A stretch of DNA of 34,213 nucleotides, taken from positions 1-34,213 of IMG/VR virus record IMGVR_UViG_3300010883_000187; one strand, given 5' to 3'. Position 1 is the stretch's first letter. Every line of letters starts with the position of its first letter. The DNA is from a virus. The notes beneath the pieces are model-generated. The model did not search any database, was not told the origin of the DNA, and saw nothing but the letters and a program-made list of their open reading frames with translations. The translations under genes and the position numbers were made by a program. This document shows positions 1 to 34,213 of the stretch, piece by piece.

Positions 1-1
1 A

Positions 2-1114
2 GGAGACTTAGAACTATATGATGTCAAAATTATTGACGAAGATATATACGAAGAACAAGAGTTTGTTAATGATGCTGACATACTTGACATTGAATTCATT
101 GAACTGGAAGATGAAGAATACATCGGACTTGTTGAAGAAGAAATTGAGGAAATAGATTTAGAACTTTATGAAATAGAATTGTTTCAAGATGATATTATAA
201 TTGATGAAGTAGATTGGATAAAGATTCGAATAGAAAACGATTTGTTTCCACCTACTGAAGAAGAAATAAAAGAAGATTTAATAGAGGTACAAGATGAGTT
301 GGTCGAAACATTACATGGAGATGACATTAAGAGAGAAGATGAACTTCAGGATGAAGAGGTTTTGGTTGAGCAAATACAGGAATTTGAAGAGAAAAATACG
401 ATCAAAGAAATTTTTGAAACGGAAGAAGTTATAGAACTTACTGAAAAGGAAGTAGCTATTGAAGTTGCAGAAATAGAAGAAGTTATTGTTATTGAGATAG
501 AGATAGCAACTAAAGAAGAGATAGAAGATTTTACTGAGGAGGAGTTAGTAGAGTATGAAGAAGCTAAAGAAAAAGCTATACAAGAATATGTCGAAGACCT
601 TACTGAAGAAGAAGTTGTTGAAGTCCTTGAAGAAGTAAATGATATTGGAGTACAGAATCTTTCAGAAGCATCAGAACAGGTTCAAGAGATTGTACAAGCC
701 GTTGTAGAAGAAGCTATCGCAGATGTGGAACAACTTACCACAGAACAAGTAAAAATTGTAGCTGAAGTATTACAGGTAAAGGCAGAGGATGTAGTATTAA
801 TAGCTGAGTCTATCAAAGATGATGTTATTGTAGCTGAAGCAGTAGAAGAGTATATAGAGAGAGCTGTAGAAAACGCTGATGTAGAGAATTACACCCTTGC
901 TGATGTTGTCACAGAAATATCTTATGAATCATTCATAGAAAATCCTATAGCGACCTTCGTAGATTTTAATAATTTAGGTGAAATAACCATTGCAAATATA
1001 AGTGATGATATGACTCAGGATCAGAAGGAAAAAGCACAAGAGGTTGTAGTGCCAGTTATTTTGACTAGAATAGTCAGTATGGCAGCTTTCGCATTTAGGA
1101 GAGGTAATGTTTAA
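2..1114 (+). CDS. Glu-rich acidic protein, C-terminal part
   Basis: The frame is open from the first bases of the window, so the true start lies upstream and 370 residues are visible. The product is extremely acidic: Glu and Asp dominate the first two thirds, mixed with Ile and Val in a loosely periodic pattern such as EEEVVEVLEEV, which looks like amphipathic helix or coiled coil. The last 90 residues are less charged and end in a short basic stretch (AFRRGNV). No family is recognised. It precedes and overlaps the first membrane protein of the lysis-like cassette by 8 nt, so it is probably co-transcribed with it. It could be a virion appendage component or a charged packing protein; the function is unknown. 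Confidence 0.8.
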   Translation, partial: GDLELYDVKIIDEDIYEEQEFVNDADILDIEFIELEDEEYIGLVEEEIEEIDLELYEIELFQDDIIIDEVDWIKIRIENDLFPPTEEEIKEDLIEVQDELVETLHGDDIKREDELQDEEVLVEQIQEFEEKNTIKEIFETEEVIELTEKEVAIEVAEIEEVIVIEIEIATKEEIEDFTEEELVEYEEAKEKAIQEYVEDLTEEEVVEVLEEVNDIGVQNLSEASEQVQEIVQAVVEEAIADVEQLTTEQVKIVAEVLQVKAEDVVLIAESIKDDVIVAEAVEEYIERAVENADVENYTLADVVTEISYESFIENPIATFVDFNNLGEITIANISDDMTQDQKEKAQEVVVPVILTRIVSMAAFAFRRGNV

Positions 1115-1295
1115 AAAACTATTAAAATGGTTTATTTCAGCATTAAAAGAAACATTAAACCTTAGTTGGACTTTGGTTGGATTAGTGATTGCAACCTTGA
1201 CTTTGACTGGAAGTGCCCAACAAGTCACAGGGTTGGCAACCATTATTACTTTAATAGTTTGGTTATTAACTTTGGGATTTAGAAATGGTAAATAA
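1107..1295 (+). CDS. Small two-helix membrane protein, holin-like
   Basis: A 62-aa protein with a basic N-terminus (MFKKLLKW) and two hydrophobic segments, about residues 21-37 and 42-58, separated by a short polar turn, ending in a basic tail. This matches the general plan of class II holins, but no specific family is recognised. The ATG follows AGGAGAGGT at good spacing and overlaps the upstream gene by 8 nt. It sits just before a DUF5675-like gene and a second holin-like gene, which supports a lysis role. It could equally be an antiholin or an unrelated inner-membrane protein. Confidence 0.7.
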   Translation: MFKKLLKWFISALKETLNLSWTLVGLVIATLTLTGSAQQVTGLATIITLIVWLLTLGFRNGK

Positions 1296-1359
1296 ATGTA
1301 CATGCGAAATACTTTGTTGCGGATGTGTGGATCATTGTTCAACGAGGAAAGGTAAATAA
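1285..1359 (+). CDS. Cys-rich micropeptide (24 aa)
   Basis: A 24-residue frame with six cysteines and one histidine, arranged CTC, LCCGC, then HC. Its ATG lies inside the end of the membrane protein gene and its TAA shares one base with the ATG of the next gene (TAATG). This is the spacing expected of a translationally coupled gene and it fills the gap between the two neighbours. The Shine-Dalgarno match (TTGGGA) is weak. The cysteine pattern suggests metal binding or disulphides. A 19-aa frame in another phase overlaps it, so the coding call is moderate. Confidence 0.45.
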   Translation: MVNKCTCEILCCGCVDHCSTRKGK

Positions 1360-1934
1360 TGAAATTACAAGTTGTTAGAACTCAGCTAGGAAAAGATGCT
1401 ACAAATGGTCTTTTGTTTATTGATGGTATTTTTGAATGTTTTACATTAGAAGATCAGTATCAAGAAACAAAAGTTATGCACGAAACTTGCATACCTGAAG
1501 GTGAGTACGATATAAAGTTTAGAAAAGTTGGAGGATTTCACTCTAAGTATACTGCTAAATATAAAAATGCACACTATGGAATGCTCTGGCTACAAGATGT
1601 ACCAGGATTTCAATATATCCTGATTCATACGGGTAATACAGATGATCACACATCTGGATGTTTGATAGTTGGAGAGACACAACAAGATTTAGATGCAAAC
1701 TTTAATGGTATGGTCGGCAGTAGTGCCGTAGCGTACAAAAAACTCTATGCAAAAGTAGCTGAAGTTTTACTTCAAGGTAAAAAAGTCACAATAGAATACA
1801 GCAAGATTAATTTAGATGGAGAAACAGATAGCACATATTTTGATGAGTATAAAGATATTATGGACAAATTACAGGAGGTTAACGGAAACGTTATTAAAAC
1901 CAATGCTATGATTAAAGGTAGATTAATAACATAG
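1359..1934 (+). CDS. DUF5675-like protein, probable wall-active lysis enzyme
   Basis: A 191-aa protein. Residues 1-140 carry the DUF5675 pattern: FTLE (28-31), CIPEGEY (44-50), ILIHTGN (87-93), then H97 followed by TSGC101 and a VG turn. The His and Cys placement recalls L,D-transpeptidase (YkuD-like) active sites, and DUF5675 proteins occur widely in phages, often near lysis genes. A peptidoglycan-directed role is therefore likely but inferred. The last 50 residues are a charged extension not needed for the domain. The start is supported by GAGGAAAGG 7-8 nt upstream and coupling to the preceding micropeptide. No other endolysin is visible in this cassette. Confidence 0.75.
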   Translation: MKLQVVRTQLGKDATNGLLFIDGIFECFTLEDQYQETKVMHETCIPEGEYDIKFRKVGGFHSKYTAKYKNAHYGMLWLQDVPGFQYILIHTGNTDDHTSGCLIVGETQQDLDANFNGMVGSSAVAYKKLYAKVAEVLLQGKKVTIEYSKINLDGETDSTYFDEYKDIMDKLQEVNGNVIKTNAMIKGRLIT

Positions 1935-1943
1935 GAGTTATAA

Positions 1944-2138
1944 ATGAATGACGAACTTAAAGACATGCTTGAAAGAGCAACTTGGACTTTTGTTGAAGCC
2001 TTTATTGGTGCGTTAACAGTCGCTCCTCTAGTTGGTGTAGATGCTGGAATTCTTCAGTTAGCTGCATTAGCTGGTGGTGGTGCTGCTTTAGCAGTAGTTA
2101 AAACCTACGCTAAAAAGCAGGTGACTAAGAATGCCTAA
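1944..2138 (+). CDS. r1t-like phage holin
   Basis: A 64-aa protein: a polar N-terminus with the motif ERATWTFVEAF (10-20), two hydrophobic helices (about 15-31 and 35-52, the second rich in Ala and Gly), and a basic C-terminus (KTYAKKQ). The WTF-x-EA start, GV-D turn between helices and length match the r1t family of phage holins, which form inner-membrane lesions that release or activate endolysins. It lies 9 nt after the DUF5675-like gene, with AGGAG upstream of the ATG. As two holin-like genes flank that enzyme, one may act as antiholin. Confidence 0.8.
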   Translation: MNDELKDMLERATWTFVEAFIGALTVAPLVGVDAGILQLAALAGGGAALAVVKTYAKKQVTKNA

Positions 2139-2196
2139 ATATGGTTCAAAAAAGTTAAAGAAAAAAGCTAAAACCGGTGGCTTTAAAAAGAAATAA
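2131..2196 (+). CDS. Lys-rich micropeptide (21 aa)
   Basis: A frame of 21 codons starting MPKYGSKK and ending GGFKKK; about half the residues are lysine. It overlaps the end of the holin gene by 8 nt, the same overlap length used by several other gene pairs here, and has CAGGTG upstream of its ATG. It ends just before the terminator. Such a peptide could bind nucleic acid or membrane. The short length makes chance coding possible. Confidence 0.4.
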   Translation: MPKYGSKKLKKKAKTGGFKKK

Positions 2197-2197
2197 A

Positions 2198-2235
2198 AAA
2201 AGAATCCTGAGCTATTGCTAGTCCAGGATTCTTTT
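2198..2235. terminator. Bidirectional intrinsic terminator
   Basis: A perfect 12-bp inverted repeat, AAAAGAATCCTG and CAGGATTCTTTT, with a 14-nt loop. The A-run on one side and T-run on the other make it a terminator in both directions. It lies between the convergent lysis-like cassette (ends 2196, plus) and the DNA-metabolism operon (ends 2282, minus). Confidence 0.85.
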
Positions 2236-2239
2236 ACGT

Positions 2240-2263
2240 ACATAACAACGAGAGTAGTTATGT
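2240..2263. other. Second small hairpin between convergent genes
   Basis: ACATAAC and GTTATGT form a 7-bp perfect stem with a 10-nt loop just beyond the terminator. There is no T-run on either side. It may stabilise a 3' end or be incidental. Confidence 0.35.
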
Positions 2264-2281
2264 TAAGTGTATTATATTGTA

Positions 2282-2686
2282 TTAAAAAGGAATGTCGTCC
2301 TTATTTTCTACTTTAGTCTTACCTACTGTCGGGAAGGTTTTCATAATATTTAAGTATTCACTATCTTCTTCTTTATCTAACTCAACACCAATGTAAGCAC
2401 CAATGTATTCATCAGGGTCAAAAGATATGTCGCCTTCAGATACATCTATCTTTAAAGCTTTCATTACCTCAATCATTTTCCATTTGGAATTCTTAGTAAA
2501 CATTGTCCACATTTTAAATGTGACACCTTTTACTTCAATTTCCCAAACCCAACCTTCATTGTCAGATGCACTTAAGTGATCTTTCACAGAAATAATTTTA
2601 CCCTCGTAATCTCCTGCTTCTAGATCGAACTTAGCTGCGCCTTTCAGGTCTTCTTCAGCTATTCTTATTTTTTTGGCTTCCACCAT
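2282..2686 (-). CDS. SSB-like single-stranded DNA-binding protein
   Basis: A 134-aa protein ending in the acidic tail KDDIPF. That terminal DDIPF is the hallmark of bacterial and phage SSB C-termini, which recruit replication and repair partners. The body (YEGKIISVKDH, then alternating strands with WVWEIEV) fits a small OB-like beta fold, but I cannot place it in a named family with certainty. I chose the start MVEAKK because GGAGGTTAAAA lies directly before it; an in-frame upstream ATG has no such site. It overlaps the annealing-protein gene upstream, and that context supports a role in recombination or replication. Confidence 0.7.
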   Translation of the reverse strand: MVEAKKIRIAEEDLKGAAKFDLEAGDYEGKIISVKDHLSASDNEGWVWEIEVKGVTFKMWTMFTKNSKWKMIEVMKALKIDVSEGDISFDPDEYIGAYIGVELDKEEDSEYLNIMKTFPTVGKTKVENKDDIPF

Positions 2687-3116
2687 TTTTAACCTCCAAT
2701 TGGTTATAAAGAAAGTAATCATCTTGTGCCCATAGGTGTAAACCTAAACCTACTCTCATAGCACAACGCTTATGAGCATCAGATATAGCAAGTTTAAGTC
2801 TCTCGCCATTGTTCATTCTTTCTCCTGTTTTTTTATTTGTTAATTTGTATGGTTTATCAACTGAGCCGCTTTCTTCAATTACTACTTCTTTATCATCGAT
2901 AGTAAGTGTTAAACGTAAAACAACACCAGTCAATGTATGACCATACTCTTTATGTTCATCATAGATTTCTCGTACGACAGTTTGTCCGTAAGGACCGCAA
3001 TGCAACAACAATCTTTGAGTGACTGCACTATGCTCTACATAGTCGCCAAACTTTCCTGGAGCAGCATCTTTAATTAAACCAGCAAATGGTTTAGCTAAAT
3101 TTTTAAGATCTAACAT
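2655..3116 (-). CDS. Rad52/Sak-like single-strand annealing protein, putative
   Basis: A 153-aa protein. A central beta segment (TGVVLRLTLTIDDKEVVIEE) leads to an acidic-glycine turn, then a helix with SDAHKRCAMRVGLGLHLW near the C-terminus. This arrangement, especially DA-x-KR-x-A-x-R-x-GLG, resembles the core of Rad52/Sak-type annealing proteins, which pair complementary single strands during phage recombination. The match is by motif only. The start at MLDLKN follows GAAGGTGAAAGAT; a GTG 9 nt upstream is an alternative. It sits between an unknown gene and the SSB-like gene, a common neighbourhood for annealing proteins. Confidence 0.55.
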   Translation of the reverse strand: MLDLKNLAKPFAGLIKDAAPGKFGDYVEHSAVTQRLLLHCGPYGQTVVREIYDEHKEYGHTLTGVVLRLTLTIDDKEVVIEESGSVDKPYKLTNKKTGERMNNGERLKLAISDAHKRCAMRVGLGLHLWAQDDYFLYNQLEVKNGGSQKNKNS

Positions 3117-3657
3117 ATCTTTCACCTTCTTCCATACTTGTAGCCCAATTAGGAGCAGCTGAAGTATTACAATTTATTATTTGTAAACTGTCAGTTTCTG
3201 CAAAATTACGCTCTAAAAAAGTATCTCGTATAACTTCAGTTCTACGACCTCTTTTTGCAGCTATTGCATCTAAAGCTCTTAACTTAGGAACAAAATTTGG
3301 ACCAACAATTGCACACAATGTCTGCACTTGTTCATCTGTAATGTCTTCTAACAACCACTTAAAAAAATTAGGTAGTGTTGGAACTTTATACTTGTATGAT
3401 TTAGAAGTATGAAAAACCGTATCTCCTAATTTATAAGAGCCTTTTTCTGAAACATCTTTACTAATAAAAACGTCAGCGTAGCTCTTAACTTTCTTTGTAG
3501 CATCTTGTGCACTTGATATAGGTAGTCTTGCAACTACTAAGTCTTCTAAAGGAGCAGAACTAATAAATTCTCCTACTTCAGTATTTTCCATATCATCTGC
3601 ATAAATAACTTCTTTAGATAAATCTAAAGCTTCAGCTACTGATTTTATATTTTCCAT
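3103..3657 (-). CDS. Unknown protein of the recombination operon
   Basis: A 184-aa soluble protein with no signal or membrane segment and no family I recognise. It has an acidic first third, a middle with KSYADVFISKDV and KSYKYKVPTLPNFFKWLL, and a basic helix-like stretch (LRALDAIAAKRGRRTEVIRDTFLERNF). The start follows a strong GGAGGGAAT. It overlaps the annealing-protein gene downstream and follows the phosphoesterase gene, so a supporting role in recombination or replication is plausible but inferred from position only. Confidence 0.65.
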   Translation of the reverse strand: MENIKSVAEALDLSKEVIYADDMENTEVGEFISSAPLEDLVVARLPISSAQDATKKVKSYADVFISKDVSEKGSYKLGDTVFHTSKSYKYKVPTLPNFFKWLLEDITDEQVQTLCAIVGPNFVPKLRALDAIAAKRGRRTEVIRDTFLERNFAETDSLQIINCNTSAAPNWATSMEEGERYVRS

Positions 3658-3699
3658 ATTCCCTCCAAAACCACTATATATAGGGTCAGTTTATAAATT

Positions 3700-4875
3700 C
3701 TATAAAATTGATAAATTATCCCAACCTTTTTTGTTGACAGTAAATGATAAAACACCAGGGTGAGACCAATTACCTGTCCTAGCAGTAAAATCAATACTTT
3801 TATCTAAACTTGGTGACTGAAACCAAGTTCTGTTTCCCTGCATTTTACTTCTAAAATGGTGATAGTGACCTGTTATTAAAATCTGAGCGTCTTTTGCAGG
3901 TAAAAACCCATACATCTGACCTTTCCACCAATTTTCAATCTTAGATTCTGCGTTACCACCACCACCAGTCATATGACCATGAGTCCAAGCACAGGGTATA
4001 TTTTTTATGGTTATAATCTGATGATACCCATCAGGTATTTCTACTGTTACTGACTTGTACCTTTTTTTATTAGCAGACATAATTTCATCACATATTTGTA
4101 AGTGCATTGTATCTGAGTTATCTAAACGACTTGTAACGACTTTACCTTTATTATTTCTAGTCATTTCTCCATGATTTCCAGGCGCACCTGCTAATACAAT
4201 TTTATCTGCAAGTGGTAAAAAAGTATCTATAGTTTTCATTATCATACTTCTTGCTAGTGCATATTGTTCAATCAGTGACAGAGAAACATTAAAGGCTTGA
4301 GAATCGTAGAAATTTTGACAATTTTCTGTAAGGTCACCTAATCCTATAATATAAATTTCATCTATCTGTACACCAATTTTACGCAAATCTTTTATCCTCT
4401 GTACTCCATCTTGTAAAGCAACATCGTATCTGTTTATAGTATTAGTAACTCCGTAATCGTCTTTTCCGAGTTGCCAATCTGCCATAAAAAAAAGGAAGGC
4501 TGTGTCTCCTCCCTTGTAAACCTTCTTAACAGGTGGTTTTTTATACGCTTTCTTGAAAAGTTCTTGAAAAAATAGATCATGTCCTGGACTTTTTTCTCGC
4601 ACAACGCCTTTAAACGCGTAAAATGTCTCAACAATGCCTCCTTTTAGTTGTGTATTCCACGAAGATGCCTTTACAGTGCCTATAATTTCGTATTTGTTTG
4701 GGTCAAAACCCCACTCTTTTAGTATCTCATCAAATTGATTTTCGTAATTTGGGTCTGTTCCAACGTGTGTGATTTCGCCTTTACCAGTTATTTTGTCAAT
4801 TTCTATACCAGGTTGCCACCCAGTCTTATAGAAATTATTGCCTAACTGTTTAGATGTGTATTTCTTTTTTGGCAT
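3700..4875 (-). CDS. Calcineurin-like (Mre11/SbcD-type) metallophosphoesterase
   Basis: A 391-aa protein with a full set of calcineurin-like metal-binding motifs: ADWQLGK (132-138, replacing the usual D-x-H), GLGDLTEN (178-185), GNHGE (233-237), THGH (298-301) and GHYHH (336-340). Residues 45-100 form a separate N-terminal module (EWGFDPNKYEIIGTV) seen in phage proteins of this type. Members act as nucleases or phosphodiesterases. Beside an annealing protein and an SSB, an Mre11/SbcD-like exonuclease role is likely. The second residue of the first metal motif is W-Q rather than x-H, which is also found in some phage members. The start follows GGAGGTATC. Confidence 0.8.
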   Translation of the reverse strand: MPKKKYTSKQLGNNFYKTGWQPGIEIDKITGKGEITHVGTDPNYENQFDEILKEWGFDPNKYEIIGTVKASSWNTQLKGGIVETFYAFKGVVREKSPGHDLFFQELFKKAYKKPPVKKVYKGGDTAFLFFMADWQLGKDDYGVTNTINRYDVALQDGVQRIKDLRKIGVQIDEIYIIGLGDLTENCQNFYDSQAFNVSLSLIEQYALARSMIMKTIDTFLPLADKIVLAGAPGNHGEMTRNNKGKVVTSRLDNSDTMHLQICDEIMSANKKRYKSVTVEIPDGYHQIITIKNIPCAWTHGHMTGGGGNAESKIENWWKGQMYGFLPAKDAQILITGHYHHFRSKMQGNRTWFQSPSLDKSIDFTARTGNWSHPGVLSFTVNKKGWDNLSIL

Positions 4876-4889
4876 GATACCTCCAGTAT

Positions 4890-5243
4890 TTAATCGTCTA
4901 GGTTAAATCCTTCGAACATTTTTTCTATTTCATACTTTAGTTCAGCTTCTGCTTTACTGGTAGGATACCTTCCTGGATAATTTACTGAGTTCTTTTGAAT
5001 TATCTGTTCTGTAATGTATAATGCACTATTTATAGTAGACATTAAGAAATCAGAATCCATAGTTTCTCTAATTTGTATGTACAATCCACAAATGACCATG
5101 AGCACATCTTCTGCATTAACCCCTTCTTCAAATTTTTCTACTGTTTTTTTATAATTGTTTAAAATTTCTGTTGCAAATGGTGTAATTTCGAAAGGATTAA
5201 AATCTTCATCGCCTTGAAAAAATGATTCGTTTATATCTGACAT
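4890..5243 (-). CDS. Small acidic unknown protein, first of the recombination operon
   Basis: A 117-aa, mainly helical, acidic protein (starts MSDINESFFQGDEDF, ends EGFNLDD). No family is recognised. It leads the leftward DNA-metabolism operon, 14 nt before the phosphoesterase gene. No Shine-Dalgarno precedes the ATG. Instead TATCCT lies 6 nt before it, which would fit a -10 box with a leaderless or nearly leaderless message, though no good -35 is seen. Confidence 0.65.
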   Translation of the reverse strand: MSDINESFFQGDEDFNPFEITPFATEILNNYKKTVEKFEEGVNAEDVLMVICGLYIQIRETMDSDFLMSTINSALYITEQIIQKNSVNYPGRYPTSKAEAELKYEIEKMFEGFNLDD

Positions 5244-5258
5244 ATTGATAGGATAGCA

Positions 5259-5270
5259 TAACTTAAGTTA
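5259..5270. promoter_or_regulatory. 12-bp palindrome between divergent operons
   Basis: TAACTTAAGTTA is a perfect 12-bp palindrome in the 37-bp gap between the divergent recombination operon and the primase gene. It is well placed to bind a dimeric regulator controlling both directions. It also lies just upstream of the primase ribosome binding site (TTGGAGG). Confidence 0.4.
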
Positions 5271-5280
5271 TTGGAGGATA

Positions 5281-6153
5281 ATGAATAATAGTTTGAAAGA
5301 ATCGCTTGACATAATGTGTACTGTTTGGGCTAACAATGGAGGTGGCTTTGCTTACCTATCAGAAAATAATGGTCAGTGGAAAGATCACAAAATAAATTGG
5401 GCAAACTATCTTAAACTAAAAACATTTGTTTACAACCAAAATTCAAAATCAGACATCTATTGGACACCACTTTGTTTTGAGGATAACAATTCTAGAAAAG
5501 CTGTCAATGTTAAAAAAGAGCAAGGGTGTCTTTTCGTTGATGTGGATGAATTAAACGTGGAATGGAAAGGTGGAATAAAATTAGCACCAGAGCCATCAAT
5601 AGTTTGGACTACAAGTAAGACAAGATGGCAGGGAATTTGGTTGCTTGATGATTTGATTACTCTAAAAGAGCAGCAAGATATGAACAGAAGGTTGGTGTAT
5701 CACATCGATGCAGACAAAGGTGCTTGGGACGCTGCAAGAGTACTAAGAGTTCCTGGATCAATTAATGCTAAAAGAAATGGTGTGGTTGGCAAGATAAAGA
5801 AAATGGATCCTGAATGTTATTATACTTTGGATGATTTTGACGCAATACCTAATGTTGCAGACACAACAATACTCGACAAAAAATTACCTGAAAAATTGTC
5901 GGAATTTAAAGTTAGTGAATTACCTTTAGAAGTACAGTACTGGGTAACTATGACACCTGAGGAATACAGAAGTCACAACGATATAGATAGAAGTGAATTA
6001 ATTTATAAGTTGTCTATTAAATTAATTAAAAATAAATTTTCGGTTGAAGATACATTTTCTATATTGCAGGGTACACAATTTAATAAATTTAAGAACAGAC
6101 CTGAAACATTAATAAAAGAAATACAAAAAGCAGAATTAGTCGCCAACAGATAG
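5281..6153 (+). CDS. AEP-type DNA primase (RepB/Prim-Pol-like)
   Basis: A 290-aa protein with the archaeo-eukaryotic primase core: a strand and turn IYWTPLCF (59-66), the DxD metal site LFVDVDE (84-90), the second motif WTTSKTRWQGIWLLDD (109-124, a diverged S-x-G-x-H-x-Y strand), then ADKGAWDAARVLRVPGSINAKR (134-155), typical of RepB-like primases of plasmids and phages. It should make primers, possibly also extend them, at the replication origin. The C-terminal 90 residues resemble a helical primase C-terminal domain. The start follows TTGGAGGATA. It stands alone on the plus strand between two leftward operons; its likely helicase partner is the RepA-like gene at 11743. Confidence 0.8.
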   Translation: MNNSLKESLDIMCTVWANNGGGFAYLSENNGQWKDHKINWANYLKLKTFVYNQNSKSDIYWTPLCFEDNNSRKAVNVKKEQGCLFVDVDELNVEWKGGIKLAPEPSIVWTTSKTRWQGIWLLDDLITLKEQQDMNRRLVYHIDADKGAWDAARVLRVPGSINAKRNGVVGKIKKMDPECYYTLDDFDAIPNVADTTILDKKLPEKLSEFKVSELPLEVQYWVTMTPEEYRSHNDIDRSELIYKLSIKLIKNKFSVEDTFSILQGTQFNKFKNRPETLIKEIQKAELVANR

Positions 6154-6355
6154 CTACATTTCCTTACCCAGAGACTTTAAAGAAAGCTTTTTTTTATTAA
6201 AAAAAATATATTTATTTTATAAATACCTTGTAACACACAATTTAAAATAAATTAGGAAACACCACATTATCCTAATTACACTATATTATTATGTGTTACA
6301 AGCTACTTATAAAATATAGAGTGCTGAATTAACAACACTCTATACATATTATTAC
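6154..6355. other. AT-rich convergent intergenic region with nested inverted repeats
   Basis: No gene fits here. The region holds an A/T block (eight T, then eight A, near 6189-6206). An 11-bp inverted repeat, CTTGTAACACA (6227-6237) and TGTGTTACAAG (6292-6302), encloses a second 8-bp stem, AATTAGGA (6250-6257) and TCCTAATT (6270-6277). A third stem follows, TATAGAGTG and CACTCTATA. It separates the convergent primase and amidotransferase genes, so termination or mRNA 3' protection is the simplest role. Confidence 0.6.
6315..6346. terminator. Possible hairpin terminator between convergent genes
   Basis: TATAGAGTG and CACTCTATA make a 9-bp perfect stem with a 12-nt loop, placed about 10 nt before the end of the leftward amidotransferase gene. 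Neither side has a clean T-run, so it may be a 3'-stabilising stem rather than an intrinsic terminator. Coordinates are approximate to within a few bases. Confidence 0.4.
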
Positions 6356-7348
6356 TTATACTTTAACTTTACTTTTGATTAATGTAGGTAAACCATAACC
6401 AAATACATCCCAAGTTAATTTGTTAAGATCAGATACTGTCATATCATTTAGATTTTGAAATAATCCAAATGGCTCAGTAGCTTCAGATAACAAGTATTTT
6501 ATTTCATCATTTACAAATGGGCTAATGTCATAATTTTTACTTGTAGAGAATATATTTAGATTATCATTGTCAAATGTGTGCATAACTATTTGATTAGGCA
6601 CTTTATTTGCTTGCTCAACAATTTCATCAAAATCATCAAATAATGATGGATCATCGTTTGAACTACTAAGATAATCTGCTATGCTCCCATGTTGTTCAAT
6701 TATACTTACATAATCTGTACCACTATATACATAACCATCATCCCAATTGTAATCACAAGTTAGATTGTCATACGCGTAATTTGTAACTAGATTACGAGAT
6801 TTGTAACTACTATTTGAAAACCAAATACCATTTTCTGTTATACCTAAGTTTTCATTGATAATATAAGTATTTTTATTAAGTACTGGATTAGTAGTTTGAA
6901 ATACCATTTTATCTGTGTTAATAATCTCACCTATAAATTCTCTAACTTTTTTGCTACCTAAAAAGTTCGGTTGCATATTTTTGAGAAATACTTTATTAAA
7001 CATTCTAGTATCGCTCATAGCTACAGTAGGCTCAACACAAGTTAATACACCATTATGTGCAAACACCGTATTATCGTCAACTTTGAACGGATGACAATTT
7101 TCAATGTCTGTATTACCTGATGTTGCAATACGACAATGTATTAATATGTCGCTAGTTTTACTATGTTCTTTTTGTATATTCATAACATTTGATATGAATT
7201 CACTACTTATCATAGTTTTATATATTTCTATCTCATCATCTTTGATGTATGATACACCAAATCCATGAGAGTTATTGTTAGTCATATTTTTTAGTGTTGA
7301 TTCGTTTATTACACCAACACCTTTTGGGATATTTGCTATTATACACAT
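6356..7348 (-). CDS. Class II glutamine amidotransferase
   Basis: A 330-aa protein of the N-terminal-nucleophile amidotransferase fold. Cys2 directly after Met is the expected catalytic residue. Supporting motifs are NSHGFGVSY (26-34), HCRIATSG (71-78), CHPF (85-88), FAHNG (96-100) and SDTRMF (112-117). Such enzymes release ammonia from glutamine and pass it to a partner. The TAATG overlap with the amidoligase gene strongly suggests the two act together, with this protein supplying ammonia or trimming a gamma-glutamyl bond. Residues 190-330 are an acidic C-terminal region I do not recognise. It is the last gene of the leftward operon. Confidence 0.85.
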   Translation of the reverse strand: MCIIANIPKGVGVINESTLKNMTNNNSHGFGVSYIKDDEIEIYKTMISSEFISNVMNIQKEHSKTSDILIHCRIATSGNTDIENCHPFKVDDNTVFAHNGVLTCVEPTVAMSDTRMFNKVFLKNMQPNFLGSKKVREFIGEIINTDKMVFQTTNPVLNKNTYIINENLGITENGIWFSNSSYKSRNLVTNYAYDNLTCDYNWDDGYVYSGTDYVSIIEQHGSIADYLSSSNDDPSLFDDFDEIVEQANKVPNQIVMHTFDNDNLNIFSTSKNYDISPFVNDEIKYLLSEATEPFGLFQNLNDMTVSDLNKLTWDVFGYGLPTLIKSKVKV

Positions 7349-8742
7349 TAGAATGGTCCTCCATTATTAGTTTCTATATTTGTACGTTGTTCTCTAGGAT
7401 GATACATATTATCATCACCCAAGTATGTACCATTTATTATTTCTGCATTGTCTTTCTCATATTTTATCCAATTTCTATTTACTAAATAATTAAATAAATT
7501 AGCGTACGTATTTCTGTATGCTTTTATCCACAACAAATAATATTTCAGATTAGCAGCTTTATCTCTAGCTAAATCTTGATACGATAATTGTGATGTATAA
7601 TGATACAATGATTGTGCAAATTCTAGATTTTTAAGTAATCTATCTACTTTTAGATTAGATCTAAAATATCGCAATTCTATTGTATGATTTGATACATTTA
7701 CTGCACCTCTACTTGCAGATCGTAATTTATGTTTAGCATATGTTGCAAATTCGTTAGGCTTTTGCATGTAACACCATTGACTACTATTGTCTATAGGTCT
7801 TTGTGCTATAGCAGCTATAAATTTAGGATTATCATAGTGCATAGATAAAAATGCGTAATACTGATATGTATTATTAAATACACCTTTATCTAAATGTATA
7901 TGTCCTCCACATGGTCCATAGAATGCTTTACTCCAACCTGCAGCTACTCTAAATGTTTGGAACTTATATTCTGTTAAATATAATCCAGCTTTCCATGCTC
8001 TTAATGTCATAGGCATTGATACATATTCTAAATCAACCGTACTGTCACTTTTGGCTATCCATACTGCTTCTGATTTTTTAGTTACTGCACCAAATGCAAT
8101 ATTTAATTTTGCTAACATATCATATGCTTTTACTCTTGGACTAGATGCTGTATGGCTATTATCATCTTCTGCGTAGAAACAATAGTCATCATCACAAAAT
8201 GTTTCCATATGTGTATCATGATCATAATCCTGTTCTCTACATTCTTCACATTGATTGTATCCAGAAGAAGAATTACGATAAATAATTTCTATTTCCATAC
8301 CCATTGGCACATATTGCATTAAGCTTGGTAAACTTGTACCTTTTTGTGTCATAGATTTGTAATAGTTATTTTCATTCCATTCTTGTTGGTTATACACTAT
8401 AAATTCAGCAGTATCTGGATTGAAATCCAATACTTTACTACCAAACGGTTTATGGTTATAAGCATATGGTTTTATATTTTGTGTTTTTATAGGATAATGT
8501 TTACCTATAATACTAGCATTAGATATGTCATTTGGATAAGATCGTTGTTGTAACTTATCCGGGACACTACTTTTTCCATATGAGTCGTCCATTGTATTGA
8601 GTAACTTTTCTAAATTCATTGCCGACAATGTATTAACATTCATAAATTTAGGTACTATCTTTTTAAAGTGACTATCAATAAAATGTAAACTTAACTTACT
8701 CATATTTGTACTATCTACACTTTGTTTACGTGTACCTTTCAT
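7348..8742 (-). CDS. Amidoligase (ATP-dependent COOH-NH2 ligase)
   Basis: A 464-aa protein with motifs of the amidoligase family, which has a glutamine-synthetase-like fold: GMEIEI (148-153), SDSTVDLEYVSMP (232-244), CGGHIHLDKG (278-287) and IELRYFRSNL (355-364). These form the ATP and metal site in the family. A Cys cluster directly after the first motif (C165, C168, C183, C188) looks like a zinc-binding insert. About 140 N-terminal residues precede the domain and are not recognised. Family members join an amine to a carboxylate on peptides, proteins or small molecules. The substrate here is unknown. It overlaps the upstream 63-aa gene by 4 nt and the amidotransferase by 1 nt. Confidence 0.85.
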   Translation of the reverse strand: MKGTRKQSVDSTNMSKLSLHFIDSHFKKIVPKFMNVNTLSAMNLEKLLNTMDDSYGKSSVPDKLQQRSYPNDISNASIIGKHYPIKTQNIKPYAYNHKPFGSKVLDFNPDTAEFIVYNQQEWNENNYYKSMTQKGTSLPSLMQYVPMGMEIEIIYRNSSSGYNQCEECREQDYDHDTHMETFCDDDYCFYAEDDNSHTASSPRVKAYDMLAKLNIAFGAVTKKSEAVWIAKSDSTVDLEYVSMPMTLRAWKAGLYLTEYKFQTFRVAAGWSKAFYGPCGGHIHLDKGVFNNTYQYYAFLSMHYDNPKFIAAIAQRPIDNSSQWCYMQKPNEFATYAKHKLRSASRGAVNVSNHTIELRYFRSNLKVDRLLKNLEFAQSLYHYTSQLSYQDLARDKAANLKYYLLWIKAYRNTYANLFNYLVNRNWIKYEKDNAEIINGTYLGDDNMYHPREQRTNIETNNGGPF

Positions 8743-8930
8743 TCTGTTCCTTCCACTTTTTCAATAATTTTATGCAGTTTCTTATACCCTTTAAGAAATT
8801 CCATATCTCCTACATAATGATTATTACTAACTTTATATAATGCAGCTAAGTTATTAATTGCTAGGTTTTCTATATCTTGTGTATATTCAACCATTTCTTC
8901 TGCTAATTTAATATATTTATTAGTTGTCAT
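8739..8930 (-). CDS. Small helical protein upstream of the amidoligase
   Basis: A 63-aa mostly helical protein (MTTNKYIKLAEEMVEYTQDI at the start) with no recognised family. GGAGGTAAAAA precedes the ATG. Its TGA overlaps the amidoligase ATG by 4 nt, and its own start overlaps the end of the 41-aa gene by 3 bases, so it is embedded in the coupled operon. Small size and strict coupling make an accessory subunit or a peptide substrate of the amidoligase possible; this is inference. Confidence 0.65.
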   Translation of the reverse strand: MTTNKYIKLAEEMVEYTQDIENLAINNLAALYKVSNNHYVGDMEFLKGYKKLHKIIEKVEGTE

Positions 8931-9052
8931 TTTTTACCTCCTGGATCACGACTTAATCTTTTTATTCTTTTTTCTATTAATCTTTGTATACTAAATAATT
9001 CTTTAACATCAGTAGAATTATTTATTATTTCTATTATTTCGTATAGTCTCAT
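8927..9052 (-). CDS. Small basic helical protein (41 aa)
   Basis: A 41-aa frame starting MRLYEIIEII and ending in a basic stretch, KRIKRLSRDPGGKK. The ATG follows GGAGGTGGCGTG at good spacing, and the TGA overlaps the next start. The N-terminal half looks like an amphipathic helix. It has no recognised family. Its site and overlaps support a real gene of the amidoligase operon. The GGK-K tail is partly imposed by the downstream ribosome binding site, which it encodes. Confidence 0.6.
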   Translation of the reverse strand: MRLYEIIEIINNSTDVKELFSIQRLIEKRIKRLSRDPGGKK

Positions 9053-9188
9053 CACGCCACCTCCATATTTTTATTCGAATGTTATAAAATTTATATAACA
9101 TAATATCTGTTAGCCAATTACTTATTACATAAGCACCGACAAGATAAACTGGAACAGATAACCAGAACATTATTTCTAATTTAATCAT
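9018..9188 (-). CDS. Single-pass membrane protein (56 aa)
   Basis: A 56-aa frame with one hydrophobic segment (about residues 7-23, MFWLSVPVYLVGAYVIS), followed by a positively charged, Trp-rich region (IRIKIWRWRDE). The positive residues after the helix suggest an N-out, C-in topology. AAAGGATAAAA precedes the ATG, and the gene overlaps its upstream neighbour by 8 nt and its downstream neighbour by 35 nt. The family is unknown. If real, it ties the amidoligase operon to the membrane. Confidence 0.55.
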   Translation of the reverse strand: MIKLEIMFWLSVPVYLVGAYVISNWLTDIMLYKFYNIRIKIWRWRDETIRNNRNNK

Positions 9189-9393
9189 TTTTATCCTTTT
9201 TTATAACTTGTACAACTTTTATAGTTGTGTAGCCGTCTTTAAACGCATTTACGTGTATTTTTGTTTCATCAAATGTATAACGTTTTTTAATACAGAACCA
9301 TAGTTCTTGTATAAGTAACGTCAACCATTCATCGTCTGTACCACCGTTAGATGGTATATCTTGTTGTTGAAGTTCGTATCTGATGTTTGTCAT
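9181..9393 (-). CDS. Unknown 70-aa protein
   Basis: A small soluble protein (starts MTNIRYELQQQDIPSNGG, ends VIKKDKND) with a central WLTLLIQELWFCIKK helix and two likely strands. No family is recognised. Its ATG overlaps the stop of the 105-aa gene (TAATG), and AGGTAGG lies upstream. It is the second gene of the amidoligase operon. Confidence 0.65.
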   Translation of the reverse strand: MTNIRYELQQQDIPSNGGTDDEWLTLLIQELWFCIKKRYTFDETKIHVNAFKDGYTTIKVVQVIKKDKND

Positions 9394-9710
9394 TACAAAC
9401 CTACCTGTAAGTTGCTAACAAATTCTGGTTGATTTTTAATAGCTAATTGATAACTGTCAAATATCCCACGATCATCTGCAACTTTTGCACGTCTGGTTGT
9501 CACGCCGTCGATATAGAAAAAGAAATAATAACCTCTATCTCTTTTATTTTTAAAGTATCTAACTTCTTGTATTGTTAGATGATTGTGCACAATACTCCAT
9601 ACATATTTTGTAGGGTATTTGCGTGGTCCACCGAAGTCTGGAAATCGCATAACACGATTACTAACTTGGCGTATAGATGCACCGTCTGGCACATTATATT
9701 TTCCGCTCAT
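9393..9710 (-). CDS. Unknown 105-aa basic protein, first of the amidoligase operon
   Basis: A 105-aa protein starting MSGKYNVPDGASIRQVSNRV. It has clusters of aromatic and basic residues (RYFKNKRDRGYYFFFYIDG) that suggest a small beta-sheet nucleic-acid-binding fold, but no family is recognised. I chose this start because GGAGGTAATT lies directly before it; an in-frame start 57 nt upstream has no such site. The 19-bp palindrome begins 28 nt upstream, so this gene is directly under its control. It could be the regulator itself. Confidence 0.65.
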   Translation of the reverse strand: MSGKYNVPDGASIRQVSNRVMRFPDFGGPRKYPTKYVWSIVHNHLTIQEVRYFKNKRDRGYYFFFYIDGVTTRRAKVADDRGIFDSYQLAIKNQPEFVSNLQVGL

Positions 9711-9738
9711 AATTACCTCCATATAATTATTACAATAA

Positions 9739-9757
9739 GTATACAACTGTTGTATAC
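9739..9757. promoter_or_regulatory. 19-bp palindromic operator
   Basis: GTATACAACTGTTGTATAC is a perfect inverted repeat of 9-bp arms about a single central base. It lies upstream of the leftward amidoligase operon and contains TATACT on the minus strand, usable as a -10 box. A dimeric repressor bound here would block the promoter. No clear -35 is seen. Confidence 0.6.
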
Positions 9758-9791
9758 CTACTAACACACAACATTGATAATGCGTTAGTAG
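9758..9791. other. Hairpin adjacent to the operator
   Basis: CTACTAAC and GTTAGTAG make an 8-bp perfect stem, with CATT and AATG forming a further 4 bp inside. It abuts the 19-bp palindrome. It could be a regulator site or part of the leader region. Confidence 0.4.
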
Positions 9792-9861
9792 CTATATTCC
9801 ATCCCCAGAGTTATCAACAAGAAAAGCAAGTAAGAAAGTTTAAAAAAAAAGCATAACACTT

Positions 9862-9906
9862 AAAAAAAACTAATCAATTAGTGGCTATGTAGGGGAACAT
9901 AACCAC
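9862..9906 (-). terminator. Leftward terminator after the CxxC micropeptide gene
   Basis: Read on the minus strand, GTGG-TATGT stems (9881-9906, one mismatch) are followed by ACTAAT/ATTAGT (9869-9882, 6 bp, 2-nt loop) and directly by eight T. The second stem with its T-run has the form of an intrinsic terminator. It ends the short 10428-9920 unit and implies that the amidoligase operon has its own promoter. Confidence 0.65.
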
Positions 9907-9919
9907 CAACCGATCTTTT

Positions 9920-10006
9920 TTAATTGAATAAATCCATATGACATCCATAACATAATCTATCAATTAAATCATGTTCTAGACTGTCACATAGATAACATTT
10001 CACCAT
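9920..10006 (-). CDS. CxxC-CxxC micropeptide (28 aa)
   Basis: A 28-residue frame starting MVKCYLCDS with a second pair CYGCH, so C4-C7 and C19-C22 form a minimal zinc-knuckle pattern. Its ATG shares one base with the TGA of the 140-aa gene (TGATG), indicating translational coupling. It ends before a terminator. Likely a small metal-binding adaptor; the partner is unknown. Confidence 0.55.
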   Translation of the reverse strand: MVKCYLCDSLEHDLIDRLCYGCHMDLFN

Positions 10007-10428
10007 CAGATTAACGAACTAACTTTTTGTTCAACTAACTCAACTTTACCAATATGAATCTTTTGATAATTCTTTTTAGTTTTTTCATCATAACTATCTT
10101 GACATCCATGAAAGTCAAACATAACTTTAACCGCACTATCCTCATCAACAGAATACCAATTCTGAGCTGGTCTATCTTTGAAGAAAGATTTAAGTTGCTC
10201 TCTAATAGCATTATATTGTGGATTTTTAGATACTGTAATATCTGCACCTCTACTAACATTCATGCCTTCAACACCGAAATCTAATATAATAGAGACACCA
10301 CCTAAGTATCTCTCACCAGTCATCGGATTTTGACGAATTGGAAATTCTAAATTATAAGAACCACCGCCTTTATTTTGATATGGTACTAATAAACCTACCA
10401 TTTTAGTATATTGTGTATCATCACTCAT
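10006..10428 (-). CDS. Unknown 140-aa protein beside the structured RNA locus
   Basis: A 140-aa soluble protein with predicted strands (MVGLLVPYQ, VSIILDFGVEG, AVKVMFDFHG, IHIGKVELVEQ) and a helix at IREQLKSFF. No family is recognised; the beta-rich form would suit a small DNA- or RNA-binding protein. The ATG follows AGGAGGTTAAA. That Shine-Dalgarno sequence is also the outermost part of the terminal helix of the neighbouring large structured RNA, in opposite sense. It may be an early gene near the origin. Confidence 0.65.
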   Translation of the reverse strand: MSDDTQYTKMVGLLVPYQNKGGGSYNLEFPIRQNPMTGERYLGGVSIILDFGVEGMNVSRGADITVSKNPQYNAIREQLKSFFKDRPAQNWYSVDEDSAVKVMFDFHGCQDSYDEKTKKNYQKIHIGKVELVEQKVSSLI

Positions 10429-10433
10429 TTTAA

Positions 10434-11130
10434 CCTCCTAGTTAATTGTTTATTTGTTGATAACTGCGCATGTTCATACTGCGACACTATGGAAATTACA
10501 ACTCGTACCAGCGGTCTGCAGAAGAAAAACGCACCGGTCTGCAGTCGCTTTGTTTGAAGACTTGTGCGTTTTTCACTCGAAGACATCTGGGACGAGTTGT
10601 AATTGGAACCCGTAGGGCATAAGCACTCAAGTGATCTACCAAAAATGGCGGCTCTGCCGGTATTTTTGGTAGTCATACAAAAACAAAGACTCGAGCTCGA
10701 TGCTCGTGCAGCAGCAGAATATTAGAACATCACTTACTGTAGACACTGTGGCTGCTGCATTTTTCGTCGACTTTTTGTACGCAGCTTGAGTGCTTTCTGT
10801 CGGTGTGGAACCAACTAATTGAGACCGGAGGGAAATAAGTTACAGAGATATGGCAAATCTTGACAACGCCTGAGTGGAGCGATTGTGGATTGCTCGTAAA
10901 TAAGGAGCGCTTGCGAGATTATTTACAATTCATGATTGTGTAACGAAGTCTTGCTTGCGTTGATTTACTCTTGTAAACAAGATAGCTTGCGGTTGGCATG
11001 TCGGCGATAACTTGGTTGAGTGGAGAGTCTCATTTAGTTCAGTGGAACACTTACAGACCTATGTAGTTTTGTAGTATGGTTATGCGCTGTTATCAACAAA
11101 TAAATAACTAACAAACAATTAACTAGGGGG
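10434..11130 (+). ncRNA. Giant structured noncoding RNA candidate (about 700 nt)
   Basis: No gene fits, yet the region folds as one nested structure. The closing helix pairs 10434-10448 with 11116-11130 (15 bp), 10449-10464 with 11089-11104 (16 bp, TTTATTTGTTGATAAC), 10466-10471 with 11082-11087 and 10475-10480 with 11073-11078. Inside lie three arms. Arm 1 pairs 10494-10506 with 10592-10604 (13 bp) and 10524-10534 with 10564-10574 (11 bp). Arm 2 is closed by 10621-10631/10785-10795 (11 bp) and holds hairpins 10636-10672 and 10677-10778. Arm 3 is closed by 10796-10806/11047-11057 and 10813-10825/11027-11039. Outside one internal loop, the imperfect positions that still pair (six) are G-U if the plus strand is the RNA and none is if it is the minus strand, so plus is favoured. 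GOLLD and ROOL are known phage RNAs of this size; I cannot tell whether this belongs to either. Confidence 0.7.
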
Positions 11131-11460
11131 TTGTCGCTAACAATATAACTAAGCATAACATATCGTGGTTTCTTTGGTTAAGCTTTCTTTTTAAAGAAAG
11201 GTGGTCTTAGATTTTTTGGTCAACCTTTTGTATCTTTACAAAAGTTTGTTGCAACTTGTTTGCAATTAAAATGTTTTTATTTTAAACTTTCTTTCTTGCT
11301 TTATAAACAAGGAGGGAGGCACGACTGACATTGTTTATAATAGGGAAGGGGGATCTTAGGTCACCAAACAAGAGAACAAGACAAACGACGAACATAAGAA
11401 GCCCCTTCCCTATACTAAGGAAAGTCCCCACATTAATTTTGCGAAAACCCTTAAAAACTC
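11131..11460. other. Intergenic region with long hairpins
   Basis: No convincing gene. Perfect stems are CTTTCTTT/AAAGAAAG (11183-11200, 2-nt loop), CTTTTGTA/TACAAAAG (11225-11244), TTATAAACAA/TTGTTTATAA (11301-11340, 10 bp) and ATAGGGAAGGGG/CCCCTTCCCTAT (11340-11351 with 11402-11413, 12 bp). The last has a further TCTTA/TAAGA stem inside. It may extend the large RNA or be a separate RNA or origin element. The GGAGGGAGG in the third loop is purine-rich. Confidence 0.55.
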
Positions 11461-11537
11461 TCAAAAACCTATATATAGACTGATTAATACATATATTGAT
11501 CATATATCCTTTACTAAGTCCCCTAAACAGAGTCCCA
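11461..11537. other. AT-rich stretch before the iterons
   Basis: The 11465-11512 stretch is almost wholly A and T (runs of ATATAT and TTAATA). Beside an iteron array and a helicase gene it is a natural candidate for the DNA unwinding element of an origin. Confidence 0.4.
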
Positions 11538-11700
11538 TTAGTCCCTTAGTCCACTCTAAAGAGTGGACATAAGTGGACTAACTTTGGCATTCTTAAAAAC
11601 CCTTATAGCTACTGGACTAAACATGAAACACTAGTAAACATTTGTGTTAGTTAGTCCAGGTGCCTTTGGACTAACTTTAGTCCATAACCTGTTGGACTAA
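11538..11700. repeat. Iteron-like array, probable replication origin or operator cluster
   Basis: Seven exact copies of TTAGTCCA or its complement TGGACTAA lie at 11546, 11574, 11613, 11651, 11667, 11677 and 11693, plus one-base variants near 11538 and 11564. Orientation alternates. Copies 11667 and 11677 form an 18-bp palindrome (TGGACTAACTTTAGTCCA), and 11549-11568 is an 8-bp hairpin built on the same core. Iterons upstream of a RepA-like helicase are typical of replication origins. The alternating order could also suit a repressor. Confidence 0.65.
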
Positions 11701-11720
11701 AATTACAGGTGTTGTAGTAT
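11692..11720 (+). promoter_or_regulatory. Candidate promoter for the helicase and late operon
   Basis: TTGGAC (11692-11697) and TAGTAT (11715-11720) are 17 bp apart, a sigma70-like spacing with imperfect boxes. The -35 lies inside the last iteron, so iteron binding would control transcription. The leader to the helicase ATG would be about 15 nt. Confidence 0.45.
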
Positions 11721-11742
11721 AACAATACGAATATGGAGGAAT

Positions 11743-12837
11743 ATGATTGTACCAGAAAGACTAAAGCTTTTATTAAAGCACCATCGGCAGGCAGATAACT
11801 ATCGTAAGTTAAAAGTCCTGAAGGGCGAAGACGTTACCAAGATAAAACCACCTGAATGGCTTATTGAGGATTTTATTATGGAAGAGGGTTTTACCGTACT
11901 GCACTCAGATGCAGGTGTAGGAAAAACATTTTTAGCTTTAGACTGGGCTAATACCATAGCCAATGGCTGGACATGGTTTGGTAAGAAGACACAGAAGACA
12001 ACAGTTTTATATGTACTAGCCGAAGGAATTGGGTACTTAGGTGCTCGTGTGAACGCTTGGAAGAACAGGAGAAATGCCTCCATATTTCCACCTGTCTTCT
12101 ATTACACGAGCGCGGTACCCTTATTTGCTCCACCAGGAAAACTTCCTACAACTGAGCAGCTAGATTTTTTAGACTTAGTTGAATCTGTGGACCCAGGACT
12201 TATTGTTATTGATACATTGCAGAGATGTACAGTTGGTGCTAATGAAAACCTGCAACAAGATATGGGTCAAGTGGTGGCTATGATAGATACACTAAGGCAA
12301 AATTTTAATACAGCTATCTTAGCAATACATCACGACACAAAATCTGGAGAGAGCATGAGAGGATCTTCTGTTATACGAGCATCAGCAGATACGACGATTC
12401 ACTTAACTGCACGAGGACAAGACTCTGGCTTTATAGAAATGGAATGTACTAAACAAAAAGATGCTGAGCCATTCAAGCCATGGTCTCTTATGTTAACTGC
12501 TGATAAAGAGAGTGGCTCTGCAGGGTTGAGTGCGTACCAAGAAGGTGTAAAAGCAAGAGATTACTCTCTGCTAAAAGCTTTAGGTGACATTACGACACAT
12601 AGAGGAGAGAAATTCTTTAATAAGGCTTGGAGAGAAGCTGCAAATATGGAGGGAGGTCGTTTTGAACGTCCAAAGGCTCAGCTTATCAGGGAAAACCTCG
12701 TAGAGCAAACTGGTGAGGGAAGATCTAAACAATATAGTGTAGCTAAGGAGGGTTGGGATATAATAGAGAGTGAAACTTCTAGACCTGTCCCTAGAGTTGA
12801 ACAGGTACAGGAGTCTCTGTTAGAGGAGGACGAATGA
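11743..12837 (+). CDS. RepA-like replicative helicase (AAA_25/RecA-fold ATPase)
   Basis: A 364-aa protein. Walker A is HSDAGVGKTF (54-63), Walker B is GLIVIDTLQ (152-160), and HHDTKSGESMRGSSVIRASAD (196-216) is the characteristic third block of RepA-type hexameric helicases. After about residue 270 a winged-helix-like tail follows (FFNKAWREAANMEGGRFERPKAQL). The enzyme should unwind the origin and drive the fork, working with the AEP primase and the iteron array upstream. The start follows ATGGAGGAAT. Its stop overlaps the next small gene (ATGA). It heads the long rightward block that continues into packaging and structural genes. Confidence 0.85.
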   Translation: MIVPERLKLLLKHHRQADNYRKLKVLKGEDVTKIKPPEWLIEDFIMEEGFTVLHSDAGVGKTFLALDWANTIANGWTWFGKKTQKTTVLYVLAEGIGYLGARVNAWKNRRNASIFPPVFYYTSAVPLFAPPGKLPTTEQLDFLDLVESVDPGLIVIDTLQRCTVGANENLQQDMGQVVAMIDTLRQNFNTAILAIHHDTKSGESMRGSSVIRASADTTIHLTARGQDSGFIEMECTKQKDAEPFKPWSLMLTADKESGSAGLSAYQEGVKARDYSLLKALGDITTHRGEKFFNKAWREAANMEGGRFERPKAQLIRENLVEQTGEGRSKQYSVAKEGWDIIESETSRPVPRVEQVQESLLEEDE

Positions 12838-12959
12838 AATGTCGAAGTTGTGGTGTAAAACAGGTTAATGTGTTTGGCGTACCTTCGCATATTAAAGCAG
12901 GTATGTGTAGGTCTTGTCGAGATATCTTGTCTAGGACATGGCGTAAATCTAAAACTTAG
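12834..12959 (+). CDS. Zinc-ribbon micropeptide (41 aa)
   Basis: A 41-residue basic frame with two CxxC pairs, CRSC (3-6) and CRSC (25-28), and an Arg/Lys-rich end (SRTWRKSKT). The ATG overlaps the helicase stop by 4 nt (ATGA). The paired CxxC spacing is that of a small zinc ribbon, probably nucleic-acid binding. It fills the gap before TerL. It resembles the 28-aa CxxC peptide on the other strand only in its cysteine pattern. Confidence 0.65.
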   Translation: MKCRSCGVKQVNVFGVPSHIKAGMCRSCRDILSRTWRKSKT

Positions 12960-12974
12960 TGTTATAGTAATTTT

Positions 12975-14885
12975 ATGACTGATGAAGTAAAAGCAGGAAG
13001 ACCTAAAAGGTCTGATGCAGATTTGTTGTCCGATAGGGCAAAAGTTAAAGCACAGATATTCGGAGCAAACAATGAAGTTTTCCAATTCGATAAAGATGCA
13101 GAAATATATTTACCTCCACCTCCAGCTAAGAAAGGTACAAGTCTTTGGAAAGCATGGGCTATGGAGTCTTTCTTGGAATGTATCCGATACGGACTCACCT
13201 ACACCGAAGCTTGTAAACGTATCAATGTTACAAGGAAATGGTGGGAAGAAAACTCGCAGAGACATAAGGACTGGGCTGCTGAAGCACGACAAATTAGATC
13301 TGGTGATGCAGTTAAAGATTCCTACCCTGATTTATCAAAAACGTCTTTTTCTGAATTTTGCAAATTATATTTTAACGTTGAGTTTGCTCCGCATCAATTC
13401 GAAATAGAAAAGAATCTAGCTGACCCTACAGGAAGACTTGTTTTAGTTTTGGGACACCCTGAGTCTGGTAAGTCTACTTTATCAGCTTTGTGGTATCCAA
13501 TATATAAAATGTGCCAAAACCCAGACATTCGAATTGCCCTGGTTACAAAGTCTGGGGAAAAAGCACAGGACTTGTTAGGTAGAATCAAAAGATATTTAGT
13601 TGATCCGTATCTTTATAAAGACTGCGAGAGAAATTTAATAGAAGACTTTAACGGATTTAAATCACAAAAATCTGATGGTTTTGGCTGGTCTAAAGACCAG
13701 ATAACCATACGACATAGAAAGTCTGGTGAGAGAGATCCAACCGTACAAGCTTTGTCTGTTGGTAAACAGATATACGGGTCACGACTTGACTTACTTATCC
13801 TTGACGATGCTTTGACGTTAGAGAATCAACAGACTGATGGTAGGCGTAGAAGAATTGACGAATGGTTTACGCAGGAGGCAAGGTCAAGGGCGCAGAGAGG
13901 TCAGACCTTAGTCAACGGTACAAGAATTCACCCACTAGATAATTATGGACAATGGAAAGAGTCCTGGAAAGAACATAGGATATTCAAACATGTATCCATA
14001 CCTGCAATTTTAAATGAACATACTGACGAAGAGAAACCTAACTGGAGTGAGTACTGGTCTTTAGACGGCAAGTGGGAGCATGATGAAACAATTGATACAG
14101 AAGTTTTTATACCTGGGCTAAGGGACATCCGGAATGAAATATCTTCCAGAGATCCTCTCAGGTGGAAACTTGTGTACCAACAAGAAGATGTACAAAACGA
14201 AGAAGGTATTTTTAAACAAGAACTTATAGACAATGCTTTAGAGTTAGGTTCTGCTCGAAGTATCGGTCAAGTGTATCCTGAAGAAATTTTAGTACTTGGT
14301 ATTGACCCAGCAACAACTGGTAGAGCTGCCTCAATTTTGCTTGCGTACAATCCTCAAACAGGCGTGAGGACTGTTGTTGATATTTTTGTAGGAGCTAGAT
14401 TAGGTGCTACTGGTGTCAGAAATAAATTAATGTATGAGTTTTGGGAAAAATATAAAAATCATAGAGTTGCTTACACAGTTATAGAAACAAACTTTGCTCC
14501 GACTATCTTAGGAGATGATACTGTGAAACAACGTGCTGAATGGGCAGGTACAAGGATGATACAACATATAACAACTGGTGCTGGTAAAAAACGAGGATCT
14601 AAATGGGATGAAGAGTATGGTGTTGGTGCTATGCAATCATTATTTTATAGCGGATTAATATCGTTTCCTTCAGCAACAGTACAAGATAAACAAAAGCTTG
14701 AACCATTGCTAGATGATATGCTAGTATTCCCTTGGGCGAAGCAACAGGACGCTTTGATCGCTTTGTGGATTGCAAATGGGGAATGTAAAAATTCTTCATT
14801 TTTTAGTGTAGATTTAACAAAAGTCGTGTCAAGACGAAATATTCCGCCTATTATAAGAGATAGAATGTTTACAAGGAATAAATGA
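12975..14885 (+). CDS. terL: Terminase large subunit
   Basis: A 636-aa packaging motor. The ATPase has Walker A GHPESGKST (160-168) and Walker B LLILDDA (273-279). The nuclease domain has its first acidic motif at LVLGIDPATTGRA (439-451), then VIETNF, and an acidic QQDALIALW near the end. Residues 1-120 include a helix-turn-helix-like region (TYTEACKRINVTRKWWEE, about 75-92). As no small terminase gene is visible beside it, this part may take over DNA recognition. The start has only a weak ribosome binding site. Its stop overlaps the portal start. Confidence 0.9.
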   Translation: MTDEVKAGRPKRSDADLLSDRAKVKAQIFGANNEVFQFDKDAEIYLPPPPAKKGTSLWKAWAMESFLECIRYGLTYTEACKRINVTRKWWEENSQRHKDWAAEARQIRSGDAVKDSYPDLSKTSFSEFCKLYFNVEFAPHQFEIEKNLADPTGRLVLVLGHPESGKSTLSALWYPIYKMCQNPDIRIALVTKSGEKAQDLLGRIKRYLVDPYLYKDCERNLIEDFNGFKSQKSDGFGWSKDQITIRHRKSGERDPTVQALSVGKQIYGSRLDLLILDDALTLENQQTDGRRRRIDEWFTQEARSRAQRGQTLVNGTRIHPLDNYGQWKESWKEHRIFKHVSIPAILNEHTDEEKPNWSEYWSLDGKWEHDETIDTEVFIPGLRDIRNEISSRDPLRWKLVYQQEDVQNEEGIFKQELIDNALELGSARSIGQVYPEEILVLGIDPATTGRAASILLAYNPQTGVRTVVDIFVGARLGATGVRNKLMYEFWEKYKNHRVAYTVIETNFAPTILGDDTVKQRAEWAGTRMIQHITTGAGKKRGSKWDEEYGVGAMQSLFYSGLISFPSATVQDKQKLEPLLDDMLVFPWAKQQDALIALWIANGECKNSSFFSVDLTKVVSRRNIPPIIRDRMFTRNK

Positions 14886-16651
14886 GCAATTTAAATTTTG
14901 GTGCACCTTTAGAAAATGGAAGTTCAGCAGGTAGGAACTTATCTCCGTCACAACAATGGTGGGATAAAAGAAACCAATTAATTGAAACACACTCTAATTG
15001 GAAAGAACGAGTAAAAGAAATAACAACTGTTGTTAACGGAGAGTGGCACATGCTTTGGGCTAACTTAACTGCAACTGCTGAAGCTCCTTCTGTTGCAAAT
15101 ATTATAGAAATGGGTATACATCATTGGTCTGCTATTGGTGGTGCTGTTATCCCTTCAGTCAGAATACCTGTACCAGTCAATAAAGATTTAAAAGGTGGCG
15201 AAAGAGCTGCAAGAAAAAGAGAACGTAGAACTAAAGAGCTTTGGTCAAGTTCTAACATTAATGAGCTTATGGCTCAATGGTGGGGAGATTACGCAGGAGC
15301 TGGATCAGCATTCTGCGGTGTTTGGGCTGATTTTTCCGAAGACCCTGCTGAAAGAGATCCTTATCTACAACGATTAGACCCTAGATACTGCTATCCAATC
15401 AAAGATACTAAAGGAAATATTATTGAATTATTGGTAGCTAAAAAAGTATCTACAGACATTATTCTTAAACAATATCCTGCTGCTAGAGGAGTTTTAGATC
15501 CTAAGATTACAGAAGTAGAGGAATGGTTTTGGTTTTTACCTGACAAATATATACACATGATTGCTGATGCGTCAAAAGAAGGTATGCAAAAAAGAACAGG
15601 CGTTATTATTACAGAAGAAGAGAATAAGCTTGGTAAAGTACCTGTTGTTGAAGTATCAGTTCCGTCTTTTGATGGACAACGTAGAGGGATATTTGACCAA
15701 ACAAGACACATACTACGAACAATGCACAGGTTGATGACTCTTACAATCACAAGTTCTGAAGAAGAAGTTTATCCTCCTGTGTTTGAGTATGATGTTCTGA
15801 ATCCAGATGACTTTGGTCCTGGTGCCGTAATACACGGAAGAAGTCCTGAAGCTCGTATGGAGAGAATGCAATCTCGTAGTCACTTCGATGCAAAAGATTT
15901 AATTGGAAGACTTGCTTCTGAAGCACGTTCTCAAGCATCTTTCCCTGGTCAACTTAGTGGTGATCCAGGTGCAAGTATTGTTTCTGCTCGTGGTATTGAA
16001 GCATCTATGGGACAAATTGATGCACGACTTGCTTTAGCGCATAAACAGTTTGAGTCATTCCTAGAAAAAGCTACGCAAATATTGTTAGCTTTTGATGAGC
16101 ATTACTGCGATGGAGAAAAAACTATTCACGGAGATGCAGCTGATAGAAAGAAACCAGAAATTTTTATACCGTCAAGAGATATTGCAGGTCATTATGACAA
16201 CAATGTCAGGTACGGTATTGGTGCTGGAACAGATCCTTCTAACAGAGAGATGCGACTTGCTATGAATCTTAATCAAAATTTAATATCCAGAGAGACTGCA
16301 AGAGATGAAATGGATTTCTTAGAAGATCCTTCTAGAGAAGAAGTTAGAATTGTGAGACAGAGAGTAACAGATTCTTTAATGGAAGGTATCTATCAACAAG
16401 CAGCTCAAGGTAATGTACAGATTGCAGCTCAATTGTTGCAAAATATGGGTAAAGAAAATGTAGATTTAAACGAAGTAGTGAATAAACTGTTAGAAGACTT
16501 AAAACCTGAAGAACAAGCTTTACCGGAAGGTGCAGCTCCTGGTGGTCCTCCGCAAGGTGGTTTACCGCAAGGTGGTTTACCGCAAGGTGGACAATTACCA
16601 CCTGAAGCTGCTAGTTTGCCTTCTTTAGGAGCGTTAGGTATAGGAGGTTAA
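14882..16651 (+). CDS. Portal protein
   Basis: A 589-aa protein directly after TerL with a 4-nt overlap, the usual portal position. It has a helical N-terminus (QQWWDKRNQLIETHSNWKER), a beta-rich middle and a long stem-like helical part (SRETARDEMDFLEDPSREEVR) as in dodecameric portals. The C-terminus is a Gly/Pro/Gln tail made of GGLPQ repeats, coded by near-identical 15-bp units around 16550-16590. The portal forms the ring at the capsid vertex through which DNA passes. The family call rests on position, length and general pattern. Confidence 0.75.
   Translation: MSNLNFGAPLENGSSAGRNLSPSQQWWDKRNQLIETHSNWKERVKEITTVVNGEWHMLWANLTATAEAPSVANIIEMGIHHWSAIGGAVIPSVRIPVPVNKDLKGGERAARKRERRTKELWSSSNINELMAQWWGDYAGAGSAFCGVWADFSEDPAERDPYLQRLDPRYCYPIKDTKGNIIELLVAKKVSTDIILKQYPAARGVLDPKITEVEEWFWFLPDKYIHMIADASKEGMQKRTGVIITEEENKLGKVPVVEVSVPSFDGQRRGIFDQTRHILRTMHRLMTLTITSSEEEVYPPVFEYDVLNPDDFGPGAVIHGRSPEARMERMQSRSHFDAKDLIGRLASEARSQASFPGQLSGDPGASIVSARGIEASMGQIDARLALAHKQFESFLEKATQILLAFDEHYCDGEKTIHGDAADRKKPEIFIPSRDIAGHYDNNVRYGIGAGTDPSNREMRLAMNLNQNLISRETARDEMDFLEDPSREEVRIVRQRVTDSLMEGIYQQAAQGNVQIAAQLLQNMGKENVDLNEVVNKLLEDLKPEEQALPEGAAPGGPPQGGLPQGGLPQGGQLPPEAASLPSLGALGIGG
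16549..16591 (+). repeat. Tandem 15-bp coding repeat in the portal tail
   Basis: CCGCAAGGTGGTTTA occurs as adjacent copies that encode P-Q-G-G-L. A further copy of the same word lies at 16686-16705 inside the next gene, where it encodes GGLPQGG. Confidence 0.75.
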
Positions 16652-16652
16652 T

Positions 16653-17075
16653 ATGGCTGAAGGACCGTCACAGATTACTGACTTAGGTGGTTTACCGCAA
16701 GGAGGTAAACAAGAAATAGAAAATATGGCAGCTAATGCTGGTATGTCTTTAGGAATTCAAGGAGATAATTCAGTACCTAGTGCTGGAGCTCAAAGAATAT
16801 CTCCTCAAGCTCCTGGAAGTTTAAGTTTAGGTGGCATTGGAGACTTTGTAGCTAACTCTCCTAATCAAGGTGGATTTGCTAGTGATGGTTTACCATTTGG
16901 TCAAGGTATGGGAGTTCAAGCTCCACCTATAACAGAATTAGAACAACAACGAGCAACTGCAATAGACAACGCTATGGACTTGTTCGCAAATTCAAAAATT
17001 CCAGCGGTTAAAGCTGCCGCAGCCCAAGTAATTAGAGGAGCAGTTATTTCTCAGTTGCAGGGCGACGATGAGTGA
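16653..17075 (+). CDS. Gly/Pro/Gln-rich protein after the portal
   Basis: A 140-aa protein of low complexity in its first two thirds (Gly, Ser, Pro, Gln) with a short helical end (ELEQQRATAIDNAMDLFANS and following). GGLPQGG at residues 12-18 repeats the tail of the portal protein. The ATG follows AGGAGGTTA and its end overlaps the giant gene by 8 nt. No family is recognised. A flexible portal-associated or head protein is likely from position. Confidence 0.6.
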   Translation: MAEGPSQITDLGGLPQGGKQEIENMAANAGMSLGIQGDNSVPSAGAQRISPQAPGSLSLGGIGDFVANSPNQGGFASDGLPFGQGMGVQAPPITELEQQRATAIDNAMDLFANSKIPAVKAAAAQVIRGAVISQLQGDDE

Positions 17076-20000
17076 AAAACCTTTAGAGAGTGAAAAACCT
17101 TTAGAAGATAAATTAAAAGAGGACTATAAATATTCATGGGAAGACCAAGAATATGATGGTGCTCTAAGTTATCATTTACCGTCTAAAAAAGATTTAACAA
17201 ATTATTATCCTCCTTCTACAGGAAATGTACAAGATATGGAAAAAGCTATCTTACATACTCAAGGAGAAGTGCCTACAAATTGGGTTATGAGTTTGACTCC
17301 AGAAGAAATACAAGAATTAAATGACCTCAGTCCAGAAATGATAGAGCATCTTCCAAGAGTTTTTGATTATTACGAAAATAATAAAAATTCTACAAAAGAC
17401 ATAGAAGATACTGCTAAAAGAAAAACTGATTGGAAAGCACTTAGTAGTAGATTTGGAGCAGCTCTTTCAGCAGGAACTCCTGGAATGGCTGGAACTTCTC
17501 CTATTACAAAACCATATGATTTTGAAAAAGGATACGAAGAATCTTTAGATGAAGTTACTCAACAAAAATTAGGAGAAGCTTTGTCTATGTTCGAAACGCA
17601 AGATAAATCAAATGAGTTAGTTGTGAACGAAAAAATACCTAACAATGTTCAAGAAGGCGCGATGGGTAAATTATGGAATAGGATAAAAGAAAACGCAACT
17701 AGCCAATATAAATCTGGAATATATTTAGGGAATGCAACTTTCTTTCCTGAAAGAATGAACGATACTGAAGTACCAGAAGAAATGTCTTTAATGAGTCCTT
17801 TAACTATATCAATACAGATAGGAAAATTTTTAAGTTACGTTGGAACTGCATTTGTCGGTCAAAATGATACAAATAAAAAAAATTCAGGATTTGAAGAAAA
17901 CCAAATTTCAGATATTGAGAAACAAAGAGACCAATCTATTAATAATTTTAAAGCAGTTCAAGGAGACGTGACGTGGGAATCTTTAAGTAAAAACGATCCA
18001 ATATTTGCTCAAGAAATTTTAAATTTGCCTTTTGTGCAAGGAGATAATGCCAAAGCTAAAGCGATAGTAACTGTAATGGTAGAAGCAAACAATCCTGAGC
18101 TAATGGATGCTAACAACGAATTTGTAGAAGCTATTCATCAAGCATTTGCAGAAACAATTAAAAAAGTTGCTTCTGGTGAAGACTCTGTTGGAGATTTAGT
18201 AGTTAACGGTTTAGGGGCGTACTCTAAGTATTTTGTGGGAAGTATGTCTACAGGAGCTTTTTTACTTTCAACAGAAGAAGGACAAAAAATGGCTGCTGAA
18301 TTTGGTAATAAGAAAGGGAGAAAAGAATATTATAATTTAATTAAAAAAATGGATTATAAACCTTCAGAAGCTATTGGTATGAATGGAACTTTTTCAGGCT
18401 CTATGATAGATATTGGAACATCGTTTGCATTTGATCCGACAATATGGTTATTAACACCAGCAACTGGAATTAGAGCAGGAGCAGTAAAACAATTTGCTCA
18501 CGTAAAATATATAAAAGGATTTATGAACAAAGGGATAGGAAAAGCATTTGCTGATGACCTTTATAAAATTTTAAAAGAAGGAACATATTTACAAAAAAGA
18601 GAATTGCTTAGAAACTTTTCAGATGCTAATCAAGGTAGATTAAAAAACATTGTTAAAGATGATCTTGCTAGAGGCACCTCTGAAATCACAAGCGAAAGAT
18701 TTTATAAAGTTTATACAGATACTTTATTGCAAGGAGACAATCCTTACATATTTCACAAAACTTATTGGAACAAATTTAAAGCACAAAGAAATGTAAGACT
18801 TATGGAAAATGCTTTGAATGGTGATAAGAAATCATTAAAAGCTTTTGGTAAACTATTAACAACTAAAAATATTTCAACCAAAGTTAATCTTGCTGGTCCT
18901 AACGCAAGGAGAAATATTATGGAAGCTATTGAAAGTATGGTTCATGGTACTAAATTACCTGAAGGAGAAATCCAGAAGTTAATGCAAACATTAGATGATT
19001 CATTAGAAGAATTGTTTCAAGCCACTTTAAATAATGGAACTAACTTTAATGGAAGTGCTTTAGCTGCACTTAGACTAAAAATAATTAATCAATCTGATTT
19101 AATAAACTTTTTTGAAATGGGAGCGTTAGGAAAAAATCCAAGAAATATTGTAAAGAATTTAGGAGACGACAGTACTGTTACTGGTCAATCTATTAATAAG
19201 AATTTAGATGAGAAAAACCTAGTAAATGATGTTCCCAAACCTAAGCTTGACTTTGACACAGTCGGAAAACTTTTAACAAACGCTAAAAAGAAATTAAAAA
19301 CTTTAAAAGCAGAAGGTGCAGCAGAAGATATTATTTTATCTCAACAAGCGTGGGTTAATAAATTACAAAAGACTAAGTCATCTGGTATTGTGAGACCTCG
19401 TAAAGGGCAGAAACAAGGAGAGGTTAAAGATTACGATCAATTTGATGTAGAGCAATTATTTAATGATGAAAGTTTTATGGGTAATGCTACAGGTAGAGCT
19501 CAAATGCAGAGATTATTAGATGAGGCTAGCGAGTTATCCGGTATAGCGAAAGGGTCTAAAGAATCTGTAGAAGGTGCAAAAATGTACACTAAATTCTTAG
19601 ATGACTTTGATGCCAGAATGCAAGAAATAGCTGAAGGGGCTGGAAAAGGTGTAAAGTTTAAAAATGTTGAATTATTAGTTAAAAGAGAACATAGAAAACT
19701 TCTTAACAAATTAGACAAACAAATGAGAGATTACCATAAATTGCTAAATACTTCTATTAGGTCTGAACAACAAAAGGTTATGCAAAAAGCTCTAGACACT
19801 CTTGTCTACAAACTAGGTTGGGATAAACTTGATAACTTACAAGGTGGTTGGTTTACTTTGGAAAAAATTGGAGATAATTTATATGATCAAGCTAAAAAAA
19901 TAAAATTTAAAGGACAGAAATTAGAAAACAATGCCGAAGGAAGGCGTATAGCTCAAGAAGAAGCTAAAGGTTCAGATGTTTACTTCATAGAAAACCCGAT

Positions 20001-23000
20001 TAAAATTACAAAAAACAAAGCTGGAGAATTAATTGATATAGACATAAATTGGGTAACTCTTAAAATTATGATGCAGTACAAAGACGAAGTAGGTGCCGCA
20101 TCATCAGTTCTTAGAGGACAAGCAAAATTTTTTGATAAAGGTCAGGGAAAAAAATTTATGCTTAACGAAGCAGAAGACGCTTTCTTAGCTTCTGGTAGAA
20201 AATACGATTCTCGTTTAATACATGAACTTAAAAAAAATGAAAAATTTAAAGGACGAAATACTGAAGAAATAGAAGAACTTGTAGCACAATTTATAGGAGA
20301 CGTTAGAAATACTAGGAGAGCTACTAATCAAGTTGTCGAAGGAGAACTTCCTATAAGCCCTATGGAATTCTTTGTGATAAATCAAGCAAAAGAAGGAGGA
20401 AAAAAGAATGTAACTAATATAATGAGAAGGCTAAATGCTGAAGGTTGGTATCAAAAAGTAGCAAATTTTAACAAAGCTTGGACTATGGACAAAGTTGCAA
20501 AAGCAAGTACTGCTTTTGTTGCTGCTTTTGACGAAATATTCTTTTACAAATCTATTTATGGTTGGAAAGGTACTAGAAAAGATTATATTTTTAATAGAGG
20601 CGTTAGGAAAAATTTAAGAGAAATTAGAAAACTTGGTGGAATTGATGCAGCTATGAATAATCCAAAATTAAGAAAAGAAATAAACGAATGGATTCACGAG
20701 GCTTTGACAACACAACAACAACTTCCTATAGAAGTTGCTCAACGTTATAAAATAGGATTTGATAAAGACTCACCTATAGAATTGTTAAAAAACACAGACG
20801 CTGGTTTTTTCCAATATGCTACTCAACACATTGATTCTTTGTTAAATGATTACGGATTTCAAGAATATGCTTTAGCAATAGATAAAATTAAAAAATTGAA
20901 AGTTGGTAAAGATTTAACAAAAGCTCAACTAGATGATCTTATTAAAAAAGGAACTGACAAAGATTGGGTAAAATGGTTTGGAACTTCTGATGCAGATTAC
21001 TTAAAAGGTTTAAAAATGTTTGGTTATAAACAAGGTGACGGTATGGCTACACATGTAGGAATCAAACAACCAGCCGTTCCTTACCAACATTATTTAGTTA
21101 ATTCTGAAGAAGGTTGGAAATATTATGAGTCGATGAAATCATGGTATACATTAGGTGTTCCTGCAGACAAAGTAGATAGTGTTTGGAATGCTTTTCTTAA
21201 AGCTGCAAAAGAACGAAAATTAGGTACAAATCTAAAAGCTCTACCAGATAAAAGTGTTATCGGATACCTAAAAATTCCTGGAACTAAAAAACCAAATGGT
21301 TTTTTATCCAATAGAGGACTAGCAAAAATTACTGGTAGAGAGTCAAGTGTAATGGAGCAAATGTTTGGTAATCCAGCTTGGAACAGAGCTAATTTAATTG
21401 CTAACAAAGCTCATGCAACAAGAAAAGAACAATTAATAGCTTTGTTTGAATCTCAAGGGAAAAAAATTATTAATAGTCGAGAGATAGGTAAAGATTTATC
21501 TATTCAGGCTCAAGCAGTAAATCCAAGATATCAATCAGATATTTGGGGTATGTCTTACTTTGATGAAAATTTGTTTAAAGCTGGTTATGTAACTGATGAT
21601 TATATTGAAGCTTTAGCAGCAGATTTTGCTACTAACGAAATTGATGACATGATGTTAAAGTTTCATTTAGCTACACCATTGGGTAAAGATTTTAGATTAC
21701 TTGCTCCATTCGGTGGTCCTTGGGCTGATTTTATGGGAAGATATCTTAAAGATTTAACTAGGCGTTCTCAAACAAGAGGAAATTGGACGGCTTTTACAGA
21801 TGAGAAAACTGCTTCAAATTTTATTAAATCTTCAATAAATGACACATTAAATTTTGTTCCTAATCTTAGAAGACATGGTTATGTTTCAAGAATTGCAAAT
21901 GCTGAACTTCAAGGATCTGTAAAAAATCCATTACACAATGTTGGTCAAGGATATGGAGAAGAAAACATTTATATTGATTTCTCTCCTTTAACATTCTTAC
22001 CTAATGGAGACAACGCTATGTTTGTCATAAATCCAATAGGTGGAGTTATACCTATGGCGTTAATAGGAACTATGATGAATGTTCTTGACGATGAAAAATA
22101 TAGTGAGTTACAAGATACTATAGAAGATTTGTTTCCTTCTCAAACTTTTTTCCCACCAAGTGAGCAATGGAGACATAATATAGGATCTACTGCACTAGAT
22201 TTTGTTTTTGGAGGCGGCGTTATAGATTCTGCTCTAAGAGTAGTACCCTTTGTAGCGTCAGCTTTAGGTATGCAAGAAACTCCACAATCAATAAATGATG
22301 TTCCAACATCTTTAAAATATGGTAGAACAGAAAATAATCGTTTATATGACAAAACAAATGTAATTATAAATGCAGAAACTAATTGGGACAATATTGGAGC
22401 TTTTATTGATTATGTAAATACTATTGCTAAGGATACAAGAAACCATGCTGGTTTGGCTATAGCTTCAGGAGCCACAATAAGATTGGGTGTCCCTTTAAAT
22501 GTTGGTTTTTCAACAAGATATGTAGATGTAGCAGATAACTGGATTTCTTTCGGTAAAGCTGCTGGTGTGTTTGAAGATGTTGTGAAACCTGCCTCATTAG
22601 AAGAATACAGAGCGAATCCTTACAACGAAGACAACAAAATTCAAGTGTTAAATAATATTAGATCATGGTGGTTTAATTTAGGAGATACTACTGAAGGTAG
22701 AGCTAAACAACTTTTATTGCAAAAACAACACCCAGAAGTAATTTCTTTAACAATTCCTGGTTATATTGTTACTGAAATAGGTGAGAGATTGCTAGTAAAT
22801 AAAGAAGGTAAACTTTACCAACAAGGAGAAATTTTTAGAACTGGTACTCAAGACAACTCAAATCAATATAAAGATTATTTAGCAGAAGGTTTAATTTCAG
22901 TTAGATTACCTGATGAAAAAATAAAACACATAATTCACGAAAATGCTGGTTTTAATGTTAACGCAGTAAATGTTATTTATGACCGTCTTGCTGAAATTGC

Positions 23001-24282
23001 AAATGAACAACAACTTAAATTAGTAGAAAGACTTGCAGAAAGACAAGGTTTTACTGCAAGTGAACTGATAGTTGATGCTGATTTAAGAGAAACTTATGGT
23101 ATAGAGTTTGCTTCAGATGATGTACAAAATTTAGAAGACATTTCTGAAAAATTATTAAAGTCATACACTCTTGAGCAACTAGGTCCTGATGTTGTTGGTT
23201 TAATACAAGAAGTAACACAAAACTCTGACTTAGAAATTATAAATGGTAGATATAATGTTTATCAATTAATACCGCATTTATATGCTGCACAAAAAGCTGG
23301 AAAATTAAATCCTGCATATGTGTATTCTTCTCAAGACCCTGCTGATCAACAATTTAATAAAGGTATGGCATTGTTGTCAGGTTTAACTAAAGCCAAAATG
23401 GTTTTTAATGAAGAGTCTGATGGTCCTGATCAATTAAAATTTTTAGAAAGATTTGAAAGAAAAATGTTTGCACTTAAAGAAGAGTGGGAAAGCACCGATG
23501 GTCAGATAGCTAACAATGATGATTTGCAAGATATCGTAGATGATGTTTTTGAAACATTTACAATATTTAACCACATTATGGGAGACATTTATTCCTTTGA
23601 CGGATCAAACGTATTAAGCGGAGAACAATGGTGGAATTTTTATGTTAAGCCAAATTTTAAAGCTTTGTCTTTAGAATGGAAGCAACCTGTACCATCTGAG
23701 GGTACTGTGAACAACGCTACCTTTAATGTCACTTTAAGTGATGAAGACCAAATAGCTGAGTTTCAAACAATTACTTCTAAGAAACCATTTAGAGCTATAA
23801 AGATTAAAGCAACCGACAGCAACGTTCCTGACGGTGACACAATAAATACAATGTACTCAAATATGGATGTAGATGCAGTTCGTGTTATAGGAATTCAGGC
23901 TTATGAAATGGACCTAGACCCAACAGAATATCCAGAAGAAAGTGAAATAGCTATTACTCAAAAAGCATTCTTACAACAACTTGTCGATACCTATCAAGGT
24001 AGATTGTATTATGTTACTGACCCTAGGTTCGGTAACGATAATAGAAAAGATCTGTATGGTAGGGTGTTAGGTTGGTTATATATAGAAAATGGATTAGATG
24101 GAGATTTAGCAGATGGCACAGGAGAATATGTATTTTTCTCAGACCACTTTAGTCCAGCTGATAATTACTATAATATAAATAGTGATAAGCCTTCTATATC
24201 TGGCGATTACTCAACAGACAATGACAACATTAAGTGGGATTTAAGAGAATTTACTGATATGATAGAGGTTGAAAATGATTGA
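17068..24282 (+). CDS. Giant virion protein with C-terminal staphylococcal-nuclease domain
   Basis: A 2404-aa protein, the largest gene in the window. The N-terminus repeats SEKPLE twice. The bulk is helical with Lys/Glu-rich stretches; hydrophobic Gly-rich segments lie in the first third (GSMIDIGTSFAFDPTIW) and around 1640-1740 (FVINPIGGVIPMALIG). Residues about 2250-2350 are a staphylococcal-nuclease fold: PDGDT (2254-2258, metal Asp), VRVIGIQAYE (R2272, E2280) and DLYGRVLGWLY (R2332). The second metal Asp is replaced by Gln2277. With the transglycosylase gene downstream, it is probably an ejected internal protein that reaches the cytoplasm; some polyvalent or tape-measure-like role is possible. 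The gene overlaps both neighbours by 8 nt. Confidence 0.75.
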   Translation: MSEKPLESEKPLEDKLKEDYKYSWEDQEYDGALSYHLPSKKDLTNYYPPSTGNVQDMEKAILHTQGEVPTNWVMSLTPEEIQELNDLSPEMIEHLPRVFDYYENNKNSTKDIEDTAKRKTDWKALSSRFGAALSAGTPGMAGTSPITKPYDFEKGYEESLDEVTQQKLGEALSMFETQDKSNELVVNEKIPNNVQEGAMGKLWNRIKENATSQYKSGIYLGNATFFPERMNDTEVPEEMSLMSPLTISIQIGKFLSYVGTAFVGQNDTNKKNSGFEENQISDIEKQRDQSINNFKAVQGDVTWESLSKNDPIFAQEILNLPFVQGDNAKAKAIVTVMVEANNPELMDANNEFVEAIHQAFAETIKKVASGEDSVGDLVVNGLGAYSKYFVGSMSTGAFLLSTEEGQKMAAEFGNKKGRKEYYNLIKKMDYKPSEAIGMNGTFSGSMIDIGTSFAFDPTIWLLTPATGIRAGAVKQFAHVKYIKGFMNKGIGKAFADDLYKILKEGTYLQKRELLRNFSDANQGRLKNIVKDDLARGTSEITSERFYKVYTDTLLQGDNPYIFHKTYWNKFKAQRNVRLMENALNGDKKSLKAFGKLLTTKNISTKVNLAGPNARRNIMEAIESMVHGTKLPEGEIQKLMQTLDDSLEELFQATLNNGTNFNGSALAALRLKIINQSDLINFFEMGALGKNPRNIVKNLGDDSTVTGQSINKNLDEKNLVNDVPKPKLDFDTVGKLLTNAKKKLKTLKAEGAAEDIILSQQAWVNKLQKTKSSGIVRPRKGQKQGEVKDYDQFDVEQLFNDESFMGNATGRAQMQRLLDEASELSGIAKGSKESVEGAKMYTKFLDDFDARMQEIAEGAGKGVKFKNVELLVKREHRKLLNKLDKQMRDYHKLLNTSIRSEQQKVMQKALDTLVYKLGWDKLDNLQGGWFTLEKIGDNLYDQAKKIKFKGQKLENNAEGRRIAQEEAKGSDVYFIENPIKITKNKAGELIDIDINWVTLKIMMQYKDEVGAASSVLRGQAKFFDKGQGKKFMLNEAEDAFLASGRKYDSRLIHELKKNEKFKGRNTEEIEELVAQFIGDVRNTRRATNQVVEGELPISPMEFFVINQAKEGGKKNVTNIMRRLNAEGWYQKVANFNKAWTMDKVAKASTAFVAAFDEIFFYKSIYGWKGTRKDYIFNRGVRKNLREIRKLGGIDAAMNNPKLRKEINEWIHEALTTQQQLPIEVAQRYKIGFDKDSPIELLKNTDAGFFQYATQHIDSLLNDYGFQEYALAIDKIKKLKVGKDLTKAQLDDLIKKGTDKDWVKWFGTSDADYLKGLKMFGYKQGDGMATHVGIKQPAVPYQHYLVNSEEGWKYYESMKSWYTLGVPADKVDSVWNAFLKAAKERKLGTNLKALPDKSVIGYLKIPGTKKPNGFLSNRGLAKITGRESSVMEQMFGNPAWNRANLIANKAHATRKEQLIALFESQGKKIINSREIGKDLSIQAQAVNPRYQSDIWGMSYFDENLFKAGYVTDDYIEALAADFATNEIDDMMLKFHLATPLGKDFRLLAPFGGPWADFMGRYLKDLTRRSQTRGNWTAFTDEKTASNFIKSSINDTLNFVPNLRRHGYVSRIANAELQGSVKNPLHNVGQGYGEENIYIDFSPLTFLPNGDNAMFVINPIGGVIPMALIGTMMNVLDDEKYSELQDTIEDLFPSQTFFPPSEQWRHNIGSTALDFVFGGGVIDSALRVVPFVASALGMQETPQSINDVPTSLKYGRTENNRLYDKTNVIINAETNWDNIGAFIDYVNTIAKDTRNHAGLAIASGATIRLGVPLNVGFSTRYVDVADNWISFGKAAGVFEDVVKPASLEEYRANPYNEDNKIQVLNNIRSWWFNLGDTTEGRAKQLLLQKQHPEVISLTIPGYIVTEIGERLLVNKEGKLYQQGEIFRTGTQDNSNQYKDYLAEGLISVRLPDEKIKHIIHENAGFNVNAVNVIYDRLAEIANEQQLKLVERLAERQGFTASELIVDADLRETYGIEFASDDVQNLEDISEKLLKSYTLEQLGPDVVGLIQEVTQNSDLEIINGRYNVYQLIPHLYAAQKAGKLNPAYVYSSQDPADQQFNKGMALLSGLTKAKMVFNEESDGPDQLKFLERFERKMFALKEEWESTDGQIANNDDLQDIVDDVFETFTIFNHIMGDIYSFDGSNVLSGEQWWNFYVKPNFKALSLEWKQPVPSEGTVNNATFNVTLSDEDQIAEFQTITSKKPFRAIKIKATDSNVPDGDTINTMYSNMDVDAVRVIGIQAYEMDLDPTEYPEESEIAITQKAFLQQLVDTYQGRLYYVTDPRFGNDNRKDLYGRVLGWLYIENGLDGDLADGTGEYVFFSDHFSPADNYYNINSDKPSISGDYSTDNDNIKWDLREFTDMIEVEND

Positions 24283-25948
24283 CATGACTACAGACCCATA
24301 TGAAGGGTATCCAAAAACAATAATAGATGCTGATACTATTGTTGGTTACGCTTACAAATATTTAGATAAATATTTAAGAACTAAAGTAATAGGGGAAGAT
24401 TTCTTGCCTGTTTTGTTTGCTGTGTTAGAGGTTGAATCTGAAGGATTTAATAAATATATTAGAGCTAAAATAGATCATGAATCCTCTTATGGTTTATTTC
24501 AGATTAATTGGGGAGCGCACCACGATACAATATACGAAGATTATCCACAATTTAGAGAAGCAGGAATATCTAATACTGATGTAAAAAACATGAGTATAGA
24601 TGAACACGCAAAATTTATAGATATTATTGCAGATCTAGATTTTCAATTTCAATACGCAAAAGATTTAATGGACAGGAAATCTGGTAGAAATAGGAATATA
24701 TTTGAAGATTGGTCTGCTTATACAGATTATCCTATTAGAGAAAATGGAACAGGTCCATATAAGACAAAAATGCCAAGCTATATACGTTCAAGCAACATAT
24801 ATCTTGAAAAAGATGACAGAGAATTATTTGGGTTTGCAAAACAAAATGACGCAGGTTTTAAGAAGACTCCTGGTCTTTCTCGTGATTTAAGTACATATGA
24901 ACCAGCTAACTCAAATATGTTTACAGGAGAGCCAACTGTACCAGAGGAACAATGGAAACAAATTAAACAATATTATGGTAAAGATTATTATGATTATGAA
25001 AATGATAAATGGATTCCAGGTGCTGAAAAGACTACAGGTTTTAAAGAATGGTCTTTTATTATGGAATCAGGCATAGTCGGAGATCCTGATACAACTTATA
25101 GTGATTTTTTAGAAAATACTGCTGGTGATATAAGGGGGTTAGTAGAAGAAACATTTGGTAAAGTTACTGCACAAACAGGTTTTGATAATCCATTTAGAAT
25201 ATCTGCATTAAGTGGACCTCCAACTGTTGCTGATACTATTAAAATTGCAGTTATGGAAAGATATGCAGCCTCTGCTTTTGATCAAGGTTTTTCTAAATCA
25301 GTTTCTGAAGCACTAGCTATAACCCATTTAGCAAACGGGTACACTATTGATTTAATGGATAGAGCCGTAACAAAAGGATTAGATAGCGCACTTGGTTTAC
25401 CTGAAATGGTAGATCTAGTTTCTCAATCTGTAGCTTCTTACACACTTAACAACGAAAATGTATCTTGGATTTATAGATTACCAGAATTTAAAGATGCAAG
25501 AATACCAGAACAAAATGCAATATATAAGAGAATAAATGACAAAGTTAGTTCTGTGCTTTTAATTAATGACCCTGGTTTAACAGACCAAATAAAGAGTTCG
25601 TATACAGATTACAAAATTATGAATCCAAATACGCAAGTTTCTATAGAAGATTTTTCTATGCCTTTTATAAAAGATACAAGAAGGTATAACAGAATATATC
25701 AACAGAAACCACCACAATTTAGTGAAGAACAATACATAGGACAATATAGTAACGCCGTTGGTGGAGCCATGGGTCTAGGAGACCCTGGTTTCAACAATGC
25801 AGTTACCAGTTCCGCATCTGTGGGAGCAACAACTGAAGAAACACAAACTGCTGCTACTTTTGGAAGTCCTGGTGTAGGATTAGGAGATACATTCAGAGAC
25901 AAGGTATCGGCTTTAGGAGAACGAATAGGAGGAATGTTTAACAAATGA
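24275..25948 (+). CDS. Virion-associated lytic transglycosylase
   Basis: A 557-aa protein. Residues 45-140 form a lysozyme/SLT-like domain: LEVESEG (51-57, Glu54 the probable catalytic acid) and SSYGLFQINWG (70-80), the classic G-L-x-Q-I block. The remaining 400 residues are not recognised; they end in a Gly/Thr-rich tail. Located among internal virion proteins rather than with holins, it probably opens a local hole in peptidoglycan during DNA entry. The ATG follows GATAGAGGTTGAAA; a TTG two codons upstream is less likely. Its stop overlaps the next ATG. Confidence 0.8.
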   Translation: MIDMTTDPYEGYPKTIIDADTIVGYAYKYLDKYLRTKVIGEDFLPVLFAVLEVESEGFNKYIRAKIDHESSYGLFQINWGAHHDTIYEDYPQFREAGISNTDVKNMSIDEHAKFIDIIADLDFQFQYAKDLMDRKSGRNRNIFEDWSAYTDYPIRENGTGPYKTKMPSYIRSSNIYLEKDDRELFGFAKQNDAGFKKTPGLSRDLSTYEPANSNMFTGEPTVPEEQWKQIKQYYGKDYYDYENDKWIPGAEKTTGFKEWSFIMESGIVGDPDTTYSDFLENTAGDIRGLVEETFGKVTAQTGFDNPFRISALSGPPTVADTIKIAVMERYAASAFDQGFSKSVSEALAITHLANGYTIDLMDRAVTKGLDSALGLPEMVDLVSQSVASYTLNNENVSWIYRLPEFKDARIPEQNAIYKRINDKVSSVLLINDPGLTDQIKSSYTDYKIMNPNTQVSIEDFSMPFIKDTRRYNRIYQQKPPQFSEEQYIGQYSNAVGGAMGLGDPGFNNAVTSSASVGATTEETQTAATFGSPGVGLGDTFRDKVSALGERIGGMFNK

Positions 25949-27756
25949 GGAGACAAATATCATTTGACTTTGCACCAGGTAGAAGTGCTGCTTCAGTTAT
26001 AAAAGAAATTCGAGAAAAAGCAATTAAAGAAGTTATTAAAGCAGAGATTGAATCTGCGCCTAAGGGAACTACTGTAGAAGAAGTTGTCAAGAAAATTCAA
26101 ATAAATGATGATTCTGCAACAATTACTCCACCTGTAGGAAATTTTGCTTCTAATCCTGTTATTTCTTCTGATGTAGGAAACTCAACTCCTGATGAAGTAG
26201 ACCAAGTTTACAATGCAGTAGCAGATAATGATGATCCTCCTAATAGTAGGTTTCCGCAAAGACCTGAACCTGATGAAAAACCAAAATACGTTGATGATAG
26301 ACCTAGTGAAGCTCAATTTGAAGCAGACGGAGGAGATCCTAATGCTTCTGTACAAGTTTCTACTGGATTAGAATTTGATTTTGCTCCAGGAGTTCCTGCA
26401 GAAGATGTTATTAAAGAATCTCAAGAAGCTGTTGCTGAAGGAAGAGAGTCTATATACAACCAACCTAGTGGTGGGTCAGATGATTTTACAGATTATTTGG
26501 GAGAAGGAATTCCAGGAGGAGAAATACCTACACCAAATGATGTGTACAATAATAATAAAACAACACCTAAAACACCACCTGTAGTAACTCCATTAGTGCC
26601 TACTGTTGCTTTAACTAATTATGCTAAAGGCGGGACTTGGTACGCAGTTACAGGATATCCTGGTTTACCAGTTGCTTACTTTCTTGAATATACTTTGCCT
26701 GGTGGAAATAAAATTTATTATTATGCAGATAGGTCAGATTTAAATTCTTTAGAAGGAATAGGTGCAGGTAAAGAGCCACCTATCGCAGCAACTGTTTCTT
26801 ATAGTGAGTTTAAACAAGGAAGAATATCTGGAGGCAGTATTGCCGATGTTGTGGGAACAAATGAAAATTATGCAACTAGAGTAGAAAGAACATTAATGGC
26901 TCCTACTGGAGATTTACTTTTACCAGAATGGGCAAACAATGATCCAGAAATAAAAGATTTGTTTTATATTGCAGTTGCTGAACAATGGACTGACACTAAG
27001 TTTTTAAGAGAAATATCTAAAAAGAATTCTTTTAAAGAAAGATACCCTGCTTTTCAAGAGATGGTTTCTTTAACAGGTGGAGATCACCAACAAGCTTTAG
27101 TCAACTATCAAGGATATGAAACAAGAGTCAGAGAACTTAATAATAGGTATGGAGAAGAAGCAGACCCAATTTCGTTAGCAGCTGAGGCTATTAAAAAAGG
27201 TTTTACTTTAGATGATTTAAGTCAGACTTATGATATTTTTGAAAGAGCAGAAAAAAATGCAGGTGCTTTATTAGCGTTTCAAAGTGTTGTAAAAGCTGAA
27301 GGATTAGATTTTGATGTAACAAGTACACAAGGTATTGTAGAATTTTTTAAGGGTACTGCTCCTACACAGATATACGACTTATATGAAGCAAGCTCTATTA
27401 CTGAACAAGCTTCTAAGTTGAATTTGGATAACCTCTCTGTGGAAGAAGCTTTAAAGATAGCTAAAAATACACCAGGTCAATTAACTAATCAGCAAGTATC
27501 TAGTGCTTTACAGTCAGCAGCTCAATCACTTCTTAAATTTAGAGAATACATTGATTTAGGAAGTTATGGATTAGATGCTGATCAAGTTATAAATTTATCT
27601 TTAGGATATAAAGAGCCAGGTGGAATGACTGAAACTGAAATGGCAACCGCTATGTCTAGATTAATGCAACAAGATGAGAACTTGAAAAATCTTTCTAATA
27701 ACTTTCTACAAAATAATAATTTTGAACAAGGTAGACAAATTAGATCTATTGGTTAA
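25945..27756 (+). CDS. Likely internal virion protein with duplicated FDFAPG motif
   Basis: A 603-aa protein. The N-terminal stretch ISFDFAPGRSAASVIKE (5-21) returns near residue 140 as LEFDFAPGVPAEDVIKE, so a short segment has been duplicated. A Pro/Asp-rich disordered region lies between and after the two copies, then a compact, strand-rich part (GGTWYAVTGYPGLP) and a helical C-terminal half. No family is recognised. It overlaps the transglycosylase gene by 4 nt and ends the group of three large proteins between portal and scaffold, which suggests a third ejection protein. Confidence 0.65.
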   Translation: MRRQISFDFAPGRSAASVIKEIREKAIKEVIKAEIESAPKGTTVEEVVKKIQINDDSATITPPVGNFASNPVISSDVGNSTPDEVDQVYNAVADNDDPPNSRFPQRPEPDEKPKYVDDRPSEAQFEADGGDPNASVQVSTGLEFDFAPGVPAEDVIKESQEAVAEGRESIYNQPSGGSDDFTDYLGEGIPGGEIPTPNDVYNNNKTTPKTPPVVTPLVPTVALTNYAKGGTWYAVTGYPGLPVAYFLEYTLPGGNKIYYYADRSDLNSLEGIGAGKEPPIAATVSYSEFKQGRISGGSIADVVGTNENYATRVERTLMAPTGDLLLPEWANNDPEIKDLFYIAVAEQWTDTKFLREISKKNSFKERYPAFQEMVSLTGGDHQQALVNYQGYETRVRELNNRYGEEADPISLAAEAIKKGFTLDDLSQTYDIFERAEKNAGALLAFQSVVKAEGLDFDVTSTQGIVEFFKGTAPTQIYDLYEASSITEQASKLNLDNLSVEEALKIAKNTPGQLTNQQVSSALQSAAQSLLKFREYIDLGSYGLDADQVINLSLGYKEPGGMTETEMATAMSRLMQQDENLKNLSNNFLQNNNFEQGRQIRSIG

Positions 27757-27766
27757 AATTGGTAAT

Positions 27767-27793
27767 AACAAGAGATTACTCAAACCTCTTGTT
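27767..27793 (+). other. Hairpin in the leader of the capsid operon
   Basis: AACAAGAG and CTCTTGTT form an 8-bp stem with an 11-nt loop; TCAAAC/GTTTGA within it offers an alternative pairing. There is no clear T-run. It lies in the 119-bp gap before the scaffold gene, which also has TATAAG (27844) and CATAAT (27860) as possible -10 boxes. Raising the yield of capsid message is the likely purpose. Confidence 0.4.
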
Positions 27794-27875
27794 TGAAATA
27801 ACTGGTTTTGAGTTAAGTAAGTAAAAGAATACCACTCGATCCCTATAAGAGTGTGTAGACATAATAGGAGTAATA

Positions 27876-28373
27876 ATGTCAGAACAACAAGAAAGAACTG
27901 GTTTGTCAAACGAAGAATCTATCCCAAATTTACGCGAAGCTTTAGACAAAGCTACTGGCGATAAAAAAACGCTGCAAAATCAATTTAACGAAGTATCTAG
28001 TGAACTCAAAGGGATGAAAGCAAAAGAAGCTTTCAGAGCTGGTGGTTTCCAAGATTCTCACGCTGAATTGTTTTTAAAAGCAAATCCTGAAACAGAAATC
28101 AATAATGATACGGTTACGGAATTTGTTACTGCGTACAATTTAACGCCTCAAAGTGTACCTGCGGAGCAATCTGCTGGTTTAACAGATATAGGAAAAGTTG
28201 CTGATAACACAAGTCCTGCCATCGTTGGAACTGCTGAAGCAGGAAAAATGACTAAGGAACAATATAAAAAGTTACAAGTCTCTGATCCAACTCTTGCACA
28301 CGAAGCTTTAATAAAAGGAAACGTTCAGATGAGAGAAGACAATTACGTTGCTAACCAGGCTTTTGATAAGTAA
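27876..28373 (+). CDS. Capsid scaffolding protein
   Basis: A 165-aa, acidic, helical protein just before the major capsid gene. Residues 18-52 form a predicted coiled coil (REALDKATGDKKTLQNQFNE), and the C-terminus is a helix-loop region (KMTKEQYKKLQVSDPT). This arrangement, size and position are typical for phage scaffolding proteins that shape the procapsid and leave before DNA packaging. No protease motif is seen. The ATG follows TAGGAGTAATA. Confidence 0.75.
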   Translation: MSEQQERTGLSNEESIPNLREALDKATGDKKTLQNQFNEVSSELKGMKAKEAFRAGGFQDSHAELFLKANPETEINNDTVTEFVTAYNLTPQSVPAEQSAGLTDIGKVADNTSPAIVGTAEAGKMTKEQYKKLQVSDPTLAHEALIKGNVQMREDNYVANQAFDK

Positions 28374-28399
28374 CTAATAAAAGAAGGGAAGTGACTTAA

Positions 28400-29278
28400 A
28401 TGGTCGACTTTACAAGTAACGATACGAATACCACTACGTATAATGATACAGTTTACGCTGCAATCATTAACGATGATATTCTCGATGCTTTACAAGCAGC
28501 CGTTGTGACTCCTCCACTTTTAGCTATGTTCGATTTATCAGGACAACCATCTAAAGCAGTAGACATTCCGATAGCTGATTCTGAATCAGCTGCCGCAGTT
28601 GCAGAAGGTGCAGAGCTTGCAAATACAGCTCTCTCAACTTCTAAAGCTACTCTTACTGCTTCTGAAGTTGGAATCATGGCAACAATCACAGACGTATTAG
28701 ACGTATCTTCTATTGCGGCTACTCGTGGTGCTCAAATGAGACAAATGGGTAACGCAGTAGCACAAAAGATAGACGTTGATATCTGTGCATTGTTAGCTGG
28801 ATTTGGTACCGCAGTAGGTACTTCTGGTGCAGGCTTATCTCTTGCTAACTTATTCTCAGCAATTTACACTCTAGAAGCAGCTAATGCTCCTGGACCGTAT
28901 GTGGGTGTTTTACATCCAGTTCAAATTGCTGACTTAAGAATTGCCGTAGAAGACTCCTCTTCAGGAATCTTCACAGGTGGTGGCGTGAGATCAGGTGCTG
29001 GCGAATTAGGAACAGTTAAAGATACCGGATATTTCGGTGACTTTATGGGAATTGATTTTTATCAATCCACCAACGTTCCTACCGCTAACTCTGCCGCTGA
29101 CCGTGCTGGTGGTGTATTTTCTAAAGATTATGCACTCGGTATGGTACAAAAATGGCCTTCTAAAACAGAAATCATGCGTTGGGCTCCAATTCGTGGTTTC
29201 GTTGTAGTAGTGTCATCTATGTATGGCGTTGGAGAAATCGTTGACACGGCTGGTGTGGAAATTACAACAGACGCTTAA
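28400..29278 (+). CDS. Major capsid protein (HK97-like fold)
   Basis: A 292-aa protein with features of the short HK97-type capsid group: an N-terminal arm, VTPPLLAMFDLSG, the strand block AVDIPIADSESAAAVAEGAEL, then ITDVLDVSS and a long helix leading to QKIDVDICALLAGFGTAVG, and P-domain strands ending with a conserved MRWAPIRGFVVVVSSMYGVG. Codon use here is slightly more GC-rich than in neighbours, as expected for a highly expressed gene. It follows the scaffold gene and is preceded by AAGGGAAG. No N-terminal protease region is attached. Confidence 0.85.
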   Translation: MVDFTSNDTNTTTYNDTVYAAIINDDILDALQAAVVTPPLLAMFDLSGQPSKAVDIPIADSESAAAVAEGAELANTALSTSKATLTASEVGIMATITDVLDVSSIAATRGAQMRQMGNAVAQKIDVDICALLAGFGTAVGTSGAGLSLANLFSAIYTLEAANAPGPYVGVLHPVQIADLRIAVEDSSSGIFTGGGVRSGAGELGTVKDTGYFGDFMGIDFYQSTNVPTANSAADRAGGVFSKDYALGMVQKWPSKTEIMRWAPIRGFVVVVSSMYGVGEIVDTAGVEITTDA

Positions 29279-29312
29279 GCGTTTAAAGTCTGGGTAGGCA
29301 GAAAATTTTATT

Positions 29313-29340
29313 GTCGTGTGTCCCTACCAACACACACGAC
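29313..29340 (+). terminator. Stem-loop after the capsid gene
   Basis: GTCGTGTGT and ACACACGAC form a 9-bp perfect stem with a 10-nt loop, followed by TAAGGAG rather than a T-run. GGTAGG (29293-29298) can pair with CCTACC in the loop as an alternative. It may be a weak terminator or a 3'-stabilising stem that sets the capsid message level. Confidence 0.5.
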
Positions 29341-29352
29341 TAAGGAGAATTT

Positions 29353-29868
29353 ATGGCTGAAAAGAAAACAAGAGCTAAAGATGACAAAGGTCAATTTATA
29401 GCTGATGATCCAAGCACGCCTGATGTTAATGAAGCTTATGTCCAGAAAGATAAAGATTCTGGATATGTGAAAACTAAAAAGTTTGAAGGAATAACTTTAA
29501 AGTTTACTGCTCAAGGCAAATATCCTGATGGAAGAAAAGTTCCATTTAAGAATATGAAAAACATGAAAGCTTTACAAGTAGATCCTGATGGAATGATTAC
29601 AGGAAATGTAGTTCAATTACCTTGGGAAGCTACTGTTAACAACGGTGTTGCCGGAGATCCTAATGACCAAATAGGTCTAAAGAAGTACGAAAGAAAAGGT
29701 TTTATTTTGTGTCAAGACTCAGATGGTACACCTTTGTTTTCTACTCTTTGGGATGATTGGTCTGAATATGATGCAGAATACGAATCTAAAAAAAGAAAAG
29801 CATTTCAAGGCGAAGCAGGCAAGTTTGGTGCAAACGCAACAACAAGTAGGACTATGTCTGGTGTCTAA
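29353..29868 (+). CDS. Head-associated protein after the capsid gene
   Basis: A 171-aa protein with a charged N-terminus (AEKKTRAKDDKGQF), a beta-rich middle (FEGITLKFTAQGKYPDGRKVPF) and a basic end. No family is recognised. Position after the major capsid gene suggests a head decoration or completion protein. The ATG follows AAGGAGAATTT. Confidence 0.6.
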   Translation: MAEKKTRAKDDKGQFIADDPSTPDVNEAYVQKDKDSGYVKTKKFEGITLKFTAQGKYPDGRKVPFKNMKNMKALQVDPDGMITGNVVQLPWEATVNNGVAGDPNDQIGLKKYERKGFILCQDSDGTPLFSTLWDDWSEYDAEYESKKRKAFQGEAGKFGANATTSRTMSGV

Positions 29869-30421
29869 AGAGAAAAAAAAATCTACATTAAAGGACGCTT
29901 CCAAATTAATGGAAGATTCTTTTGGTTTAGACAAACATCTTAAACCTAGGGCTTCTCAGTTAGGTGATGAAGACCTAGGTGATGGGATGTTTCAAAAAAA
30001 AGTTAGAGTTCATCGAGATGCTGCTGGAGAAGTTTCTCAATTAATTGATGCTGATTCACCTTTAACTAGAGAAGAAGAAATGGCACAAATGAAAGTATAT
30101 TCTAAAGTTGCAGAGCAACCTCCTGTAATAAAAAAAGCTCCTAGAACAGATAAAGGAAAAGTAATTCATATACTTGCAACTCGACTCTTTCAAGACTATG
30201 TTAGGAATGCGAGCAATATGACTAGACCAAATCCACTAAGAGATGGTATACCAGGTTGTGCATGCCCTGTTAAAAGTGAAATTGGATGTGTGGATTTTTG
30301 TGGTAAAGGAAAGCTCGGTCCGAGAATATGGACGGCATCAGCACAAGAGGTATACGATTGGATAGTAGAGATGGTAAAAAGAAGAGCTAATATAGTAGAC
30401 TCTAGTAAGAGGAGTAAGTAA
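29861..30421 (+). CDS. Unknown structural-block protein with Cys cluster
   Basis: A 186-aa protein. I chose the GTG at 29861 because it gives the 8-nt overlap common here and AGGA lies upstream; an ATG 15 codons later is possible. The N-terminal half is charged and probably disordered. The C-terminal half has PGCACPVKSEIGCVDFCGKG, a four-Cys cluster that could hold a metal, followed by a helical end (AQEVYDWIVEMVKRRANI). No family is recognised. It lies between head and adaptor genes. Confidence 0.6.
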   Translation: MSKEKKKSTLKDASKLMEDSFGLDKHLKPRASQLGDEDLGDGMFQKKVRVHRDAAGEVSQLIDADSPLTREEEMAQMKVYSKVAEQPPVIKKAPRTDKGKVIHILATRLFQDYVRNASNMTRPNPLRDGIPGCACPVKSEIGCVDFCGKGKLGPRIWTASAQEVYDWIVEMVKRRANIVDSSKRSK

Positions 30422-31320
30422 TGGCAACTGCAGCCGTTGTTAGACAACGTATAAAAGATTATCTTTATGGATCTGATTATCTTAAAAGACCTTTTACAGA
30501 TTTTTTAAATCAAGATGGAAATGTATCCAGTACCGACACAGTTATTACTGTTACCAATATAAATAGTTGGGCAGCAGGAGATGTTGTCGAGTTTATTACT
30601 GGAGAACAGATTTATATAAAAAGCATTGATGTAGATAATAGTAGATTTACTGTTGCTAGAGCTTGGAACGGGACTACTGCAGCAGTTGTAACAGACCTTA
30701 CCGCTATTGAAAAAAATCCTAAGTTTACTTTATCTAAAATAGATAATGCAATTGATTCAATAATAGAAGAATTGTATCCAGAAGTTTATGTCTTTGGTAC
30801 TGGTAGTTCAACTGCAAACAAGAACAGTTATTTTTACACAACTAACGATGCTGGACTTAAAGAAGTTTTATCAGTTTATTATCCAAGGTCAGGGTCACTT
30901 GGTAGTGACGAGCCTTGGGTTTTGAATACTTGGAAAATGACAAAGCACATGCACACTTCCGGTTTTGCTAACGGCATTGGTATAACTATGTGGGATTTTG
31001 GAGAGTTAACTCACGGAGATACTTTTTACTACACCTTTAGAAAGAAAATAGGAGCTACTACAGATTTAGACGATAGGCAAGTCGAACTTCTTGTTATCGG
31101 TGCAGTTTACAAACTTATGGGCTCTACTGTGCCTTCTAGTACTAACGATACAAGAGACCAACGACAAGTAGTACAACCAGGACAAGAATCTAGAGATTCT
31201 AATTGGTTTTATGGTGAGTATCTAAGATCTAGAAAAGAAGAGAATATGCGTCTTAAAGAAGAAGAAAGATTTGTTTTAACAAGTAGGCAAACTAGAAGAC
31301 AAAGAACATATCGTGATTGA
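30421..31320 (+). CDS. Head-tail adaptor-like protein
   Basis: A 299-aa protein whose first ATG shares a base with the preceding stop (TAATG). The N-terminal helix (VVRQRIKDYLYG) is followed by a small beta domain (TVITVTNINSWAAGDVVEF, then FTVARAWNGTTAA), and a helical region at ITMWD-DLDDRQVELLVIGAVYKLMG resembling adaptor or tail-tubular-A-like proteins. In podovirus-type particles such a protein joins portal and nozzle. The assignment is from gene order and general pattern. Confidence 0.55.
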   Translation: MATAAVVRQRIKDYLYGSDYLKRPFTDFLNQDGNVSSTDTVITVTNINSWAAGDVVEFITGEQIYIKSIDVDNSRFTVARAWNGTTAAVVTDLTAIEKNPKFTLSKIDNAIDSIIEELYPEVYVFGTGSSTANKNSYFYTTNDAGLKEVLSVYYPRSGSLGSDEPWVLNTWKMTKHMHTSGFANGIGITMWDFGELTHGDTFYYTFRKKIGATTDLDDRQVELLVIGAVYKLMGSTVPSSTNDTRDQRQVVQPGQESRDSNWFYGEYLRSRKEENMRLKEEERFVLTSRQTRRQRTYRD

Positions 31321-33217
31321 TGGGTATTTTCACATTAAACTGGGGACTTATAAATATCGTTTAGCAGTCAATGCAGCAGACGACCATTATAAAGCACGAT
31401 TACTTCCTCTTAACATTTCAAATGCGCAAGTTGTGCAATCATCCGAGCCTAAGTATGACTTAAGACCAGATACTGCCGTATGGGAGTTAACTGATTGGTC
31501 AGCTGGAGAAGGATTTAAAAAATGGAATAGAGAAAAAGGTAATGCTTACGACTTTAGTACAAACATAGATGCACTACATACTCCTGGAAGCATAAGGTTG
31601 TCTAAAGGCGTTGAGTCAGCTGGAACTAATGTTAACAAAACAGGAACATTGGTTAAAGCATCAGACAAATTGATTCACTTTTCTTCTTCTGATGATTCAG
31701 TTGCTACTTACTCTGGTAATTTAGCTAACACAACTTGGGATATACAAGATGCTGGAGGAACAGATATAGCAGATGACGACTACTTTGGAGTAAGAGGAGA
31801 TGGAGACGGTAAAAATGTATTTATACCAGTTAGTGGAGGACTAAGTGATATATATAGATTTGAAGTACAAAGTACTTATACAGATGATTTTGCAGATACA
31901 GACAAATGGGTAGACACAGACAGCCAAGATATTTTTGAAAGACCCCTAGTCAAAATAGGAAGTCATTTGTATGTAGTTCATCTAACAGGAGAAAAGATTT
32001 CTGTTATGGAATACAACGCTTTCTCAACTTCTACACCTCCAGTTACTGGTACTGAAATATTTGTAGTACACGAAGGTAACCTAGACGCTGGAAAAAACCA
32101 AGGGATTCTTGCTAGAGGAGACAATGAGTTGTTTGTTTGTGTGAGAACTAAAGCTGGTGAGAGTGTTCTATATAGAATTGTTCCTGGTACGGCTTTAGGA
32201 GATAGCTTTGGAGTAGAAGTAGCCAGAATGCCTGGTTTTTCAGTAGATTGTATCTGGTATGCAGCTGGTGTTCTGCTTATGGCTGGTACATCTTCGACTA
32301 CTGGTGTAAACGAAAGAACAATTTATTATATACGAGGAACTGAATTTGGTACATTTGGAATTTTAAGACAAGATGAAGATTTTACTGTAGGTAAATTAAT
32401 AACAAGTACAGATGCTTCTCGTATGGATAGAACTTTCTTTTTAGCTCCTACTGGATCATCTGCTAATACTTGGACATTATTTACTATAGACTTACTAACT
32501 GGAGGTATCTTTGGTGGTCCAGAGTTTACGGCAGTAAGAGACCCAAACTCAGTAGTAGATTTTTTAGGAAGAACATTTGTATCTGAAAATAAAAGCAGCT
32601 CTAATACACAATCGTATAGAACTGCTGCAACTTATGCTTCTACTGGATCTCTCTATAGTTCAGTACACGATTTTGATATAGCTGCAGAAAAAACTTTTAT
32701 GTCGATTAGATTAGCTACAGAGCCATTACCAGCAAATACATCTGTGCAAGTTTATTATCAAAAAGATCAAGATGGAACTTGGACATCTGCTGGAACGTAT
32801 GACACAGACAACGGAACAGGAGTTACTTTTACAGTATCTTCTAGCAGTTCTTCTGTTAAGTTTAAAAATTTACAGTTAAAAATAACATTAATAACAGGAA
32901 ATACTGCAGTTACACCTGTAGTCAGGTCTATTCAAGTTAGGTCTACTCCTTCTGAGTATGTTAAAGAATGGGATTTAATATTAGATATAAGCGATGAAGA
33001 CGCACAAGCTCAAAGTAGAGCATTTAGTGGATCTCAATTAATAGACTACATAAAAGCTGAGGCAGCCACAGAAAACATATTGAATTTCCAGAATGGTTAT
33101 GAAATTGTTGCTAGTGGATCGTACGACACGCATAATGTAATGATAAGAGAATACAGTTTGCAATTAGATACTCCTGGACAAGGTGTTGCTAATATTAAAG
33201 TTAGAGAAGTGGAGTAA
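31313..33217 (+). CDS. Large beta-rich tail protein (nozzle- or tail-tube-like)
   Basis: A 634-aa, almost entirely beta protein with repeated aromatic and Gly-Asp turns, consistent with a beta-propeller or stacked beta domains (for example SSDDSVATYSGN, then GDNELFVCVRTKAGESVLYRI). The last part, around 470-634, looks like a carbohydrate-binding or baseplate-like sandwich. It follows the adaptor gene with an 8-nt overlap and GTG start; an ATG 7 nt downstream opens only a short frame. It precedes the tail fibre, so it is probably the tail nozzle or hub. Confidence 0.6.
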   Translation: MIDGYFHIKLGTYKYRLAVNAADDHYKARLLPLNISNAQVVQSSEPKYDLRPDTAVWELTDWSAGEGFKKWNREKGNAYDFSTNIDALHTPGSIRLSKGVESAGTNVNKTGTLVKASDKLIHFSSSDDSVATYSGNLANTTWDIQDAGGTDIADDDYFGVRGDGDGKNVFIPVSGGLSDIYRFEVQSTYTDDFADTDKWVDTDSQDIFERPLVKIGSHLYVVHLTGEKISVMEYNAFSTSTPPVTGTEIFVVHEGNLDAGKNQGILARGDNELFVCVRTKAGESVLYRIVPGTALGDSFGVEVARMPGFSVDCIWYAAGVLLMAGTSSTTGVNERTIYYIRGTEFGTFGILRQDEDFTVGKLITSTDASRMDRTFFLAPTGSSANTWTLFTIDLLTGGIFGGPEFTAVRDPNSVVDFLGRTFVSENKSSSNTQSYRTAATYASTGSLYSSVHDFDIAAEKTFMSIRLATEPLPANTSVQVYYQKDQDGTWTSAGTYDTDNGTGVTFTVSSSSSSVKFKNLQLKITLITGNTAVTPVVRSIQVRSTPSEYVKEWDLILDISDEDAQAQSRAFSGSQLIDYIKAEAATENILNFQNGYEIVASGSYDTHNVMIREYSLQLDTPGQGVANIKVREVE

Positions 33218-33218
33218 T

Positions 33219-33416
33219 ATGTATCAACCAATAAGTGATTTTTTTGACTTAAGACCTGCAAGGGAAGCAAGATTCGACGTTTCTCGTAGTTTGCAATTTG
33301 TAAAAGCAAATAGTGTCAAAAGTAACATATCTTTGATAACTGAAGATAATCAGACTAAACTTCCTTTTGTGAAAACAAATGGATCAACAAGTAATATTAA
33401 ATTAAGGATTGCTTAA
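33219..33416 (+). CDS. Small tail-associated protein with internal duplication
   Basis: A 65-aa protein. The stretch LQFVKANSVKSNISLI returns as LPFVKTNGSTSNIKLRI, so the second half is two copies of one strand-turn-strand unit. The N-terminus (MYQPISDFFDLRPAREARFD) is distinct. I start it at the ATG one base after the previous stop, with AGTGGAG upstream. Its TAA shares one base with the tail fibre ATG. Confidence 0.65.
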   Translation: MYQPISDFFDLRPAREARFDVSRSLQFVKANSVKSNISLITEDNQTKLPFVKTNGSTSNIKLRIA

Positions 33417-34213
33417 TGGCTGATAAAGTACCTGTAAAAGCAACGTTTGACTCTGCTGGTGAAACAGATGGTTTATCAGAATTTGTATCAGGTGATACTC
33501 TTGCTTACACACACGGAGGAACTGGTTTAGCTGCTTTAGGATCTGCTTTACAATATTTAAGGACTAATGCTGCGGCTAACGCTATCGAATGGGGAACTGT
33601 TGCTGGAGATATCGAAGCAATAACCGCAGGAGACGGACTTAGTGGTGGTGGAACAAGTGGATCTCCAAGTATTGCTTTAGATTTAAATGAATTAACTGCC
33701 GCTGTAGTCAATGTTGCAAACGATTTTATTGCAATAATTGATACAGATGCAAGTAATGGAAGCAAAAAAGAAGCTATTGCAGATTTAATTTCCGCTATTG
33801 CCGGTGTGGGTTTAGTAGCTGCTTCTGGTGTTTTAGCATTAGATTTGAATGAACTGTCAGCTGCAACTGTTAATGTTGCTAATGATAGTATTGCAATAAT
33901 TGATGCAGATGATAATTCATCTAAGAAAGAAAGTATAAATGATTTAATAAGCGGTATCACAGGTGCTAATTTAACTTCTACTAGCGGTGTTATAGCTTTA
34001 GATATTGACGCAGCCGTAGCATTTGCAGATCAAACAGCAAGTGCAATAATTCTTAAGGATTATGCTGAGACAGATGTTGCAGTAAGTTCAGCTACAACTT
34101 TAGCAATAATTTTAGCTAATGGGAATACGGGAGCAGTAACCCTAGGGCATAATGTAACTGATATCGACTTCACAAATGTGCCAACTAATGGCGTTTCAAC
34201 TTTTACACTTAAA
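33416..34213 (+). CDS. Tail fibre protein, N-terminal part
   Basis: 266 codons are visible and the frame is still open at the window end. It begins MADKVPVKATFD and has the Gly-Thr module common in marine phage fibres (YTHGGTGLAALGSALQYLRT, IEWGTVAGDIEAITAGDGLSGGG). After that a unit of about 47 residues, ALDLNEL-A--VNVAN--IAIID-D--SKKE-I-DLIS, occurs twice and a third, partial copy begins IALDIDAAVAFA. Such repeats usually form a fibre shaft. The final visible part (GNTGAVTLGHNVTDIDFTNV) looks like the entry to another domain. Confidence 0.8.
   Translation, partial: MADKVPVKATFDSAGETDGLSEFVSGDTLAYTHGGTGLAALGSALQYLRTNAAANAIEWGTVAGDIEAITAGDGLSGGGTSGSPSIALDLNELTAAVVNVANDFIAIIDTDASNGSKKEAIADLISAIAGVGLVAASGVLALDLNELSAATVNVANDSIAIIDADDNSSKKESINDLISGITGANLTSTSGVIALDIDAAVAFADQTASAIILKDYAETDVAVSSATTLAIILANGNTGAVTLGHNVTDIDFTNVPTNGVSTFTLK

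Follow-up and report, generated by a model that had tools for sequence, protein, structure and literature searches.

A gene-free stretch of about 700 nt in the genome of an uncultivated, apparently marine phage folds into a large multi-arm structure, and selection acts on the fold of its plus strand. The stretch was found in an IMG/VR virus record of 34.2 kb (34,213 nucleotides, here called the window, meaning the whole length of DNA analysed). Whatever molecule does the folding, the fold has been kept while the sequence has turned over between nearly identical phages. We favour folded single-stranded DNA (ssDNA) as that molecule and rank a large noncoding RNA closely behind it.

The structured domain and its surroundings

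The domain (10434–11130) lies between a leftward gene for an SSB-like protein (10006–10428) and a rightward helicase-terminase operon that runs from 11743 onward. Its plus strand has a minimum free energy (MFE) of -276.4 kcal/mol, with z-scores of -10.6 to -12.3 in three runs; the minus strand has an MFE of -233.9 kcal/mol and a z-score of about -12. The remaining 700-nt segments of the contig scored between +2 and -4, with the exception of 1701–2400 (-5.8) and of 10201–10900 (-6.1), which overlaps the element. Segment 1701–2400, the second most structured stretch outside the element, holds a likely terminator near 2203–2237.

A sequence-only reading of this DNA had described a structured stretch of some 700 nt with a long closing helix, an 11-nt bulge and three arms, all of which are present in the MFE fold. 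The 5' arm of the terminal helix (10434–10484) pairs with the 3' arm (11069–11130) in two outer segments, 10434–10450/11114–11130 (17 bp) and 10451–10464/11089–11102 (14 bp), with the 11-nt 3' bulge (11103–11113) between them, followed by two inner segments, 10466–10472/11081–11087 and 10474–10484/11069–11079. The helix opens with CCTCC (10434–10438), the complement of the Shine-Dalgarno sequence of the leftward gene, whose start is at 10428, and it ends with AGGGGG. Nested inside it on the plus strand are arm 1 (10494–10604), a mini-hairpin CCC-GTA-GGG with a C-GNA-G loop (10609–10617), arm 2 with its two sub-arms (10621–10795), and arm 3 (10796–11057), which contains a GGAG-CGCTTGCG hairpin near 10904. 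Downstream on the same strand lies conserved hairpin A (11302–11339; pattern match 11307–11334), consisting of a helix, a 3'-side bulged A, one base pair and a tandem G.A; related hairpins occupy the same place in most relatives. It is followed by conserved hairpin B (11340–11413; GGGAAGGGG ... CCCCTTCCC) and by a conserved block, GTCCCCACATTAATTTTGCGAAAACCC (11420–11450), which occurs in 27 IMG/VR stretches, their contigs being among those recovered with the helicase gene.

Neither a coding region nor a known RNA accounts for the element. The longest stop-free frame is 98 codons, the larger frames are unmatched at the same place in the relative L013, and no open frame is common to the two. 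The sequence-only reading had suggested GOLLD or ROOL as possible identities and a model search of Rfam as the check. That search does not bear out membership in either: cmscan returned no family match for the window and nine relatives, with the gathering scores of GOLLD, ROOL, OLE and HEARO not reached, and a cmscan of 10350–11750 up to E=5 gave unrelated chance matches only. ARAGORN found no tRNA in the window, and so no tRNA island.

The same reading placed the stretch in an origin region, and the neighbouring features agree with this. Eight TTAGTCC sites in both orientations, from a total of 11 in the whole contig, form an iteron-like cluster at 11538–11700 that is adjoined by an AT-rich stretch, and GC skew turns at 10–12 kb; judged from the sequence, the cluster and AT-rich stretch are probably a replication origin. 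The gene at 11743–12837 encodes a RepA-like hexameric helicase (AAA_25; Pfam E=8e-32), and 5 kb to the left of the element a plus-strand gene (5281–6153) encodes a RepB'-type primase (Pfam PF16793, 25.6 bits against a cut-off of 24.3; PHROG 3123). The primase matches the N-terminal half of PHROG 3123 and the helicase its C-terminal half, and by these matches the primase-helicase is split in the window phage. The leftward gene beside the element encodes an OB-type, SSB-like protein of 140 aa (PHROG SSB, E=9e-4). Its AlphaFold model has a pLDDT of 72.5, and many of the top Foldseek matches are bacterial SSBs, all of them weak (best E=0.05); the predicted structure of the small protein of relative L006 (pLDDT 38) was too poor for use. 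Elsewhere in the window, the structural operon includes a gene for a 2404-aa protein (17068–24282) whose only match, a weak one to an endonuclease, lies close to the C-terminus; it is possibly a virion protein that is ejected, and 6356–7348 encodes a glutamine amidotransferase class II-like protein (Pfam GATase_4), which is unusual for a 34-kb phage.

Sequence turnover and conservation of the fold

A protein search with the helicase identified 33 relatives. In every relative that was folded, this position is occupied by a gene-free, structured region, with plus-strand z-scores of -10.4 (L013), -13.3 (L006), -11.5 (L016), -6.1 (L018), -12.9 (L024), -7.1 (L053), -4.2 (L054), -3.8 (L056) and -6.6 (L063), and of -6.1 for a 270-nt region in L020. 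The sequence itself is barely shared. Among the relatives, blastn found the window's element in L013 only, and the others have in common with the window just the part from about 11170–11390 onward; blastn against isolate phages found no sequence homologues of the element, and scans with the terminal-helix sequence and with the downstream block recovered no contig beyond those found through the helicase. L006, L008 and L011 are 94–97% identical to the window in the helicase and in a protein further left (9393–9767); what differs between these near-identical flanks is the leftward gene as well as the structured domain. By this comparison the structured domain is a hypervariable cassette that is exchanged together with the leftward SSB-like gene. 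Since a fold is kept here while sequence turns over between nearly identical phages, whatever recognises the fold can be sought among the genes that are swapped with it. The relatives have no empty site; another folded stretch holds the position instead, which argues against a transposon or MITE.

A closing helix is found again in several lineages; ACCTCC, the Shine-Dalgarno complement, forms part of it in the window, L016 and L018 and lies opposite AGGGGG or AGGTGG. In 13 of the 33 related contigs (L007, L009, L010, L014, L015, L017, L021, L022, L023, L027, L030, L032 and L033) the sequence ends no further than 1.3 kb upstream of the helicase, within the structured region or next to it, where assembly breaks are to be expected because of hypervariability or strong hairpins. 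L016 and L031, with helicases 88% and 65% identical to that of the window, share a single 55.7-kb IMG/VR contig (3300029448_000050), which may reflect a tandem arrangement, co-assembly or a chimera. The window's major capsid protein is about 33–37% identical to those of pelagiphages HTVC026P, HTVC111P, HTVC112P and HTVC202P, and the host assignments of the MAG bins that hold relatives conflict (Flavobacteriaceae, Pelagibacter and Gammaproteobacteria).

Covariation, which the sequence-only reading had named as a check, was found in two families. L013 carries the same element at 90% identity, and 13 pairs have changed on both sides with pairing kept; in a strand-neutral fold without G-U, 12 pairs are doubly compensated, compared with 0–1 when partners are slid. 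In arm 1, a run of pairs has been replaced on both sides (CCAG/CTGG to GTTT/AAAC; A1 columns 119/221, 123/217 and 129–132/208–211). The mini-hairpin has the L013 counterpart CCC-GGA-GGG, and L013 has a full tandem-GA motif (667–689) corresponding to the arm 3 hairpin. A second family (L053, L060, L054, L056 and L059), whose helicase is about 65% identical to the window's, has a consensus fold in which 38 pairs are doubly compensated; counted as cells, 32 are compensated, compared with 1–3 in slid controls. Within the group of L006, L008 and L011, paired sites change three to four times more slowly than unpaired sites (0.013–0.018 vs 0.046–0.068), a contrast hardly visible between the window and L013 (0.10 vs 0.12), and the wobble-type departures from pairing are GU, never AC. 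Covariation of this kind is characteristic of large structured RNA and is equally expected of a folded DNA strand.

Strand signals and the nature of the folded molecule

Mismatches and hairpin motifs identify the plus strand as the one under selection. Among single mismatches in helices common to the folds of both strands, 30 are of the type tolerated on the plus strand (GT, GG, TT, AG) and 7–8 of the complementary type (p 0.003–0.008 against composition); a strict stem finder intended for neutral mismatch counts yielded too few stems. Helix-internal wobble-type mismatches comprise about 20 G.T and 5 A.C. About 25 copies of a recurrent hairpin, built of a helix, a 3'-side bulged A, 1–2 bp, a tandem G.A, a further 1–2 bp and a tight loop, lie on the plus strand of the loci scanned and one on the minus strand; nearly all are in the structured region, with up to five in one element (L063). 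Hairpins with stems of at least 4 bp and C-TT-G or C-GNA-G loops number 17 and 9 on the plus strand and 3 and 0 on the minus strand (26:3), where shuffles lead us to expect about 1; the C-GNA-G hairpins come mostly from L018 and the L053–L063 families, and the window has one. Selection for one strand's fold, as claimed from the sequence alone, is thus upheld and indeed strengthened. The further step, from asymmetry to RNA, does not follow, since the asymmetry expected for RNA is equally expected for a folded single DNA strand.

Four tests lean towards DNA. The six wobble positions on which the sequence-only reading relied are all G-T or T-G on the plus strand, as it stated. In one correction to that reading, G-U is depleted rather than abundant in the window (4.8% of helix-interior pairs vs 16% in shuffles). 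The share is 8–13% in most relatives, where shuffles give 13–17%, and depletion (5–13% vs shuffles) extends to eight of the nine lineages, L053 being the exception. By contrast, G-U in rRNA and RNase P is near the shuffled level, this yardstick consisting of rRNA folded only by MFE. With DNA parameters, z-scores are as extreme as with RNA parameters (window -12.2, L016 -14.9, L018 -10.3), whereas those of most E. coli rRNA pieces and of RNase P move from about -3 to -5 to between 0 and -3. The hairpin loops also differ: on stems of at least 4 bp, 10 kb of element holds a single GNRA loop, whereas E. coli rRNA and RNase P, at half the length (4.8 kb), have five, along with one C-TT-G and no C-GNA-G loop. 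Measured against MFE-folded rRNA, the G-U level and the GNRA/UNCG loops both appear low for a large structured RNA. The C-TT-G loop (G-CUUG-C) is favoured in RNA too; the C-GNA-G loops belong to the d(C-GNA-G) family, of which ultrastable DNA mini-hairpins with the sequence d(GCGNAGC) are known (PMC4686876). Finally, a promoter search in and before the element found none that recurs near the 5' end, with scores mostly at or below those of shuffles. A comparison of GU with other single mismatches did not discriminate between RNA and DNA, the ratio for the element being indistinguishable from that of rRNA put through identical folding.

A new class of large phage noncoding RNA, transcribed rightward with a hypervariable 5' domain (10434–11130) and a conserved 3' domain (11302–11450), is a serious possibility, although we consider it rather less probable than otherwise. 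By analogy with GOLLD it would be a structural RNA or an RNP scaffold, perhaps with several protein-binding tandem-GA hairpins. The plus-strand asymmetry, the recurrent tandem-GA/bulged-A hairpin, the G-CUUG-C loops and the slow paired sites of the L006 group with their GU and no AC changes are all what such an RNA would leave; the excess of G.U over A.C (about 20:5), which a DNA strand also explains, is given equally by RNA and to that extent counts against an exclusive ssDNA reading. Large abundant phage noncoding RNAs are known, among them GOLLD and ROOL (PMC12286853) and an ICP1 RNA of about 800 nt (PMC7567579). In L019, L020 and L024, moreover, a terminator-like hairpin (GAGTTGG..CCAACTCTTTTTT), absent from the window's alignment row, lies just upstream of the helicase start codon and suggests rightward transcription there. 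Against an RNA stand the lack of a recurring promoter near the 5' end, the depletion of GU, the replacement of GNRA by C-GNA-G and the lack of an Rfam match. If the element is RNA after all, it represents a new giant phage RNA class outside Rfam; a single locus would then offer several divergent natural versions, which suits structure work.

Two further explanations fare worse. The fold might be a functionless by-product of mutation, its inverted repeats created and perfected in the origin region when templates are switched at stalled forks (quasipalindrome correction). The dominance of Watson-Crick pairs in the helices, the joint change of paired runs between the window and L013 in arm 1, and the high z-scores on both strands are consistent with this. 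Such a process would be strand-neutral, however, whereas the plus strand is strongly favoured by the mismatch types, by the loops and by the tandem-GA motif; the recurrence of the closing helix in several lineages and the slow change of paired sites in the L006 group also argue against it, and we regard it as improbable. Least probable of all is a long 5' UTR of the leftward operon, in which pairing within the terminal helix of the minus-strand RNA would hide the Shine-Dalgarno sequence of the SSB-like gene, and the fold would serve as a translational switch. The Shine-Dalgarno complement in the 5' arm of the helix in the window, L016 and L018, opposite AGGGGG or AGGTGG, fits such a switch, and for the L053 family a comparable pairing can be traced by eye. 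Yet the middle pair in the window and L016 is U.G on the plus strand and would be A.C in the minus-strand RNA, all strand signals favour the plus strand, and the arrangement in L006 is different. A promoter within a stem, as in Frpo, was rejected because the best minus-strand promoter scores were within or below the range of shuffles in all eight lineages.

A single-strand-origin-like proposal and known systems

Our preferred reading, to which we give not quite an even chance, is that the element is a very large folded ssDNA on the plus strand, single-strand-origin-like (sso/ssi-like), beside a double-strand origin. Going by gene content only, the phage would use RSF1010-like strand displacement for its replication: the helicase, primase, TTAGTCC cluster and skew turn are the parts expected of such a replicon, the primase match lying just above its cut-off. 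The displaced plus strand would fold at the element, and the fold would keep the region free of SSB, be read by a priming or helicase-loading protein, or both. What such a protein recognises may be less the sequence than the shape, with its tandem-GA hairpins and its tight hairpins of the C-GNA-G and C-TT-G types. This proposal would account for near-complete sequence turnover with a persisting fold, and for the swap with the SSB-like gene. To our knowledge, sso, ssi and Frpo elements are about 40–350 nt long, and we know of no precedent for 700–1000 nt; if it is ssDNA, no other folded functional ssDNA element known to us comes near it in size. More tentatively still, we propose that it is a natural 0.7–1 kb multi-arm ssDNA 'machine', conserved in shape, nearly free in sequence and swapped as a cassette with its own SSB-like gene; it would be to DNA what the giant ornate RNAs are to RNA.

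Among known phage RNAs, GOLLD likewise is some 700–800 nt or more, with a conserved 3' part and a variable 5' part (PMC12286853), but the element has no Rfam match and no tRNA genes nearby, and its RNA nature is only a candidate one; GOLLD and ROOL lie near tRNA genes frequently, though not universally. The RNA of about 800 nt in ICP1 also comes from an orf-less phage region of about 1 kb (PMC7567579); it is transcribed and lies by the lysis cluster, whereas the element lies in an origin-like region. Among ssDNA elements, Frpo of conjugative plasmids is a fold directly upstream of an SSB gene in which the folded strand serves as the template (PMC11541004). The element differs in that no -35/-10 pair recurs in it, in being much longer, and in belonging to a tailed phage and not to a conjugative plasmid. 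The closest likeness under our preferred reading is to the sso elements of rolling-circle plasmids and ICEs and to ssiA and ssiB of RSF1010, which are likewise orientation-specific folded ssDNA in a replication region; their function follows fold more than sequence, and sso elements share little sequence, a new sequence with the old fold still being functional (PMC4595007). The RepB' protein of RSF1010 primes on folded ssDNA at hairpin ssi sites (PMC4434180), and the window has genes for both a RepB'-type primase and a RepA-type helicase. As sso and ssi elements require, a strand-specific fold is found beside a replication origin, the origin here being a probable one. Known sso and ssi elements span about 40–340 nt; the element, for which an sso-like function is predicted, extends to 700–1000 nt, with at least three arms and a closing helix.
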